Shown here one piece after another: positions 1-60,286 of a stretch of 60,286 nucleotides of DNA. Each line of letters starts with the position of its first letter. The stretch's first letter is position 1. The notes under the pieces were generated by a model. That model was not told the DNA's origin and searched no databases. It was given only the letters and a program-made list of their open reading frames with translations. Source of the stretch: a virus; IMG/VR virus record IMGVR_UViG_3300031539_000028, positions 1-60,286 of that record. One strand, written 5' to 3'. The position numbers were made by a program, and so were the translations under genes.

Positions 1-405
1 AAACCCGAGCGGGAAGCTGGTCGAGTGGAACGGGACGGACGCGTGGGTAGAGAGGGCTCCTAAGCTCGGCGGAGAGACCCGCATCTACTCTCTCTCCGTC
101 TTCAACGAGAAGCTCTACGGCGGGACATATCCAAACGGGAAGCTGGTCGAGTGGAACGGGACGGACGCGTGGGTAGAGAAGGCTCCGAAGTTTGGACTAG
201 AGACCTACATCTACTCTCTCGCCGTCTTCAACGGCAAACTCTACGGCGGGACAAACCCGAGCGGGAAGCTGGTCGAGTGGAACGGGACGGACGCGTGGGT
301 AGAGAGGGCTCCTAAGCTCGGCGGAGAGACCCGCATCTACTCTCTCTCCGTCTTCAACGAGAAGCTCTACGGCGGGACAGGCCTTCTCGGGAAGCTGTAC
401 GAGTG
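1..405 (+). repeat. Tandem 126-nt propeller repeats, window start
   Basis: Three copies of a 126-nt unit (42 codons) are present. The window's first bases recur from position 253, a shift of exactly two units. Bases 110-208 are identical over 99 nt to 60188-60286 at the other end. Such long exact repeats explain why an assembly would break here, so the true copy number is uncertain. Confidence 0.9.
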
Positions 406-1132
406 GGGGATACCAGTCCTGCTGGCTCCGACGATAACAGGCGTGTCAGCGGTGGAGAAGATCGTCACCGTGACGGTGGCAGGAGAGGTCGGCATAACCA
501 TCCGCGCGCGTCTTGCGGCCAGCAACGGCGAAGAGATCGACGAGCAGGAGCGCGTTGGATCGGGAGACATCACGCTCACAGGCGTCGAGTGGGGCGTCCA
601 CACCGTCGTGGCGTGGGCCACCGTGGGGGACTATCTCTCAGAGCCGTCGGCTCCGGTTCAGGTGACGATGGCAGCAACTCCGAGCCGGGAGGTTCCGACG
701 CGCAGGCTCAGCAACCGTGCTCAGGTCGCAAGGGCCTTCGCCGATGCACTCGCCAAGGTTCGCAACGGGGCCTATCGCGTCCACCGCGGACCCGTGACGT
801 GGGTCGCATTCGACTTCGACGCGCACCCGCTCGGAGCGGCCGTCATCCTGGCCGAGACGCCGCTGGAAGACTCCGGCGAGGCCACCGTCATCCTCGAACT
901 CTTCTCGAAGTGGCGCGAATCGCCGGTCGAAAGAAACCGTCCGCTGAGCGATTTGACGCTTGACGACCTGTACGAAGACGTTAGACTGTCTGTGATGGCA
1001 GTCCGAAGGATGAGACGCGGGGACGGAGAGGCGATGCTGGCGGGCGTGAAGACTCAGCGTTCTACCGTCGAAGAGGTCTACGTGCAGGGCATCATAATGG
1101 GGGTAGTGGCGACGATTCCAGTCGCCTTCTAG
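2..1132 (+). CDS. Propeller-repeat appendage fused to FN3-like and tail-terminator-like domains (5' truncated)
   Basis: This is the 3' part of the gene that starts near 59864. Residues 1 to about 130 are three near-identical 42-residue blades. An FN3/Ig-like segment with alternating beta strands follows (roughly bases 420-665). The last 150 residues are unlike a fibre: an N-terminal helix (RAQVARAFADALAKV), a strand (ATVILELFSKW), a helix (LDDLYEDVRLSV) and a hydrophobic final strand (GIIMGVVATIPVAF). That layout, and its place between the gp10-like gene and the tail tube gene, fit a tail terminator. An in-frame ATG at 668 with a weak SD (AGGTG) could make the terminator alone (154 aa). The fusion is read directly; the terminator identity is inferred. 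Confidence 0.65.
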   Translation, partial: NPSGKLVEWNGTDAWVERAPKLGGETRIYSLSVFNEKLYGGTYPNGKLVEWNGTDAWVEKAPKFGLETYIYSLAVFNGKLYGGTNPSGKLVEWNGTDAWVERAPKLGGETRIYSLSVFNEKLYGGTGLLGKLYEWGIPVLLAPTITGVSAVEKIVTVTVAGEVGITIRARLAASNGEEIDEQERVGSGDITLTGVEWGVHTVVAWATVGDYLSEPSAPVQVTMAATPSREVPTRRLSNRAQVARAFADALAKVRNGAYRVHRGPVTWVAFDFDAHPLGAAVILAETPLEDSGEATVILELFSKWRESPVERNRPLSDLTLDDLYEDVRLSVMAVRRMRRGDGEAMLAGVKTQRSTVEEVYVQGIIMGVVATIPVAF

Positions 1133-1153
1133 GGTCGTCGAAGGGAGCTCGTG

Positions 1154-1957
1154 ATGGGCGTCACCGGATTTCAGGACTTCTGGATCGCGGGCTCTCGCAT
1201 GTACTTCAAGCGCGACCCCGTCCTCACCGTCGACCAGCCGCTCCTCGACCTGGGCGTGCTTCAGCAGGCGACGCCCGCGCTCGAGGTCACCGAGGTTGAG
1301 CTCAAGGACGCCGACTGCGGGCTCCGCAGGACCGTCGCCAAGCAGGTGACGGACATGACGGAGACGTTCTCCGTCGAGTGCTCCAACTTCAACCCGGAGA
1401 ACCTCTCGCTCCTCCTGATGGCGACTCCGGCGGAGGCCTTCACGCAGAGCGCGACCCCGCAGACCGACGTGACGCAGGACCCGGCTCACGTGGGCTACCT
1501 CCTGAAGATCAAGGACGCGGCCGGCGATCCGGTCTACAACCTGACGTCCTTCGACGCACTCAAAGACCCGACCGCCGTGACCACGTACGTCCTCGACACG
1601 GACTACGAGATCGTGAGCCTCGAGCGCGGCCTCATCCGCATCATCGGGGTGACCATCCCGGAGGGAGAGCTCGTCAAGGCGTCGTTCACGCCGGTCGCGC
1701 TCACCGGCAAGCGGATGGTGAAGCCGCAGACCACGAACAACATCGAGGGCGAGCTGTTCCTCTTCTACTCGCGCGAGGGCTGCGCCGAGCAGAGCGTGCG
1801 GCACGCGCGCTGCAGCATCACGCCGTCGGCCGCGGGGATCAGCTCAGAGGACTTCTCCTCTATGACGTTCAACGTCACGATCCTCGCCGACGCGACGGCC
1901 GACGTGCCGGCCGGCGAGATGCTCTACTTCGAGGGCACCGTCCCCGACGCGTCGTAA
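1154..1957 (+). CDS. Major tail tube protein (probable)
   Basis: This 267-aa protein is the likely tube subunit that polymerises into the inner tail. It is rich in beta strands, has a central insertion (about residues 95-165), and lies directly upstream of the chaperone and tape measure genes, the conserved place for the tail tube gene. The terminator hairpin at 1981-2014 would separate it from the chaperone, which suits a protein needed in many copies. ATG 1154 is 7 nt after AAGGGA; a GTG directly before it is a less likely start. The identity rests on position and size, not a diagnostic motif. Confidence 0.6.
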   Translation: MGVTGFQDFWIAGSRMYFKRDPVLTVDQPLLDLGVLQQATPALEVTEVELKDADCGLRRTVAKQVTDMTETFSVECSNFNPENLSLLLMATPAEAFTQSATPQTDVTQDPAHVGYLLKIKDAAGDPVYNLTSFDALKDPTAVTTYVLDTDYEIVSLERGLIRIIGVTIPEGELVKASFTPVALTGKRMVKPQTTNNIEGELFLFYSREGCAEQSVRHARCSITPSAAGISSEDFSSMTFNVTILADATADVPAGEMLYFEGTVPDAS

Positions 1958-1980
1958 CTGCGGCGCCGAGTGAATCAACT

Positions 1981-2014
1981 GGGGCTCGCGCCGCGCAGCG
2001 CGAGCCCCTGTTTT
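1981..2014 (+). terminator. Rho-independent terminator after the tail tube gene
   Basis: A perfect 10-bp stem (GGGGCTCGCG with CGCGAGCCCC) has an 8-nt loop and is followed by TGTTTT. It would set tail tube expression above that of the downstream tail genes. Confidence 0.85.
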
Positions 2015-2036
2015 CTGAGGGGAGAGGGGAGACGAC

Positions 2037-2555
2037 ATGGCGGAGAAAGAGGCGAGACGAGACGCCGAGCCGGCGAACGTCAGGGAGGACTTCGCGGTCC
2101 TGTTCCCGGGGCAGCATGTCGAGATCGAGACTCAGAAGGGCAAGATCGGATGGACCGTGTACCCCGTGGCGTTCCGTCAGATGCAGAAGTTCTCGAACGA
2201 GGTGGGACGCGCCATCGTCGCGCTCAGCTCCATGCAGATCAGGCGCGGCTCCACCATCGAGGAGCACGCGAGGAGCATCCTGCCGGCGGTTATCCCCATC
2301 ATCCTCGAGGACGTGCTGGACCTGGTAGCGGACTGCTGCCAGCCGGATACCGGCATCAAGCTGGACGTCCGCGATCTACCGCACTGGCACATGGCGCCGA
2401 TAGTCGAGGCGTGGTTCGACCAGTCGTTCGGAGGGCCCGAAAAACTGCGCCCTTGGGTGGCGGCGTTCGAGCGCGCGGCGAGCAGGCTTACAGGGAGGCA
2501 CGTAGACCTGTGGGCCGAGCTCTCCAGACTCTCGTCGCCGCCGGCCACCGCCTGA
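2037..2555 (+). CDS. Tail assembly chaperone, short form
   Basis: This 172-aa protein lies between the tail tube and tape measure genes, where lambda gpG equivalents sit. It is mostly helical and soluble, begins with a charged segment, and has a predicted helical core around residues 55-130. In this family the short form coats the tape measure during tail assembly and is absent from the finished virion. ATG 2037 follows GGGGAGA at good spacing. The assignment comes from context and from the open -1 frame that runs on to the tape measure gene. Confidence 0.6.
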   Translation: MAEKEARRDAEPANVREDFAVLFPGQHVEIETQKGKIGWTVYPVAFRQMQKFSNEVGRAIVALSSMQIRRGSTIEEHARSILPAVIPIILEDVLDLVADCCQPDTGIKLDVRDLPHWHMAPIVEAWFDQSFGGPEKLRPWVAAFERAASRLTGRHVDLWAELSRLSSPPATA

Positions 2556-2770
2556 GCGACATCCTTCACCGTCGCCAGCCAGGATTCCCGTATCGAGGGT
2601 GGAGCAAGCCGCAGTTCGACATGATGCTGCGACTCGCCCGAGCCGAGCACGAGCGCAGGCAGCGCAACTTCATCGCCGGCGTTCACCTCGGAGCCGCTGC
2701 CATCTTCGGCAAAGAGGCCGGGGCGCACTACAAGCGGGCCATGAAGGAGCTCGGAGGGGACGATGCCTGA
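2037..2770 (+). CDS. Tail assembly chaperone, -1 frameshift long form
   Basis: The -1 frame is open across the short-form gene and continues past its stop to 2770, overlapping the tape measure start at 2763. Its last 75 or so residues read like real protein (LSDILHRRQPGF, RAEHERRQRNFIAGVHLG), while the earlier -1 reading is an arginine-rich shadow. This matches the programmed -1 frameshift that makes lambda gpGT-type chaperones. I could not locate a canonical X-XXY-YYZ slip site; CGAAAAA at 2438-2444 is the only A-rich candidate and pairs poorly. Alternatively a separate short gene starts at ATG 2621. Confidence 0.5.
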
Positions 2771-5690
2771 GCGAACGGTCAGCATCCTCGCCATTCTCAG
2801 GGACAAGCTCTCCCCAGGTCTCTCCAACATCAGCAAGAACTTCCAGGGGCTCCGCACAACCGTCGGCACGCTCGGAAAGCAGTTCTCGTTCCTGACCAGC
2901 ACGGCCGCACGATTCATCGGGGCCTTCGCAGGCATTCAGGGCATTCGCAGAGCGCTGGACCTGGCCGAGAAACAGGTCGAGGCCACCACGCAGCTCGCGT
3001 TCGCGCTCGAGGGCCTTCCGGACATCTACGCGGACATAAACAAGCAGGCCAACGAGTTTCAGCGGAACACGACCGTCGGGAACGAGGAGTTCCAGCGGCA
3101 GGCCGCGATCCTGAAGGCGTCCGGCGTGGCGGCCGAAGACCTGGCCGAAGCCACGAAGGCCGTCTTTCAGGCGGCGACCGCGCTCGGCAGGCCTGTCGAG
3201 TCGATCCGCTCGCAGCTCGTCGCGATCACCGCGACTGGCACCGCGCGAGGAGAGCTCAAGGGTGCGCTCAGCGGGATCACCAAGGAGGCGCTCCTGCAGG
3301 GCGCGGCGTTCAAGGTGCTTGGCGAGCGATACGCAGGCGCGGCCGAGAAGCTCGCCGAGACTCCGTTCGGCAGAGCGAAGCAGGAGGCGAACAAGCTCGG
3401 CGACACGCTGGAGGAGATCGGCAAGACGCTGATAACGCTCAAGGTCGTAATCCTCGAGGCGGCGAACGACGCGGTGGCGAAGCTGCTGGAGCTCTTCCAG
3501 TCATCGACGTGGAAGGTGTACTCCGCCATACTCTCAGAGGTCATCTCGTTCGCGATCAACATGCTCCCGACCATCCTGTCGCTCGTCGTCGCCTACAAGG
3601 CGTGGCGGCTCGCCGTGTGGGCCGTGGTCACCGCGAAGCTCGCTCTGCTGGCGGTGTGGAAGGCGCTCCTCGTGGTCGGGGCGCTGTTCGCCCCGCTGCT
3701 GGCTCCCTGGATTCTCCTCCCGGTTCTGGTCGGAGTGGCTCTCGTGGCCGTGAGAAGCTTCTTCGGCGTCTTCAGCGGAACCTCGAAGGCGTTCGAGGAC
3801 GCAGGCAAGAAGTCGGCGGTCCTGTGGGACGGCATCGCGTCCGGTGCCATAGGGGTGAGCGACGCGCTCGCGGTGGTCAAGAACACGTTCATCACACTGT
3901 TCCTCGAGATCGGCGTCGGATTCTTCGACCCCGTCGAGTCGGCGTTCAGGAAGCTGTGGGCGATCATCGTCGGTGGCTGGCAGAGGATCAAGTCGACTAC
4001 GAGCCTGATCTTCTTCGGGATGGCAAAAGTCATCGGCGACGCGTTCTTCAACCTCGTCACGTTCATCGCGGAGAAGCTCGACAACCTGACGGGGACGAAC
4101 CTCGCCAAGGCCACGCGTGGCGGCTTCACCGCTCTGGACTCCCAGCTAGAGGATTCCAAGCGCGCAGCCATCGACGCCGTCTTCGAAACGAGAGACGCAC
4201 TCGACAAGATCGACGCCGACATGGTCAAGTCTGCCAAGACGGCAGCGAGTGCAATCGCGATGCTCGCCGCCGAGACGGAGGCCATCCTCGACAAGGCTCG
4301 GGCAGGTGCCGGTGCCGGTGCCGGTGGCGACACGATCCCAGGCGTGTCCTCCGATCAGCTTCAGCGAGAGATCGAGCTCGCCGCTCAGATAGCGGCCGTT
4401 CGCACAGGGACGAACAAGGAGGCGCTGGACATCATCTCGGCGCAGGAGGCGGAGGCGCTCGACCGAGACCTCAAGCTCGGGCGAATCGGCGAATCCGAGT
4501 TCGCCGCCGAGCGTCTCAGGATCGCGAAGGAAACCGCGGACGCCGAGGCCGACATCGTCCGCGAGCAGATAGCTGCTCTGGCTGAACTCGCGCAGTCGAG
4601 GTTCGAGTCTGGACAGGCGTCGGGAGACGTACTGCAGAAGCAGCTAGTACTCGAGCAAGAGCTGCAGGCCATGCTGGGGGAGCAGGCGAAGGGCGTCAGG
4701 GCCATAAGCGACGAGATCAACGTGCTGTCCGCAGCGCTCTCCGGCAAGGCAGCGATCGCCCAGGGCGAGCTGAACGCCGAGCTGCAGAAGACGGCCGAGC
4801 TCGTCGAGAAGGGCACCGTCACGTACGAGGAGGCGGCGGCCCGCAACGCCGCGGCCGCGAACGTGTTCAGGGAGGCGCTCACGGATATCGAGGTCGAGCT
4901 GCTGGCTTTGCAGACTCAGGGCGGCGACACCGAGGCGTTCGAGCTCGCCGCCGAGAAGATCAAGGTGATATGGGGCAAGACCGCGGACGCCATCGGGAAC
5001 GCAAGCGACGCGCTCGCCAGGCGGTCGCGGTCCACATGGACGGAGTTCGGCGCCGCGTTCCGGCAGCAGCTCGTGGCTCCGCTGACCGAACTGATGGACG
5101 GCCTTGGAGCGAGCCTCGTCGGGGTAGTCGACGGAGCCAAGGACGCCAACGACGCCTTCAGGGACTTCGGCAAGCAGGCCATTCAGGTTCTCTTGAAGCT
5201 CATTCAGCAGTGGCTCATCGCGAAGGTACTCGGCCTTCCGACGTTTGGATCGAGGGCCGGTGCGAACGCCGGGGGGCTCGTTCACGGATCTGGGCTCGTG
5301 TTCGCCGGCGGCGGACACGTTCCAGGCCCAGCCTCCGTTCACCGCGACACCGTTCCAGCCATGCTGACTCCTGGCGAGTTCGTCGTCCGTGAGTCGGCGT
5401 CGTCCTACTACGGTGCCGGGATCATGCGCGCCATGAACAGGATGCTGTTCCCGCGGGAGCTCTTCGGCAACGTGCCCGGCGGCGCTTCGCGCTACGCGCT
5501 CGGGGGCTTTCAGGCCGGCGGTGAGATCGCGGCCGGATCGACGCGCGACGGCGCGGAGCCCCGCGAGGCAGTCGTCGTCGCCAACGAGGCGGCGTTCGCT
5601 CGACTCCTCACCGGAGGTTCTGGTGCCATGCTCAGGTTCTTCGAGGCGCACAGGAACGAGATCGGTGGCATCTTGGGAAGCCGAAGATGA
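2763..5690 (+). CDS. Tape measure protein
   Basis: This 975-aa protein is the longest reading frame in the tail module and should set tail length and help DNA cross the host envelope. The N-terminal third is a helical repeat region. Strongly hydrophobic helices follow at about residues 266-330, and then a long coiled-coil region (about 490-720) with many short heptads. A glycine-rich segment (about 850-880, HGSGLVFAGGGHVPG) and a globular C-terminus close it, as in many siphophage tape measures. ATG 2763 has GGAGGGGA just upstream and overlaps the chaperone long form by 8 nt. No peptidase motif is obvious. Confidence 0.9.
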   Translation: MPERTVSILAILRDKLSPGLSNISKNFQGLRTTVGTLGKQFSFLTSTAARFIGAFAGIQGIRRALDLAEKQVEATTQLAFALEGLPDIYADINKQANEFQRNTTVGNEEFQRQAAILKASGVAAEDLAEATKAVFQAATALGRPVESIRSQLVAITATGTARGELKGALSGITKEALLQGAAFKVLGERYAGAAEKLAETPFGRAKQEANKLGDTLEEIGKTLITLKVVILEAANDAVAKLLELFQSSTWKVYSAILSEVISFAINMLPTILSLVVAYKAWRLAVWAVVTAKLALLAVWKALLVVGALFAPLLAPWILLPVLVGVALVAVRSFFGVFSGTSKAFEDAGKKSAVLWDGIASGAIGVSDALAVVKNTFITLFLEIGVGFFDPVESAFRKLWAIIVGGWQRIKSTTSLIFFGMAKVIGDAFFNLVTFIAEKLDNLTGTNLAKATRGGFTALDSQLEDSKRAAIDAVFETRDALDKIDADMVKSAKTAASAIAMLAAETEAILDKARAGAGAGAGGDTIPGVSSDQLQREIELAAQIAAVRTGTNKEALDIISAQEAEALDRDLKLGRIGESEFAAERLRIAKETADAEADIVREQIAALAELAQSRFESGQASGDVLQKQLVLEQELQAMLGEQAKGVRAISDEINVLSAALSGKAAIAQGELNAELQKTAELVEKGTVTYEEAAARNAAAANVFREALTDIEVELLALQTQGGDTEAFELAAEKIKVIWGKTADAIGNASDALARRSRSTWTEFGAAFRQQLVAPLTELMDGLGASLVGVVDGAKDANDAFRDFGKQAIQVLLKLIQQWLIAKVLGLPTFGSRAGANAGGLVHGSGLVFAGGGHVPGPASVHRDTVPAMLTPGEFVVRESASSYYGAGIMRAMNRMLFPRELFGNVPGGASRYALGGFQAGGEIAAGSTRDGAEPREAVVVANEAAFARLLTGGSGAMLRFFEAHRNEIGGILGSRR

Positions 5691-7564
5691 GCATACTCGT
5701 TCCGTCTTCGCTCGTCGACGTCGAGGACTCTCCGCTGTCAAGCGAGCTGTGGGCGCTGGCGTACCTGTTCCTCGCTGACTGGAAGCTGGAAGCGTCCCTC
5801 GAGACGGCCTACTCGACCGACGTCGTCTCAGCCGAGACGGTCTCCGAGAGCCGCGTCGGACTCATCAACCGTCCATACCGGACGATGGCCGTCAACCTGA
5901 TGGGGCTGAACCGCGACGAGGGCCTGTCGCTCAAGATGGTCGCTAGCAGGCTCGCGCAGGCCGCCAACCTGATCCCCGTCTATGTGGATTCGTCGAGGCT
6001 GCTCTCAGCCGCCGACGCCGAAGACACCGCGCTCGCCTGCGACACGACGAATCGACGCTTTCAGGCGGACGGGAGAATCGTCGTCGCCGAGCCTACGAAC
6101 GGCGACGGGATGTTCTCGCAGTTCGAGGTCGCTGAGATCGAGTCCCTGACGGACTCTGAGATCACACTCAAGGCACCGCTCTCCGGAGACTTCCCGGCCG
6201 GATCGAAGGTCATGCCGCTGATGGAGGCCAGGCTCAGCCTTCAGAACTCCGGCATTTACCTGACCGCCGACACCTTCGAGGCGCAGTTCGCGTTCATAGA
6301 GAGCACTGGCGAGCAGACGCTGACTCCGACCGTGGCGCCCGGCACAGACCCTGCCGGCTTCCCTCTTGCAGAAGACGGCATCCCGATCATGGATCGCCGG
6401 TTCAACTGGAATAGCGACGTCACCGGAGGCATCCAGCGCGAGGGGGGCTACTCTCAGCTTGGGCGTGACTCAGTCGTTCAGGCTCACGGAGAGAGGGCGC
6501 GCGCCGTAGTCGGCTTCGCGGTCACGTCTCTCAACCGCGACGACGCGTTCGAGCTGCTGCGGTTCTTCGAGTCTCGCGGGGGCCGCCTTCACCCCTTCTG
6601 GATCCTCTCGCCTATGTGCGACTATGAGGCGAGCGAGATCACGCAGACCACCGTCACGGTCCGCGCAGTCGGCCCGGAGTTCGATTGGGCGTTCAGGCCG
6701 CACGTCGGGATCACGCTCAGCAACGGCACGATATACGTCGCGGAGGTCTCCGGGACCACTCGCATCGGCTTGAACGACGTCGTGACGTTCGCGGACCCGC
6801 TCCCGTCAGCTCCTCTCATTGGAGACGTCCGAAGCGTCAGGATGGCACACAGGGTGCGCTTCTCATCCGACGCCATGCGAGAGGCGTGGATCACCGACGA
6901 GACCGTCAGCGTGTCCCTGTCTGTCGTCGAGGTGCTTCAGGAGAAGAGCGTCGAGGTCGAAGGACTCCTGTCTCAGCCGAGCGGCCTCAGAGACCTGCGA
7001 GTCGAGGGGCAGAGGATCGGCGGCGGATTCGTTTGGCCGGCGCGCCCGTGGGACACCGCGCAGGTCAGCTCCGGCAGCCCTGTCCTGAAACTGTCTGCGC
7101 CGGCAATCACGGAGTTCGTGAAGGGCGGCTCGTCCGACAGGATCGGGAACAGGGTCCTCATGCGGGCGTTCGGCGTTGTCGTGGTGCGAGGCGTGTGGGC
7201 GAAGTTCTACACGGACTACGCAGGCAGCTTCGACCTCACGTTCCGCCTCGAGCGCGAGGAGGACGACGAGGTGCTCGCGGAGGTCACGCTGGACGAGACT
7301 ATGCTGGGCGTGGCACACGGCACGGTGAACAAGGAGAACTTCGCCTACGTTCAGTTCGTGGCACCTGCCTTGATAACGCGTGACCGATGGTACAGGATAA
7401 CGGTCGAGGCGAACCCGTGGGCTGACCTTCACATGAGTCAGTGGGCGGACCGGGGCCGGGAGGAGTTCCACGCCGCGGAGCGCGCCTCTGGCGAGTGGGT
7501 CGACGTGCCAGACGACGTGCTGGCGCTCGCGCTGCTTCTGGACGCCGGGGACTCTAGTCCGTGA
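5687..7564 (+). CDS. Tail-tip protein following the tape measure (DUF2460-like position)
   Basis: This 625-aa beta-rich protein starts in an ATGA overlap with the tape measure stop. Its position matches the distal tail or DUF2460-type protein of gene transfer agents and similar phages. The central part has alternating strands and turns and recurrent SVVQ or VSLSV segments. The C-terminal 150 residues resemble a jelly-roll module (FDLTFRLEREEDDEVLAEV) and could bind sugar. I see no catalytic motif. The role as a hub or distal tail protein is inferred from gene order. Confidence 0.5.
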   Translation: MSILVPSSLVDVEDSPLSSELWALAYLFLADWKLEASLETAYSTDVVSAETVSESRVGLINRPYRTMAVNLMGLNRDEGLSLKMVASRLAQAANLIPVYVDSSRLLSAADAEDTALACDTTNRRFQADGRIVVAEPTNGDGMFSQFEVAEIESLTDSEITLKAPLSGDFPAGSKVMPLMEARLSLQNSGIYLTADTFEAQFAFIESTGEQTLTPTVAPGTDPAGFPLAEDGIPIMDRRFNWNSDVTGGIQREGGYSQLGRDSVVQAHGERARAVVGFAVTSLNRDDAFELLRFFESRGGRLHPFWILSPMCDYEASEITQTTVTVRAVGPEFDWAFRPHVGITLSNGTIYVAEVSGTTRIGLNDVVTFADPLPSAPLIGDVRSVRMAHRVRFSSDAMREAWITDETVSVSLSVVEVLQEKSVEVEGLLSQPSGLRDLRVEGQRIGGGFVWPARPWDTAQVSSGSPVLKLSAPAITEFVKGGSSDRIGNRVLMRAFGVVVVRGVWAKFYTDYAGSFDLTFRLEREEDDEVLAEVTLDETMLGVAHGTVNKENFAYVQFVAPALITRDRWYRITVEANPWADLHMSQWADRGREEFHAAERASGEWVDVPDDVLALALLLDAGDSSP

Positions 7565-7583
7565 CGGATCGACGGGGTGAGCG

Positions 7584-8627
7584 ATGGGCGTGACCAAGGG
7601 CGGCATCCTCGTTCCGAGCCCGCTGTCGTATGACTACGATACCATCGGAACAGGTGTAGCAGGAAGTCTGACGTGCTCGGCCTCGTCCGTGATACGCATC
7701 GTGACCAGAGTTCCGTGCAATGCCAGGATAGACGACTTCGAGGCGTTCTACGCGATGCTGCGGGTGTCCCCGGCGCTCGGCTACATCACCTTCACGATCA
7801 AGGTGACGAACCTCAGGACGTCTCAGGTGCTGTCGACGTCGTCGCACACAGTGCTCGCTCCGATCTTCACCCCACATAGGTACGACATCTCGAAGGGCAA
7901 CGAGCTTCTGCCGGGCGATCCTATAGAGGTGCTGATCACCAGGACGATCGGAGACGAGCTCCGGATGATGGCCTGGCAGAATGGCGCGTTCTTCTCCAGC
8001 GCGGTGGTCGGACAGGCGTTCCCGTCAGCGTCGGATTCGTTCCAGAGATTCACCACGCCGGCGATGTTCTTCTCGTGGCTGGACTCCGACGACGCTGTGC
8101 TGGTCGAGTGGATGCCAGGGCTCCTGCCGGCATCCGCGCTTCACTATTCAACCACCGCCGCGCGCGCGTTCGTCGGAAACCTGATCACGATGCCGTTCGC
8201 CGACAGGCGGCCGTCCGGAATATGGCTCCGTCAAAATGGCGGCACCGCGCGCTTCAAGGCAAGCATCTATCGAGAGCCGACCGGCTCGAGCGACTTCACG
8301 GAGATGTACAGCATCTTGTACCCGGACGAGTACCCAGGGTTCGTGTGGTACAGGATATTATACCTGCCATTCGACGGTGCTCAGCCCATCCTGGAGCGAG
8401 GCAAACGCTACGTCGTGGGAGTCGGCGATGCCGTCGGGCCCCAGTACTCTGGCAGCGTATACTACAGTGAATGGATCGGCTCGTCGTTTCCATCACCGTT
8501 GGACCCGGTCCACAGCGGATTCAGCTTGCTGGCAGAGGCCCGCGAGGTTGTACCGTCCGGTGCGTGGATCGCCACGGCGCGGAAGAGGTTCGAGGTCGGC
8601 CTGGTGTTCGAGGAGAGCGAGACGTGA
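7584..8627 (+). CDS. Tail-tip protein of unknown function
   Basis: This 347-aa protein lies between the DUF2460-like and DUF2163-like genes, so it is probably part of the tail tip. It is beta-rich and aromatic-rich (SVYYSEWIGSSFPSP, YPGFVWYRILYLPF), typical of receptor-facing virion domains. There is no signal peptide, membrane segment or recognised motif. ATG 7584 lies after GGGGTGAG. Its stop TGA overlaps the GTG start of the next gene, so the two are translationally coupled. In the gene-transfer-agent order this slot is normally empty, so it may be a lineage-specific adhesin. Confidence 0.45.
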   Translation: MGVTKGGILVPSPLSYDYDTIGTGVAGSLTCSASSVIRIVTRVPCNARIDDFEAFYAMLRVSPALGYITFTIKVTNLRTSQVLSTSSHTVLAPIFTPHRYDISKGNELLPGDPIEVLITRTIGDELRMMAWQNGAFFSSAVVGQAFPSASDSFQRFTTPAMFFSWLDSDDAVLVEWMPGLLPASALHYSTTAARAFVGNLITMPFADRRPSGIWLRQNGGTARFKASIYREPTGSSDFTEMYSILYPDEYPGFVWYRILYLPFDGAQPILERGKRYVVGVGDAVGPQYSGSVYYSEWIGSSFPSPLDPVHSGFSLLAEAREVVPSGAWIATARKRFEVGLVFEESET

Positions 8628-9454
8628 AGCAGAGCGAGCTCGACACATCCTCCGCGAGGCTGTACGCGACTCTCCTGACCTTCAAGTGGAGTGATCAGGT
8701 CAGGCGATACGCCGCGTTCAACGAGCGCGTGGTTCGAGCGACGTCCGATTGGGGCGGGCTCGTCACCACATGGGACGCGGCTCCCGCCGTCAAGGTCGAG
8801 TTCCAGCGACAGCACGGAGGCGCCGAGGACGCTCCCATCTCGATCCTGATGCCGGCCGCTCTCGAGCCCGCCGGTGCTCTCGTGACCGGGCTCCCGCACG
8901 CAGGCGTCGATGTGCTCGTGGAAGAGATCGAGCCCGGGAACGACGGCACGCTCAGGCCAGTCTTCTTCGGACGCGTGGTCGAGGCCACGTACAACGCCGC
9001 GGGGCTCGAGGGCGCTGTCAGGCTCCGCGTCGCCGGCCTCAAGGACAGACTCAGCGTCCAGTGCGGGATCGCCATCACGAACGCATGTGTGTGGACGTTC
9101 GGCGACGGGAACTGCGGCGTCGACGTGGAGTCCCTGAAGGTCTCTGCGACCGTCGACGCAATCGCTGGGAGCGTCGTCACGCTGGACGTCGCAGGACCGA
9201 GCGCGCGCTACTATCACCGCGGATGGATCATGCGCGATGGAGCTCGCATCATGATCAGAGAGTACACGACAGGGAACGACTACACGCTCGTCAGGCCGCC
9301 GCCGCCGGGGTGGAGCGGGCAGCAGGTGACGCTCGTGCCCGGCTGCGACAAGACCAGGGATGTGTGCGACACGCGATGGAGCAACCTCCTGCGCTTCGGT
9401 GGGGCTGGGCTCGGGATTCCAGCCTACAACCCTGTCTTCGAGTCGGCGTCCTGA
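8624..9454 (+). CDS. DUF2163/BR0599-type tail-tip protein
   Basis: This 276-aa protein has the cysteine-containing C-terminal signature of the phage BR0599 family (PGCDKTRDVCDTRWSN, about residues 240-256, then a FGG-containing tail). In rhodobacterial gene transfer agents this family is the iron-sulfur-containing tip protein beside the NlpC/P60 peptidase, and the neighbour here is the same. An N-terminal beta domain covers residues 1-150. The GTG start overlaps the previous stop (GTGA) and follows GAGGAGAG. The family call is good; metal binding by the cysteines C224-C256 region is inferred. Confidence 0.75.
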   Translation: MKQSELDTSSARLYATLLTFKWSDQVRRYAAFNERVVRATSDWGGLVTTWDAAPAVKVEFQRQHGGAEDAPISILMPAALEPAGALVTGLPHAGVDVLVEEIEPGNDGTLRPVFFGRVVEATYNAAGLEGAVRLRVAGLKDRLSVQCGIAITNACVWTFGDGNCGVDVESLKVSATVDAIAGSVVTLDVAGPSARYYHRGWIMRDGARIMIREYTTGNDYTLVRPPPPGWSGQQVTLVPGCDKTRDVCDTRWSNLLRFGGAGLGIPAYNPVFESAS

Positions 9455-9894
9455 CGGCTCTCGGCCGCGTCCTCGAGAGCTGGCGGGGAACCCGCTACAT
9501 GCACGGACAGTGCTGTCGCGGGGCCGCCGTGGACTGCATCCGGTTCGTCGTCGCCGTCCTGGACGAGCTCTACGGGATGAGCCCCGAGCCAGTTCCAGTG
9601 TTGCCACCGGACACGAGCTGGCACAACCCGCGCGGCGCCTTCGAGGTTGCAAGGATAGTCGAGAGACGATATCCTCACGACAAGGTTGAAGGCGACGTCG
9701 TGGAGCCAGGCGACGTGATAGTGTTCAAGATCGCTGAGAGCCCGGGGCACGTCGCAATCGTTGGGCCCAGGCCTGGCACCATCTGGCACTCGAATCCTGG
9801 CGTCGGCGTCGTCGAGGCGGGACTCGGCGAGGTCGGCACGATGCTGCTGCACGCGTGGCGGCTGAAGGGCAAGGATCAATGGCCAGCGTTCTAG
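9451..9894 (+). CDS. Tail-tip NlpC/P60 cell-wall peptidase
   Basis: This protein of about 147 aa is a cysteine peptidase that probably cuts peptidoglycan peptides while the tail penetrates the cell wall. The catalytic cysteine lies in VDCIRF (about residue 29) and the histidine in PGHVAIVG (about residue 100), followed by a W-H segment typical of the fold. The N-terminal helix (LGRVLESWRGTRYMHG) is needed by the family, so ATG 9499 is too late. The best start is CTG 9451, which overlaps the previous stop (CTGA); CTG starts are rare, so this is tentative. The 3' end overlaps the hub gene. Confidence 0.8.
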   Translation: MTALGRVLESWRGTRYMHGQCCRGAAVDCIRFVVAVLDELYGMSPEPVPVLPPDTSWHNPRGAFEVARIVERRYPHDKVEGDVVEPGDVIVFKIAESPGHVAIVGPRPGTIWHSNPGVGVVEAGLGEVGTMLLHAWRLKGKDQWPAF

Positions 9895-12323
9895 CCAGCC
9901 TCGTGGTGTCGGCTGGCATATCAGCCATCTCGAAGGCGCTCGCTGACCCCGAAGCCGCCTCTCCCTTCGACGACAAGCCCACTCCCAGCGTGCGTCACGG
10001 CTCGTTCATGCCGCTCGTGTTCGGGCGTGGCAGGATAGCTCCGCTGTTCGCGTGGGTCGGAGACAGGCAGGTCGTCATCACGAAGGAGAAGGCTCCCGGT
10101 GGGAAGAGCAGCGTGTTCGGGAGCGGCCCGATATCCGTCTCGAGCTACTTTGAGCGCGCGTGGCACGCGCTCTGCGTCGGACCCGGCAGCGCGGTCGAGG
10201 GCATCTTCTCCAACGGCGAGCTCGTCTACGGGACCAGGATCACGCCGACGTCTCACCCGTCAGGCACGACCATCAGCGTCGCCGACTACGGCAGCTTCAA
10301 GCCCTACTGGGGTGAGATCGACCAGCCGGTCGACCCGCTGATATCGGCGAAGGTCGCAGCGTCGCGCTTCCCGCATGTGATGTCACTGGTGTGGGGCGCA
10401 CCGGGCCCACCGGAGTTTGGCGTATGGGGTGGGGCGAAAGGCAAGTACCTGGGACAGTCCGCCAACTGGCCGGCGATGGAGTACACCGTCGAGGTGCGCG
10501 TGAAGGACTCGCCTCTCCTCGACTCGCCGGCGTGGCTCGACGAGACAGGCGTCGACAAGGGCGACGACGGAGTGAACCCGGCTCATGCGCTCTGGCAGCT
10601 CCTGACTCAGCCGTATCCACACGGGGCCGGGATCGGCGTCGAGCACGTAGACGTGGGGGCCTTGGAGCGGCTCGGCGCGCTCTGCGCCGAGGAGCATGTG
10701 CCCATGAATCTCGTCGCTGGCGGAGGCATCGCCATCAGCGGAGTGATCTCTGCGATTCTCACCGACCTGAGCGTGACGCTCCCTCAGATCGGAGAGGTGC
10801 TGAGCGTGAACCCCATCAGGGAGGACGACCCGGCGATCACGCTCCCGAGCGACATCGTGATCGCGCCGCTCCCTGAGGTCACGATCCAGCATGAAGGGAA
10901 GCGTGCGGACAGGGTCATCTTCATCTTCCGGGATCAGACGAACAACTACAACGAGCAGGACATCGCCGTCGACGACGACGGCTCCGCGGATCAGTACGGC
11001 GTCCCCAAGGTCCGCAAGATACCCATCGCCATCGTGACGCATCCTGAGGTCGCGGCCGCGGTCGTCGACAGGCGTCAGCAGGAGGAGCTCGTCAGCGTGG
11101 CGGTCGTCACCATCAAAGCCTCCCGCGCAGCGAGGGTGCTCGTCTCCGGCCAGCCCTTCGTGGTCGCGGGGGTCGGAAAGCTCCGGCTCATGAGCACCCT
11201 TCTGGACGACCTGTCGAACGAGGTCTCTCTCGAGGCGATGTTCGACAGGTTCTCTCCGTCGCCCACGGCCTATGAGCCGCCGGCGCCCGACATCAACATC
11301 CCTGAGTACGACGCCGAGGAGGACTTCGCGTTCACGTTCTTCGAGTTCCCACTCTCGGTGGTGCCGGAGCTGAGGATCGGCGTGTTCCGCATACGGGCGA
11401 ACAGCGCGATATCGAGTGCTCCGGTGTGGCTCTCTGCCACCGGCGCATCGTATCAGCAGAACCACATGCAGAACGCGGCCTTCGCCGGCGGCGAGCTCAC
11501 GTCCGAGTTCGACGTCGGGATCGACACAATCGTCGAGCAGGGGCCCACGATGGACGCCGCGAACGACGACATCGCGTACGTCCTGAACCTGACGGGCGAC
11601 GACGAGAACTGGCGGCTCGGACTTCAGGTGTGCATCCTTGAGGACGAGGTGTCAGGCGAGCACGAGATCCTGTTCCTTCGGAACGTGACCGCGCTCGGCG
11701 GCGCGTCCTACCGGCTGGACGGTCTCATCCGCTCGAGGTACGACACGCTTCGCAGGACGTTCCCTGTCGGGACGAAGGTCTACGTCTTCCGCTGGAACGA
11801 CGTCGAGCGGATCGAAGACCCGCTCGTCGCGCTCGGCATCGACCTGTGGCTCAAGACTCAGCCTGGCACGAGCCGTCGGATCGTCGACGTGTCGACCGTG
11901 ACTCCCGTGGTCAAGACGATTGTCGGCCGCGGAGCTCGCCCGCTCCCGCCAGACAACTTCAGGGCCAACGACGACGGATCGCATCCCGTCGACGAGTACG
12001 GAGCCGGAGGCGACGTGCTCTTCGAGTGGACATACAGGGTCAGGAGCGGCTCCGGGGCCGCGGCCGGCGAGCAGCGCGCCGGCATCGCGATCACTGGGAC
12101 TCCGTCTCACGACGGCGTGTTCAAGGTCGAGATCATCGACCCGTCCGGGCCCACCGTCGTCAGGACGTTCGAGATCGACTCGGACGTGACGCAGCAGAGC
12201 TACACCAACGCTCAGCTCGTGTCGGACTTCGGCGGCGAGCCTGCCACGTTCGACGCTCGGCTGACGAACGTCGACGGGGCCTACGTGTCAGACGACCGCG
12301 AGATCAGCGTAGTCAAGGTCTAG
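9879..12323 (+). CDS. Large central tail hub/fibre protein (gpJ or GTA gp15 position)
   Basis: This 814-aa protein follows the NlpC/P60 gene and should form the tail-tip hub that contacts the receptor. The start resembles tip-attachment proteins: a hydrophobic helix (LASLVVSAGISAISKAL) and then a conserved segment RHGSFMPLVFGRGRIAP. The middle holds the usual glycoprotein-like TIPv-type barrels, and the C-terminal 200 residues look like FN3 repeats (LPPDNFRANDDG onward). ATG 9879 has AAGGGCAAGG upstream and lies inside the end of the peptidase gene. The call rests on order, length and the N-terminal segment. Confidence 0.7.
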   Translation: MASVLASLVVSAGISAISKALADPEAASPFDDKPTPSVRHGSFMPLVFGRGRIAPLFAWVGDRQVVITKEKAPGGKSSVFGSGPISVSSYFERAWHALCVGPGSAVEGIFSNGELVYGTRITPTSHPSGTTISVADYGSFKPYWGEIDQPVDPLISAKVAASRFPHVMSLVWGAPGPPEFGVWGGAKGKYLGQSANWPAMEYTVEVRVKDSPLLDSPAWLDETGVDKGDDGVNPAHALWQLLTQPYPHGAGIGVEHVDVGALERLGALCAEEHVPMNLVAGGGIAISGVISAILTDLSVTLPQIGEVLSVNPIREDDPAITLPSDIVIAPLPEVTIQHEGKRADRVIFIFRDQTNNYNEQDIAVDDDGSADQYGVPKVRKIPIAIVTHPEVAAAVVDRRQQEELVSVAVVTIKASRAARVLVSGQPFVVAGVGKLRLMSTLLDDLSNEVSLEAMFDRFSPSPTAYEPPAPDINIPEYDAEEDFAFTFFEFPLSVVPELRIGVFRIRANSAISSAPVWLSATGASYQQNHMQNAAFAGGELTSEFDVGIDTIVEQGPTMDAANDDIAYVLNLTGDDENWRLGLQVCILEDEVSGEHEILFLRNVTALGGASYRLDGLIRSRYDTLRRTFPVGTKVYVFRWNDVERIEDPLVALGIDLWLKTQPGTSRRIVDVSTVTPVVKTIVGRGARPLPPDNFRANDDGSHPVDEYGAGGDVLFEWTYRVRSGSGAAAGEQRAGIAITGTPSHDGVFKVEIIDPSGPTVVRTFEIDSDVTQQSYTNAQLVSDFGGEPATFDARLTNVDGAYVSDDREISVVKV

Positions 12324-12334
12324 GGGAGGGTGAG

Positions 12335-12937
12335 ATGGCGAAGCGAGCATTCAACCGTCTGAGCGTTGACCCGGGGCAGGCCGGGTGGGACGCCACGGTC
12401 AACACAGACTTCGAGCGCATCGAGGACCTGATCGAGACGTATCCGTTCCCAGTCTTCGAGACGACCGGCGCTCTCCCGGCCGCCGGCGACAACGACAGGT
12501 CGCTCGCGTTCAAGGACGAGGGCGCCGGCAACTGGTCGCTCTACTTCTCGAACGGCACGTCGTGGATCAGGCTGGCGTCGGGGGCCGACGACCTCATCCC
12601 TGCGCTCGCCGACATCACGAAGGGTGCGGAGTCGGCGGACAACATCGACTTCACGATCCAGGTGCAGAATCCTCGAGCCGAGAACATCGCACGCAAGATG
12701 CTCGTCGACGTGTGGATCGGCACCGGCAGCTTCGGAGCTCCGGCCGGCACTCAGACCGTGACGGTCACGACCGGCGTCCAGATCGACGCCCCGCTCGTCA
12801 ATCAGCGCCTCAAGGTGCTGACGGACGCGACCGGCAAGGCCGTCGTCAGGGTGAACGTCACGGGGGCCGGGACTCGGTGGGTCATGGCGGCCATCGCCGC
12901 GAGCTCGAAAAGCCTTGACGGGACGTGGGCCGCCTGA
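12335..12937 (+). CDS. Small tail protein ending the tail module
   Basis: This 200-aa protein is preceded by GGGGAGGG. It combines an N-terminal segment typical of tail-fibre attachment (SLAFKDEGAGNWSLYFSNGT) with a C-terminal beta sandwich. It is the last gene before the terminator at 12967-13004. It may be a fibre or decoration attached to the hub. No specific family was recognised. Confidence 0.5.
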   Translation: MAKRAFNRLSVDPGQAGWDATVNTDFERIEDLIETYPFPVFETTGALPAAGDNDRSLAFKDEGAGNWSLYFSNGTSWIRLASGADDLIPALADITKGAESADNIDFTIQVQNPRAENIARKMLVDVWIGTGSFGAPAGTQTVTVTTGVQIDAPLVNQRLKVLTDATGKAVVRVNVTGAGTRWVMAAIAASSKSLDGTWAA

Positions 12938-12966
12938 TACTCTTCGGCTCTCTTCTCCCGTCTCAG

Positions 12967-13004
12967 CGGCCGGCCGGGGAGCGCGGCTCCGGCCGGCCGT
13001 CTTC
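12967..13004 (+). terminator. Strong terminator hairpin closing the tail module
   Basis: CGGCCGGCC pairs with GGCCGGCCG, and an inner stem GGAGC/GCTCC sits above a 2-nt bulge. The hairpin is followed by a short pyrimidine-rich run (TCTTCATCT). It lies 30 nt after the last tail gene. Confidence 0.8.
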
Positions 13005-13325
13005 ATCTCGGAAGCGATGCTGTATCTTTCTCAAGCGAAAATCGATCCCGGATTTTTCGCAAAGCCGCTACGGTTTCGCTAATGAACGAGTTTGCGCGGG
13101 AGGGTGGTGCTCATTTTTTTTCAGGATTTCTGGCTGGCACGGAGCTTGAGTGCGCTCAAACGCTGTGCCGACGTAGCTGGCACGAGACGTGCTGCAGGAT
13201 GCCGAGCGTCACGACCCGCCAGACAGGTATAGCGATCCCTTCAAGGAATAGATTATCCTCCGCTGGCATTCACCGTGAACGCTGGAACGCCACGGATCGC
13301 AGCATCCGGCCCGAATACGTCATCG

Positions 13326-13364
13326 CAGAAAACTGCCCTCAGGATCGCCTCAGAGCGATGTGCG
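13326..13364 (-). repeat. 39-nt inverted-repeat element, copy A
   Basis: On the minus strand it reads as a near copy of 59547-59585 (31 of 39 positions identical without gaps). The core is a small hairpin of CATCGCTC-type arms around CTGA. The two copies face each other across the structural module. Confidence 0.75.
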
Positions 13365-13607
13365 GCGAATAGCAGGGTGACAGCGCCTGGCCTGCCGGAT
13401 TCACGCCTCCGGGGGGCTCCGTGCGCGTTACCATGCGGTAGCAAAACGGCCTTGTACCCCATGACCGCATAATGCTCTCGTAGCGTAAACCGCGGCGGGA
13501 TACGCTTTTATTCCTGGTCGGAGTTATCCGATCACGGTACATCGCTCAGGATGGGCGATCCTGCCACGCGGATGCCCGAGAAAAAACCTGAAAAGAAAAT
13601 CGCTTTT

Positions 13608-13650
13608 TCTAGCGTTTCCGCTAGACATCGCGTGCGCCATAGTCTATATA
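13608..13650 (+). promoter_or_regulatory. Promoter with overlapping operator-like palindrome
   Basis: TAGACA (13622-13627) and TATATA (13645-13650) are separated by 17 nt, giving a sigma70-like promoter 28 nt before the first accessory gene. The palindrome TCTAGCG-TTTC-CGCTAGA (13608-13625) covers the -35 box, and the A/T hairpin 13590-13609 lies directly upstream. It shares the core CGCTRGACA with the promoters at 17941 and 29351. Confidence 0.65.
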
Positions 13651-13677
13651 CAGGTAGACGGAGAGAGGGGCGCGGGG

Positions 13678-13974
13678 ATGACTCTGGATCAGATAGCGGC
13701 GGACGAGAGGCGCGGAGTGGTGGCGGCGCTCGCTGCCTTCGACCGCACGTTCGCGGACGCCGGGCCTGGCGCCGACGAGTGGGCGACGACTCGCAGCGCG
13801 GTCGTCGCCGCACGCGCCGCTCAGCGCGTTCACGGGTGGAAGAGCGAGGCGGACGTCAGCTCGGAGCGCGCGCGCCTCAACGCCGTTTACGGGCGACAGT
13901 CGGTCGCGGAGATCGCCGAGAGCCTGATGAGCGAGAGCCGGGCCGCCTCAGGGGCGGCCCACGGAGGACGCTGA
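13678..13974 (+). CDS. Small accessory protein, first gene of the early region
   Basis: This 98-aa, alanine- and arginine-rich helical protein follows the promoter at 13622-13650 and an SD of GAGAGGGGCG. No family was recognised. As the first gene after a promoter it is likely expressed early. Its 3' end contains the hairpin that precedes the next start. Confidence 0.55.
   Translation: MTLDQIAADERRGVVAALAAFDRTFADAGPGADEWATTRSAVVAARAAQRVHGWKSEADVSSERARLNAVYGRQSVAEIAESLMSESRAASGAAHGGR
13940..13966 (+). promoter_or_regulatory. Hairpin plus SD leader (GGAGGACGC type)
   Basis: GGGCCGCC pairs with GGCGGCCC around a 5-nt loop, followed at once by ACGGAGGACGC. The stretch CACGGAGGACGC-N-GAAGATG recurs almost unchanged before the gene at 18025. 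The downstream ATG at 13977 opens a frame that runs in phase into the gene at 14085. Confidence 0.55.
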
Positions 13975-14048
13975 AGATGCTGAGGGTCATCGGACTGCTG
14001 TTCGACTGGATTCACGGCGATGCAGCGCGCGCGGAGGGGCTGAAAGCG

Positions 14049-14077
14049 GGGCCGGCGCAGGGCCGGCCCGAGGAGGA
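14049..14077 (+). promoter_or_regulatory. GGGCCGGC hairpin plus GAGGAGGA leader, copy 1
   Basis: An 8-bp stem (GGGCCGGC with GCCGGCCC) and 5-nt loop run directly into GAGGAGGAC before ATG 14085. The same module occurs at 15102-15130. Confidence 0.65.
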
Positions 14078-14084
14078 CGAGGCA

Positions 14085-14468
14085 ATGCCGAGGTACGAAC
14101 AGCGGACGTTCACGGTTCGGGACGGGATTTTCGGGGAGCTGCGCGAGCTCAAGGTGAGGGACAGGATAGACTCCCGAGTCGCGCGCGTCGTCGATCTACC
14201 CGATTGGGATCTCGTCGTCATCTTCAATCACGGGTCGAGGACGCCGACGAACGTCTCCTGCAGCATTCAACACGAGATCAGGCGCGCGGTGTGGGCGCGT
14301 CAGGACGGGTACGGTCAGGCAGGGTACACCCCGGCGCAGGGGTGGGACTGGTCGGGAATCCGCGACTCGTCGCAGGAGGCGCGCGCCGAGATGGGGCGGG
14401 CGATCCGCGCGACGCTCACGGTCAATAACATCGCTGTGCTGGAGTGGGACGAGCGGTCGCAGGCGTGA
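14085..14468 (+). CDS. Accessory protein of unknown function
   Basis: This 127-aa protein has a mixed alpha/beta pattern (VARVVDLPDWDLVVIF, then a helical C-terminus). ATG 14085 follows a hairpin leader and GAGGAGGAC. An upstream in-frame ATG at 13977 has its own SD and would add 36 residues; the low-complexity extension and the leader hairpin argue for 14085. No family was recognised. Confidence 0.55.
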   Translation: MPRYEQRTFTVRDGIFGELRELKVRDRIDSRVARVVDLPDWDLVVIFNHGSRTPTNVSCSIQHEIRRAVWARQDGYGQAGYTPAQGWDWSGIRDSSQEARAEMGRAIRATLTVNNIAVLEWDERSQA

Positions 14469-14512
14469 GAGAGCGGGGCCGCGGTGGGCGCGGCCGCAGG
14501 CGTGAGTGCGGA

Positions 14513-14534
14513 GCCCTTCGGGGCGGAAAGGTGG
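14513..14534 (+). promoter_or_regulatory. Tetraloop hairpin-SD leader, copy 1 (UUCG)
   Basis: GCCC-TTCG-GGGC forms a compact hairpin with a UUCG tetraloop and is followed immediately by GGAAAGGTGG, the SD for ATG 14543. Four related copies precede small genes at 21296, 21693, 21847 and 22781. Confidence 0.75.
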
Positions 14535-14542
14535 GTGCCGCA

Positions 14543-14749
14543 ATGGTGGAAGTGCGCTTCGAGGTCGGCAATTCGTACTTCGAGGGCGACGAAGAGGGGA
14601 CTGTGCGCATGGATGTCATCGCGCAAACGCTGCGCACCGTTGCTGCCGCTATCGGCGGCAGGGGCAACCTCCGCCCCAACGCCACGGTCTCGGGCGACAT
14701 TCGTGACGGCAACGGGAACGAGATCGGCACGTGGGTAGTCAGGCTCTGA
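14543..14749 (+). CDS. Small accessory protein of unknown function
   Basis: This 68-aa protein is mostly beta strand with one helix (VEVRFEVGNSYF, VIAQTLRTVAAAI). It is translated from the tetraloop leader just upstream. No homologous family was recognised. Confidence 0.6.
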   Translation: MVEVRFEVGNSYFEGDEEGTVRMDVIAQTLRTVAAAIGGRGNLRPNATVSGDIRDGNGNEIGTWVVRL

Positions 14750-14823
14750 CCGCTTCCTGCGCCGCTCCCTGCAATGCGGGGGGCGGTCAGGACGCCGTTG
14801 GGGTGCCTGAAGGGAGGACGGAC

Positions 14824-15048
14824 ATGGAAAGCATCGAGAGGCCCGGCGTGGACATCTGGAAGACCGATGGTCGCAGCAAGACCGGGCGCGAAGCGATTCT
14901 CGAATTCGTCAAGACCTATTGGGCAGACACCCGAAGCGTCAAGACGGTGCATGGCGACGGGACTTTTACACTACGCGGAGGAATCGCCACGTATCTTCTG
15001 GTGAACACGGACCCGCGCTGGTGGATCGTTCGCCGACTGGACGCCTAA
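14824..15048 (+). CDS. Small accessory protein of unknown function
   Basis: This 74-aa protein starts at ATG 14824 after GGGAGGACGG. The sequence suggests a small alpha/beta domain (REAILEFVKTYWADTRS, then RWWIVRRL). No family was recognised. Confidence 0.6.
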   Translation: MESIERPGVDIWKTDGRSKTGREAILEFVKTYWADTRSVKTVHGDGTFTLRGGIATYLLVNTDPRWWIVRRLDA

Positions 15049-15101
15049 CCGACGCGCCTCAAGGAGTGGCTCTCGGGAGAGGCATTCAAGGACTAGAAGC
15101 G

Positions 15102-15130
15102 GGGCCGGCGCGGGGCCGGCCCGAGGAGGA
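15102..15130 (+). promoter_or_regulatory. GGGCCGGC hairpin plus GAGGAGGA leader, copy 2
   Basis: It has the same 8-bp stem as the copy at 14049, with the loop GCGGG in place of GCAGG, and runs into GAGGAGGA before ATG 15138. About 1 kb separates the copies, so the leader has been duplicated or selected. Confidence 0.65.
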
Positions 15131-15137
15131 TCGCGGG

Positions 15138-15422
15138 ATGAACATCGTACACGTCATGCGGGGTCTCGAGCGGTCGCGCAGGCTCGCCGAGTCGATGGTC
15201 GAGCTCATTCGGCACGCCGAGGTCGAGATCGGATGCGACGAGGAGCACGCCGACTGGCCCGAGGCCGACGCCTCGATCTCGCTCGCGCGCGGCGAGCTCC
15301 TCAAGCTCGCGGCCGTCACCGTCGGACAGCCTGATCCGACCAGCCTCACGCTCCACGACGTCCACCACGAGGTCATGCGGCGCGCCGTCGACGCGGCCGA
15401 CCCGGACGGCGAGCGGGGATGA
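15138..15422 (+). CDS. Small accessory helical protein
   Basis: This 94-aa helical protein follows a strong SD. Its stop overlaps the start of the 34-codon frame behind it (ATGA). No family was recognised. Confidence 0.6.
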   Translation: MNIVHVMRGLERSRRLAESMVELIRHAEVEIGCDEEHADWPEADASISLARGELLKLAAVTVGQPDPTSLTLHDVHHEVMRRAVDAADPDGERG

Positions 15423-15523
15423 GGGTGTCCAAGCGCGCGTCCGAGGAGGCCCGCACGGCCTTCAGGGAGTATGCTCAGGCGAGGAACGAACTCGAGGCCG
15501 CACGAAGGGAGAGGGGACGATGA
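15419..15523 (+). CDS. 34-aa basic helical micro-protein
   Basis: ATG 15419 overlaps the upstream stop and the TGA at 15521 overlaps the next ATG, so this short frame is coupled on both sides. It encodes a charged helix (SEEARTAFREYAQARNELEAA). The tight coupling makes it more likely a real gene than chance. No function can be given. Confidence 0.5.
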   Translation: MRVSKRASEEARTAFREYAQARNELEAARRERGR

Positions 15524-15866
15524 GAGAGAAGCTGGTCGAGATCACGCCGGAAGTCGAGGCCGTCCTGATCGCCGCGAGGTGCGAAGGCGAACGCCTCACG
15601 CTTCAGGGCCAGCTCGACCGCGCGCTGTACGTCCAGGTCGACAAGGTCTTGCGGGCGTCTCGTGGCACGCGTTCACCGGATTCTCGTGGGGCTATTGCGG
15701 CGAGGGGCCACGCGGCCTGCGCATGTTCCTGTCGTCGGTGGGAGTCAAGATCACGTTCCAGCGGATCGCCACTATGTGGCGGAGCAAGCCCGGCACGGTC
15801 GCCGAGATCAACCGGCGCGGCAAAGGCTGGCACATGGCTGTCGAGGGGGAGGGGAGCGCGGCATGA
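15520..15866 (+). pseudogene. Frameshifted or fused-out-of-frame gene
   Basis: ATG 15520 opens a frame whose first 46 residues look authentic (VEITPEVEAVLIAARCEGE, then GQLDRALYVQVDKVL), as in small proteins found beside phage methylases. After about 15655 that frame becomes arginine- and serine-rich, and the -1 frame instead reads well (WHAFTGFSWGYCGEGP, FLSSVGVKITFQ) to a stop at 15866. A one-base change, a programmed shift, or a deletion joining two genes would explain this. If intact pieces are expressed, the second could start at ATG 15723. No homopolymer marks an obvious sequencing error. Confidence 0.5.
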
Positions 15867-17902
15867 GCAGTCTGAATAAGCGTCAGCGTGAGGCGCTCAG
15901 TTGGGTGGGACGAATACGCGCTGCGCGTCGCCTGCGGAGCGACGGAGGATGGGGTGACGACATGAAGAACGAGGTGATCCCCGTCGAGGCTGCCGATACC
16001 GTCCGGGTGCCCAACTTCGAGCACCTGGCGCTCGGGGCGTGGGTGTGGGTGACCGACGAGGACGACGAAGATGGCGGAGAAGCCGAACGCTGGTTCGGCT
16101 GCATCACGCACGTCGGATCGAACTACATCAGGGTGGAGTCGCCGGGAGGGTCTCGCGTTAGGATTCACTCCGACGACATCGCTGACTCCGTGAAGCTCGA
16201 GAAAGATCCTGACTCGATCATCGTCGGTGAATGCCAGAAGGCTCAGCTCATCGTCCGCACGCTGTTGCGGAAGGTCAGGAGCATCCTATCCAACCTCGGA
16301 ATCGAGGACAAGCGGATGCTTCAGCAGCAGGCTCCCGAGGAGACGACTGCGCTGGCCGTAGTGTCATCAGCGAAAGACCCGCGAGACCATGAGCGCGCTC
16401 TCGTCAAGGCGCAGGACAAGACGCTCCCCGAGCTGTTCAAGCAGGTGAAAGAGGCCAACAGGACGCTTGCTATGTGGGCCGGAGCGCGTGTGCTTGAGAT
16501 GACTGCGGCCGTCGAAGCGATCGAGGAGAAGGTCGGAGAGATCGCTGGACGCATCAGGACGGTGCGACTGTACGCCGGACTTGCGGAGGACATCAAGCTC
16601 GTCCTGAAGGGCGAGCCGGCCGCGGCCGACGAGAGGCTCCGCATCATGCAGCGAAGATGCTACATGGACGAGGAGAGCCTGCTCGACTACACGCACGGCG
16701 GGATGGAGTTCAAGAACATCGACGGCTTCGACAGGTGGCTGTCCAAGAAGCACAACCTCAACCGAATCCTCCCGTTCCCCAGGTGCATGGTCGCGTTCCG
16801 AGTTCGCAGGCACGTAAAGGAGCGCGATTGGGACGGCAGCTTCGCCGGAGTCTTCTGGATCATGCACCAGGAACAGGCGGACAAATTCACCTACATGTAC
16901 ATCAGGAACGGCGACAGGCTCCACCGGCTCACGACCGATCTAGAGTTCGGTCCTCGACTCTTTCCCAGCAAGACGGAGCTCGTGATCGGCGAGAAGATGT
17001 GGGGCTCAGGCTTCACCGGGATCGATGAGCTGATCACGGACCGCGAGTATCAGGAGATCGTGAGGGAGCGCAGGGAGGCGCAGAGAAAGGCGAAGGCGTG
17101 GGATCGAGCTCACCCGAAGAAAGATCACTGGCGCAATCCTCACAATGGACACCGCCGCGACGACGACCATCACCCGTACGACCCAAGCAGCGTCTACTTC
17201 GACGACATGGACAAGATCATGAAGGACCGGATCGTTGACTACAACCTCATAGCATACATCGTCCAGGGCCTGTTCGACAGGTCTGAGGTCCTGCACCCGC
17301 ATCCTCAGGCTCGACTCTGGACTCAGGATGGATTCGACGCGGCCGTCGAGCTGGTCCACGACGACGACAACGTGCTGGCTCCTTCGGCCGCGCCTCCGTC
17401 TTGGGAGGAGTACCGAGCCGCCTGCAACGTATCGCTGTGGATCGGCTCGGTCACCATCGGTCAGGAGCGAGCATGGCTTCAGCGCGAGGCCCGGAAGTAC
17501 AACGCTCTGGCTAGCAGGGATCGGAGGCACACCTCGGAGCGCGAGCTGGAAGAGTACAGTCCATACGGTGACCCGGGCCCAGGTCGAATCGGGACTGTCT
17601 CCGAATGGATGCCGAAGGCGAGGAATGCCGTCTTCCGCTGGCGTCGGGAGCGTAGCTGGCACTCGAAGCAGCGCGTGTGGGACGCGAGCGACTACATCGA
17701 TGAGAGCATCCGAGTGGGGGCGGATCAGCTCTTCAACGTAAGCGCGTACAGGCCGGGTGACTACCTTCAGTTCTTCCAGGACCCGCGCACGAGGTCTCAG
17801 TATCTTCGGTGGGCGAACTACCTGCTGTCGGCAGAGGAATACCACTCAGGCAACCCGAAGTTTCAGCCAGAGGCGACGCTGGGTTCCGGTGAGGGCAAAT
17901 GA
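15863..17902 (+). CDS. Large accessory protein of unknown function (679 aa)
   Basis: This is the largest protein of the accessory region. After a short basic start, residues 50-110 look like a small beta barrel (GAWVWVTDEDDEDGG, CITHVGSNYIRVESPGG). Residues 130-270 are helical or coiled-coil, and the C-terminal half is mixed and rich in aromatic, histidine and charged residues (HPKKDHWRNPHNGHRRDDDHH). No catalytic motif was recognised. ATG 15863 overlaps the upstream stop; ATG 15962, with GGAGGATGGGGTG upstream, is a good alternative and would remove 33 residues. The downstream promoter at 17941 separates it from DUF932. Confidence 0.6.
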   Translation: MSSLNKRQREALSWVGRIRAARRLRSDGGWGDDMKNEVIPVEAADTVRVPNFEHLALGAWVWVTDEDDEDGGEAERWFGCITHVGSNYIRVESPGGSRVRIHSDDIADSVKLEKDPDSIIVGECQKAQLIVRTLLRKVRSILSNLGIEDKRMLQQQAPEETTALAVVSSAKDPRDHERALVKAQDKTLPELFKQVKEANRTLAMWAGARVLEMTAAVEAIEEKVGEIAGRIRTVRLYAGLAEDIKLVLKGEPAAADERLRIMQRRCYMDEESLLDYTHGGMEFKNIDGFDRWLSKKHNLNRILPFPRCMVAFRVRRHVKERDWDGSFAGVFWIMHQEQADKFTYMYIRNGDRLHRLTTDLEFGPRLFPSKTELVIGEKMWGSGFTGIDELITDREYQEIVRERREAQRKAKAWDRAHPKKDHWRNPHNGHRRDDDHHPYDPSSVYFDDMDKIMKDRIVDYNLIAYIVQGLFDRSEVLHPHPQARLWTQDGFDAAVELVHDDDNVLAPSAAPPSWEEYRAACNVSLWIGSVTIGQERAWLQREARKYNALASRDRRHTSERELEEYSPYGDPGPGRIGTVSEWMPKARNAVFRWRRERSWHSKQRVWDASDYIDESIRVGADQLFNVSAYRPGDYLQFFQDPRTRSQYLRWANYLLSAEEYHSGNPKFQPEATLGSGEGK

Positions 17903-17910
17903 GCGACGCA

Positions 17911-17968
17911 GAAAAAAGCAGAATACTCCCGCTTTTTCGCTGGACATCGCATTCGCGGGAGTTAGTAT
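17911..17968 (+). promoter_or_regulatory. A/T hairpin followed by promoter
   Basis: GAAAAAAGC (17911-17919) pairs with GCTTTTTC (17931-17938), a terminator-like hairpin usable in both directions. TGGACA (17941-17946) and TAGTAT (17963-17968), 16 nt apart, follow directly. It serves the DUF932 gene at 18025. Confidence 0.65.
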
Positions 17969-17987
17969 CTAAGGAAAGACGGGCGCC

Positions 17988-18015
17988 CGGGAGGGCCGGG
18001 CTCCCGCACGGAGGA
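17988..18015 (+). promoter_or_regulatory. Hairpin plus GGAGGACGC leader of DUF932 gene
   Basis: CGGGAG (17988-17993) pairs with CTCCCG (18001-18006), followed by CACGGAGGACGC. The SD stretch is nearly identical to that before 13977. Confidence 0.55.
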
Positions 18016-18024
18016 CGCAAGAAG

Positions 18025-19041
18025 ATGAGTCACGAGATCAGCACGGAGTCGGGACGCGCGGAGGCCGTCTACGCCGGGAGGCCGGCGTGGCACGGGCTCG
18101 GGACGGTCGTCGAGACTGCGCCGAACAGCCGCGAGGCGATCCGGCTCGCGGGGCTCGATTGGGAGGTCGAGCAGGAGCGGATGTTCCTCTTGTCGGGTGA
18201 CGGCGTCGCAGAGCAGGTTCCCACATTCCGCGCGAACGTCCGCACTGACACGCGCAGGGTGCTCGGTGTGGTGACCGAGAAGTACACGCCGGTTCAGAAC
18301 GCGGAGGCGTTCCGGTTCGTCGACGCGCTCATCGACTCCGGCGAGGTCAGGTACGAGTCGGCCGGCGCGCTCTTCAACGGTCAGACCGTGTGGCTCCTCG
18401 CGCGCCTGTCTGGCATCGACGGCGAGGTCGTCCAGGGCGACGAGCAGCGCAGCTACGTCCTGTTCGCCAACACGCACGACGGCTCCAAGGCCGTCAACAT
18501 CATCCCGACGAACGTCAGGGTGGTCTGCTGGAACACGCTGAACTTCGCGCTCAGCGACGGGAGCCCGGGCGAGCGGCGCTACTCCGTCCGGCACGTCGGC
18601 AACGTCATGCGGCGGATCGACGCCGCGCGGGAGGCGCTCGGGATGGTCCGCGATCACTTCGTCGACTACCTCCAGCTCGCCTCGCAGCTCGTCCGGCGCA
18701 GCATCCACGACGGCGAGTTCACGGCCTACCTCGATACGCTCTTCCCTGTCCCCGAGTTCAAGGAGGCGAGCAGGCCGCTCATGAAGACGCGCGCGACGGT
18801 GTGGAATAACTTCCACAACGACGAGCGCCAGAAGCTCGGCGGCCGGATCAGCGGGACGGCGTGGGCCGCCCTCAACGCGGTCACGCAGTACCACGACCAC
18901 GACCGCCGCGTGGTGGGGGCGGACGCGCGCGCCAAGCAGGAGTCGCGCGTCTACGGATCGTGGATGGGCGAGGCCGGCAAGGCGAAGGCGCGCGCGGCGC
19001 GCGTCGCCGTCGAGATGTTCGCGCCGGCGATGCTCGGCTAG
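18025..19041 (+). CDS. DUF932 phage/plasmid-like protein
   Basis: This 338-aa protein belongs to the DUF932 (TIGR03299, phage/plasmid-like) family. Diagnostic stretches are the AWHGLGTVV-type N-terminus, VTEKYTPVQNAEAF, and FANTHDGSKAVNIIPTNVRVVCWNTL. The family is common on phages and plasmids near replication or recombination genes; its biochemical role is not established. ATG 18025 follows GGAGGACGC and the promoter at 17941. The SMC-like ATPase lies two small genes downstream, so the two may act together in DNA metabolism. Confidence 0.85.
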   Translation: MSHEISTESGRAEAVYAGRPAWHGLGTVVETAPNSREAIRLAGLDWEVEQERMFLLSGDGVAEQVPTFRANVRTDTRRVLGVVTEKYTPVQNAEAFRFVDALIDSGEVRYESAGALFNGQTVWLLARLSGIDGEVVQGDEQRSYVLFANTHDGSKAVNIIPTNVRVVCWNTLNFALSDGSPGERRYSVRHVGNVMRRIDAAREALGMVRDHFVDYLQLASQLVRRSIHDGEFTAYLDTLFPVPEFKEASRPLMKTRATVWNNFHNDERQKLGGRISGTAWAALNAVTQYHDHDRRVVGADARAKQESRVYGSWMGEAGKAKARAARVAVEMFAPAMLG

Positions 19042-19068
19042 ATCGCGGAGCGCGTGGCGGGCGCCGGT

Positions 19069-19108
19069 GCCCGACGCCAGGGGCCGGCGCCCGACGCCAG
19101 GGGCCGGC
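19069..19108 (+). repeat. Tandem 20-nt repeat in the leader of the next gene
   Basis: Two exact copies of a 20-nt unit starting GCCCGACGCC stand at 19069 and 19089. With flanking GC-rich arms they can fold into a strong hairpin just before the SD AAGGAGGG of the gene at 19130. This may be a terminator or mRNA-stabilising structure after DUF932. Confidence 0.7.
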
Positions 19109-19129
19109 GCTCGCCCAAGGAGGGTGACG

Positions 19130-19495
19130 ATGGGATTCAGGATCGCGACGCTGACACGAGTCAAGTCTATATCCATCGAGCTCAGCACGCTGCTCACCGT
19201 AGGATACGACGGAGACGACAACGAGATCGAATCGGCCGTCGTCGTCGCGCTCGACTGGCATCCTGCCGATCACGAGGCCGGTGTCAGTGTCGGCTCGTGG
19301 GAGATCAGCTCGGTCAGGTACGCAGGAGACTCTCGCAACGTCGCAGGCTATGGTGTTCCCAAGTGGCTCCTCCCCAAGTCACTCCTCGACGAGTGGAAGG
19401 ACGAGGCCGAGCGTGTCACGTTCGAGCGTGAGCGAGACGCCAAGGATGCGGCCGGCGACGACAAGGATCACGCACGAAGGGACGGGGAGAGATGA
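19130..19495 (+). CDS. Accessory protein of unknown function
   Basis: This 121-aa protein is beta-rich in its first 80 residues and ends in a charged helix (DEWKDEAERVTFERERDAKD). ATG 19130 follows AAGGAGGGTG. Its stop overlaps the next start (ATGA). No family was recognised. Confidence 0.6.
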   Translation: MGFRIATLTRVKSISIELSTLLTVGYDGDDNEIESAVVVALDWHPADHEAGVSVGSWEISSVRYAGDSRNVAGYGVPKWLLPKSLLDEWKDEAERVTFERERDAKDAAGDDKDHARRDGER

Positions 19496-19758
19496 GGCTC
19501 GCATACGCCATGCACCCGGGGCCGGGCGAGGACGGGGGCCGCGTGATCGTGGTCACGGACGAGGAGCGCGGCTTCAGGTTCGTGACTGACTACGACTGTT
19601 CGCCACTGAAGCGTCGCCCTGGGATCGTCGAGCGCCTCAACGCGCGCGCAGGAGTGACGCCGAGGCAGGCCATCAGGCTCGTGGCGGCATCGATGAAGAG
19701 TGGGCCCGTGAGAGCGCGCTCAGGCGCGCAACCGAAGTCAGGGGAGAGGAGAGGCTAG
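19492..19758 (+). CDS. Small basic accessory protein
   Basis: This 88-aa protein lies between the preceding gene (ATGA overlap) and the SMC-like ATPase that starts directly after its stop. The order suggests co-translation with the ATPase. It has a short beta region and a basic, arginine-rich C-terminus compatible with nucleic-acid binding. No family was recognised. Confidence 0.6.
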   Translation: MRLAYAMHPGPGEDGGRVIVVTDEERGFRFVTDYDCSPLKRRPGIVERLNARAGVTPRQAIRLVAASMKSGPVRARSGAQPKSGERRG

Positions 19759-21189
19759 ATGGCGGCGAAGAGGGCGAAGACGAGGAGCGACGGAGACGAG
19801 ACGCTGAGCCTCACGAGCCTCGAGGTCGAGAACGTGCTCCGGATCAAGGCGGTCAAGCTCGTACTCGAGCCAGGCGGTGCGGTGCTCATCGAGGCCCGGA
19901 ACGAGCAAGGGAAGTCGAGCGTCCTGAAGTCGCTCGAGATCCTGCTCGCCGGGATGAGCGAGACGCCGGACGAGCCGCTCCACGGCGACGCGAAGAGCGG
20001 TGAGATCGTCGCTCGGTTCAACATGCTGGCGGACGAGGACGACCCTGACAGCGAGGTCGTCGAGAGCATCCTGGTCTCGAAAGTCTTCCGCAAGGGGCGC
20101 TCTCCGGCGCTCAGCATCCACCGCGAGGGGGAGAGGCAGACGGCTCCGCAGACTCTTCTCAATGATCTGCTCGACCACGTCTCGCTGGACCCGCTCAAGT
20201 TCATGGCGATGGACGATCACGAGCGGCTGCGGGCGCTCTCCGACCTGATGGGCTTCGACTCGGCTCCGTTCGACCTTCGCCACGATCAGCTCTTCGGCCA
20301 GCGCAGGGACGCGAACAGAGACGCGAAGCGGCTCGAGATCGAGCTCTCGGCAGTGCCGACACACAAGGACGCGCCGGCGATGCCGGTCAGCGTCGAGGAG
20401 CTGTCCAGGGAGCTCGCCGTCAGGAGGCGCGCGAACGCCGACGTGGACGAGCGTCAGAGGGCCGCCGCAGAGCTCTCGACGAAGGTCAAGAGTTTCGAGG
20501 ACGAGGTCCGAGACGCCGAGGAGGACGCCGAGGCGATCAAGGAGAAGATCGCCGAGCTGGAAGCTGCCATCGAGCTCGAGAGAGAGACGCTTGTGCGGGC
20601 CGTCGCAGTGGCGGCGAAGCATCGCGTGGAGCTCGCCAAGAAGCAGGTCGACGCGAAGGCCGCCGTCAAGGCAGCGTCCGCGCTGACGAGGGCCGACGAG
20701 GACGCCGTCGTGAGGCAGATCGGCGGCGCGGAGGAGCTCAACCGGAAGTACCGCGAGAACCTCAGGCACCACGAGCTCTCCGCTCAGCTCGTCGAGACCT
20801 GCGCGGAGGCCGCCAGGCTCGACGAGGCGCTCAAGGTCGTCGAGTCGGAGCGCGAGCAGGCGCGGCTCGCCGCGCGCGAGCGGCTCCCCGTCCCCGAGCT
20901 CGACATCACGGCAGACGCGGTCCTGTACCGCGGCTTGCCACTCTCGCAGGCCGGGAGCTCCGCGCAGCTCCGCGTCAGCGTGGCCGTCGCCATCGCGCTG
21001 AACAAGCGCAAGCGCGTCAAGCTCCTGCTCGTCGACGACGGCGAGAAGCTGGACGCCGACGGCGAGCGCATCGTCCTTGAGATGGCACGGAAGGCCGGCT
21101 TCCAGGTCATAATGACCCGGGTGATCAAGCGAAACGAGGACGCCGACAAGGCGAGCGTGCTCATCGAGGACGGGGAGGTGAAGGCGTAG
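19759..21189 (+). CDS. SMC/RecF-like coiled-coil ATPase
   Basis: This 476-aa protein has the split ATPase layout of the RecF/SMC/AAA_23 class: an N-terminal P-loop (EARNEQGKSSVL, about residues 45-56), a long coiled coil (about 195-370), and a C-terminal signature-like segment (LSQAGSSAQL) with Walker B (LLLVDDGEKLD, about 421-431). Such phage ATPases usually pair with a nuclease or recombinase in DNA processing. The P-loop departs from the usual GxNGxGKS, with Ala in the first Gly position. No Mre11-like partner was found nearby. The start directly follows the upstream stop, with GGGGAGAGGAG as SD. Confidence 0.85.
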   Translation: MAAKRAKTRSDGDETLSLTSLEVENVLRIKAVKLVLEPGGAVLIEARNEQGKSSVLKSLEILLAGMSETPDEPLHGDAKSGEIVARFNMLADEDDPDSEVVESILVSKVFRKGRSPALSIHREGERQTAPQTLLNDLLDHVSLDPLKFMAMDDHERLRALSDLMGFDSAPFDLRHDQLFGQRRDANRDAKRLEIELSAVPTHKDAPAMPVSVEELSRELAVRRRANADVDERQRAAAELSTKVKSFEDEVRDAEEDAEAIKEKIAELEAAIELERETLVRAVAVAAKHRVELAKKQVDAKAAVKAASALTRADEDAVVRQIGGAEELNRKYRENLRHHELSAQLVETCAEAARLDEALKVVESEREQARLAARERLPVPELDITADAVLYRGLPLSQAGSSAQLRVSVAVAIALNKRKRVKLLLVDDGEKLDADGERIVLEMARKAGFQVIMTRVIKRNEDADKASVLIEDGEVKA

Positions 21190-21194
21190 GGTCA

Positions 21195-21218
21195 GGCGGC
21201 CGGTCGTCGACGGCCGCC
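21195..21218 (+). terminator. GC-rich hairpin after the SMC-like gene
   Basis: GGCGGCCG and CGGCCGCC form a perfect 8-bp stem right after the ATPase stop, and further GC-rich arms follow to 21250. There is no T tract, so it may act as an mRNA 3'-end stabiliser. Confidence 0.5.
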
Positions 21219-21266
21219 GCCCGGCGCTCCGGCTCGGGGCGCCCGGCCGCGGTCGTGGGTGCGGTT

Positions 21267-21288
21267 GCCCTTCGGGGCGGAAAGGTGG
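21267..21288 (+). promoter_or_regulatory. Tetraloop hairpin-SD leader, copy 2 (UUCG)
   Basis: GCCC-TTCG-GGGC then GGAAAGGTGG, ahead of ATG 21296. The hairpin and SD are identical to copy 1. Confidence 0.75.
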
Positions 21289-21295
21289 TGACGCA

Positions 21296-21652
21296 ATGGA
21301 TACGCCCGCTGGAGTGCCGTGCTGGCACATTCACCATGATACGCTCCTGGAGTGGAGCACCGAACCGCTGTTGGAGCGCACGCATTATATCTACGCGAAC
21401 AAGCACAAATCCGAGCACGAGACCCGCCTGCGCCTCATGCGACCCGTGTCAGGCGAGCTGCCGAAGACCGTGGTCGCGGCCGGGGATAAGCTCTACGCGA
21501 CCCGGGAGGTGTACCACACGAACTGGAAGGTGTATGACGCGGCCCGAAGGGCGTTCGAGCTGTCCCTAAAGGCACACGAGACCGAAATCCAAGCCCTTCA
21601 CTCCCAGGAATGCCCCGACTGTCCCTGGGACGGTTACACGATCTTCCCGTAG
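21296..21652 (+). CDS. Small accessory protein with C-terminal Cys pair
   Basis: This 118-aa protein is helical (DAARRAFELSLKAHETEIQAL) and ends in a likely metal-binding CPDCPW motif. It is translated from a tetraloop leader. No family was recognised. Confidence 0.6.
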   Translation: MDTPAGVPCWHIHHDTLLEWSTEPLLERTHYIYANKHKSEHETRLRLMRPVSGELPKTVVAAGDKLYATREVYHTNWKVYDAARRAFELSLKAHETEIQALHSQECPDCPWDGYTIFP

Positions 21653-21664
21653 GGAATTGCCGGC

Positions 21665-21686
21665 GCCCTTCGGGGCGGAAAGGTGG
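21665..21686 (+). promoter_or_regulatory. Tetraloop hairpin-SD leader, copy 3 (UUCG)
   Basis: GCCC-TTCG-GGGC then GGAAAGGTGG, 6 nt before ATG 21693. Confidence 0.75.
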
Positions 21687-21692
21687 GAAGCT

Positions 21693-21818
21693 ATGAGCGC
21701 AAAGGAACCACGGCATGGCAGAGAGTTCCGTCAATGCCACGCTAGGAGTTGTCCGCATCTCGTCGGGCGCTGGTGCAACAGGACACAGGGTTGCGTTATT
21801 TCTCGGGCGGGCAAGTAG
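21693..21818 (+). CDS. 41-aa cysteine-rich micro-protein
   Basis: This short frame starts after tetraloop leader copy 3 and ends just before copy 4, so the leaders themselves support it as a gene. It encodes four cysteines and two histidines in a compact pattern (CHARSCPHLV, then WCNRTQGC), as expected for a zinc-binding knuckle. The rest is basic. Function unknown; it could bind host protein or nucleic acid. Confidence 0.6.
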   Translation: MSAKEPRHGREFRQCHARSCPHLVGRWCNRTQGCVISRAGK

Positions 21819-21819
21819 A

Positions 21820-21840
21820 CCCGAGAGGGCGGAAAGGTGG
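21820..21840 (+). promoter_or_regulatory. Tetraloop hairpin-SD leader, copy 4 (GAGA)
   Basis: CCC-GAGA-GGG is a GNRA-capped hairpin followed by CGGAAAGGTGG and ATG 21847. The loop differs from copies 1-3 while the SD is kept. Confidence 0.7.
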
Positions 21841-21846
21841 TGTAGG

Positions 21847-22752
21847 ATGTGTGAACACGCAGCTGCTATCGTGACGAAAACGAATGTCCACTGGTGCGAG
21901 ACGCCCTCGCATACGGACATGATCAAGAAGCTCGGCCTTCGCGACGACACGGAGTCGCCGGATTTCGTCCGGGTGCAGATCGTGCCGCCAGACGACCTCG
22001 ACTACCGCCTGCCGTGCGATCGGTGGCTGTTTCATCTCGACCAGGATTTCAGGCCGGACTGGTACAACCGCGAGGAGGTCGAAAGCGCCGTCAGGGCGAA
22101 ACTCCCTGAGTGGCGCACGCGATCCGTGGTCATGCCGGGCGAGCGCCGTGAGAAGCATGACGGCGGGCTGATCGTCGCTTGCTACGGCGAGATCGGCCGG
22201 GTCATCGGCAACGGGCGCGTGGACGTGGTCGTCGACAACGGGCGCGTGAACGGGGTCGTCGACAACGGGCGTGTGGGCGGGGTCTACGACAACGGGCGTG
22301 TAGACGGGGTCCACGACAACGGGAGCGTGGGCGTGGTCATCGACAACGGGCGCGTGGACTGGGTCTCCGACAACGGGCGCGTGGACTGGGTCTCCGACAA
22401 CGGGCGCGTGGGCGTGGTCTACGACAACGGGCGCGTGGACTGGGTCGCCGGCAACGGGCGCGTGGACTGGGTCGCCGGCAACGGGCGCGTGGTCCGTGTC
22501 GCCGGCAACGGGCGTGTGGACGTGGTCGACGACAACGGGCGCGTGGACGTGGTCGTCGACAACGGGCGCGTGGGCCGTGTCGCCGTCAACGGGCGCGTGG
22601 GCCGTGTCGCCGTCAACGGGCGCGTGGACTGGGTCTCCGACAACGGGCGCGTCACATCATACTGTGATTCCGGGTGCAGCGCAAAGCTCGCCGACAAGGG
22701 CCACATCATCGACATGCGCGGAGACAGGCCGAGGATCATCGTCGCGCAGTAG
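21847..22752 (+). CDS. Nonapeptide-repeat protein (NGRV repeats)
   Basis: This 301-aa protein has an N-terminal domain of about 115 residues with Cys and His (MCEHAAAIV, HWCETPSHTD). Seventeen uninterrupted 9-residue repeats follow, of the form NGRVxxVxD (bases about 22207-22660), then a short Cys-containing cap (SYCDSGCSAKL). Two 9-residue units fit one 18-residue rung of a parallel beta helix. Repeats of this style occur in phage and bacterial proteins without a known function. The first domain, with its tetraloop leader, marks it as an expressed accessory gene. Possible roles are host-factor binding or DNA mimicry; nothing in the sequence proves either. Confidence 0.75.
   Translation: MCEHAAAIVTKTNVHWCETPSHTDMIKKLGLRDDTESPDFVRVQIVPPDDLDYRLPCDRWLFHLDQDFRPDWYNREEVESAVRAKLPEWRTRSVVMPGERREKHDGGLIVACYGEIGRVIGNGRVDVVVDNGRVNGVVDNGRVGGVYDNGRVDGVHDNGSVGVVIDNGRVDWVSDNGRVDWVSDNGRVGVVYDNGRVDWVAGNGRVDWVAGNGRVVRVAGNGRVDVVDDNGRVDVVVDNGRVGRVAVNGRVGRVAVNGRVDWVSDNGRVTSYCDSGCSAKLADKGHIIDMRGDRPRIIVAQ
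22207..22662 (+). repeat. Seventeen 27-nt tandem repeats inside the NGRV gene
   Basis: Each unit begins AACGGGCGCGTG (rarely AACGGGAGCGTG) and spans 27 nt with no spacer. Variation is concentrated in the two codons after GTG and the codon before the Asn pair, so only exposed positions appear to vary. Confidence 0.85.
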
Positions 22753-22770
22753 CCCGCGAGGGCGGAAAGG
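22752..22770 (+). promoter_or_regulatory. Tetraloop hairpin-SD leader, copy 5 (GCGA)
   Basis: GCCC-GCGA-GGGC, a GNRA-type loop, then GGAAAGG before ATG 22781. It overlaps the stop of the NGRV gene. Confidence 0.7.
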
Positions 22771-22780
22771 ACGGGACGCG

Positions 22781-22828
22781 ATGGCAGCGAGCAGGCTTCT
22801 CCCAGCTCAGGCGGAGGGCGCCGAGTGA
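22781..22828 (+). CDS. 15-codon leader-type frame
   Basis: ATG 22781 follows tetraloop leader copy 5 and the frame ends 4 nt into the next gene (GTGA overlap at 22825). It may be a leader peptide coupling translation of the 72-aa zinc protein. It is too short to judge alone. Confidence 0.35.
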   Translation: MAASRLLPAQAEGAE

Positions 22829-23043
22829 ACCTCACCGCTGAGCTCGCGCGCAGGCTCGACAGCTACCCTTGGCGGCCAGGCGACTGCATCGTCTGCCGCG
22901 ACCGCCCGGTGGCAGGCGGCGACTCCCCTACGTCGAGGTGCGCTCGCAAGATCGACCTGTGCGGGCGATGCTACAATGACACTCCGACGCGCACCGCGCG
23001 CAGGCGCGCGCTCGGGCTCTCGCCGACGAGGAGGAGACTATGA
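22825..23043 (+). CDS. Small zinc-binding protein (72 aa)
   Basis: This GTG-started protein carries two cysteine pairs (CIVC at about 14-17 and CGRCY about residue 49, with CARK between), typical of a treble-clef or zinc-ribbon knuckle. It ends in a basic arginine-rich tail, compatible with RNA or DNA binding. The start and stop both overlap neighbours, so it is co-translated with the next gene. Confidence 0.6.
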   Translation: MNLTAELARRLDSYPWRPGDCIVCRDRPVAGGDSPTSRCARKIDLCGRCYNDTPTRTARRRALGLSPTRRRL

Positions 23044-23438
23044 GCTGGATCACGCTCGAACACGGTGTCGTCAAGACCCGCAAGCCTCACGAGTGCCAAG
23101 GATGCAGGCGCACGTTCCCGGCTGGCGTCGAGATGGTCTCCACGGTCGGCATGTGGGAGGGCGATCCGCCTGGGAGGGCGCACCGCTGCATCGTGTGCGA
23201 GGACTTCATACGCGACGCTCGACTTCTGGAGGAGAGCGAAGACGAACTGCCGGCCGAGAACTGGGCCGCGTCACCCGAGTACCGAGATGGATACGCCGTG
23301 ACGGAGGCGCGGCACACTGGCTACATCCGCGAGGCAGGCGTGCCGACGCAGCGGCAGTGGATCGGTCTGCTGGACATGTACAGGGACCTGTGGTTCGGCG
23401 CTCGTCTGCGCGAGCTCCGAGGCGAGGTTCGCTCATGA
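23040..23438 (+). CDS. Zinc-binding accessory protein (132 aa)
   Basis: It has HECQGCRRTF near the start and RCIVCEDFI about 30 residues later, which would coordinate one zinc. A helical C-terminal part follows. It overlaps the previous stop (ATGA) and the next start (ATGA), so it belongs to a chain of zinc proteins. No family was recognised. Confidence 0.65.
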   Translation: MSWITLEHGVVKTRKPHECQGCRRTFPAGVEMVSTVGMWEGDPPGRAHRCIVCEDFIRDARLLEESEDELPAENWAASPEYRDGYAVTEARHTGYIREAGVPTQRQWIGLLDMYRDLWFGARLRELRGEVRS

Positions 23439-23740
23439 GTAAGCGCAGGATCGGAGACGGCATGGCGGCGTTTCAGGCCAGCGACGTCGGCCTCAGGCGC
23501 TTCAAGCCTCGTCGCCGGTCGATCCTTGAGCCTCAGCGCCACGTTCAGTGCGAGTTCTGCGGGCGGCAGTACATCGGATTCCGCGGGCACTGGCGCTGTC
23601 CGTGGTGTGGCGTCAGGAACGCTCCGCCGGACGGACGGACCCTGAACATGACCGTCGCCGAGTACAACGAGCAGCGACGCTTCACGACGGAGGAGTGGGC
23701 GCTCAGGAACGAGCGCGAGGACAGGATCGCGGGGGAGTAA
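23435..23740 (+). CDS. Zinc-ribbon accessory protein (101 aa)
   Basis: The core reads CEFCGRQYIGFRGHWRCPWCG, a classic CxxC-CxxC zinc ribbon at about residues 38-58, flanked by basic segments. This is the third zinc protein in a row. It could contact RNA polymerase, ribosomes or DNA; the sequence does not say which. Confidence 0.65.
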   Translation: MSKRRIGDGMAAFQASDVGLRRFKPRRRSILEPQRHVQCEFCGRQYIGFRGHWRCPWCGVRNAPPDGRTLNMTVAEYNEQRRFTTEEWALRNEREDRIAGE

Positions 23741-23764
23741 CCATGCCCGACAAGGAGGCTGTCC

Positions 23765-24157
23765 GTGTCGCATGAATTCTCCGAAACGATGTACGCGGAA
23801 TACAGGCGCCTACTGGCGCTCGCCCGGCGTCGGGACTGGTGGGATCAGCAGTCGACAGAGCCCGGATGGGGCGTCGCGCATGTCCTCCGCGTGCTGGCCG
23901 CACGGCTGAGTGGTCCGTGCGCGCAGCCGGAGACGCATCGGCCATGCACGTGTGAGCGGGCGTGGCCCGGCCCGGATGGGGTCAGCGACCAGCGCCTGCA
24001 ATTCAGTCACGACGAGAGCACAGGCCTACATCACATGCTCAAGGTCGGATTCCGCGCGCTATACCAAGACGATGGATTCGGCAATGAGGGAATCAAGGGT
24101 GCCAGGAGTGGCCTGACGCACATTCGCGGCGGGAAAGAGATGCCAGAGCCGTGGTGA
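23765..24157 (+). CDS. Accessory protein of unknown function (130 aa)
   Basis: GTG 23765 follows AAGGAGGC at good spacing; a 10-codon frame from ATG 23743 overlaps it and is probably not a gene. The protein is helical at first (YAEYRRLLALARRRDWW), with three cysteines in the middle (PCAQPETHRPCTCER). No family was recognised. Confidence 0.6.
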   Translation: MSHEFSETMYAEYRRLLALARRRDWWDQQSTEPGWGVAHVLRVLAARLSGPCAQPETHRPCTCERAWPGPDGVSDQRLQFSHDESTGLHHMLKVGFRALYQDDGFGNEGIKGARSGLTHIRGGKEMPEPW

Positions 24158-24180
24158 GCAAAAGGCGAAGGGGGAGTGAG

Positions 24181-24537
24181 ATGGGCGATTGGAAATGGCA
24201 ACGAATGCATGTACTCAACCGGCGGAACTACGGCACGCTACCGGAAGGAGCGATCCCGGTTTCGCGCGGCACGCCGTTCGGCAACCCGTTTTTGATCGGG
24301 TGCGACTGCGACAGGGATGCGGTCATAGACAAGTACCGCGCCTGGTTCCATCGGCGGATCATGCGGGACAAGCAGTTCAAGAAGGACGTGATCCGTCTCC
24401 TGGGACACGACCTGGTGTGCTGGTGCGCTCCGCTCCCGTGCCACGCACAGGTTATCATCGACTGGCTGCGCTCGCGCGAGGAATCCGTCGCGCGGCTGGC
24501 ACGCGCGCACACGCAGGAGGAGACGAGCGATGGGTGA
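24181..24537 (+). CDS. DUF4326 protein
   Basis: This 118-aa protein has the DUF4326 hallmarks: TPFGNPF near residue 31, a KYRAWF helix, and DLVCWCAPLPCHAQ (about residues 77-90), where Cys and His may bind a metal. The family is small and widespread in phages and bacteria, and its activity is not established. ATG 24181 follows GGGGGAGTGAG; an upstream in-frame GTG at 24154 is possible. Its stop overlaps the next start. Confidence 0.85.
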   Translation: MGDWKWQRMHVLNRRNYGTLPEGAIPVSRGTPFGNPFLIGCDCDRDAVIDKYRAWFHRRIMRDKQFKKDVIRLLGHDLVCWCAPLPCHAQVIIDWLRSREESVARLARAHTQEETSDG

Positions 24538-25486
24538 CAAAAAGGGTGTAGACCTCATGCGTGAAGACGCAGACGTGCTCTGTGGCATTGCGGTGATGGC
24601 GACGCTCTCGGGCGACGATCAGGTGGCGTCGATAGTGCGACACATCGCAGAGCGGTTGCATGCAAGCGCCACGGAGAGCGTCGCCCTATTCGCGGCGCTC
24701 CGGCGCTCCCACGCACACAACGACGAGTTGCGGGGTCTGCTCCAACGCATCTTCGACGGGGACGCCTGTGCAGAGCATGGCCGGTTCTGTGCGCCAAATG
24801 ACGAGATCGGGGCACTCCTTGATCGCCAGACTCCTCCGGAGGCGAAGGATGCCGAGAACGCGCGGCTGACGCGCGCCATCGAAGCCAAAGACGCGAAGCT
24901 CGAAGATGCCAGCGACGCGTACTCCGCACAGAAGGATACCATCGCGCAGATGACCGCCGAACTCGAAGACCACAAGCGACGCCTCGCCGAGAATGGCGAG
25001 CGCACCGCGGAGCTGCTAACCGACCACGCCCTCAAGGACGCCGAGATCGCGGGGCTGAAGGCTGAACTTGCCAAACACATAGGCAGTAACGCAACAGAAG
25101 GTCCATCTCGGTTCTGGCTTGAAGGTCAACTAGAGAAGGCCGAGGCCCGCGTGGCGACGTTGAGGGTTTGCATAAAATCGCTGGATGGCACCTACATGAG
25201 GGCCGCGAGGGAGAGGGAAGCCGCCGAGGCCCGCGTCGCAAAGCTGGAAGAGGAACAGGAGCGTCGCTTCGATATATCCAAGAAGATAGTCGAAGAGCGC
25301 GAAACGCTCAAGCAGCGCATCGCCAAGATCGCTCCCGTGGTGAAGGCGGCGAAGGCGTGGTGGTGGAATGGCCTTGCGAGAGACAAGTGGGCCACACCAG
25401 ATGCGCTTCGCCCGATCAACACAGACTTGGCGAAGCTGGCCGAGGCGGTCATCGCGATGAAGACGAAGGAGGCGCCGGATGAGTAA
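24530..25486 (+). CDS. Coiled-coil protein of unknown function (318 aa)
   Basis: Residues 1-75 are globular and helical. From about 100 to 265 the protein is a near-continuous coiled coil (AENARLTRAIEAKDAKLEDA, EAARVAKLEEEQERR-like heptads). The C-terminus has a short tryptophan-rich segment (KAAKAWWWNGLARDKWATPD) that resembles docking motifs in phage early proteins. It overlaps both neighbours. The next gene shares the segment AENARLTR and a related layout, so they may be paralogues or partners. Confidence 0.6.
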   Translation: MGDKKGVDLMREDADVLCGIAVMATLSGDDQVASIVRHIAERLHASATESVALFAALRRSHAHNDELRGLLQRIFDGDACAEHGRFCAPNDEIGALLDRQTPPEAKDAENARLTRAIEAKDAKLEDASDAYSAQKDTIAQMTAELEDHKRRLAENGERTAELLTDHALKDAEIAGLKAELAKHIGSNATEGPSRFWLEGQLEKAEARVATLRVCIKSLDGTYMRAAREREAAEARVAKLEEEQERRFDISKKIVEERETLKQRIAKIAPVVKAAKAWWWNGLARDKWATPDALRPINTDLAKLAEAVIAMKTKEAPDE

Positions 25487-25994
25487 GCACCAGCTGCACC
25501 TGCCGTGGCGCAAGGGATACTATTCTTGTCCGATGTCCATGGGCCCGAAGCGGGATATCCCCTACCAGCAGCTCGTGGACGCTGACGGGGAGGAAACCCT
25601 GTGCATTATTGATCAGGGGCCGAGCGAGTCCAGTGCCGAGCGCCACGAGATCATCGACGCGATGCTGGGCGTGCTCAACAGCAGAGCCGGCAAGAGGCGA
25701 GCGAGGGCCGAGCGTGAGTGGGACGATGCGGTGGTCGAGATCAAGAGTCTGACGGCCGAGCGCGACGCATTCCGGGCTGGTGTCGTGGCGCAGGCCGACT
25801 CGGCAGAGCAGAACCTGCGCGTAGTCTGCCAGGGTGACGCGGTCATCGCCGAGCTGCGCGCCGAGAACGCGCGGCTGACGCGCGAGCGAGACGAGGCGAG
25901 AAAGGCTGGCACGCCATACGCAGTCGAGAGGGACGCGATCAACGCCCTTGTGATTCGCGTGAAGGAGCTCGAGGCGCACGAGAGGGGGAAATGA
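25479..25994 (+). CDS. Coiled-coil protein of unknown function (171 aa)
   Basis: The N-terminal 60 residues are globular and the rest is coiled coil (RAENARLTRERDEARKAG). The heptad segment resembles the upstream gene, suggesting duplication or hetero-oligomer formation. Start and stop both overlap neighbours (ATGA and ATGATG). Confidence 0.55.
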   Translation: MSKHQLHLPWRKGYYSCPMSMGPKRDIPYQQLVDADGEETLCIIDQGPSESSAERHEIIDAMLGVLNSRAGKRRARAEREWDDAVVEIKSLTAERDAFRAGVVAQADSAEQNLRVVCQGDAVIAELRAENARLTRERDEARKAGTPYAVERDAINALVIRVKELEAHERGK

Positions 25995-26230
25995 TGCGCT
26001 GGCTCAAGGTGATCTTCCTGCCTTCGATGGACGAGAAGGAGCACCCAGACGTTCGGAGGCTGTACGTCAAGGGGGACTGTCTGAATGTCGAACTGCCCGA
26101 CATGGACGCGGACGGGCGGCCGAAGATCGTGTCATACCCGTTGTGCAACATCTTCTCCTTCTCGCGGCCACACATGGAGCATGATGGGGCGCAGCCTCGA
26201 GCCGACCTCGAGGCAGAGAGGGGCGAGTGA
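25991..26230 (+). CDS. Small accessory protein (79 aa)
   Basis: This acidic beta-rich protein (RRLYVKGDCLNVELPDM) overlaps the previous stop and is followed after 16 nt by the helicase gene, so it may be co-expressed with it. No family was recognised. Confidence 0.55.
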   Translation: MMRWLKVIFLPSMDEKEHPDVRRLYVKGDCLNVELPDMDADGRPKIVSYPLCNIFSFSRPHMEHDGAQPRADLEAERGE

Positions 26231-26246
26231 GATGGAGGGAGGCGCA

Positions 26247-27971
26247 ATGAAGGCAGTCATCACCGCCGACGACGGCGAGCTCATCGTCCGAACGCCATAC
26301 AGTGAGCGTGCCAAGGACGCCCTCAAGGCCGTCGACGGCCGCCGGTGGTGCATGGATCGCAAGGCGTGGGTCTACCCAGCCACGAGCGCGTCGGCCGCGA
26401 CGCTCGGGGACGTGGTCGAGTACCTCGGGATGGAGCTCGAGGGCGACGCCACGTTCGACCGGCTCCTGAAGCAGTGGGATCGAGGAGCCGCCGTCCTGTC
26501 CGAGGTCGTTCCGCTCGTACCCATCGACGAGCAGTGCAAGACGAAGTGCTTCGACCATCAGACGCTCGGATACAGGCTGATCGAGGTCCGCGACGGAGTG
26601 TACCTCGCGTGGGACATGGGCGTCGGGAAGAGCAAGACCGTCGTCGACGCCGTCTGCCTGCTCGGACTCCGTCGCACGCTGATCGCGTGCCCGCCAAACG
26701 TCATGTCGGTTTGGCCGGGGCAGTTCGCGGACCACGGCAGCTCCGACGTCCGCATCGTCGTGCTGGACTGCAAGTTATCCGTCGAGCGCAGGGCGGCGCT
26801 CCTGGTCGACGTGTTCGACAACGAGCCCCGCCCGGTCGTGTTCGTCGCGAACTATCAGGCCGTGTGGCTCCCGCCGCTCGGGCCCACGCTCAAGAAGACG
26901 GACACGAAGCGCAAGAAGCGCATCATCCTCGAATCCGGCGAGATACTCAGGCGGCGTTGGGACCTGGTCGTCGCCGACGAGGCCCACTGGATCAAGGGCG
27001 AGCAGAGCTCCGTCTCGTGGTTCTTCGGGCACCTCTGCAAGCGGACCACGCGTCGCGTCGCGCTCAGCGGGACTCCGACGGGGAACGGGCCGCTCGACCT
27101 GTGGGCGCAGATGCGATTCGTCGACCCGGGCCTGTTCGGGACGTCGTTCGTCACGTTTCGCTCGCGCTACGCGCTCATGGGCGGCTTTCAGGGCCGTCAG
27201 GTGCTCGGATTCCGCAACGTCGAGGTGCTGAACAAGAAGTTCTACATGGTCGCGCACCGCGTCGAGCGTCACGACGTCCTCGACCTTCCGCCGGTCATGC
27301 ACGAGAAGATCGAGGTGGAGCTCGGGCCTGAGGCGCGCAAGCTGTACGACGAGATGGCGGCCAGCTTCGTCACGCGAGTCGGAGACGGGACCATCACGAC
27401 GTCGAACATCCTGACCGAGCTCCTCCGCCTTCAGCAGCTCACGGGAGGAGCCGTCGGCACCGATCAGGGAGACGTCGTCGTGGTCGACCACGCCAAGGAG
27501 AACGCCGTCGAGGAGCTCCTGTCGAGCCTACCGCCGGACGAGCCCGCCATAGTCTTCGGTCGATACGTCCACGACGTCGAGACTCCATGCGCGCTTGCCA
27601 GCAAGCTCGGGCGAGGCGCGTTCAGGCTCCGCGGAGGGTGCAACCAGCGGGACGAGTGGGCGGCCGACGACGGTGGCTCTATCCTGGCGGTTCAGATTGA
27701 CTCTGGCGGAGAGGGGATCGACCTGACACGCTCGAGGTACTGCATCTACTGGTCGGTCGGCTTCAGCCTGCTCAAGTACGAGCAGAGCCTCGCCAGGACC
27801 GACCGGCTCGGGCAGACTCGGCCGGGGATATTCTACCACATCATAGCGCGCAACACCGTCGACGTGAAGGTGTACGCGTCGCTGCGCGCCAAGAAGCAGG
27901 TCTCGGACGCGATCCTCGACGACGTCGTGGCCGGCGGGATCGAGGCGCTTCACGGAGGGAGGATGGGATGA
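26247..27971 (+). CDS. SNF2-family DNA helicase/translocase
   Basis: This 574-aa superfamily 2 protein has P-loop MGVGKSKT (about 123-130), DEAH box ADEAHW (about 241-246), a motif III-like ALSGTPTGNG, and motif VI-like SLARTDRLGQ (about 512-521), the SNF2 arrangement. The N-terminal 85 residues form a small domain resembling the HARP-like substrate-recognition part seen in phage SNF2 proteins. It probably remodels forks or protein-DNA complexes during replication or recombination. ATG 26247 follows GGAGGGAGG; ATG 26232 would add five residues. It overlaps the next gene by 4 nt. Confidence 0.88.
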   Translation: MKAVITADDGELIVRTPYSERAKDALKAVDGRRWCMDRKAWVYPATSASAATLGDVVEYLGMELEGDATFDRLLKQWDRGAAVLSEVVPLVPIDEQCKTKCFDHQTLGYRLIEVRDGVYLAWDMGVGKSKTVVDAVCLLGLRRTLIACPPNVMSVWPGQFADHGSSDVRIVVLDCKLSVERRAALLVDVFDNEPRPVVFVANYQAVWLPPLGPTLKKTDTKRKKRIILESGEILRRRWDLVVADEAHWIKGEQSSVSWFFGHLCKRTTRRVALSGTPTGNGPLDLWAQMRFVDPGLFGTSFVTFRSRYALMGGFQGRQVLGFRNVEVLNKKFYMVAHRVERHDVLDLPPVMHEKIEVELGPEARKLYDEMAASFVTRVGDGTITTSNILTELLRLQQLTGGAVGTDQGDVVVVDHAKENAVEELLSSLPPDEPAIVFGRYVHDVETPCALASKLGRGAFRLRGGCNQRDEWAADDGGSILAVQIDSGGEGIDLTRSRYCIYWSVGFSLLKYEQSLARTDRLGQTRPGIFYHIIARNTVDVKVYASLRAKKQVSDAILDDVVAGGIEALHGGRMG

Positions 27972-28279
27972 GGTATCCGAGCGCGAAGCACGTCAGGGGC
28001 TCGCCCGACGTGGGTCAGGCGTACGTCTGTCCGGGCACGCCGTCCTATCCCAAAGGGATCAGGAGGATGATCATAGGCGTGCTCTCGCCGGCGTACCACA
28101 ACACGTACGGTGAGACGGCTCCGCGCGGCATCCGAATGACGCTCGGACAGGCGGAGGCGTTCGGCCGTGCGATCATCCGGAAGGTCCGCGAGGCCGAGCG
28201 GTGGAACAGGGAGGCGGAGCTGTTCTACTCCCCGTCGGACATCGGCGAGCGGAGTGCGAAGGGGAGGCGCAGGACATGA
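27968..28279 (+). CDS. Small protein following the helicase (103 aa)
   Basis: It is coupled to the helicase by an ATGA overlap. The sequence suggests a beta hairpin and an amphipathic helix (GQAEAFGRAIIRKVREAERW). No family was recognised. Confidence 0.55.
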   Translation: MRYPSAKHVRGSPDVGQAYVCPGTPSYPKGIRRMIIGVLSPAYHNTYGETAPRGIRMTLGQAEAFGRAIIRKVREAERWNREAELFYSPSDIGERSAKGRRRT

Positions 28280-28515
28280 AGCGGCTCTGGCGACTGCTGA
28301 CGCGCGACTGGCTCACGCCGAGCACGGACAGACGTCCAGTCTGTCTCCTGCTCATGTTTCCTCTGATGATGGCCGGGAGCGTCGGAGGATCGCTCGCCCT
28401 CATGGCGGACGGCTGGGTCAGGCTCGTGGCGGTCATGACGGCCACGATCCTCGGAGCGTGGGTCGTGATCCTCTCGGAGTTCCCTGACAGGGAGGACGAA
28501 GACGGCGACGGCTGA
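28276..28515 (+). CDS. Small two-helix membrane protein (79 aa)
   Basis: Two hydrophobic helices (VCLLLMFPLMMAGSVGG and VRLVAVMTATILGAWVVIL) are joined by a short loop, with an acidic C-terminus. It is coupled by ATGA overlap to the gene before. A hairpin membrane protein in an early region may be an antiholin, a superinfection-exclusion factor or a membrane anchor for replication; none can be chosen from sequence. Confidence 0.55.
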   Translation: MKRLWRLLTRDWLTPSTDRRPVCLLLMFPLMMAGSVGGSLALMADGWVRLVAVMTATILGAWVVILSEFPDREDEDGDG

Positions 28516-28994
28516 TGCGAACAACGGGTGACGAGATCATGAGAGGGGCTGTCATGGAAGGCGGACCACACGAGCCGATCACGGCGCAGCCGGCGGAGAC
28601 GTTCCCCAAGATAGTCGGACCGATCATCCAGCGCGCGATGCAGCGTGGGTGGGAGCTCGTTCAGGAGGGCGTCGACGGCGCGAAGCTCTTCAGGGACGAC
28701 CGTCAGCGGGCCTTGTCGGTCCAGGCGATAGTCTCCGCGGCCAGGGAGCTCGACGGCCGTCCGTGGGTTCACCTGAGCGTCTCCGTCATTCACGGCACGC
28801 CGAAGTCTGTGCTCCTCCCGCGGTGGAGCACGCTGGTGTGGGCGCGCGACGAGTTCCTCGGGCCCGCGGCGAAGTGTCTGCTGGTGATACCGCCGCATGA
28901 CGAGCACGTCAACATCGCGGAGGTTCACCACCTGTGGCACTGTCCTGAGGGCGACGGCCTGCCCGACTTCACTAGAGGGAGCGGGAGCCTGTGA
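28515..28994 (+). CDS. DUF7694-like phage protein (tentative)
   Basis: This protein of up to 159 aa ends with the segments WVHLSVSV, STLVWARDEFLGP and HVNIAEVHHLWHCPEGDGLPDF, which resemble the phage DUF7694 family of unknown function. ATG 28515 overlaps the upstream stop; ATG 28554, after GAGAGGGG, is a plausible alternative that loses 13 residues. Its stop overlaps the next GTG. Confidence 0.55.
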   Translation: MRTTGDEIMRGAVMEGGPHEPITAQPAETFPKIVGPIIQRAMQRGWELVQEGVDGAKLFRDDRQRALSVQAIVSAARELDGRPWVHLSVSVIHGTPKSVLLPRWSTLVWARDEFLGPAAKCLLVIPPHDEHVNIAEVHHLWHCPEGDGLPDFTRGSGSL

Positions 28995-29212
28995 ACGGAG
29001 ACCCGAGGCGCGAGGAGTTCAAGCGGCGCGGACGGTGCGCAGTCTGCGGGGTCCGCAAGCCGGCGCCTGGCCGTGTGACGTGCCGGAAGTGTCTCGACCG
29101 TCAGGCGGGCTACAACTGCACATGGTTGCGGCGCAGGCTCGACGCCGAGGAGAGGATGCTGCACGATGCCAAAGATGAGAATGGGACGCAGGCAGCCGGA
29201 CCCGGTTCATAG
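28991..29212 (+). CDS. Small zinc-binding protein (73 aa)
   Basis: The GTG start overlaps the previous stop. CAVCGVRKPAPGRVTCRKC (about residues 16-34) is a clear four-cysteine zinc knuckle followed by a basic helix. Its 3' end overlaps another small zinc protein in a different frame. Confidence 0.6.
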   Translation: MNGDPRREEFKRRGRCAVCGVRKPAPGRVTCRKCLDRQAGYNCTWLRRRLDAEERMLHDAKDENGTQAAGPGS

Positions 29213-29339
29213 GTGCTGCCTGTGCGGCGTGCTCAAGCCGTCGCACGAGCTCGTCCAGCTGTACACCGGAGCTCGAGCCTGCGCGCACCACCCAGGCGTA
29301 AGGCGGAACGAGATCGAAAAGAAAAAGCCGGACCGTTAG
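29166..29339 (+). CDS. 57-aa zinc-binding micro-protein
   Basis: ATG 29166 opens a frame inside the end of the upstream gene and continues past it. It encodes RCCLCGVLKPSHEL, then ARACAHHPGVRR, a likely zinc site with four Cys and two His, and a lysine-rich tail whose codons form part of the A/T hairpin at 29321. CxxCGVxKP is shared with the upstream gene, so the pair may have arisen by duplication. Confidence 0.55.
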   Translation: MPKMRMGRRQPDPVHRCCLCGVLKPSHELVQLYTGARACAHHPGVRRNEIEKKKPDR

Positions 29340-29379
29340 GGCGTTTTCGCTGGACAAGCGAAGGCGCGGAGGATAGAAT
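29321..29379 (+). promoter_or_regulatory. A/T hairpin and promoter before the replication block
   Basis: GAAAAAGCC pairs with GGCGTTTTC (29340-29348). TGGACA (29351-29356) and TAGAAT (29374-29379), 17 nt apart, follow. The inverted repeat TTCGCT-GGACA-AGCGAA is centred on the -35 box, so a repressor or activator site is likely. Confidence 0.7.
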
Positions 29380-29457
29380 CGGAGGCCTGGCGCGGGGAGG
29401 GAGGAGAGGGCTTCGGCGCCCCGGCGTAGTATATTCCAGGGGAGAGGAGAGACGACG

Positions 29458-29967
29458 ATGCCGAAAGACGCGACGGAGAAGACGGGAGAGGATGCGGAGG
29501 GAGGCGGGCTCGACTTCGACCGGCTCCGCGAGTTCGTCGCGATGAACACGCACGTCAAGGCGCTGGACGAGGAGCTGACGTGCGCCAAGGCGTCTCTCGA
29601 GGAGCTCAAGCAGGGCATCCTCGACAGGTTCGCCGAGGCCGGGGTCGGCTCAGTCAGGATCGACGGCAAGACCGTCTACACCCACAGGCAGCTGTGGGCC
29701 GGCAGGGCTGACGCGGTCGGCCCGAATGGCAGGCCCATCCTCGACGAGAAGGGGCGTCCGATGAAGGTCGGCGACGAGGAGTTCATCCCGGCGATCCGCG
29801 ATGCCGGGCTCGGGCACTTCGTCAGGGAGACGGTCAACACGCAGACTCTCTCCGCATGGGCCCGGGAGCTGGACGAGGACGAGGGCGGGATGCCTGTGCT
29901 ACCGCCCGAGCTCGTGGGCAAGGTGTCTGTCACGGAGAAGTTCGACGTCCGCGTACGCTCGAAGTGA
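29458..29967 (+). CDS. Phage protein upstream of the replication genes (169 aa)
   Basis: The N-terminal half is a coiled coil (HVKALDEELTCAKASLEELK). A compact domain follows with VGSVRIDGKTVYTHRQLW and LGHFVRETVNTQTLSAWARE. Similar proteins of unknown function lie near recombination and replication genes in other phages, but I cannot name a family. ATG 29458 follows GGGGAGAGGAGAG and is the first gene after the promoter at 29351, with about 80 nt of leader. Confidence 0.6.
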   Translation: MPKDATEKTGEDAEGGGLDFDRLREFVAMNTHVKALDEELTCAKASLEELKQGILDRFAEAGVGSVRIDGKTVYTHRQLWAGRADAVGPNGRPILDEKGRPMKVGDEEFIPAIRDAGLGHFVRETVNTQTLSAWARELDEDEGGMPVLPPELVGKVSVTEKFDVRVRSK

Positions 29968-30012
29968 CGCAGCTTCGGCACGACGGACAATGATCGAGGG
30001 GACCGACTGGAC

Positions 30013-30912
30013 ATGGCGAAGAGGACTGACGCAAAGCCGGTGGCCGAGGCAAAGCCGGCGACGGTGTCAAAGCCGGCGGCCGAGGCGAAGCCGGCCATCG
30101 ACGGGAGCTCCGCGAAGCTGCCGGCCGTTCGCAAGGACATGTCTCCGGTGCTCGCCGGCGAGTTCGGAGCGTTCGCCGTTGTGCGGGCTGACGCCGGTGC
30201 GCTCGCGGCCGTCCGCGAGAACATCGGAGACGGGCAGCTCACGAGGTTCGACCTGGACAGCGTGAAGATGCCGGCCGGCGGTGGGATCGCGTGGGAAATC
30301 CCAGGCGAGGCATCGGATGGCGGCCCGGACGTGTGCAAGGAGTTCGCCGCGCTCATCATCCACGCCGCCGACCAGAGGGCGTACTGGAAGAAGTCCATCG
30401 ACGAGAGCGGCGGCGGATCGCCGCCGGACTGCCAGAGCTCCAACGCCCGCGAGGGGCACGGCAATCCCGGCGGCGAGTGCGCTCTGTGCCCGTTCAGCAA
30501 GTTCGGGAGCGCGAAGCCGAAGCCGGGGCAGGACGAGGCGAAGGGTCAGGCCTGCCGGCAGATCAAGCTCCTGTTCCTGATGCGGCCAGTCGGCATCCTG
30601 CCCATCGCGCTCGCGCTCCCGCCGACGAGCCTCAAGCCGGCCAAGATGTACCTGCTCAGGCTGGGCTCGCGCGGGCTCCCGTACTACGGCACGCTGACGA
30701 AGTTCTCGCTGGCCAAGACGTCCAGCGGCGGGAACGACTACAGCGTCGCTCAGCTGACTCAGGGCGAGGTGCTCTCGGATGAGCAGCTCGCGTTCGTGCG
30801 GGGCCTTCGCGCTGAGATGCTCCGCACGATACAGACGGAGCCGATCAGGTACGAGGACTTCCTGGCCGGCGGCGACGTTCCGTCAGTGGAGGCAGAGCTC
30901 CCGGCGATGTAG
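30013..30912 (+). CDS. Cys-rich replication-associated protein (299 aa)
   Basis: A proline- and lysine-rich tail (repeated AKPA) precedes a conserved core. It contains a zinc-binding region with CQSSNAREG, GECALCPFSKFG and GQACRQIK (about residues 140-180), then a beta-rich part (IALALPPTSLKPAKMYLLRL). Proteins of this layout sit next to primases and recombination genes in other phages. A single-stranded DNA-binding role is plausible but is my inference from position. It is followed by a GC-rich hairpin. Confidence 0.6.
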   Translation: MAKRTDAKPVAEAKPATVSKPAAEAKPAIDGSSAKLPAVRKDMSPVLAGEFGAFAVVRADAGALAAVRENIGDGQLTRFDLDSVKMPAGGGIAWEIPGEASDGGPDVCKEFAALIIHAADQRAYWKKSIDESGGGSPPDCQSSNAREGHGNPGGECALCPFSKFGSAKPKPGQDEAKGQACRQIKLLFLMRPVGILPIALALPPTSLKPAKMYLLRLGSRGLPYYGTLTKFSLAKTSSGGNDYSVAQLTQGEVLSDEQLAFVRGLRAEMLRTIQTEPIRYEDFLAGGDVPSVEAELPAM

Positions 30913-30928
30913 CATCGCCCTCATCGGT

Positions 30929-30960
30929 GGGGCGCCCGCTTTGGGGAGGGCGGGCGCCCC
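30929..30960 (+). terminator. GC-rich hairpin before the primase gene
   Basis: A perfect 11-bp stem (GGGGCGCCCGC with GCGGGCGCCCC) surrounds a 10-nt loop, with no T tract. It may be an attenuator or mRNA-processing element between 30912 and the primase start. Confidence 0.6.
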
Positions 30961-30985
30961 GGAGTCACCGTGACAGGGAGAGGCG

Positions 30986-32794
30986 ATGCCAGACTCAGTT
31001 CAGGCCGAGCAGTTTATCAGCTGGATGCACGGGCCGGCCGCTGCGCTCGGGCATCAGATCAGCGTGTGGTTCTTCCCAGGCAAGGACGTCATGTTCTGCA
31101 AGAGCTCAGACGACGCCGCCAGAGCTGCGGTCGCTCGCACAATCGACAAGGAGAACGCCTACGTCTGCATGGGGCAGTTCTCCAAGCCTCCTTTGTCTGG
31201 ACGCGGGAAGGCCGCCAACGTCACCGCCATCGGAGGGCTGTGGGCAGACGTGGACTTCGGACCGCCTGGCGAGTTCCACTCCAAGGGCAACCTTCCGCCG
31301 ACGGAGGACGCGGCACGCGATCTTCTGACGCACGTCGGTGCCATGCCTTCGGTGATAACCCACTCTGGACACGGGCTTCAGGCCTTCTGGCTCTTCAACC
31401 AGCCTCTCGTGTTCGAGGACGCTGCTGGCCGAGCTGACGCCGCGAAGCTCTCGAAGCGGTGGGTGGACACGATCAGGGCGATAGCTGGAAGGTTCGGATG
31501 GGACGTCGATTCCGTTCAGGATCTTGCCAGGGTGATGCGCATCCCGGGCACGACGAACTGGAAGGGCGAGCCCGTCGAGGCCAGCATCCTGTGGCCCAAG
31601 AAGACGGACGGCGTTCATGGATCGCCGCGGCGATGGACAGTCGACGAGCTCTCTGCGCTCGCCGTTCCGGAGGAGCTCGGGCCGTCCGCCACTGCGATGA
31701 AGCATGCGAAGGCCGCCATCACGCAGGTCGACCCCGTCACGCCCAGCGAGGACGGTTCGACGCCCGCGGCCGTCGCGGCTCTGGTGCAGAACGACCCCAC
31801 GTTCAAGCGGACGTGGGAGCGGAAGAGGACGGATCATCCTGAGTGGACAGGTCACGAGTACGACCTGTCGATAGCGTCCATGCTCGTGCAGGCCGGGTGC
31901 AAGGATCAGGTGATCGCCGACGCGATCCTGGCCAGGCGCGAGCTCCACGGGGAGAATCCTGAGAAGGCCCGGCGTCGAGACTACCTCATGCGCACCATCT
32001 CGCGTGCGAGAACGAATCAGGAGTCGGACGGTGCGCTGAACGTCGTCGCGTCGATGACTGACGCCCCGCAGCCTAACTCCCCCGAGGAGACGAGCGACGA
32101 GCGCGCGAGGGCCTTGGACAAGCTCAGCAAGGCCCTCAGGGTGAATCTCGTGAAGGTCATCAAGCACGGCCGCGAGAGCTCCATATACTCGCTCGAGCTC
32201 TCAGACGGAGGCGCGGTGAAGGACGTGCACCTCGGCGGCATCAGCTCGATATTGGATCAGATGAAGTTCAAGGCGGCGCTCGCGGACGCCACCGGCGTGG
32301 TCATAAGCAGGATCAAGAGCGACAGGTGGGACAAGGTATCGGAGCTCATGCTCCGCGTCGCCATCCTCGTGGAGAACGAGGACAGCGGTCGGTGGAGCAC
32401 CATCGTCTCGTGGCTCCGCGCCTACGTCGTCGAGGGTCACTCCGCCCTGTTCAAGGACAGCGACTGGAATCGTGCTCTCGTCAACAGCGACCCGTTCGTC
32501 AGGGACGGCAAGCTCGGGGTTCACGTCACGTCGTTCCGACGATTCTTGCGGTACACGGAGCCTGAGCGCGTGGACCGACCGATGGTGTTTCACCTGCTGA
32601 GAATCGCCGGCTTCGAGCCGGTCAAGATCACGGCCCGCGTCGACGAACGCAGGCTGTGCCGAAACTACTGGTGCGGGCCAGCTTCCGTTCTCGGCTCCGC
32701 GGACGGCGCGGAGAACCACAACGTGTTGGGGTCGGCTGCCGCCGCGGCACAAGACTCCGACGAAGAGGCGCCGGGGGCCTCAGAAACGGTCTGA
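30986..32794 (+). CDS. RepB-like primase/PrimPol-type protein
   Basis: This 602-aa protein has the archaeo-eukaryotic primase core seen in RepB-type phage and plasmid primases: WADVDFG with the two metal-binding aspartates (D88, D90), a conserved SGHGLQAFWLF (H129), and VMRIPGTTNWK (about 185). No helicase P-loop is present in the C-terminal half, so unwinding must come from another protein, such as the UvrD-like or SNF2 helicase. ATG 30986 follows GGGAGAGGCG. It lies immediately before the iteron region, where it may start replication. Confidence 0.8.
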   Translation: MPDSVQAEQFISWMHGPAAALGHQISVWFFPGKDVMFCKSSDDAARAAVARTIDKENAYVCMGQFSKPPLSGRGKAANVTAIGGLWADVDFGPPGEFHSKGNLPPTEDAARDLLTHVGAMPSVITHSGHGLQAFWLFNQPLVFEDAAGRADAAKLSKRWVDTIRAIAGRFGWDVDSVQDLARVMRIPGTTNWKGEPVEASILWPKKTDGVHGSPRRWTVDELSALAVPEELGPSATAMKHAKAAITQVDPVTPSEDGSTPAAVAALVQNDPTFKRTWERKRTDHPEWTGHEYDLSIASMLVQAGCKDQVIADAILARRELHGENPEKARRRDYLMRTISRARTNQESDGALNVVASMTDAPQPNSPEETSDERARALDKLSKALRVNLVKVIKHGRESSIYSLELSDGGAVKDVHLGGISSILDQMKFKAALADATGVVISRIKSDRWDKVSELMLRVAILVENEDSGRWSTIVSWLRAYVVEGHSALFKDSDWNRALVNSDPFVRDGKLGVHVTSFRRFLRYTEPERVDRPMVFHLLRIAGFEPVKITARVDERRLCRNYWCGPASVLGSADGAENHNVLGSAAAAAQDSDEEAPGASETV

Positions 32795-32997
32795 GCTATG
32801 CGTGGCAGGGAAAAAACAGGCCCGAATCGCCCGAAAACGGCGTTTTGGGGGGAGCCTCGCGGAAAAAGCTATGATAAAAAAGCGCAACCTGTTGGGGGTG
32901 CGTCGGCGTTCACCGCAACATGTCGGGGTGGCCCTGAACGGAGAACCCCTATATATAAGGGGGGGGGACGCCCGATTTATAAAAACGTCCGAAGCAA

Positions 32998-33106
32998 TAT
33001 GACAGTTATGACAAACCGAAAGATTCAGTTTATGCCGCCGGATCGGCTTACCTGGCCCTCAAACGTCATAACTCCAAGTTATGCTGTCATAACTTTTTCT
33101 ATGACA
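32998..33106 (+). repeat. Iteron-like TATGACA/TGTCATA cluster
   Basis: Copies in both orientations lie at 32998-33004, 33006-33013, 33065-33072, 33079-33083 (partial), 33085-33093 and 33100-33106. Two pairs form palindromes: CATAAC-TCCAA-GTTATG and TGTCATA-ACTTTTTC-TATGACA. This fits an origin or an operator array for a dimeric DNA-binding protein. Confidence 0.6.
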
Positions 33107-33314
33107 GGAATCCCCAAGTCCCGGGCGCCAAAGGACTTGCGGAAAACACGGTATTCTAGTGTGGTGGCCATTATCCTAGATTGGTCGGTCTCTAGACTAC
33201 GCGAGGATATCAAACGGCGTGTCAGACTCTCGCGTAAGATTCCACGGCTCGACGGAGCTCGGGACCGGCGCGACGACGAGACGCTCGAGCCACAACTGAC
33301 GATCATCAGCGAGG

Positions 33315-33412
33315 TTGCGACACGCTGTTACCGCTGCGACACTGAAAGTGCCGACGACCCGGCTTTTTCGTGTTCGAGAGAGGGCCACGCGCCCGCGCGC
33401 GTATAAGAGGGC
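33315..33412 (+). promoter_or_regulatory. Conserved hairpin-promoter block, copy 1
   Basis: GAAAGTGCCG and CGGCTTTTTC form a terminator-like hairpin. After 33 nt comes GCGCGCGTATAAGAG, a strong TATAAG -10 match (33402-33407). The whole block, including the internal spacing, recurs at 44504-44602. There is no good -35 box at 17 nt, so an activator or altered polymerase may be needed. Confidence 0.65.
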
Positions 33413-33428
33413 GGAGAGGTTGTGGACG

Positions 33429-35156
33429 ATGGAACGCTACGAGGGACGGTTTGCGATATGGGGCCCGCCCGGGACCGGCAAGACCACGTTCCTGGCTCGT
33501 CAGGTCAAGGAGATAGCGGCCAACATTGGAGACCCTGACGCGAGCCCGTTCGAGCACGGCGCGGCTCCTGTCGCCGTGTGCTCGCTGACGCGGACGGCCG
33601 CCGCCGAGATCGCCGGACGCGGGCTCCCGATCCCGAGGGAACAGATCGGAACCCTTCACGCGCTGGCATACAGGCAGCTCGGTCATCCAGACGTCGCCGA
33701 GGGAGAGCTGCAGGACTGGTGCGAGTTCGCGCCGGAATACAGGATGTCATGCGACAGGAGCAAGGGGGGATCGAAGGAGAGCCTCGCGGATCAGATGGGA
33801 TGCGACTGGATGCCTGAACTGAACGGAGACATGCTCTACCAGGAGATGTGCCGCCTCAGGGCGCTCGAGACTCCGAGGCGGCTCTGGAACGAGTCGATAG
33901 TCGGATTCACGCAGAGGTGGGAGAGCTGGAAATCGAAGCGCGGGCTGATCGACTTCACCGATATGATCGAGTTCGCCCTGTCGAGCGTTGACGAGGCGCC
34001 GGGGTCTCCGAGCGTGATCATCGCGGATGAGGCGCAAGACCTGTCTAGGATGGAGCTGTCTCTTCTCATGAAGTGGGGCGACGCGGCTGGCGGTCTCATG
34101 CTCGCCGGTGACCCGTGGCAGGCTTTATACTGCTGGAGAGGAGCGGACCCGGGGGTGTTCACCGACGAGAGGATACCGCAGGATCACAGGCGCGTGCTCA
34201 GCCAGTCGTACCGCGTTCCGAGGGCCGTTCACCGCGCGTCGATGACGTGGATGCGCAGGTGGTACAGTGATTGGACTGAGCTCGCGTACGAGCCAAGAGG
34301 TGCAGACGGGATCGTCGAGAGGCACCCCGGGATGTGGCACGACCCCGGGTCGATAGTCGAGACCGCCGAGCGGATGGAAGCAGAGGGCAAGACGGTCATG
34401 ATCGCCGCGACGTGCGGCTTCATGCTCAAGCCTGTGCTGACAGAGCTTCGACGCCGCGGCGTTCCGTTCTCGAATCCGTGGCGGACGTCGCGCGGGGACT
34501 GGAATCCGCTCAGGGTCTCTCGTGGCACGTCCATATCCAGCAGGATCATGGCATTCCTGCGGATCGACAGCAAGACGTACGGCGCATCGTGGAAGGCTGG
34601 GCAGGCTCGCCTGTGGACGTGGGGCGAGCTCGCGGCGTGGACGGCAGTCCAGAAGACGAGCGAGTTTCTTCGCCGCGGAGCCAAGAAGACGCTCCAGATA
34701 GTGATGGAGAGCACGGACTCGGAGGATCAGGAGTGCAGGCCGCACGAGCTGGCTCAGCTCTTCGACGCGGAGAAGCTCTCCGAGATGCTGGCGATGGGAG
34801 AGCGAGGAGAGACGTCGACTCTGCTGAGACTGTTCGAGGGACGCCTTCAGGCGTCGCGGTCGGAGTCGGCTCGTTATCCTGTCGTGGTGGCGGGCCTGCG
34901 CGGGGCCGCGGCTCTGGCAGTCGAGCCGCGCGTTCACGTCGGCACCGTTCACTCATTCAAGGGTGCCGAGGCCGATGTCGTGATGCTGTTCCCCGACCTG
35001 TCGCCGGCCGCGTCGCGGGAGTGGGGCAGACATGGCCGGGCTCGTGACGGTGTGGTGCGAACGATCTACGTCGGGATCACGCGCGCCAAGGAATCGCTGT
35101 TTGTGTGCCAGCCGTCATCGCTGTCGGCGGTAAACCTCAACGTGCTGGCGAGCTGA
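33429..35156 (+). CDS. UvrD/Rep-like superfamily 1 helicase
   Basis: This 575-aa ATP-dependent DNA helicase has Walker A GPPGTGKTT (residues 12-20), motif II DEAQDLSR (about 200-207), LAGDPWQALYCWRGAD (motif III region), VHVGTVHSFKGAEADVV (motif V region, about 505-521) and YVGITRAKESLFV (motif VI). The set is complete. ATG 33429 lies 17 nt after the -10-like TATAAG block, so the gene probably has its own promoter. It may unwind the origin for the upstream primase. Confidence 0.9.
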   Translation: MERYEGRFAIWGPPGTGKTTFLARQVKEIAANIGDPDASPFEHGAAPVAVCSLTRTAAAEIAGRGLPIPREQIGTLHALAYRQLGHPDVAEGELQDWCEFAPEYRMSCDRSKGGSKESLADQMGCDWMPELNGDMLYQEMCRLRALETPRRLWNESIVGFTQRWESWKSKRGLIDFTDMIEFALSSVDEAPGSPSVIIADEAQDLSRMELSLLMKWGDAAGGLMLAGDPWQALYCWRGADPGVFTDERIPQDHRRVLSQSYRVPRAVHRASMTWMRRWYSDWTELAYEPRGADGIVERHPGMWHDPGSIVETAERMEAEGKTVMIAATCGFMLKPVLTELRRRGVPFSNPWRTSRGDWNPLRVSRGTSISSRIMAFLRIDSKTYGASWKAGQARLWTWGELAAWTAVQKTSEFLRRGAKKTLQIVMESTDSEDQECRPHELAQLFDAEKLSEMLAMGERGETSTLLRLFEGRLQASRSESARYPVVVAGLRGAAALAVEPRVHVGTVHSFKGAEADVVMLFPDLSPAASREWGRHGRARDGVVRTIYVGITRAKESLFVCQPSSLSAVNLNVLAS

Positions 35157-35167
35157 AGGGGGATGCG

Positions 35168-35425
35168 ATGCGCGTCAAGAGGAGTCTCAAGCAGAGGTCG
35201 CTCATCCTCGCCGCGATCAAGGCGGAGCTCGAGCGGCGCGGGATGAGCGCGCTCTCGCTCGCGCGGAGGCAGCGCGGGGCGCACGAGGCCACCTGCCAGG
35301 CGTACCTCTACAGCGGCCGGGATGCCAGGGTGAGCACGGTCGAGTCTCTCATGAGAGAGCTCGGGCTCGTCGTCGTGTCGGCGGAGGAGCTCGAGAGGCT
35401 GCGGGAGAGGACCGGCACGCGATGA
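35168..35425 (+). CDS. Small HTH-like regulator (85 aa)
   Basis: The sequence has a helix-turn-helix pattern (SLILAAIKAELERRGMSALS, then ARVSTVESLMRELGLVV), similar to Cro/C1-type regulators. ATG 35168 follows AAGGGGGAT. The stop overlaps the methylase start. It could bind the operator-like palindromes at the phage promoters. The fold is inferred from the helical pattern only. Confidence 0.55.
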   Translation: MRVKRSLKQRSLILAAIKAELERRGMSALSLARRQRGAHEATCQAYLYSGRDARVSTVESLMRELGLVVVSAEELERLRERTGTR

Positions 35426-35967
35426 GCGTGAACAGCGGCATGTTCTCGTCCGCGCGCGACGATTGGGAGACGCCGGACGACCTCTTCACCGAGCTGAACG
35501 CGGAGTTCGGATTCACGCTGGACGTCTGCGCGACGAAGGCGAACGCCAAGTGCGCGCGGTTCATCTCGCCGGAACAGGACGCCCTGCACATGCGATGGGG
35601 GCGCGGAGAGGTCTGCTGGATGAATCCGCCATACGGTCGACAGATCGGGTGGTGGATGGACAAGGCGTGTGGGGAGGCGGCCGTGGGCCGCAACTGTGTG
35701 GTCTGCTTGGTGCCAGCGCGCACCGATACGTATTGGTGGCACACGTATGCCATGACCGGCGAGATCAGGTTCCTTCGCGGCCGTGTCAGGTTCAAGGGAG
35801 CGAAATCCGGTGCTCCGTTTCCAAGCGCGGTGGTGATCTTCGATGGAAGGAGTGGGAGACAGATGGCGAAGCCGATCAAGCGACGACGGCAGAAGCCGAA
35901 GCCGAAGCCGAGCGCCGGGGGGCGGTCGGACCCTGGCAGACTCCGGAGAGGAGCCGTGACGAAGTGA
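35422..35967 (+). CDS. Phage N6-adenine DNA methyltransferase (Dam-like)
   Basis: This 181-aa protein belongs to the phage N-6-adenine methylase family (Dam-like): DWETPDDLF at residues 14-22, LDVCAT (about 33), and the catalytic WMNPPYGR (about 66-73). It should methylate adenine in a short DNA site and protect phage DNA from restriction. The C-terminal 35 residues are very basic. The start overlaps the HTH gene and the GTG of the next gene overlaps its stop, so the three are coupled. Confidence 0.88.
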   Translation: MSVNSGMFSSARDDWETPDDLFTELNAEFGFTLDVCATKANAKCARFISPEQDALHMRWGRGEVCWMNPPYGRQIGWWMDKACGEAAVGRNCVVCLVPARTDTYWWHTYAMTGEIRFLRGRVRFKGAKSGAPFPSAVVIFDGRSGRQMAKPIKRRRQKPKPKPSAGGRSDPGRLRRGAVTK

Positions 35968-36485
35968 AGGCTGGGCTGGTCGTGAAGGCGTCGACGCTCT
36001 ATCAGCCTTGGGCGACGCTCGTAGCCAAGGGGCTGAAGGTCGTCGAGACGCGGACGACGGATCGCTTCTGGCGGTCGATGCATGGGCGCCCCGTCGCAAT
36101 CCACGCAGGGCGAGCTCGCGTCGACGACGCGTGGGGTGAGATCGTCGATTGGGACCGGGGGACGGCGATCACCGTGAAGGAGCGCGCGCATGAGTGGCCG
36201 CGCGGGGAGGTGGTGGCGGTCTCCCGCGTGGGTCGGGTGTGGCGCTGCACGGGGGACGACGGGCCAGGTGAGCCTATGGGGTGGCGCACCGCGTCCGAGC
36301 TCGCGCTCTGCGACGCCAGGCAGCGCGTGTGCGTCGAGCTCGATAACACTCGCGAGCTCAAGGAGCCAGTGCCGGCTCGGGGCTATCAGGGCCTTTGGGG
36401 CTGGCGTGTGCCGGATCACGTTCAGGAGGAGCTCGCCGGGACGGGGCTCCTGGACGGGCTCGGCTTCGCCGGCGGGGTGCTGTGA
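35964..36485 (+). CDS. ASCH-domain protein 1
   Basis: This 173-aa protein starts with the ASCH signature STLYQPWATLVAKGLKVVETR (residues 8-28, cited in parts), followed by GRPVAIHAGRARVDD. ASCH folds belong to the PUA/EVE superfamily that binds modified or damaged bases in RNA or DNA. Start GTG 35964 overlaps the methylase stop, so a function linked to base modification is a reasonable inference. A second ASCH-like gene lies at 37207. Confidence 0.75.
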   Translation: MKAGLVVKASTLYQPWATLVAKGLKVVETRTTDRFWRSMHGRPVAIHAGRARVDDAWGEIVDWDRGTAITVKERAHEWPRGEVVAVSRVGRVWRCTGDDGPGEPMGWRTASELALCDARQRVCVELDNTRELKEPVPARGYQGLWGWRVPDHVQEELAGTGLLDGLGFAGGVL

Positions 36486-36501
36486 GGAGAGGAGGCGCAG
36501 C

Positions 36502-36969
36502 GTGTCGGAAGAGGTCAGGGTGAAGGTGAAGGATGTCGAGGCCAGGTGCGCGGCGATCCACAGGGCGGCCAAGGCCGCAGGGATCACGCTGGATCACGTC
36601 TCGATCTCGGAGGAGCGCAGCGTCAGACTGTGCTCGCACTCGGGGCACGCGCCGGATGTCGCGAATCGCTGGCGCGTCGAGATGCAAGCGTGCCACTCCA
36701 CGGATCACGCTACGTGCGTGAAGGTGTCGGCGTCACGTCCGTCGTCCTCCACGCTCGACGGCGTCACGGTGCAGGCGATCAGTCTGTTCGTGGAGCTCTC
36801 CCCGGCGATGGCTGTCACTCCGCTCCCGACGGATGAGCAGTGCGCTCTCGGCGACGTCGACCCGGCCGACTTCGAGGCCGAGGCACTGGAAGCGGCGGCT
36901 GAGATAGCTGCCGGCGAGGCTGACGCGGCGGAAGAGGCCAGGGCTGACGCGCGAAGGGCCGGGGGATGA
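36502..36969 (+). CDS. Accessory protein of unknown function (155 aa)
   Basis: GTG 36502 follows GAGGAGAGGAGGCG. An N-terminal helical part (VEARCAAIHRAAKAAGI) with scattered cysteines leads into an alanine- and glutamate-rich C-terminal helix. Its stop overlaps the next start. No family was recognised. Confidence 0.55.
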   Translation: MSEEVRVKVKDVEARCAAIHRAAKAAGITLDHVSISEERSVRLCSHSGHAPDVANRWRVEMQACHSTDHATCVKVSASRPSSSTLDGVTVQAISLFVELSPAMAVTPLPTDEQCALGDVDPADFEAEALEAAAEIAAGEADAAEEARADARRAGG

Positions 36970-37283
36970 TGGCGACGCGTGGCTATATTCGCGACGTCTC
37001 GTGCTATCTCACGTGGAGGCATCGGCCCGCCTTTCCGCAGGCGTGTCCAGTCTGTGGTGCCGATACCCGGTGCATGACTAGTCATTACCGCGATGGCCGG
37101 GACTTCAACGAATACCTTTGCGGCAGTGCCTTCCGGTGGAAGCACGCGACGCAGCGACGTGGTATCTGGCGGTTCGTCCGCGAGTGCAATGCAGGGAAGG
37201 ACTCCAATGACAGGGCTCACCCTGATGCAGCCGTGGCCGTGGTGCATCGCTCGCGGGATCGCGACGGTGATCCCGATAGGTGA
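36966..37283 (+). CDS. Small zinc-binding protein (105 aa)
   Basis: CPVCGADTRC at about residues 27-36 and a later cysteine (YLCGSAF) suggest a zinc site. The C-terminal 25 residues are charged, low-complexity, and overlap the next gene by 77 nt, an unusually long overlap here, so the last part may be an artefact of a lost stop. Confidence 0.5.
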   Translation: MMATRGYIRDVSCYLTWRHRPAFPQACPVCGADTRCMTSHYRDGRDFNEYLCGSAFRWKHATQRRGIWRFVRECNAGKDSNDRAHPDAAVAVVHRSRDRDGDPDR

Positions 37284-37689
37284 GACGCTCGCCGCCGAGT
37301 GGCGCGCGCGCGTCGAGAAGCGCAGGGTGGCGATCCGGTCCAGTGCGAGCGGGATAGACCACGCCGTGCTGGTCGCCATGAAGCAGCGCATGCCGTCAGC
37401 GGACTTCGACGCCTTCTGGCGGGACGTCCTCGAGGCTCCTCTCGGGGCCGTCATCGGGACGGCGCTTGCAGGCTGTCCGTTCGTGGGCGACGAGGTCAAT
37501 CAGCGTGCGGCGCTCGTCAGCGTTCCGAAGGGGACGTCCTGCGCGTCGCTCACTGAGTTCGAGGCGCTCGGCAAGCCGTGCTTCGTCGACGGTCCAGACG
37601 TTCACCTGTCTCTGTCGGAGTGGACGTCTGTCGGAATGATCGGAAGCGCTGCCGCGAGCGATGCCGAGCGGCAGACGACGCTCTTTTGA
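37207..37689 (+). CDS. ASCH-like protein 2
   Basis: This 160-aa protein begins GLTLMQPWPWCIARGIATVIP, cited in parts, the ASCH-type LTLxQPWAxxI pattern, then RVAIRSSASGIDHAVL, a diverged base-binding core. It is the second such protein within 1.3 kb, so the phage carries a pair. ATG 37207 follows GCAGGGAAGGAC. The role in binding modified nucleotides is family-level inference. Confidence 0.6.
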   Translation: MTGLTLMQPWPWCIARGIATVIPIGETLAAEWRARVEKRRVAIRSSASGIDHAVLVAMKQRMPSADFDAFWRDVLEAPLGAVIGTALAGCPFVGDEVNQRAALVSVPKGTSCASLTEFEALGKPCFVDGPDVHLSLSEWTSVGMIGSAAASDAERQTTLF

Positions 37690-37745
37690 GGGGGAGCCGT
37701 GGGACGCTCTGCTCAGGTGGCAGCGCGAGCTCGACAGTGCGATAG

Positions 37746-38801
37746 ATGTCTCGGAAGGAGAAGGGCACGGTGAAGTGGTGGGACGAGTCGTGGAATCCTG
37801 TGGTGGGATGCACTCCTGTATCGCCGGCGTGTGACAACTGCTACGCCGCGCGAGACGCCTTCAGGCTCGCACGCGCCGGTGGGAAGTGCTCGAAGTACGC
37901 CGGGCTGACCGAGCTATCGGAGGTCTCCCCGCGAACATCGCCCGCAGAGTATCGAGCGAGGTACAACGGCAAGATCAGGTCCGTGAACGAGGACTCGCCG
38001 ACGTGGACTCAGCCGACGCGGTGGCACAGGCCGCGCACGATCTTCGTCTGCAACATGAGCGACCTGTTCCACAGTGGGACGCCGGTGCCGGCTATCAGGC
38101 GCGTCTTCGAGTCCATCATCATGGAGGATCGGCACCTGTTCCTGCTCTGCACGAAGCGGATCGGCCGCGCGCTCCAATTCATTCAGGACGCCAAGATCGG
38201 ACTCCACGGACAGATCATCGGGGAGCAGCTCGCGGTGCATCGCAGGATTCCGAACGCTTGGATCGGGGCCACCGTCGAGGACGGGCGATGGGCGGCGGTG
38301 CGTCTCCCTGGACTCCGCGAGCTCGCTCCGTTCTTCGGCGGTGCGTTCGTGTCGTACGAGCCGGCGCTCGGGCCCGTCGATTGGGAGAGCCACGTCGGAC
38401 CGGCGGTCGACGACGTCAGACTGGTAGACGCAGGTGGTATCCGCACGCGCGAGCACTGGCTGAGCTGGATCGTCGCTGGCGGAGAGTCGGGAGCGCACGC
38501 GCGCCCGTCTCACCCGGACTGGATCAGGTGGACTCGCGAGTTCTGCAAGAGCTCTGAGGTCCGCTTCACCTTCAAGCAGTGGGGCAGATGGATGCCGGCT
38601 GACGTTCGCGGCGACACCGCTGCCATGTGGGAAGACGGAGAGATGCCGCTCAACGCGGACGGGACTGACTGCCGCGGGGTGGAGTCGCTCGTCTGCCAGG
38701 ACACTGAACTGATGCAGGCAGTCGGGAAGAACACCGCGGGGCGCGTGCTGGACGGAGAGGTTCACGAGTGGGTCCCCAGTGTCGAGGGGGTGCTCGGGTG
38801 A
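37746..38801 (+). CDS. DUF5131 (Gp37/Gp68 family) protein
   Basis: This 351-aa protein matches the phage Gp37/Gp68 family (DUF5131): WWDESWNPVVGCTPVSPACDNCY near the start, cited in parts, then PTRWHRPRTIFVCNMSDLFH. Three cysteines (C-x6-C-x2-C) suggest an iron-sulfur cluster, as in radical-SAM-related proteins, though this is not the canonical spacing. The activity is not established. ATG 37746 is used; GTG 37770 also reads well. It lies between the ASCH and uracil-glycosylase-like genes. Confidence 0.85.
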   Translation: MSRKEKGTVKWWDESWNPVVGCTPVSPACDNCYAARDAFRLARAGGKCSKYAGLTELSEVSPRTSPAEYRARYNGKIRSVNEDSPTWTQPTRWHRPRTIFVCNMSDLFHSGTPVPAIRRVFESIIMEDRHLFLLCTKRIGRALQFIQDAKIGLHGQIIGEQLAVHRRIPNAWIGATVEDGRWAAVRLPGLRELAPFFGGAFVSYEPALGPVDWESHVGPAVDDVRLVDAGGIRTREHWLSWIVAGGESGAHARPSHPDWIRWTREFCKSSEVRFTFKQWGRWMPADVRGDTAAMWEDGEMPLNADGTDCRGVESLVCQDTELMQAVGKNTAGRVLDGEVHEWVPSVEGVLG

Positions 38802-39373
38802 CCGACAGGCTAACGCGATACTCACGCCGAGTCGTGCTCATCGGGCAAGCCCCGTGTCGCAAGGGCGATCCGTCGAAGCCTCTGACTGGATCGTCGGGGC
38901 TGAAGCTCGCTCAGCTCGCCGGCGTCGAGTTCCCGGGCGAGTACGCTCGCCTGTTCGAGCGCGTGAACGTGCTCCGCGAATACCGTGGGCCGGCCGCCGG
39001 CGGCAAGGGTGACGCGTTCCCGCTGTCCGAGGCGCGAGCCGCCGCGAAGGCGCTGATGCCGGAGCTCCGCGGGAGAGTCGTCGTCGTGCTCGGGCGGAAC
39101 GTCGCGCGTGCGTTCGAGCTTCATGGACTCGGATGGACGACGTGGTGGCCTGCCTGCGGCGTCGTGTGGGGTGTCATCCCTCATCCGTCTCCGCTGGTCA
39201 GGTGGTGGAACGACTCCGGCAACAGGGCCCAGGCCGCGAGCTTCATGATGCAGGCCGCCGAGCTCTCCCGCGGGATGCACGAGCGGTGGGTCAAGGAGTG
39301 CGCGTGGCTGCGCGCGAGTGCTCGTGTGCCGGGCTACGTGACGAATGTGGGATTCGGGAGGGGGACGCAGTGA
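38798..39373 (+). CDS. Uracil-DNA-glycosylase-fold protein
   Basis: This 191-aa protein has two hallmarks of the UDG fold: VVLIGQAPCRKGDP (residues 12-25, the motif A region) and IPHPSPLVRWWND (about 137-149, motif B). The catalytic Asp or Asn of canonical UDG is not obvious, so the fold may be used for another base or for binding. GTG 38798 overlaps the DUF5131 stop (GTGA). Confidence 0.7.
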   Translation: MTDRLTRYSRRVVLIGQAPCRKGDPSKPLTGSSGLKLAQLAGVEFPGEYARLFERVNVLREYRGPAAGGKGDAFPLSEARAAAKALMPELRGRVVVVLGRNVARAFELHGLGWTTWWPACGVVWGVIPHPSPLVRWWNDSGNRAQAASFMMQAAELSRGMHERWVKECAWLRASARVPGYVTNVGFGRGTQ

Positions 39374-39603
39374 GGCAGGATGAGCTGGAAGAGGCGGACG
39401 TGGCGAAGCCGGCGAAGCCGGCGAAGCCGGAGGAGCTGGACGCGGGCAAGGGGCGGTTCCTCGTGCTCTCGGCAGACGGGACGACGCTCCTGCAGTCTCA
39501 CTGCTGGCACATCGCAAAGATGCAGACCGGCAAGTCCGCTGGGGCGACGTGCTGGCGGCTGTCAATCTTCAAGGGCGGTGGATCTGTGCAGGTGCTGCCT
39601 TGA
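39370..39603 (+). CDS. Small protein of unknown function (77 aa)
   Basis: GTG 39370 overlaps the previous stop. The N-terminus has a KPAKPAKP spacer; the rest is a small beta domain (GRFLVLSADGTTLL, WRLSIFKGGG). The stop overlaps a TTG used by the HNH gene. No family was recognised. Confidence 0.5.
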   Translation: MRQDELEEADVAKPAKPAKPEELDAGKGRFLVLSADGTTLLQSHCWHIAKMQTGKSAGATCWRLSIFKGGGSVQVLP

Positions 39604-39617
39604 GCGAGCGCGAGGTC

Positions 39618-40049
39618 ATGTCTGCGGAGGAGCTCGAAGGGCTCCAACTCTTCAGGCCAGGGGAATCCCCCAATGGTGTCGAGCTGTGGGCGCCAGTCGT
39701 GACGCCTTCAGGCGACGTGCAGGGTAACTACATGGTCTCGACTCTCGGCAGGGTGGTGCGCATCGCCGGTGGATGCGGAACGCGGCCCGGAACGATCCTG
39801 CGCACTCCGCCGAGCAGGGACGGCTATCCAACCGTGTGCCTGACGCGCGGAGGAATATGCAAGACGTGGAACGTCCACAAGCTCGTCGCCTCGACGTTCC
39901 TCGGGAGGCCACCGGAGGACATGTACGGCCAGTTCCACGCGCACCACAAGAGCCTCGTCCGCTCAGACAACCGGGCCGTGAACCTCGAGTGGACGTCAGC
40001 GGAGGAGAACCTGAGCTCGTGGTGGCACAAGCATATGGGCGGGAGGTGA
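39618..40049 (+). CDS. HNH endonuclease with NUMOD4-type domain
   Basis: This 143-aa protein has the NUMOD4 pattern (YMVSTLGRVVRIAGG) and an HNH core (NVHKLVASTFLGRPPED, FHAHHKSL, DNRAVNLEW). Free-standing HNH genes of this kind are often homing endonucleases that copy themselves into cognate phage loci. ATG 39618 follows GAGCGCGAGG; TTG 39600 overlaps the previous stop and is an alternative. The catalytic site is the HxHH and N cluster at about residues 105-125. Confidence 0.8.
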   Translation: MSAEELEGLQLFRPGESPNGVELWAPVVTPSGDVQGNYMVSTLGRVVRIAGGCGTRPGTILRTPPSRDGYPTVCLTRGGICKTWNVHKLVASTFLGRPPEDMYGQFHAHHKSLVRSDNRAVNLEWTSAEENLSSWWHKHMGGR

Positions 40050-40051
40050 CG

Positions 40052-40114
40052 CGTGCCTGCTGCGGCAGACGGGTGCATCAGGTTCGTGGACGTTCACCTT
40101 CGTCAGCACAAGTG
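40052..40114 (+). CDS. 20-codon frame after the HNH gene
   Basis: GTG 40052 follows GGGAGGTGAC and the frame ends 11 nt before the next ATG. It may be a leader peptide. It is too short to judge alone. Confidence 0.3.
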
Positions 40115-40125
40115 ATGGGAGCGTC

Positions 40126-40332
40126 ATGCTGGGATGGTATGCAGCCGCGGTGCTGTACTGGCTCGGGGTGGTCATGACGGGCGGGGCGCTGTCGATGAGC
40201 GGCAGGCGCACCATGCACCCGGCTCTCGGACTGCTGTGGCCGCTGATGGCGGCGTTCGCCGCCTTCATGTGGTTCAAGCAGACTGGCAGGAGAAGAGGCG
40301 GCAGGCTCCCGCCGGCGTCAGGCGAGGAATAG
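40126..40332 (+). CDS. Small membrane protein (68 aa)
   Basis: Two hydrophobic helices (GWYAAAVLYWLGVVMTGG and GLLWPLMAAFAAFMWF) are separated by a short basic loop, and the C-terminus is basic. ATG 40126 follows GATGGGAGCG. The role is unknown; it lies alone before the modification cassette. Confidence 0.55.
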   Translation: MLGWYAAAVLYWLGVVMTGGALSMSGRRTMHPALGLLWPLMAAFAAFMWFKQTGRRRGGRLPPASGEE

Positions 40333-40349
40333 CGAAGGGAGAGACGCGA

Positions 40350-40949
40350 ATGACACGGATGAAGATCGTGGGCGCAGACGGCGACGTGCCGACGGAGGAG
40401 CGTCCCCGAGAGCTGGGCCTGTTCGTCGACCCGGGGTCCATCGAGACGGGCTGGTGTGTGGCCAAGCCCACGCCTGACTTCGGCCTGTCCGTGATCGCCG
40501 CGGGGACAATCAAGCGTCCGAAGGGCATGTCCCCGCTGCTCAGGATCGACGGCATCCGGTGCGACATGATGAGCTTGATGAATAAGCTTCATCCTGACCT
40601 TGGCGACTTCGTGGTCGAGGTCACGTCTGGCAAGGTGAACCGGGCTCGCCACGGAGGGGGAGGGGCCGGGCTCGGAGTTCACGGGATGGCCGTCGGCACG
40701 CTCTGGACGATGGGGCTCATGTGGCGGCCGGCCGGAGGAGCCGGGCCCACCGTGACTCCCGTCCCCGAGAACGTGTGGAAGGCTGGCTTCGGGAAGCTGA
40801 AGAGCGCGCACGTAGCCAAGAGGTATTTCGAGCAGTACGACCCGTCCACCGACCCGGAGTTCAACATCGCAGATGCGGTGGCGTTGGCGGTCTGGTACTA
40901 CACCCTTTGGATGCGCAAGCGGGCGGAGAAGAGCGGGGGCGGCAGGTGA
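40350..40949 (+). CDS. RuvC-like Holliday-junction resolvase/RNase H-fold nuclease
   Basis: This 199-aa protein has the RuvC-type acidic residues in order: LGLFVDPGSIETGWCV (D27), FVVEVTSGK (E90) and NIADAVALAVW (Asp about 182). Such phage resolvases cut branched DNA before packaging. ATG 40350 follows GAAGGGAGAG. Its stop shares one base with the next start, so it opens a coupled chain of five genes. Confidence 0.8.
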   Translation: MTRMKIVGADGDVPTEERPRELGLFVDPGSIETGWCVAKPTPDFGLSVIAAGTIKRPKGMSPLLRIDGIRCDMMSLMNKLHPDLGDFVVEVTSGKVNRARHGGGGAGLGVHGMAVGTLWTMGLMWRPAGGAGPTVTPVPENVWKAGFGKLKSAHVAKRYFEQYDPSTDPEFNIADAVALAVWYYTLWMRKRAEKSGGGR

Positions 40950-41650
40950 TGGCGTCTGACGAGGTCCGCGGAGCGTACGACGCGCTGGCTCCGATCTACG
41001 ATCAGGCCTACTCTGACGCCGTGTCGCTCGCGGAGGATCACGCGCTCGGGCTCGCCCTCAGGGTGGCCGTCGATGCATTCCACATCCCCGTCGTGGTCGA
41101 CTTCGGATGCGGGACGGGGCACGCTCTCACGATCATCAAGCGATTCGGGGGGCTCCCGCACAGGTACACCGGGATCGACCTGAGCCGCGAGATGATCGTC
41201 CGGATGCTCCTGAAGCATCCAGAGGCCAGGTCCGTCTCCGGACCCGCTGGCCTGCGAGTGCTCCCGAGTGAGTCTGCCAACGTCGTCGTGTCGACGTTCG
41301 GGATGCTCAGCTACGTGTCGACTCCGCGCACGGTGATCGGGAACATGGCTGCGGTGCTCATCCCGGGGGGCCGGTTCGTGATTCAGGCGTACGGCAGACG
41401 ATACCACGACGGCAAGAGCCTGTGCTCGTCGCTCCCGTGCCGGCTCTACTCGGTGGCAGAGCTCGAGGGGATATGCAGCTCCGCGGGGCTCGAGGTGAGC
41501 CGCGCGTGGAGCACGGGGGCGATCCTTCGGCGGCTCCCGTCCAGTCTTCCGGCGGCGGCTCTGAGAGCCGCGGCCGTCGCTGAGCGTGTGGCAGGCAGGG
41601 CGCTGGCGGACCACGGCAGGTTCCTGACCGTCGAGGGGAGACGAGTCTGA
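40949..41650 (+). CDS. SAM-dependent methyltransferase (class I)
   Basis: This 233-aa protein has motif I VVDFGCGTGHA (about 49-59), then IDLSREMI and MAAVLIPGGRFVIQAYG, typical of small-molecule methylases. The target cannot be read; lack of a DNA-recognition motif suggests a small molecule, nucleotide or nucleobase rather than DNA. It is coupled on both sides by 1-nt overlaps to the RuvC-like and PP-loop genes, so it belongs to the same cassette. Confidence 0.8.
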   Translation: MASDEVRGAYDALAPIYDQAYSDAVSLAEDHALGLALRVAVDAFHIPVVVDFGCGTGHALTIIKRFGGLPHRYTGIDLSREMIVRMLLKHPEARSVSGPAGLRVLPSESANVVVSTFGMLSYVSTPRTVIGNMAAVLIPGGRFVIQAYGRRYHDGKSLCSSLPCRLYSVAELEGICSSAGLEVSRAWSTGAILRRLPSSLPAAALRAAAVAERVAGRALADHGRFLTVEGRRV

Positions 41651-42804
41651 TGGGGAGCAGAAACCTAGGCATGAACGTGTTCGACGCAGCCATGACGCGC
41701 ATGCGGGAGCTCTACGCCCGCGGCGACAGGGTGGTGGTGTCGTTCAGCGCCGGCAAGGACTCCGGCGTGTGCGTCGAGCTGTGCGTGATGGCGGCCCGCG
41801 AGGAGGGCCGTCTGCCGATCGACGTCGTGATGCGCGATGAGGAGATCATGTTCCCGGGCACGTTCGAGTACGCCGAGCGCGTCGCGGCCCGCCCTGAGAT
41901 CAACTTCCACTGGGTGATCGCCAATCAGCCCATCCTGAACGCGTTCAACCGGGCCGACCCATACTTCTGGACGTTCGACCCGGAGCTCTCGCCGGATGAG
42001 TGGGTCAGGCGCCCGCCCGACATCGCGAAGCAGATCGCGGAGAAGAACATCGAGGCGCTCGTGACGCCGGAGAAGTTCCCGATAAAGGACGGGCAGAGGC
42101 TCTTCGACGTCGTCGGACTCAGGACGCAGGAGAGCGTTCGTCGCAAGCTCGGCCTTCACTCCTCGGGAGGCTACCTCACGGGGGAGAATCGGTGGGGCAT
42201 CCGGAAGTGCCGGCCGATCTACGACTGGACGGACGGAGACGTGTGGCTCGCGCATCAACGATTCGGGTGGGACTACAACCACGCCTACGACGTGATGAAC
42301 AGGATGGGCGTGCCGAGGAACAACCTCAGGATCGCACCTCCCACGCTGAACGTGGCGGGGCTGAACACGCTGAAGGTGGCAGCCGCCGCATGGCCGAGGT
42401 GGTTCGAGCGCGTGTGCGCGCGGCTCGACGGGATTCGCTCCGCGGCTCAGTTCGGCCGTCGAGCGTGCTCCCCGATCAGGCGCAGCGGCGAGTCGTGGGA
42501 GGACTGCTATCGACGGACGTGCATCGAGGAGGCGCCCGACTGGATAGCCGAGCGTGCCAAGCACGCGGCCGACTACTACTCGAAGCGACATCCTGTCCAC
42601 TCGACGGAGCCGTTCCCGCAGGTGAAGGCGTGCCCCAACTGCCCGGGCGGACGCTCGGTCGCATCGTGGCGTGCTCTTGCCAGCGCCATGTGGAGCGGCG
42701 ATCCCTTCTGCATGAAGGTCACGGCGATAGGCCTGCCGTACATCGAGCCTGAGTTCTTCCGTCCAGGGGCCGGGACGTGGGGAGGCGGGAAACCATCATG
42801 GTAG
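41650..42804 (+). CDS. PAPS-reductase-like PP-loop protein (IbrA-like)
   Basis: This 384-aa protein carries the PP-loop SFSAGKDSG (residues 31-39) of the adenine nucleotide alpha hydrolase and PAPS reductase superfamily, plus a later RKCRPIYDWTDGDVW. A CPNCPGG pair near the C-terminus may bind metal. IbrA-like family members often stand beside ParB-like IbrB and DNA methylases, as here. The enzyme may activate a nucleotide or transfer sulfur. The biochemical reaction is not established for this group. Confidence 0.82.
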   Translation: MGSRNLGMNVFDAAMTRMRELYARGDRVVVSFSAGKDSGVCVELCVMAAREEGRLPIDVVMRDEEIMFPGTFEYAERVAARPEINFHWVIANQPILNAFNRADPYFWTFDPELSPDEWVRRPPDIAKQIAEKNIEALVTPEKFPIKDGQRLFDVVGLRTQESVRRKLGLHSSGGYLTGENRWGIRKCRPIYDWTDGDVWLAHQRFGWDYNHAYDVMNRMGVPRNNLRIAPPTLNVAGLNTLKVAAAAWPRWFERVCARLDGIRSAAQFGRRACSPIRRSGESWEDCYRRTCIEEAPDWIAERAKHAADYYSKRHPVHSTEPFPQVKACPNCPGGRSVASWRALASAMWSGDPFCMKVTAIGLPYIEPEFFRPGAGTWGGGKPSW

Positions 42805-43532
42805 TCGACCGCATGCCGGACGGCTCGTGGCGATACGGCGACGCCGGTGACCGCTTCCCGATCAGCCCAGGCGACGTGTGGGCATCGGGGGGCCATGTGC
42901 TCGCGTGCGGGGACATCGAGCGCGGCTCGGCGGATGAGCTGCTGAACAGGTTCGCCCCGCGCGGGCCAGCCTGCGCGTACACCGACCCGCCGTTCAACGC
43001 GGCTCAAGCGACGTCGTTCCGGACGAAGGCCGGGGTCAACCGGCGCGTCGACTTCGACGCGTTTCTGGACAAGCTCATGACAGCGGTCTTCAGGGTGTTC
43101 GGATTCTCGTGGGTCGAGACGGGGATCGAGAGCGAGGCGCAGCTCCTCGCCGCCGTCAGCAGGGTGAGCAGGGAGCCCGTCAGCGCCAGGCGCTTCGAGG
43201 TCACCTACTACGGCAAGGCTCCATCGCTGCTGTTCGCGTTCGCCCGCCCGGGCTTCGGAGATGCGCTCTTCTGGCTGCCAGACCTGAGAGGGATGGACGA
43301 CGAGCGCACGCCGCGGGAGGCGATCTTGGCGTCGTGCGTCGAGGGGGCCACCGTCTTCGACCCATGCCTGGGACGAGGTCTCACTTGCAGGACGGCTCAG
43401 GAGAACAACCGAAAGTGCATCGGGATGGAGCTCCATCCGCGCCGGCTGGCGTGCGTGCTGGCATGGCTGAAGGATGAGCACGGGCACTCGCCGAGCAAGG
43501 TCGGCGAGCTGGAAACCATGAAGGGGGCGTAG
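42798..43532 (+). CDS. DNA amino-methyltransferase (beta-class order)
   Basis: This 244-aa protein has catalytic motif IV YTDPPFN (residues 61-67) before motif I VFDPCLGRGLTC (about 186-197), the order of beta-class N6-adenine or N4-cytosine methylases. The GMELHPRR segment follows as expected. ATG 42798 follows GGAGGCGGG and overlaps the PP-loop gene by 7 nt. Its short length suggests a reduced target-recognition domain. Confidence 0.85.
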   Translation: MVVDRMPDGSWRYGDAGDRFPISPGDVWASGGHVLACGDIERGSADELLNRFAPRGPACAYTDPPFNAAQATSFRTKAGVNRRVDFDAFLDKLMTAVFRVFGFSWVETGIESEAQLLAAVSRVSREPVSARRFEVTYYGKAPSLLFAFARPGFGDALFWLPDLRGMDDERTPREAILASCVEGATVFDPCLGRGLTCRTAQENNRKCIGMELHPRRLACVLAWLKDEHGHSPSKVGELETMKGA

Positions 43533-43534
43533 CG

Positions 43535-44494
43535 ATGCCTGACGATCAGAAGCAGGGAGAGGCCGACGAGGTGAACGCGAAGGCGCAGCGCACGAAGCTG
43601 AGCGCCATGAAGCGCAAGACCAAGAAGGCTATCGAGCGAAAGGCCACAAAGCTCGAGAGACTTGAGATCGCCTACGTCAAGGTGGACGCTCTCAGGCCGA
43701 ACACGTACAACCCTAACAGGCAGAATGAGCACGACTTCGAGCTCCTGATGCGGTCGATGGAGGAGGACGGCTTCACCCAGCCTGTTGTCGCCCTCAGGGA
43801 CGGCGAGATCGTGGACGGCGAGCACAGGTGGCGGGCCGCGAAGCAGCTCGGATACGACGAGATCCCCGTCGTCTTCACCGACATGACGCCCGCACAGATG
43901 AAGATCGCCACTCTCAGGCACAACCGCGCCCGCGGCTCCGAGGACGTGGAGCAGTCCGCTCAGGTGCTCCGCGACCTCAGAGAGCTCGGCGCGCTAGACT
44001 GGGCCCAGGACTCTCTGATGCTCGACGACGTCGAGATGTCGAGGCTGCTCGAGGACATCGGCGCACCGGAGTCGCTCGCGTCCGAGGAGTTCGGGGAGGC
44101 GTGGGCTCCGGAGCGCGGGATCACGTCATCCGATGGATACGAGGTCGGCGTCGAGGTGGCGGCTCACGACGACGGGGCAGGAAGCATCAACGCATCCGCC
44201 GCGACGACCCGCGCCAAGGAGGATATCAGGGAGCGCGAGAAGCGAATCGCAGCCGCCAAGACCGAGGAGGAGCGGCAGATGGCATCCCGAGAGATGAAGC
44301 TCTTTCGCCTCTCGTTGACGTTCGCCGGTGAAGAGGCTACAGTGATCAAGAGGGTGCTCGGCAAGAGGTCAGCTGAGCGCCTCTTGGAGCTCTGCCATGC
44401 GGAACTCGACAGGCAGGGGCTCGGCGAGGAGCCAGCGACGGCTGCTCTGGAAACGGAGAGCGAGGCGCAGAGTTCGGATTCGCAAGAGCCATAA
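43535..44494 (+). CDS. ParB/Srx-domain protein (IbrB-like)
   Basis: This 319-aa protein has the ParB/sulfiredoxin core IVDGEHRWRAAKQLG (about 92-106), with the nucleotide-binding GEHR at 95-98, and LRPNTYNPNRQNEHDF before it. The C-terminal 120 residues are charged helices. ParB-like proteins with this core bind or hydrolyse CTP and may nick DNA. It starts 2 nt after the methylase stop and follows the PP-loop and methylase genes, matching the IbrA/IbrB neighbourhood. Confidence 0.85.
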   Translation: MPDDQKQGEADEVNAKAQRTKLSAMKRKTKKAIERKATKLERLEIAYVKVDALRPNTYNPNRQNEHDFELLMRSMEEDGFTQPVVALRDGEIVDGEHRWRAAKQLGYDEIPVVFTDMTPAQMKIATLRHNRARGSEDVEQSAQVLRDLRELGALDWAQDSLMLDDVEMSRLLEDIGAPESLASEEFGEAWAPERGITSSDGYEVGVEVAAHDDGAGSINASAATTRAKEDIREREKRIAAAKTEEERQMASREMKLFRLSLTFAGEEATVIKRVLGKRSAERLLELCHAELDRQGLGEEPATAALETESEAQSSDSQEP

Positions 44495-44503
44495 GGATCG
44501 AGC

Positions 44504-44602
44504 GTTGTGACCACGAGTTACCGCACGGTTACGAAAAGTGCTGACGACCCGGCTTTTTCATGTTTGGGCGAGGAGCCTTCGCCCGCGCGCGTATAAGAGT
44601 GC
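44504..44602 (+). promoter_or_regulatory. Conserved hairpin-promoter block, copy 2
   Basis: GAAAAGTGCTGACGACCCGG folds with CTTTTTC into the same hairpin as at 33346, and GCGCGCGTATAAGAG follows at the same distance. The -10-like TATAAG is at 44592-44597. It sits before the terminase small subunit gene. Confidence 0.65.
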
Positions 44603-44613
44603 GAGGTGCGGCT

Positions 44614-45276
44614 GTGGCAAAGAGCGATCACAAGAGCCGGGCAGTGAACAGGGCGCTCGGCGTCGCCCGAGTCCCGTGGGAGATTCAGGAGGGCGAGACG
44701 TCCAAGGCCTTCGAGGCATTCGTCGTCTACCGGGGGCTGCCACCGTCCGAGCGCAGCGTGGAGAAGGCCGGAAAAGTGCTCGGCAAGTCGACTGGCACTC
44801 TGGATCGCTGGACTGCCAAGTACGGGTGGGTCAGGCGTGCCCGGGCGTGGGACGACGAGCAGGACGCCGCGACTCGCAATGCCGAGCTGGAGTCACGGCG
44901 GAAGATGGGAAAGCGGCACGCGCAGCAGGCTCAGACCTTCGAGCGGCTCCTGATGGAGCCGGCTATGGCTCTCGCCGAGAAGCTCCGGGACAAGGAGTTC
45001 ACGGAAGGCTTCAGGAACAAGATATCGGTGCTTGAGCCTGGCGACCTGCTCGCTCTCGTGCGCGCCTGCGCGGGCGCCTATCCGTCGCTGATGCGTGCCG
45101 AGCGTCTCGCCAGCGGAGAGAGCACGGAGAACATCGAGGGGCGCGTCGCTGTGCATCAGGTCAAGGCGGTCGCTGCGAGGATCGCGGCGAGGGCGGCCAA
45201 GTACATACCTGACGAGAAGCTGCCTGCGTTCCTGAGCGACCTGAAGGCGGACCTTGCGAACGAGCTCGGCGAGTGA
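44614..45276 (+). CDS. Terminase small subunit
   Basis: This 220-aa protein precedes the large terminase gene and has a helix-turn-helix region RSVEKAGKVLGKSTGTLDRW, cited in parts (residues 50-69), then YGWVRRARAWDDE, as in many small terminases that recognise the packaging site. The rest is helical and could oligomerise. GTG 44614 is chosen because earlier starts fall in the conserved promoter block. The stop lies inside a perfect 13-bp inverted repeat. Confidence 0.75.
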   Translation: MAKSDHKSRAVNRALGVARVPWEIQEGETSKAFEAFVVYRGLPPSERSVEKAGKVLGKSTGTLDRWTAKYGWVRRARAWDDEQDAATRNAELESRRKMGKRHAQQAQTFERLLMEPAMALAEKLRDKEFTEGFRNKISVLEPGDLLALVRACAGAYPSLMRAERLASGESTENIEGRVAVHQVKAVAARIAARAAKYIPDEKLPAFLSDLKADLANELGE

Positions 45277-45292
45277 GGGACTCGCCGAGCTC
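45262..45292 (+). terminator. Perfect 13-bp inverted repeat at the end of the small terminase gene
   Basis: GAGCTCGGCGAGT and ACTCGCCGAGCTC flank a 5-nt loop and include the stop codon. There is no T tract, so it may act as a structural mRNA element or packaging-site arm as well as a terminator. Confidence 0.6.
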
Positions 45293-45337
45293 CAGATGAG
45301 GGGAGGCCAGCGTGGCAGCGTGACACAACGGGGGAGG

Positions 45338-45378
45338 TCGCCCGGCACCCACCCCAGTGACAGGAGCGTGCCGGGCGA
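45338..45378 (+). repeat. 11-bp inverted repeat between terminase genes
   Basis: TCGCCCGGCAC and GTGCCGGGCGA are perfectly paired around a 19-nt loop in the 134-nt gap between the two terminase genes. With the stem at 45262 it marks this gap as a candidate pac or cos region. Confidence 0.6.
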
Positions 45379-45410
45379 TTCCGTTGACCAGGCCTGCGCG
45401 GGAGGCGCGA

Positions 45411-47066
45411 ATGTCGAAGACGTGGCCGAAGCCGCCGTCGAGAAGAGGACGGCCAGACACGCGGCCAGAGCAGGATCAGTTTGTCAACACGTCCGACGTC
45501 TTCGGAACGATGTTCGACGAGGTCGTGTCAGAGGTCGAGGGCTACATCGCTGGTCATCGAGAGTTCGATCTCGGATACGACAGCATCGAGGACTTCGCCG
45601 CGAGCAGGCTTCAGATCACCGACAAGCAGGCTCGTCTCGTGCCATTCGTCCTGAACGGAGTTCAGCGCAGGGTGATGGACGTGAAGCGGCGCACGGTCGC
45701 GGATGGGAGGCCGGCGAAGTTCCTGATTCTCAAGTTCCGGCGCGGTGGGATCACCACGCTCGAGCAGGCGCTGTCCTATCAGATGGTGGCCACGAATCAC
45801 AACGCCAAGGTGGTGACACTCGCGCACACGTCGACTGACACGGGGAAGCTCTTCGCCATCCCACTTCTCATGCACCAGAAGGACTCGCAGGCTCCGTCGA
45901 GTCACCGGCGCGGGAACAGGCACGCCCTTGAGTTCCCTGGCATGAACTCGGCGTTCTACTGCGGGACCGCGGGGGCGTCGGGCTTCGGACGTGGACAGAC
46001 GCTTCAGCGCGTTCACGGCTCAGAGGTCTCGCGCTGGCACGAGCGGAGCGGAGGCCGTCAGATCGACCTTCAGGACGAGCTGGTCGTGGGTCTCACTGAG
46101 GCCGCCTCTCACGGAGAGATCACGATGGAGACTACGCCGAAGGGAGAGGAGTGGTTCTCCACGACGTACCGAGAAGCCAAGCGCGGGCTGAACGACTGGA
46201 CTCCGATCTTTCTGCCGTGGTTCGTGGACGACGACAACCGCGTCGAGATCACGCAGGAGGAGCGGGAGGAGATCGCCAGCACGCTGTCGGACGAGGAGAT
46301 CGAGCTCGTCGCAAGGCACAAGCTGACTCCCGAGCAGATCATGTGGCGGCGCACGAAGAAGAGGGGCTCCCGGCTCTTCCCGCAGGAATATCCGGAGGAC
46401 GACGAGTCGTGCTTCATGCGATCCGGCACGTCATTCTTCGACGTCGAGAAAGTGATCGGGCTCCTGAAGAGCGTTCCTGACTACGACAGGAGGCACACGG
46501 CGGGGGGCTATCACGTCGAGTGGGAGGAGCCTCAGGATGGCGTCAGGTACGTGTTGGGGGCAGATACGTCTGAGGGGCTCCCGGGGTGCGATTACAACGG
46601 CTACGGGGTCTTGAGACGCGACACCGGAGCTCAGGTGGCGTCCCTTCATGGTCTGTTCCGTCCGAAGGAGCTCGCAACGAGAATCTACGCGGCGCACCTG
46701 CGCTGGAACAAGGCTCTGGTTGGCATCGAGCGGGAGAATCACGGGCACGCCGTGCTACTCGCGGTGGAAGAGCTCGGGCTCAGGAGCCCGCGCAGGCTCT
46801 ATCACTTCTCGAAGGATCGGTCGGGGTGGAGCACAAACGCTGAGACGCGTCCGGTCATGCTGGACGAGCTGGCTACGTGGATCGACGAGGCTGGGCCTGA
46901 CAAGATCAAGGATCGTGACATGCTGTCGGAATGCCTGACCTTCAGACTTCAGACTTCCGGGAAGTTCGAGCACGACCCGGGGTGTCACGACGACACCGTG
47001 TTCAAGTGGGCGATAGCTCTTCAGATGCGCAAGGTCAGGACCCGCTCTCCCGAACTCTGGACGTGA
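45411..47066 (+). CDS. Terminase large subunit
   Basis: This 551-aa packaging motor has a deviant Walker A LKFRRGGITT (about 107-116), VHGSEVSRW (201-209, Walker B/lever region), MTTPKG-type coupling motif (ETTPKG, about 240-245), and nuclease motifs ADTSEG (about 383-388), GIEREN and HDDTVFKWAIAL (about 526-537). ATG 45411 follows GGAGGCGC. It should cut and package the DNA into the prohead. It is the only large terminase in the window. Confidence 0.9.
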   Translation: MSKTWPKPPSRRGRPDTRPEQDQFVNTSDVFGTMFDEVVSEVEGYIAGHREFDLGYDSIEDFAASRLQITDKQARLVPFVLNGVQRRVMDVKRRTVADGRPAKFLILKFRRGGITTLEQALSYQMVATNHNAKVVTLAHTSTDTGKLFAIPLLMHQKDSQAPSSHRRGNRHALEFPGMNSAFYCGTAGASGFGRGQTLQRVHGSEVSRWHERSGGRQIDLQDELVVGLTEAASHGEITMETTPKGEEWFSTTYREAKRGLNDWTPIFLPWFVDDDNRVEITQEEREEIASTLSDEEIELVARHKLTPEQIMWRRTKKRGSRLFPQEYPEDDESCFMRSGTSFFDVEKVIGLLKSVPDYDRRHTAGGYHVEWEEPQDGVRYVLGADTSEGLPGCDYNGYGVLRRDTGAQVASLHGLFRPKELATRIYAAHLRWNKALVGIERENHGHAVLLAVEELGLRSPRRLYHFSKDRSGWSTNAETRPVMLDELATWIDEAGPDKIKDRDMLSECLTFRLQTSGKFEHDPGCHDDTVFKWAIALQMRKVRTRSPELWT

Positions 47067-47078
47067 CTTATTTTCCGC

Positions 47079-47106
47079 TTGCGCTCTGACGCCTGCGCTG
47101 TATCAT
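47079..47106 (+). promoter_or_regulatory. Promoter after the terminase gene
   Basis: TTGCGC (47079-47084) and TATCAT (47101-47106) are 16 nt apart, upstream of the membrane-protein block. The CTTGC-type -35 box is shared with the candidate at 55619. Confidence 0.5.
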
Positions 47107-47131
47107 TCTGCCAGGAACGGGGAGGTGGGCT

Positions 47132-47533
47132 GTGGGAGAAGAGACGACGCCCGAGGTTGTCGTGCACGCGCCCGGCTACAAGTCGACGGAGTTCTGGCTC
47201 TCGCTCGCGGCGGTGCTCGCCGGCTTCATCCTCGCCAGCGGGGCCGTCGTCGAGGGGTCGCTCGCCTCGACCATCGTAGGAGGGGTCCTGACCGTGCTCG
47301 GCGTGCTCGGCTACACGAACGGCCGGACGGCCGTGAAGATCGCCGAGGAGCAGTGCAAGCGCGAGGAGGCCAGGGGCACCTCATTCGTCGCCTACGCGGC
47401 CGAGAAGGTCAAGGGAATGGTCGAGAGCCGCAAGAAGTCCGAGGCTGATGCAGCCGCGGCCAGGCTCACGGCCGAGGCCAAGGCGAACGAGCTGCCGGCT
47501 GTCGAAGACGGCGCTAGCGACGTCCTCCCGTAG
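47132..47533 (+). CDS. Holin-like membrane protein (133 aa)
   Basis: Two hydrophobic helices (STEFWLSLAAVLAGFILASG and LASTIVGGVLTVLGVLG) near the N-terminus are joined by a short loop, and the C-terminus is charged and coiled, the layout of a class II holin. GTG 47132 follows GGGGAGGTGGG. It opens a four-gene block of membrane proteins after the terminase. The lysis role is inferred from topology and neighbours only. Confidence 0.5.
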   Translation: MGEETTPEVVVHAPGYKSTEFWLSLAAVLAGFILASGAVVEGSLASTIVGGVLTVLGVLGYTNGRTAVKIAEEQCKREEARGTSFVAYAAEKVKGMVESRKKSEADAAAARLTAEAKANELPAVEDGASDVLP

Positions 47534-47541
47534 GAGACTCC

Positions 47542-47736
47542 GTGGACACCGTCAAGGCCACCGTCCTGATGATCGTCGAGGTGCTCCTGAAGGCGATCCT
47601 TCAGGCGCTCCCGGCGATCATGCGGGACGAGGCCCGCACCATCGAGCCGGACGAGCGCGACGACGAGATGCGAGAGCGTGCGCTGCGGGCCTTCTCCGAG
47701 TTCGAGGGGGTGGACCTTGACACTCTCAATCCTTGA
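47542..47736 (+). CDS. Small amphipathic protein (64 aa)
   Basis: The N-terminal half is a hydrophobic helix (VLMIVEVLLKAILQALP), and the C-terminus is acidic and arginine-rich. GTG 47542 follows TAGGAGAC. It may modulate the neighbouring holin-like protein, but this is a guess from position. Confidence 0.45.
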   Translation: MDTVKATVLMIVEVLLKAILQALPAIMRDEARTIEPDERDDEMRERALRAFSEFEGVDLDTLNP

Positions 47737-48145
47737 AGCGGTGCCGACGTGGGCTCTGGTCGTGTCCCTGCTCGCGCTGGCTCTCCTCGGAGGCTTCGTG
47801 ATCGGAGCCGTCGTGTACCTGTACCACCGTCGAGGAGACCGGCGAGTCGGAACGCGTGACTATCGCTTCCCCAACGCGCACAGATTCTGGCCGTGGATGT
47901 TCTGCGGCGTTGCGCTGGCGCTCCTCCTCGGCGGTTGCATGGAGCGGGCGGTGATCGTTCCTCCCACCGTTCCGGTCCGCCTCGCACAGAAGCTGTACGG
48001 CGTTCACGTTTGGGTGAAGAGCCTGGACGGCAAAGAGGTCAAGGCCAGGGCAGACCTGTTCCCGGGCATGATCATCGTCACCGACCCGAGGGACTTTCCG
48101 ACCGAGGCACGCGCCAAGTTCATGAACCTGAGGGGGGACGAGTGA
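47717..48145 (+). CDS. Membrane protein with internal lipobox (spanin-like candidate)
   Basis: TTG 47717 follows CGAGGGGGTGG. The 142-aa product has a transmembrane helix (about residues 12-34) and a second hydrophobic segment ending in a lipobox LLLGGC (Cys about 74). An in-frame ATG at 47897 would make a separate lipoprotein of about 82 residues with that lipobox near its start, as in an outer-membrane spanin. If so the host is diderm. Only topology supports this. Confidence 0.4.
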   Translation: MTLSILEAVPTWALVVSLLALALLGGFVIGAVVYLYHRRGDRRVGTRDYRFPNAHRFWPWMFCGVALALLLGGCMERAVIVPPTVPVRLAQKLYGVHVWVKSLDGKEVKARADLFPGMIIVTDPRDFPTEARAKFMNLRGDE

Positions 48146-48489
48146 TGATCGGCGAGCGTAACGGCGTATGGCGGGTGCTCGCGGTCGCGCTCATCGGCGT
48201 GGTCGTGACCGGCGTCATCTCGTGGCTCGGCTTCGCCAAGGACACGCCTGGACGCACCGAGGTTGCGGCGATGATAGACCGAGGGGCCTGCCAGGAGCCC
48301 GAGGTCAAGCAGATCGTCGCCGAGACGTCGCCATACATTCAGGATCGCGCCGTGATCCGGAAGAGCATCAACAACCTTGAGAGCAAGGTCGTGGAGCTCG
48401 ACGGTAGCGTGGACGGACTTCGGATGGAGCAGACGAAGCTGGTGGAGCGCATTGACCGCGTGCTCGAGAGACTTCCGCCGCCTCGATAG
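48145..48489 (+). CDS. Single-pass membrane protein with coiled coil (inner spanin-like candidate)
   Basis: This 114-aa protein has one N-terminal hydrophobic helix (WRVLAVALIGVVVTGVISWL) followed by a predicted coiled coil (SINNLESKVVELDGSVDGLR) and a proline-rich end. This is the layout of inner-membrane spanins and some anti-holins. ATG 48145 follows AGGGGGGACGAG and overlaps the previous stop. Confidence 0.4.
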   Translation: MIGERNGVWRVLAVALIGVVVTGVISWLGFAKDTPGRTEVAAMIDRGACQEPEVKQIVAETSPYIQDRAVIRKSINNLESKVVELDGSVDGLRMEQTKLVERIDRVLERLPPPR

Positions 48490-48498
48490 GGGATCGCC

Positions 48499-49836
48499 AT
48501 GGCACTCTCAGGACTCTTCGGGACGGCGATAGGGCAGGACGCTCAGGGCGGCGGCGGCGGCGGACTCCACGCCACGACGCATGAGAACGGCGGGGGCGAT
48601 GAGGTCGGAGTGGGCGGTCTGAGTGGAGAGCTCGCCGATCCACAGCCGCCCAAGGCGCACAAGACGTCGCATGAACCCGGTGGCGGCGACGCCATGACGG
48701 TTGATGCTGTTGCTGGTACGGGATCACTGCGCACGATTGGGACCGGCGCGCAGACCGCTTGCGCTGGGAATGACGCTCGGCTCTCCGATGCTCGCGCTCC
48801 GGTCTCCCATGAAAGCTCGCATAAGAATGGTGGGGCTGACGAAGTCGCGACTGTGACGGCTGCCTCCGGAGCGATCCCAAAGGCAGACGGTACTGGCAAG
48901 CTCCCCATCGAATGGATGCCTGCCGCCCTCATCGGCTCCATTAACTATCAGGGTACTTGGAACGCCAACACCAATACTCCGACGCTTTCCGACGCGACCG
49001 GCACGAAGGGTCACTACTATGTCGTGTCCGTCGCTGGAACACAGGATCTTGGCTCCGGTTCGGTCAGCTACAACATCGGAGACTGGGTCGTCCACAACGG
49101 AACCATCTACGAGAAGATCGACAACACCGACAGCGTGACTTCGGTCTTCAGCCGTACTGGCGCGGTGACGGCGCAAGCCAACGATTATACTCATGCGCAG
49201 CTTGCCAGCATCGGCGTGAATGACCATCATGCGCAAGTGCACGCCGCATCCCATCAGTCTGGTGGCGGTGACGCGATCAAGCTGGACGACCTCGCAACGC
49301 CGGACGACAACACTGACCTGGACGCGACGACCAGCATACATGGCCTACTCCCAAAGCTCGGCGGCGGCACCGCGAACTACCTGCGCGCGGACGGCACGTG
49401 GGCGGCTCCGCCGGGTGGTGGTGGTGGCGCGGTCACGCTCAACGAGCCTGCGGCTGATAACTCTGCAGGGACGCAGGCGATCTTCGACTCCGGGACCGTC
49501 GGCGAAGCAGTCGCACTCCCTGACCTGCTCTATCTGAAGAGCGACGGTAAGTGGTGGAAAGCCGATGCCGATGCGGCGGCATCTATGCCGGGCCTGCGGA
49601 TGGCGCTTGAATCCAAGACTGCGGACCAGATATGTTCCATGCTGGTGACGGGGCGTGTTCGCGACGATGATTGGGCCTGGACCGTCGGTGGACTGATTTA
49701 CGCCTCGACGACTGCGGGCGGCCTGACGCAGACCGCTCCCAGCGGTAGCGGGGACATCGTCCAGATAGTCGGCATGGCGTATCACGCCGACAAGATGATC
49801 TTCGATCCCAGCCCGGTGACAGCAGAGGTAGTGTAA
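48499..49836 (+). CDS. Tail fibre with H-rich GGxDE repeats (445 aa)
   Basis: Four or more copies of an (S/T)H-x-x-GG-x-D-E/A repeat stand in the first 115 residues and once near 275 (THENGGGDEV, SHEPGGGDAM, SHKNGGADEV, SHQSGGGDAI). This is the histidine-rich collar seen in trimeric phage tail fibres. A fibre stalk (LSDATGTKGHYYV, YNIGDWVVHNGTIY) and a C-terminal domain (LPKLGGGTANYLRADGTWAAP) follow. It is a receptor-binding fibre. It lies far from the tail genes, beside the glycine-rich adhesin, and uses more T-ending codons than its neighbours. Confidence 0.8.
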   Translation: MALSGLFGTAIGQDAQGGGGGGLHATTHENGGGDEVGVGGLSGELADPQPPKAHKTSHEPGGGDAMTVDAVAGTGSLRTIGTGAQTACAGNDARLSDARAPVSHESSHKNGGADEVATVTAASGAIPKADGTGKLPIEWMPAALIGSINYQGTWNANTNTPTLSDATGTKGHYYVVSVAGTQDLGSGSVSYNIGDWVVHNGTIYEKIDNTDSVTSVFSRTGAVTAQANDYTHAQLASIGVNDHHAQVHAASHQSGGGDAIKLDDLATPDDNTDLDATTSIHGLLPKLGGGTANYLRADGTWAAPPGGGGGAVTLNEPAADNSAGTQAIFDSGTVGEAVALPDLLYLKSDGKWWKADADAAASMPGLRMALESKTADQICSMLVTGRVRDDDWAWTVGGLIYASTTAGGLTQTAPSGSGDIVQIVGMAYHADKMIFDPSPVTAEVV

Positions 49837-49838
49837 AC

Positions 49839-50741
49839 ATGGCTAACATCGCTAAGCTGATGGGGGTCACCACCGCCAACATCGCGAAGGCGATGGGTGT
49901 CTCAAAATCTACACTCAGTAAAATCATGGGCCTTAGCCTTGCCAAGGCCACGGGTGGCACCATTAGTTACTCTGGTGGCTACACGATTCACACGTTTACG
50001 GCGGATGGGACTTTCACGGCTTTGGTTGCTATGAACGTGGAATATCTCGTCGTGGCTGGTGGCGGTGGTGGTGGTGAAGGTGCGGGTGGTGGTGGCGGGG
50101 CGGGTGGGTTTCGTACTGGGACAGGATTCGCCGTTACTCCTCAAGCCTACCCAATCACCGTTGGGGGTGGTGGTAACGGGGCTGTTGCGAATTCTGGATC
50201 AAACGGCGTCAATGGCGTAGATTCTTCTGCTCTTGGCGTCACTGCAACTGGTGGTGGTGGTGGCGGTAGTCGTAATGGTTCTAATGGAAGTGGGGGCGGT
50301 TCTGGCGGCGGTGCAGGAACTGATGGTTCTGCCTTAACTGGCGGTGCCGGTACCGGAGGACAGGGTAGCGACGGGGGCGATAATATCGCCTCTGGCAATT
50401 ACGGCAACGGCGGTGGCGGTGGAGCTTCTGCTGCGGGTGGTGATGCAACTTCGTCGGTTTCTGGAAATGGTGGTGCAGGCACCGCCAGTAGCATCAGCGG
50501 TTCTTCTGTAACCTATGCTGGTGGTGGTGGCGGCGGTGGACTGCATACTGGATCTACCCGTGGGACAGGCGGCGACGGCGGTGGTGGCGATGGTGGCGAC
50601 CACACTACGAGTTCGGTTGGTGAGAATGGGGACGCAAATACTGGTGGTGGTGGCGGTGGTGGATGTGCGTCCAATCCGGGAGATGTACGCAGAGATGGTG
50701 GCAACGGTGGCTCAGGCATCGTAAGCATCAGGTATCTGTAG
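49839..50741 (+). CDS. Glycine-rich tail-tip adhesin (300 aa)
   Basis: After an N-terminal helical repeat (MANIAKLMGVTTANIAKAMG) the protein is dominated by long glycine runs (for example VVAGGGGGGEGAGGGGGAGG) with short strands and ends GIVSIRYL. This matches glycine-rich domains of phage adhesins whose loops form a receptor-binding surface. The codons are rich in GGT, unlike most of the window. ATG 49839 follows the fibre stop at once, so the two are cotranslated. Confidence 0.75.
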   Translation: MANIAKLMGVTTANIAKAMGVSKSTLSKIMGLSLAKATGGTISYSGGYTIHTFTADGTFTALVAMNVEYLVVAGGGGGGEGAGGGGGAGGFRTGTGFAVTPQAYPITVGGGGNGAVANSGSNGVNGVDSSALGVTATGGGGGGSRNGSNGSGGGSGGGAGTDGSALTGGAGTGGQGSDGGDNIASGNYGNGGGGGASAAGGDATSSVSGNGGAGTASSISGSSVTYAGGGGGGGLHTGSTRGTGGDGGGGDGGDHTTSSVGENGDANTGGGGGGGCASNPGDVRRDGGNGGSGIVSIRYL

Positions 50742-50762
50742 GATGGCGCAAGGAGCTGAACG

Positions 50763-51131
50763 ATGAGCAACGCAAACGGCGAGGTCACTCAGGCGGAATA
50801 CATCCGCTACCTCGAGATCGAGATACCGGTGACGGGTTCGCCCGCGACGCTGTGGTCTCTCATCGAGGGCCTTCTCGCCGACGCCGAGAAGAAGCGCGTC
50901 CTGCAGGTCGTGATCAAGGATCACGGCGCTTCGTTCGTCGTCGGAGACACCGACGACCTGAGCGGGAAGAACGAGACCGTCGAGGCGACTGGCATCTACA
51001 CGGAGCCGTGTCTCGGCGATCCTGACGGCTGGCTCGGCAGGACGTACGTCGCGGCCGTCGGTGCGGCTGTGCTGATACCGCTCTGCAAGGTCTACATCGG
51101 TCATGCGCCGAACACGTCGGCGCTGACGTAG
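50763..51131 (+). CDS. Virion-associated protein of unknown function (122 aa)
   Basis: This protein lies between the adhesin and the EP-repeat protein, ahead of the portal gene. It is beta-rich ([27 protein letters not shown]). No family was recognised. Position suggests a virion or assembly protein. Confidence 0.5.
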
Positions 51132-51154
51132 TCGGACGAGAGAGGGGGACCGCG

Positions 51155-51961
<807 letters not shown>

Positions 51962-51974
51962 AGGCGAGGGGCAG

Positions 51975-54377
51975 ATGATCGACCGGAGTCGGGGAAGAGA
52001 CGGAGAGCGCGGCTCAGCCGGCGGTGCTTCCGTCATCCTGGATCATCGTGGTATCCCGTGGACGGGGGACGGGAACGGGAACGGCTATAAGACGGACCGC
52101 GCAACCGCTCTCGGGATGCTCAAGTCATTCTCGGGATACGTTCAGAGGCTCTACGGGCTCGACAGCGCGCCGATCATCAGGGCTCAGGAGCCGTACCACA
52201 ACCACGCGTGGGTCTACGCCGCGGCCACCGTCACCGCGAGGAACGTGGCGCAGGCTTCGCTCGGCGTGTGGATCGAGACCGAGGACGAGATCGCCTCGCG
52301 CGCTATGAGGGCGAAGCGCGCAGGCAGGCCGTGGACGGGACCGAGGGCCGGGCGGAACCGCACGGCCGTCGCTCGACACCTCCGGTGGAACGCCAGACGC
52401 CACGGCGTCTCGCTGTCGCGCAAGGGGCTGGAACAGGACCCCGAGCACGAGATATCGCTCCTCTTCGCAAAGCCAAACCCGGTCATGACAGGCCAGCAGC
52501 TCGTCGAGGCGACTGTGCTCTGGCTTCAGCTCAGGGGGGAGTCGTTCTGGATTCTCTCCGGAGAGGACGGGAAGAGGCTGAACGCGGGCGAGACGGCGGC
52601 CGAGATATGGCCGGTCAACCCGGACCGCTTCACGCCCATCAAGAAGAACGGCCGGCTTGTCGCCTGGAAGGTATCGAAGAGCGGCGACATATGGGGGCTC
52701 GGCGCTCACGTCGTCACGATCCTTAACCTCGACGAGGTGGTGCAGTTCAAGTTCACGAATCCCGACGATCCGATACGCGGGATGAGCCCCATCACCGCGG
52801 CAGCGGCCGGGATCACGATAGACATGCTGGCGACGTCTCACAATAAGTCGATCCTGTCGAACGGCGCGGAGCCGTCCGGTCTCATCGCGTTCGAGGGCGA
52901 CTTCGCCGACGAGGCCGAGGAGGAGCGTTTCAGGGAGCGATGGGAGAATCGCCACAAGGGTCCTGGCAACCGGGGACGGCTCGGAATCCTCCCCGGCGGC
53001 AACGCCAAGTATTTCCAGGTAGGACTCTCGCCGGCCGACATGCAGTACCTCGAACAGAGGCGGTGGGACCGCGACGAGATACTCGCCGTCGAGGGCGTGC
53101 CAAAGGCCATGCTCTCTATCACCGACGACCTGAACTATGCGACCGCGCTCGGGCAGAAGAGGACGTTTTGGGACGAGCTCCTCTTCCCGATCATTCGGAT
53201 GATGGAGGACGTGCTGGACGGCACGATGCTGCTGCCAGAGACGGACAACATAGTCGCGGCGTTCGACCTGTCGGGCGTGGAGGCTCTCAAGACCGGCCTC
53301 ACCGCGAAGGTTCTCGACGCGCGCGGGCTCGCCGGGAACGAGCTTCACATGCCGCCGTCGATGGCGTTCGAGCTCGTCGGGGTTGACGTGGGTGAGTACG
53401 AGGGCAGCGACATCGCTCTCGTCAGTCCGCTCCTCGCGCCGGTGGGTGACGTGATCGGAGGACTCGGGCCCGCGCCCGCTCCGGCTCCCGGCGAGCCCGG
53501 CGCAGACGACGACGAGGATGAGCCCGACGTCGACGAAGAACCTGACATGGTTAGGCCCAGCGCGAAGCAGTCGAGCCGAGGACGGAATCTGGCGCGGTGG
53601 AACGCGCTCATGCGCGGCGTGCAGGTTCCGCTCGAGCGTGTGTTCGCGGCGGCGTGGAAGAAGTGGCTGCGCGTCGAGCGCGCCGAGCAGCTCGAGCTCT
53701 TCGACGAGGTGGCCGGAGCTCGCCGGGCGATCATGGAGGCCGTCAAGCAGGACAAGCTCGACCTGCTGGCCGCGCTCGTCGACGTCGGAGACATGCAGCA
53801 TCGGCTCGGCGGGACTGTCCGTCCGATCTACGCTGGTGGGCTAGACGCGGTGTTCAGCTTCACCGTTCAGGAGCTCGGAGGCATACCAGTCTTCGGGATC
53901 GACGACCCGCGCATCATGGCGTTCTTCGACGCGCACCAGCGGAGGCTCGTCGGGACCACGCCCGTCACGATCCAGGCCAACCTCAGGCGGTCGCTGTCTG
54001 AGGGACTGCAGGAAGGCGAGACGCTCGGGCAGCTTCGCCAGCGCGTTGCAGAGGTCTACAACGTCGCCGGCTCCGACTGGAAGACGCTTCAGGTGGCTCG
54101 GACGGAGACGGCCGGCTTCATGAACGGTGTGCGCGAGTCGATGTTCGAGGCGCAGGGCTTCAGGTACGCAGATTGGGTGACGGCCGGCGACGAAGAGGTC
54201 AGGGTGAACCATCAGGAGTTCGGAAGGATCGGCTCACGTCCCTTGACGCACGACTACCTCGCGGACAGACTGGACTCGACGACCGGATTCGGACGTCTCC
54301 TGTATCCGAATGACCCGCTCGGGCCGTCTGCGGAGGTCATAAACTGCCGGTGCATACACATCCCGTCGGCCGAGTGA
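51975..54377 (+). CDS. Portal protein fused to MuF/SPP1 gp7-type domain
   Basis: This 800-aa protein joins two usual genes. Residues 60-520 form the portal core (for example PVNPDRFTP, QEPYHNHAWVYAAATVTARN, GQKRTFWDEL), the dodecameric gate for DNA. Residues about 540-800 carry the head-morphogenesis (MuF) part ending in the metal-binding INCRCIHIPSAE signature and RTETAGFMNGVRESM. The fusion may place the minor capsid protein directly on the portal. ATG 51975 follows GGGGCAG. Confidence 0.88.
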   Translation: MIDRSRGRDGERGSAGGASVILDHRGIPWTGDGNGNGYKTDRATALGMLKSFSGYVQRLYGLDSAPIIRAQEPYHNHAWVYAAATVTARNVAQASLGVWIETEDEIASRAMRAKRAGRPWTGPRAGRNRTAVARHLRWNARRHGVSLSRKGLEQDPEHEISLLFAKPNPVMTGQQLVEATVLWLQLRGESFWILSGEDGKRLNAGETAAEIWPVNPDRFTPIKKNGRLVAWKVSKSGDIWGLGAHVVTILNLDEVVQFKFTNPDDPIRGMSPITAAAAGITIDMLATSHNKSILSNGAEPSGLIAFEGDFADEAEEERFRERWENRHKGPGNRGRLGILPGGNAKYFQVGLSPADMQYLEQRRWDRDEILAVEGVPKAMLSITDDLNYATALGQKRTFWDELLFPIIRMMEDVLDGTMLLPETDNIVAAFDLSGVEALKTGLTAKVLDARGLAGNELHMPPSMAFELVGVDVGEYEGSDIALVSPLLAPVGDVIGGLGPAPAPAPGEPGADDDEDEPDVDEEPDMVRPSAKQSSRGRNLARWNALMRGVQVPLERVFAAAWKKWLRVERAEQLELFDEVAGARRAIMEAVKQDKLDLLAALVDVGDMQHRLGGTVRPIYAGGLDAVFSFTVQELGGIPVFGIDDPRIMAFFDAHQRRLVGTTPVTIQANLRRSLSEGLQEGETLGQLRQRVAEVYNVAGSDWKTLQVARTETAGFMNGVRESMFEAQGFRYADWVTAGDEEVRVNHQEFGRIGSRPLTHDYLADRLDSTTGFGRLLYPNDPLGPSAEVINCRCIHIPSAE

Positions 54378-54387
54378 GGAGAGCACG

Positions 54388-55644
54388 ATGAAGGTCACGA
54401 GGGAGTTGATGGAAGCCGCGCCCGGCACGTTTCGAGTCGCCGACACCGGCGAGCTAGTCGAGCGCGTGAGGCACGCGCTGGACCGCGCGAGGCTCCTCGG
54501 CATCCTGTCTCAGACGATGGTGCGCGATGGCGACGCCGGCCCGATGATCGTGAAGATGGGGACACGTCCGCTCTCCGTCAAGGAGCTGTCGGCCGAGCAG
54601 ATGATGGCGTGGGCCGACGAAGTCGGCATGCCGTGGCAGGAGGGGTACGAGAAGCGCGTCATCCAGGTGTGGGCGAGCGACGAGCGCGTCGACCGTGACG
54701 GCGACATCGTCGAGCAGTCGTGGCGGTTCGACAACTACGCTCGCAACCCGCTCGTGCTGTGGGGCCACGAGTGGGGGGCGCCGCCCATCGGCAGCTCGAT
54801 CCACTGGAGCGTCGAGGAACGCGCAGACGACGGCGACGACTACTCCGGCCCGGCTCTCCTGCTCGTGGAGCTCTTCGCCCCGGGCGACGTGTCGCCTCAG
54901 GCTGACTCAGTCCTCAGGCTTGCCAAGGCAGGATTCCTGCGCTCCGGCTCCGTCGGATTCTATCCGGGCAAGGTAGTCGTGCCTGAGAGCGACGAGGCGC
55001 GCGAGGAGCTCGGGATCCCGGAGGGCGGATACCTGTTGCAGGACAACGAGCTCATCGAGCACTCTCACTGCAGCGTCCCTGCGAACCCAGGCGCGCTGAA
55101 CATCCTTGTCGCTGCGAAGGCGGCCGGCGGGCTGCGACCCACTGACGTCATCGCCATCCGCGAGCTCGCCCGGCAGGACGCTCTCATCGTCGGCCGCGAG
55201 GACGTGTGGTCGCGGATGGACTCCGCGATGCGTCGCATGTGGCGGGGGCTCTACCCCAACGTGGCGATAGAGGATCACAAGTCGGTGGCTCACCCCGTCG
55301 AGCCTGACTCGGCGGTGGAGCGGAGCTGTGCGCCGGCGGCGAAGACGGTGACGCTGGACGAGGTCGCCGATCCGGAGCCGACCGAGCCCGCCGGAGACGA
55401 GGGCGGGCGCACGGGGCCCACGCTGGAAGAGCTTCAGATGGTGATAGCGACAACCGTCGACACGCTCGCCGTCGTGATACGCGACGTGGACGGCCTCAAG
55501 AGTGACGTGGCGGACCTCAGGAGCGATCTTGACGGGGCTCGCCGCGAGCACGAGCAGGACAGCTCTCAGGCGCTGTCGGCGCTCCTGAGCGATCTTAGGG
55601 AAAACACCGGAAAAGCTCTTGCAAAGCGGGCCGGTGGCGGCTAG
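54388..55644 (+). CDS. Prohead maturation protease with C-terminal scaffold region
   Basis: This 418-aa protein has the HK97-type prohead serine-protease motifs: LVLWGHEWG (His 127), FLRSGSVGFYPGKV (Ser about 187) and NELIEHSHCSVPANP. The last 110 residues form a coiled coil (KSDVADLRSDLDGARREHE) of the kind that scaffolds capsid assembly and is cut away. It starts 10 nt after the portal stop and overlaps the candidate capsid promoter at its 3' end. Confidence 0.85.
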   Translation: MKVTRELMEAAPGTFRVADTGELVERVRHALDRARLLGILSQTMVRDGDAGPMIVKMGTRPLSVKELSAEQMMAWADEVGMPWQEGYEKRVIQVWASDERVDRDGDIVEQSWRFDNYARNPLVLWGHEWGAPPIGSSIHWSVEERADDGDDYSGPALLLVELFAPGDVSPQADSVLRLAKAGFLRSGSVGFYPGKVVVPESDEAREELGIPEGGYLLQDNELIEHSHCSVPANPGALNILVAAKAAGGLRPTDVIAIRELARQDALIVGREDVWSRMDSAMRRMWRGLYPNVAIEDHKSVAHPVEPDSAVERSCAPAAKTVTLDEVADPEPTEPAGDEGGRTGPTLEELQMVIATTVDTLAVVIRDVDGLKSDVADLRSDLDGARREHEQDSSQALSALLSDLRENTGKALAKRAGGG

Positions 55645-55647
55645 ATT
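55619..55647 (+). promoter_or_regulatory. Promoter for the major capsid gene, inside the protease 3' end
   Basis: TTGCAA (55619-55624) and TAGATT (55642-55647) are 17 nt apart, 47 nt before the capsid ATG. It would raise capsid expression above the protease level. GGAAAACACCGGAAAAG just upstream may help. Confidence 0.6.
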
Positions 55648-55693
55648 CCAGTGGCTGATGCACGCTGACAAGGGCTGACAAGGAGGGCGTCAG

Positions 55694-57055
55694 ATGAACC
55701 TCAACGAGCAGGACGTGGCCGCTCTGCGCGAGGGCGTTTCGAGCATCAAGGGCATCGCGGAGAAGCTGCCGTCGCTCGAGGCAGACATCGCTGCCATCAA
55801 GATGGCCGTCGGCGAGATCGACGTCAAGGAGCTCGCGGCGCGCGTCGAGCGGTCCGTCGCTCAGCAGGATCAGCTCGTGAAGCGCATCCGCAACTGGAAG
55901 GGCGGCCTGTACGTCCCTGGGCTCGAGGAGGACGCCGACAAGTTCAGCATCCACCGCGCCGCAGTCGCGGTGGCTTCGAAGAACTGGGCCAAGGCCGGCT
56001 TCGAGAAGGAGATGTTCGACGCCGTTCGCGCGAAGGGTCAGACGATGGGCGTCGACTCCGAGGGCGGATACTTCGTGCCGGACCAGGTCATCCCCGAGGT
56101 GATCGGCGCGATCTACCGGCGCAGCGTGTTCATCGGACTCGACGCCGAGGGCACCACGCGCGTATCCGTGATCGACGGGCTCGTCGGCAACCCGGTCAAG
56201 ATCCCGGCCTTCGAGGGAGGGATGGTCGCGTTCTGGCTCGGCGAGCAGGACCCGTACGTCGAGTCGATGGTCAAGGCCGGCAACATCAGCCTGGTCCCCA
56301 AGAAGCTGACGGTGCTCGCCAAGCTGACGGAAGAGATGCGGAAGTTCAGCTCGTTCGGCTACGAGACGCTCATGCGGAACGACATGATCCGCGCGCTCGC
56401 CGCCGAGCTCGACCGCACGGTGCCCTACGGGAAGGGCAACGAGAACGAGCCCCGTGGCCTCATGAAGATGACGATGGGGACGGGCCCGAGGGACATCCAG
56501 TTCTTCAGCGCCGAGACGGGCAAGCTCGTCACGGAAGCTCCGGCCGACGCTGCCGGCGGGGAGCTCGACTACGACGGCCTGATGGAGATGCAGGGCGCGC
56601 TCGAGGACGCGAACGTCACGCCCAACGAGTCGTTCGCGACGATCAGCGCGCCAAGGTACTTCCGGCGCCTCAAGCAGCTCAAGATACAGAACTACTCGGC
56701 CCAGGTCGACCAGAGGCCGTACCTTATCGGTGCGCCGATGCTCAGCGACGCGCGGCTCGCCGAGCTCATCGGGGCGTTCGACAAGTCGACGATGGTCCCG
56801 ACGTCTGGCGTGCCGGGTGCGAGCGCCGGCTGGCCGACCACGGAGACGGACGGCTCCTACGGCGACGTCTTCATGGGCAACTGGTCGGAGGTCATCCTCG
56901 GCCGGTGGGCGGGCATCGAGATCGCCGACGACGATGGCAAGGGGCTCGGCTTCGCCACCGACAACATCTTCGTCAAGATCAGGATGTGGGCCGACATCCA
57001 GAAGCGCCAGGGCAAGGGCATCGTCGTGTGCCCCGACGTTCAGATGCGCGACTAG
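55694..57055 (+). CDS. Major capsid protein (HK97 fold)
   Basis: This 453-aa protein has an N-terminal coiled coil (about residues 15-70) that is likely cut off, then the HK97 core: GGYFVPDQVIPEVI, GEQDPYVESMVKAG, GYETLMRND, YGKGNENEPRGLM, IQNYSAQVDQRPYL, cited in parts. It forms the icosahedral shell. ATG 55694 follows AAGGAGGGCG. It has the usual neighbours: portal and protease upstream, connectors downstream. Confidence 0.9.
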   Translation: MNLNEQDVAALREGVSSIKGIAEKLPSLEADIAAIKMAVGEIDVKELAARVERSVAQQDQLVKRIRNWKGGLYVPGLEEDADKFSIHRAAVAVASKNWAKAGFEKEMFDAVRAKGQTMGVDSEGGYFVPDQVIPEVIGAIYRRSVFIGLDAEGTTRVSVIDGLVGNPVKIPAFEGGMVAFWLGEQDPYVESMVKAGNISLVPKKLTVLAKLTEEMRKFSSFGYETLMRNDMIRALAAELDRTVPYGKGNENEPRGLMKMTMGTGPRDIQFFSAETGKLVTEAPADAAGGELDYDGLMEMQGALEDANVTPNESFATISAPRYFRRLKQLKIQNYSAQVDQRPYLIGAPMLSDARLAELIGAFDKSTMVPTSGVPGASAGWPTTETDGSYGDVFMGNWSEVILGRWAGIEIADDDGKGLGFATDNIFVKIRMWADIQKRQGKGIVVCPDVQMRD

Positions 57056-57148
57056 ACTGCATAGCCGCATAGCGCGCGCCGGTCAGCATGAGTGGGCCCG
57101 ACCAGCCAGGCGAGGACGAGGGAGCCGTCGGACACGGAGGAGCCTACA

Positions 57149-57637
57149 ATGGACCGCACGTTCCACGAGAAGGTCGTGCAGGCGCTCGCGCTCATGCCGC
57201 AGAGCATCGCGGGCAACGGAGTCGCCGTCGACGGCGTGGCGGTCGTGCCGGGCGCGAACGGGCGCGCGCTCGTCATCGAGGTCGCCCACGGCGATCCGGG
57301 AGCCGCGGCCACGTCCGAGCTCTCCATCGCCGTCGAGGGCTCCGAGGACGGCGGCACGACCTGGGAGGCCGTCGAGGACGTGGACGGGAACGACCTCGTC
57401 TTCGACACCATCACCGTGACGGGGACGGCAGACGAGTCGGGCGCCGGCGTCGTGCTCGGGACGCTGCCGATCGAGCGCCTCAAGTACAACGCCTATCGCC
57501 TGAGCATCACGAACACGAACGGGCAGGACGCGGTGATCGTCGGCGCGACCGCGCTCGTCGTGGACGTGATGGACAAGCCGACGGCGCAGCTCGACGGGCT
57601 GCTCGCGAAGATGTTGCCCGTCGGGACCGTGCTCTAG
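57149..57637 (+). CDS. Head-associated beta-rich protein, decoration candidate (162 aa)
   Basis: This beta-rich protein follows the capsid gene and precedes a strong terminator. ATG 57149 follows GGAGGAGCC. Segments such as LSIAVEGSEDGGTTWEAVED and RLSITNTNGQDAVIVG suggest an Ig- or cement-type fold. It may decorate the shell. The terminator after it resembles the copy-number pattern for abundant head proteins. Confidence 0.5.
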   Translation: MDRTFHEKVVQALALMPQSIAGNGVAVDGVAVVPGANGRALVIEVAHGDPGAAATSELSIAVEGSEDGGTTWEAVEDVDGNDLVFDTITVTGTADESGAGVVLGTLPIERLKYNAYRLSITNTNGQDAVIVGATALVVDVMDKPTAQLDGLLAKMLPVGTVL

Positions 57638-57672
57638 CGAGCCGTGCTGGACCGGACTCGCCTCTCTCTGTG

Positions 57673-57712
57673 CGGGCTCGGCGGGCCACGGCCCGTCGAG
57701 CCCGTAGCTTTC
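57673..57712 (+). terminator. Terminator after capsid and decoration genes
   Basis: CGGGCTCGGCGGGC pairs with GCCCGTCGAGCCCG, with one G-U pair and a 4-nt loop, followed by TAGCTTTC. It closes the high-expression head unit. Confidence 0.8.
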
Positions 57713-57724
57713 GGGGGATGAGGG

Positions 57725-57895
57725 ATGCCAGACTTCAGCCGCGGCCCGCGCGCCGGATTCGACGGGCCCATGCTGTTCGACTCACCGGCCGATCCCATTC
57801 AGACCGATCCTGATGAGCCGGCCGAGGTCCGCGTTGCACTCGCGCGCACTCGTAGCGTGCGAGCCAGGCTGTCTCACAGGAGGCTCGCGGAATGA
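57725..57895 (+). CDS. 56-aa small protein
   Basis: ATG 57725 follows GGGGGATGAGGG, and the stop overlaps the next ATG (ATGA at 57892). The first half is acidic (SPADPIQTDPDEPAEVR) and the second arginine-rich. It is coupled to the connector genes. No family was recognised. Confidence 0.55.
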   Translation: MPDFSRGPRAGFDGPMLFDSPADPIQTDPDEPAEVRVALARTRSVRARLSHRRLAE

Positions 57896-58251
57896 GCTAC
57901 GCTCCCGAGACGATCCCCGACGCGCTCTCTCTCGTGAAGGGTGGGGCCCGCGTCGTTCGCCTGTATCTTCTCGACGAGAATGACGCCCCCGAGGATCTGT
58001 CCGGTGCCAGCGTTCCGAAGGTCGACATCGCGGAGGCGGCCGGAGAGACGCCCATCATAACGAAGTCTGGAGTCGAGGTGACAATCGAGCCGGGCGGCGA
58101 CAAGGGCGTGCTTCAGTTCACGCTCTCCGCTGTCGATACCGCGAAGCTCTCCGTCGGCAGCTACGTCGCTCAGGCTCAGGTCACAATCGGAGGCAACGTC
58201 TACGTCACCGACAACATGTACGTGAAGGTGACAGGAAAGGTGACAGCGTGA
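57892..58251 (+). CDS. Beta-sandwich head-tail protein (119 aa)
   Basis: The sequence has the small beta-sandwich pattern found near phage head-tail genes (VKGGARVVRLYLLDENDAPE, SGASVPKVDI, LSAVDTAKLSVGSYVAQAQV). It is similar in layout to BppU-type N-terminal domains. Start and stop overlap neighbours. The family name is tentative. Confidence 0.55.
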   Translation: MSYAPETIPDALSLVKGGARVVRLYLLDENDAPEDLSGASVPKVDIAEAAGETPIITKSGVEVTIEPGGDKGVLQFTLSAVDTAKLSVGSYVAQAQVTIGGNVYVTDNMYVKVTGKVTA

Positions 58252-58814
58252 TCAGCCTGAAGGAGCTACGCGACAGGCTGAAGCTGAGCCCTACTGACGA
58301 CGACCAGCTCTCGATCATCAGGGCGAACGTGATCGGGCTATGGGAGGTGCGGACGAATCGCCTCTGGAACTACCGTGCGGGGCACGTTCAGACGTTCATG
58401 CTTGACGAGAGTTGGCAGAGGTTCGCTCCGGCGTGGCTCTCGCTGACTCCTGTCGACGAGACCGGCACGGTGACGGTGGAGGATTGGGACGACGGTGACG
58501 ATCCCGAGGCGCTGGACGAGGATGAGTTCACGCTCCTGGCGAGCAGCGGGAAGCTCGTGAAGCTCCCGCGCGTGACGCCTTGGCTCATGAACGTCCGTGT
58601 CACGTACTCCGGTGGATTCGACGAGAGCTCCTGTCCCGAGGACGTCCGCGAGGCGCTCGCGATTCAGTGTCAGTACGCGCTCCTCAGGCATCGTGGCGAG
58701 AAGTCGATCCTGAGCGGGATCACGGGGCCGGCCGGCGGGGTCTCGTTCATGGTATCGGCGGACGTCCATCCGCACTTCAAGGCTCAGGCCGCGCTCCACA
58801 GGAGGCACCGCTGA
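58248..58814 (+). CDS. Head-tail connector (gp6-like)
   Basis: GTG 58248 overlaps the previous stop. This 188-aa protein begins with the connector pattern ISLKELRDRLKLSPTDDDQL and carries helices typical of gp6-type adaptors (EDVREALAIQCQYALLRHRG). It should form the ring between portal and tail. Its position after the head genes supports the call. Confidence 0.7.
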   Translation: MISLKELRDRLKLSPTDDDQLSIIRANVIGLWEVRTNRLWNYRAGHVQTFMLDESWQRFAPAWLSLTPVDETGTVTVEDWDDGDDPEALDEDEFTLLASSGKLVKLPRVTPWLMNVRVTYSGGFDESSCPEDVREALAIQCQYALLRHRGEKSILSGITGPAGGVSFMVSADVHPHFKAQAALHRRHR

Positions 58815-59482
58815 TGTACGAGGTTCGCCTCACGGAGGAGTCGATCCGAACGCTCGACGAGCTCGAGCGCAGATGGACTCCTGAGCGGTTCGCCGCCGAG
58901 CTCATGACCGAGCTCTCCCGTCTTGCGACTGAGGCGGCGGGGGCCGTTCAGCGTGGGATGGCGGGCCAGTTCATCGCCACGCGGACCGGCAACCTTCGCC
59001 GGTCTATCGTCGGGCGCGCCGAGCAGACGCGGTTCGGCCCGGCGATCAGGGTCGGAGTATTCAGCGGCCCGGCTCTCCCGTATGCCGGCGTTCAGGAGTT
59101 CGGCACGCGTGGATACAACGCGGCATCGCCGTATCCGACGATCAAGCCGAAGACGGCCAAGGCTCTCGCGATCCCGACCGACAGGGCAAAGACTGCCGCC
59201 GGCGTCGCTCGCACGGCAGGCTTCGGGCCGCGTCAGTTCACCGGCGGAGAGCTCGTGTTCATACCGTTCCGCAAGGGGAAGCTGGTCGGTGGCCTGTTCC
59301 TGAAGGAAGAGATCAAGAATGGGGTGCGCGGGGGGGCCATGTTCCTCCTGGCGACTGAGGTCGACCTGCCGGAGAGGGCCTATCTCAAGCTCGGCTTCGA
59401 GGGCTACCTCCCGACGCTCGTGGACCGCTTGGGGTCATCCATAGCGCGGTGGGTGGCGGGGGCCGCGCGAGACACGCATTAG
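58814..59482 (+). CDS. HK97 gp10-like tail-completion/neck protein
   Basis: This 222-aa protein has RTGNLRRSIVGRAEQ and PYAGVQEFGTRG, the usual HK97 gp10 family pattern. It should join the connector ring to the tail. ATG 58814 shares one base with the previous stop. The tail terminator expected next is found as the C-terminus of the propeller gene. Confidence 0.75.
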   Translation: MYEVRLTEESIRTLDELERRWTPERFAAELMTELSRLATEAAGAVQRGMAGQFIATRTGNLRRSIVGRAEQTRFGPAIRVGVFSGPALPYAGVQEFGTRGYNAASPYPTIKPKTAKALAIPTDRAKTAAGVARTAGFGPRQFTGGELVFIPFRKGKLVGGLFLKEEIKNGVRGGAMFLLATEVDLPERAYLKLGFEGYLPTLVDRLGSSIARWVAGAARDTH

Positions 59483-59546
59483 TGGCGCGTGGATGCCCTG
59501 AGCTGCGTGGAATCGACAGGAGAGGTGTGGCGGGGCTTGGAACTGT

Positions 59547-59585
59547 CGCGCATCGCTCTGAAGCGATCTGTGAGGCCGTTTTCTG
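59547..59585 (+). repeat. 39-nt inverted-repeat element, copy B
   Basis: It is the counterpart of 13326-13364 in the opposite orientation (31 of 39 positions). It stands in the 194-nt gap between the gp10-like gene and the small gene at 59677, at the edge of the inserted propeller segment. Confidence 0.75.
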
Positions 59586-59676
59586 GAAGCCAGTATTGTG
59601 GCTTCTGTGGCCGATCCTGCTGGATATATTCTGCACGGGTTTGCCGTAGCGGGATATGTGCCACTTGGGAGTAAAG

Positions 59677-59862
59677 ATGTCCATTCGTGAGGTCCTCTGC
59701 CACTCAGAGCCAACCCGGCTCGTCGGCGAGACGAGCGAGGTCACGCCCGCGCACAACGACGACACGCAGTCGGGCGCGCCGGCGGGGCAGGTCGTGACGC
59801 TTGTCACGGGCGGGCTAGGGACAGCCGACGCATGGAAGGGTACGCGCCACCTTGACCGATAA
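59677..59862 (+). CDS. Small protein before the propeller gene (61 aa)
   Basis: ATG 59677 follows GGGAGTAAAG; ATG 59656 is a less good start with a short extension. The sequence is acidic and rich in Gly, Ser and Thr (LVGETSEVTPAHNDDTQSG), like a linker. It ends at 59862, overlapping the possible TTG start of the propeller gene at 59852. Function unknown. Confidence 0.4.
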   Translation: MSIREVLCHSEPTRLVGETSEVTPAHNDDTQSGAPAGQVVTLVTGGLGTADAWKGTRHLDR

Positions 59863-59863
59863 T

Positions 59864-60286
59864 ATGTGGGAGGAGAAGGCTCCGCAGCTCGGCGCGGAGA
59901 CCATCATCTACGCTCTCACCGTCTTCAACGACAAGCTCTACGGCGGGACATATCCAAACGGGAAGCTGGTCGAGTGGAACGGGACGGATGCGTGGGTAGA
60001 GAAGGCTCCGAAGCTCGGAGCGGAGACCTCTATCCTCTCTCTCGCCGTCTTCAACGGCAAGCTCTACGGTGGGACAGGAGTTCTTGGCGGGAAGCTGGTC
60101 GAGTGGAACGGGACGGACGCGTGGGTAGAGAGGGCTCCTAAGCTCGGCGGAGAGACCGGCATCTACTCTCTCGCCGTCTTCAATGGCAAGCTCTACGGCG
60201 GGACATATCCAAACGGGAAGCTGGTCGAGTGGAACGGGACGGACGCGTGGGTAGAGAAGGCTCCGAAGTTTGGACTAGAGACCTAC
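59864..60286 (+). CDS. Propeller-repeat appendage protein, N-terminal part (runs off the window)
   Basis: This is the 5' part of the gene whose 3' part opens the window. It encodes tandem 42-residue units with core motifs KLYGGT, KLVEWNG and DAWVE, a pattern typical of beta-propeller blades in extracellular adhesins. About three and a third blades are present before the window ends on a codon boundary. A stop at 59816-59818 limits the start: ATG 59864 is the simplest choice, but TTG 59852 lies about 11 nt after GGAAGGG and may be the true start. The expected role is a carbohydrate-binding appendage on the virion. Blade type and ligand cannot be read from the sequence. Confidence 0.7.
   Translation, partial: MWEEKAPQLGAETIIYALTVFNDKLYGGTYPNGKLVEWNGTDAWVEKAPKLGAETSILSLAVFNGKLYGGTGVLGGKLVEWNGTDAWVERAPKLGGETGIYSLAVFNGKLYGGTYPNGKLVEWNGTDAWVEKAPKFGLETY
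59876..60286 (+). repeat. Tandem 126-nt propeller repeats, window end
   Basis: This continues the array at the window start. The blades here are slightly more divergent (one is 43 codons, with GVLGG), and the last part matches bases 110-208 exactly. Confidence 0.9.

Follow-up and report, generated by a model that had tools for sequence, protein, structure and literature searches.

The DNA under investigation, hereafter referred to as the window, is the whole 60,286-nt stretch of the virus record IMGVR_UViG_3300031539_000028. Between positions 40350 and 44494 it carries five genes on the plus strand, each of which begins with ATG and ends in a single terminal stop codon. The GC content by codon position in all five is consistent with coding. 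As originally predicted from the letters alone, the genes are chained by overlaps of 1-7 nt or by a 2-nt gap, and the coordinates, the strand, and the motifs SFSAGKDSG, DPPF, FDPCLGRG, and GEHR were all confirmed. The terminase genes lie directly 3' of the cassette. Relevant features are provided in Table 1.

Table 1 Genes of the cassette and the neighboring terminase genes in the window
Gene product	Positions	Strand	Junction with preceding gene	Family match (E-value)	Motifs
RuvC-like resolvase	40350-40949	+		phrog_159 (1.7e-4)	DPGSIETGW, VVEV, NIADA
Class I SAM-dependent methyltransferase (MT)	40949-41650	+	1-nt overlap	Methyltransf_11 (4.5e-12)	
PP-loop enzyme, PAPS-reductase-like, IbrA-like (core)	41650-42804	+	1-nt overlap	PAPS_reduct (2.4e-9); phrog_2302 (3.6e-54)	SFSAGKDSG
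Small beta-order N6/N4-type DNA methylase	42798-43532	+	7-nt overlap	N6_N4_Mtase (9.8e-9)	DPPF...FRTKAG...FDPCLGRGLT
ParB/Srx-fold protein, IbrB-like (core)	43535-44494	+	2-nt gap	ParB_N (5.3e-13)	GEHRW, RHNRARG
Terminase small subunit (context)	44560-45276	+		phrog_6299 (4e-21)	
Probable terminase large subunit (context)	45357-47066	+		phrog_2 (5.7e-15); tblastn to annotated TerL (1e-41)	

The PP-loop protein aligns with phage proteins annotated as IbrA (tblastn E-values of 1e-16 and 4e-22), and the resemblance of the PP-loop and ParB genes to the IbrA/IbrB pair, which had been noted at the outset, holds at 24-30% identity. Its 102 non-redundant relatives fall into three clades: clade A, a supported group of 26 sequences that includes the window protein, a sister clade, and a clade linked to a glucosyltransferase-like protein (GT). 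The AF2 model of the PP-loop protein (pLDDT 85) displays a fold of the PAPS-reductase/FAD-synthase/CysD type. It superimposes best on FAD synthase (Z 14.4), APS reductase (13.8), and CysD (12.5), with an rmsd of 3.7-3.8 over 166-180 residues. Weaker matches include TilS (Z 10.3), GMP and NAD synthetases, and the sulfur transferases TtuA, NcsA, and LarE. The PP-loop protein is probably an adenylating enzyme.

The MT gene is translationally coupled to the PP-loop gene. An MT is positioned directly 5' of the PP-loop gene in all 21 of the clade A loci with enough upstream DNA, and in none of the 46 sister-clade loci. When the search was reversed and seeded with a marine subset of the MT alignment, a PP-loop gene was again found alongside in 21/21 cases. 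Assignment of the MT as a CmoA was considered and rejected, as no CmoA was present among the 17 NCBIfam families matched. A ParB gene lies within 2.5 kb of the PP-loop gene in 101/101 non-redundant loci; the pair in the window is separated by the gene for the DNA methylase.

Dozens of divergent viral contigs share the order MT, PP-loop, ParB, and thus the arrangement is not due to chance. The original prediction also counted the RuvC-like gene as part of a set that could build or regulate a DNA modification. That protein has a weak family match (Table 1) and no Pfam match, and a search of the other loci with a single-sequence HMM, which a divergent resolvase could escape, detected no RuvC in the vicinity of the PP-loop gene. 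Its membership in the module was therefore rejected: the RuvC-like gene is a neighbor, and the other four genes, in the order MT, PP-loop, optional DNA methylase, ParB, form the real module and conserved unit. For these four, the first condition that would have refuted the prediction, a lack of co-occurrence elsewhere, does not hold. The PP-loop, MT, ParB, and, in a subset, DNA methylase genes co-occur in other phages far beyond that of the window, and elsewhere the set is extended by genes for the GT, a dioxygenase-like protein, and a GNAT.

The DNA methylase displays the beta-class motif order, with DPPF preceding FDPCLGRG, and residues Asp 62, Pro 63, and Pro 64, along with Arg 74, Thr 75, Lys 76, Ala 77, and Gly 78, are invariant in seven sequences. 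Its profile matches MboIIA (2.6e-7) and CcrM (1e-6). The enzyme is of the N6/N4 type and is predicted to methylate DNA. It is the sole enzyme of the window with a clear DNA-acting relative. In clade A it is encoded at just 10 of 25 loci, as opposed to 21/21 for the coupling of MT and PP-loop genes, and is therefore the optional part. Members of the methylase family also occur in the short contigs L064-L067 and L069, where a PP-loop gene was not seen.

Four further genes of the module are variable: those for the GT, for a small HWY protein, for a GNAT, and for a dioxygenase-like protein with an HxD...H motif. Around one core, the changes on the PP-loop tree number 7 for the GT, 5 for the DNA methylase, 7 for the dioxygenase-like protein, and 15 for the small HWY protein. 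A reverse search with the GT as the query placed a PP-loop gene alongside in 31/31 cases. The GT annotation is based on a match to the glucosyltransferase family phrog_854 (2.2e-8) and a conserved DD; its fold is unconfirmed, as an AF2 model from seven sequences (pLDDT 54) gave no Foldseek match and a 29-sequence profile matched no PDB chain. The dioxygenase-like assignment rests on the invariant residues His 81, Asp 83, and His 127; this family had no PDB match of note, none among the phage records, and only a sub-threshold match to Cupin_2. The GNAT proteins of the relatives have Pfam matches. The small HWY protein matched neither Pfam nor NCBIfam. None of these four genes is found in the window, and its own product might therefore be methylated only.

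Pairs of the IbrA/IbrB type, in which a PAPS-reductase-like PP-loop gene is followed by a ParB gene, occur in phages of Escherichia, Streptococcus, Mycobacterium, and Flavobacterium, and Streptococcus phage Pika carries the bare pair. The window clade differs from these in adding the coupled MT, the optional DNA methylase, the GT-like protein, and other genes. IbrA and IbrB function in the activation of prophage eib genes; no mechanism for them, and no established reaction for them or for the window clade, was found in the literature library searched. The cultured Microbacterium phage Hendrix contains a divergent cassette encoding a GT, a glucosyltransferase, an MT with an HWY domain, a GNAT, and the PP-loop protein. 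Past the ends of the record, which represents a circularly permuted genome, these are continued by three ParB genes and then TerL. The Hendrix/Rasputia operon shares with the module its glucosyltransferase(s), a methyltransferase with an HWY-like domain, a GNAT, and a PP-loop protein, but the latter is ~29% identical and no N6/N4-type methylase was matched in the operon. Genes 5-10 of Arthrobacter phage Waltz encode, in one run, ParB, PP-loop, ParB, a class I methyltransferase, an HTH protein, and TerL. There, however, the methyltransferase belongs to another family, matching neither the MT nor the DNA methylase profile, and no glucosyltransferase was detected.

Two systems provide precedents. 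The CmoA/CmoX/CmoY carboxymethylcytosine pathway of Synechococcus phage S-B43 combines a SAM enzyme, a DNA methyltransferase homologue, and an AMP-forming ligase, and ParB genes adjoin CmoX, a DNA carboxymethyltransferase (PMC12783734). The window resembles it in this combination of predicted activities near ParB. It differs in that its MT has no match to the SAM carboxylase family CmoA, its methylase is of the N6/N4 rather than the C5 type, and the enzyme proposed for adenylation resembles PAPS reductase rather than asparagine synthetase. In addition, the 7-deazaguanine DNA systems employ the ParB-like protein DpdB (PMC12839542).

On balance, the cassette is slightly more apt than not to be a modular, post-replicative DNA-hypermodification system. 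In such a system, the PP-loop enzyme would use ATP to activate its target by adenylation of an oxygen. This target would most likely be either a phage DNA base or a small donor moiety destined for attachment to it. The ParB-fold protein, acting alongside, would be its partner, either binding DNA in a nucleotide-dependent manner or functioning like a kinase. Subsequent methylation, of the base or of the group attached to it, would fall to the MT and the N6/N4-type methylase. In the relatives, that group might instead be hydroxylated by the dioxygenase-like protein, glucosylated by the GT, or acylated by the GNAT. The DNA would be marked before packaging, blocking host nucleases, and the position of the cassette directly ahead of the terminase genes fits this timing. 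A more far-reaching version is tentative and rather doubtful. It holds that a cysteine-independent PP-loop enzyme and an obligate ParB-fold partner activate a base, or a donor, in DNA already synthesized so that a group can be attached, and that interchangeable methylase, dioxygenase, glucosyltransferase, and acyltransferase modules diversify the product into many different bases across marine and soil phages as well as cultured phages of actinobacteria. This would be both a novel class of hypermodification of phage DNA and the chemistry of the IbrA/IbrB family. The observations that count for DNA modification are the MT coupling, the constancy of ParB, the reverse searches, the tailoring genes and their repeated exchange on the PP-loop tree, the PP-loop fold with its lack of a family-wide cysteine, the cassette of cultured phage Hendrix, the resemblance of the methylase and ParB proteins to fusion halves (see below), and the DpdB and CmoX precedents.

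An unlikely explanation, albeit the strongest of the rivals, is a small-molecule or nucleotide pathway. Here the ParB-fold protein would be a kinase resembling SerK, or an NTPase. Together with the PP-loop protein it would produce or activate a soluble metabolite that serves to take over the host or to counter its defences, and this metabolite rather than DNA would be the substrate of the MT, the GT, the dioxygenase-like protein, and the GNAT. The sister clade pairs its PP-loop and ParB genes with a cupin (37/51 cassettes), an SSS (sodium:solute) symporter (6/51), and a TctC receptor (1/51), with an aldehyde dehydrogenase present at a single locus, and for the symporter, TctC receptor, or cupin a small-molecule chemistry fits equally well. 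The nearest folds, FAD synthase, CysD, and PAPS reductase, act on small substrates, and the ParB protein weakly matches the L-serine kinase SerK (8.4e-6, far below the SerK cut-off). Neither transporters nor that cupin were ever observed in the clade A or GT-linked loci, however, and the embedded DNA methylase, its likeness with ParB to fusion halves, and the terminase neighborhood in both the window and Waltz argue against a soluble product.

Somewhat less likely again is ordinary orphan DNA methylation, in which the methylase and ParB proteins would represent a split phage ParB-methyltransferase directed against restriction, with the IbrA-type PP-loop protein and the generic methyltransferase as passengers. 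Methylases of this type are common in phages, and the two window proteins match the different halves of the ParB-DNA methyltransferase families phrog_498 and PDLC03229 (3.1e-29 and 2e-14 for the ParB half). Unlike these fusions, the window genes are separate, in reverse order, and set within the MT-PP-loop-ParB module. Passengers would not yield such agreement between forward and reverse searches, and it is the methylase, rather than the MT, that is optional in clade A.

The suggestion that the modification is sulfur-based has been weakened and is now improbable. It would cast the PP-loop protein as a DndC/TtcA-like sulfur transferase, giving a phosphorothioate or thio-base, and the ParB protein as an analogue of DndB, formerly placed in the ParB superfamily (PMC10853773). 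The Dnd/Ssp systems do combine a PAPS-reductase-like protein with a ParB-related partner (PMC10853773, PMC12707154), and TtuA, NcsA, and LarE are among the lower structural matches. Yet not one cysteine is shared by all three clades, the best alignment column reaching 50%, the CysH catalytic motif ECGxH is present in 0/102 sequences, and the nucleotidyl-transferring FAD synthase and CysD, together with PAPS/APS reductase, rank higher structurally. Moreover, no cysteine desulfurase, DndD/DndE, or SspB/SspC partners were seen among the cassette neighbors examined. Note that clade A has conserved cysteines of its own, Cys 41 and Cys 291; every member has the latter, and 17/26 carry a CxxC, such that a clade-specific sulfur role may exist. 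Modification of tRNA or other RNA by a PP-loop ligase and methyltransferases is highly improbable: TilS is a structural match and the MT has a match (1e-6) to phrog_4752, a family with the label tRNA methyltransferase, but the window contains no tRNA gene, the methylase resembles the DNA-acting MboIIA and CcrM, and a ParB partner is present in all loci.

Judged from its sequence, then, the cassette looks like a hitherto undescribed route for chemically decorating phage DNA; no description of the module was found in the open-access literature searched, and older subscription papers may hold an earlier prediction. Many phages carry a pair of the IbrA/IbrB type, and its methyl-, glucosyl-, hydroxyl-, and acetyl-transferring partners turn it into a directly testable DNA-modification hypothesis. 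If the hypermodification reading is correct, it adds a modular phage pathway for DNA modification, offers new DNA-modifying enzymes, and helps to account for the ParB-domain proteins encoded beside phage DNA-modifying genes. A scan of the genome collection returned one relative, from Streptomyces cavernae, which belongs to the sister clade.

The coordinates of the cassette genes and of their upstream neighbors are listed below. All five members proposed in the original prediction, together with their spacing, were confirmed by a sequence check and by family matches. Downstream of the cassette lie a terminase small subunit gene and then that of the probable large subunit. A terminal repeat was looked for in the 60,286-base virus record, and none was found.

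Genes of the window cassette and features upstream of it
Feature	Position	Strand	Remarks
DUF5131/uracil-DNA-glycosylase-superfamily pair	37746-39373	+	genes overlap by 34 nt; DUF5131, Pfam 2e-64; ~1 kb upstream of cassette
NUMOD4-HNH endonuclease	39549-40049		follows the pair
RuvC-like	40350-40949	+	phrog_159, 1.7e-4, weakest family match of the five
Class I methyltransferase (MT)	40949-41650	+	1-nt overlap with RuvC-like
PP-loop	41650-42804	+	1-nt overlap with MT
DNA methylase	42798-43532	+	7-nt overlap with PP-loop
ParB	43535-44494	+	2-nt gap after DNA methylase

A scan of viral contigs with the PP-loop protein yielded 51 relatives, about half of them with greater than 50% identity. The DNA methylase, the glucosyltransferase-like (GT) family, a broad PP-loop alignment, and marine MTs served as further queries. 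Collapsing the PP-loop proteins at 90% identity left 101 loci besides the window, in three groups that form separate clades on the PP-loop tree: clade A, which contains the window (25 loci plus the window, 26 rows, SH-aLRT 99), a GT-linked clade, and a sister clade. All 101 loci have a ParB gene no more than 2.5 kb from the PP-loop gene. In clade A the MT is directly upstream of the PP-loop gene, mostly touching or overlapping its start, in 21 of the 21 loci that extend 700 nt or more in that direction; the corresponding count for the sister clade is 0/46. The reverse searches agree with this co-occurrence: PP-loop genes were present in 31/31 GT loci flanked by 3 kb at each end and in 21/21 marine MT loci with enough DNA after the MT, two truncated loci being left out. 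With a single-sequence HMM, RuvC was detected near the PP-loop gene at none of the 101 loci, and it is therefore treated as a neighbor rather than as the cassette member originally proposed.

The predicted PP-loop model (pLDDT 85) is nearest in fold to human FAD synthase (Z 14.4), followed by APS/PAPS reductases (13.8 and lower), CysD (12.5), TilS (10.3), and, at lower scores, GMP and NAD synthetases. Across 102 PP-loop sequences, conservation covers the residues of the PP-loop, DEE, GxRxxESxxR, and DWxxxDxW motifs, whereas there is neither a conserved cysteine (best column 50%) nor the ECGxH motif of CysH; the window protein is not CysH. Taken together, these features favor adenylation over persulfide transfer. 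Clade A has cysteines of its own (Cys291 in 26/26, Cys41 in 92%), and its enzymes may have a sulfur role specific to that clade. The DNA methylase is of the small β-order N6/N4 type with invariant DPP and RTKAG, its closest PDB matches being MboIIA and CcrM. ParB and the DNA methylase match the two halves of known ParB-methyltransferase families.

The partners of this core vary. HWY, a protein of ~95 residues with a PHWYI motif, occurs in 16/25 clade A loci, GT and the DNA methylase in 10/25 each, and a ~170-residue protein in 2/25. The last has an invariant HxD...H, which by its sequence may be a dioxygenase-like triad. One GT member matches phrog_854 glucosyltransferase (2.2e-8). In the GT-linked clade, where GT is present in 25/25 by definition, the counts, each out of 25, are HWY 15, dioxygenase-like 14, MT 5, the small methylase EPPW 4, and GNAT 3. 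Among 71 rows with enough flank, changes along the tree number 7 for GT, 5 for the DNA methylase, 7 for the dioxygenase-like protein, and 15 for HWY. Turnover of this kind is what one would expect if the tailoring enzymes were interchangeable and the PP-loop/ParB core stayed constant. GT, HWY, dioxygenase-like, GNAT, EPPW, and cupin proteins had no match within the window. HWY is fused to a class I methyltransferase in L097:6555-7493 (+), L071:7991-8986 (+), and L072:5693-6691 (+), which suggests that the two act together.

The best-supported account is that of a DNA-hypermodification cassette. The PP-loop enzyme, with ParB as its partner, would adenylate a target that is probably DNA; methylation would follow in the window's cassette, and hydroxylation, glucosylation, or acylation in its relatives, perhaps for protection. 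Gene linkage, sequence conservation, folds, and family assignments are observed; the adenylation, the DNA target, the sequence of steps, and the protective effect are inferred. Co-occurrence and the additional tailoring partners partly support and enlarge the earlier DNA-modification interpretation, apart from RuvC. Precedents include the ParB-like DpdB of 7-deazaguanine DNA systems (PMC12839542) and the ParB genes adjoining that for CmoX, a DNA carboxymethyltransferase (PMC12783734). The strongest evidence against DNA hypermodification comes from the sister clade, whose cupins (37/51), sodium:solute symporters (6/51), and TctC receptor (1/51) fit cassettes acting on a small-molecule substrate. 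The symporter or periplasmic receptor gene, unusual cargo for a phage, is directly upstream of the PP-loop gene (L032:712-2124, L163:3076-3915 (+)). In L197:4145-5969 (+), also of this clade, the ParB and PP-loop genes are separated by genes for a cupin and for an aldehyde dehydrogenase of full length (Pfam 4.8e-104).

With respect to known systems, the PP-loop/ParB pair is related to IbrA/IbrB, but with low identity and a different gene set. The cassette is not the CmoA/X/Y carboxymethylcytosine pathway because the MT and methylase types differ; CmoA was rejected as an identity for the MT, which lacks a CmoA family match. Membership in the Dnd phosphorothioation system is not established. No description of an MT-PP-loop-ParB module was found in the open-access literature searched, a scope outside of which one key 2013 survey falls.

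A search of the cultured-phage collection recovered no clade A member; the best identities were below 32%. More distant arrangements occur there. At one record end, Microbacterium phage Hendrix has GT, a glucosyltransferase, a methyltransferase containing an HWY-like segment, GNAT, and PP-loop, and at the other, three ParB genes, an "RNase E" gene, and TerL; the genome is circularly permuted (PMC7302621), and thus the two sets are neighbors. Rasputia is similar, with three GTs. Arthrobacter phage Waltz displays ParB, PP-loop, ParB, methyltransferase, an HTH protein, and TerL.

Marine clade A cassettes contain opposite-strand genes between ParB and terminase (L003:8348-9862 (-), L011:8121-9666 (-), L013:9137-10666 (-)), namely Amidoligase_2 (3.1e-28 in L003) and a gamma-glutamyl-cyclotransferase/AIG2-like gene (5.8e-8 in L013). 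A second, divergent PP-loop gene directly precedes the main one in L146:1683-2444 and L203:5306-5971 (+). In L201:5397-5981 (+), the PP-loop gene is preceded by that for a protein starting with MCGIYGYIG, which has no Pfam match and resembles a class II glutamine amidotransferase.
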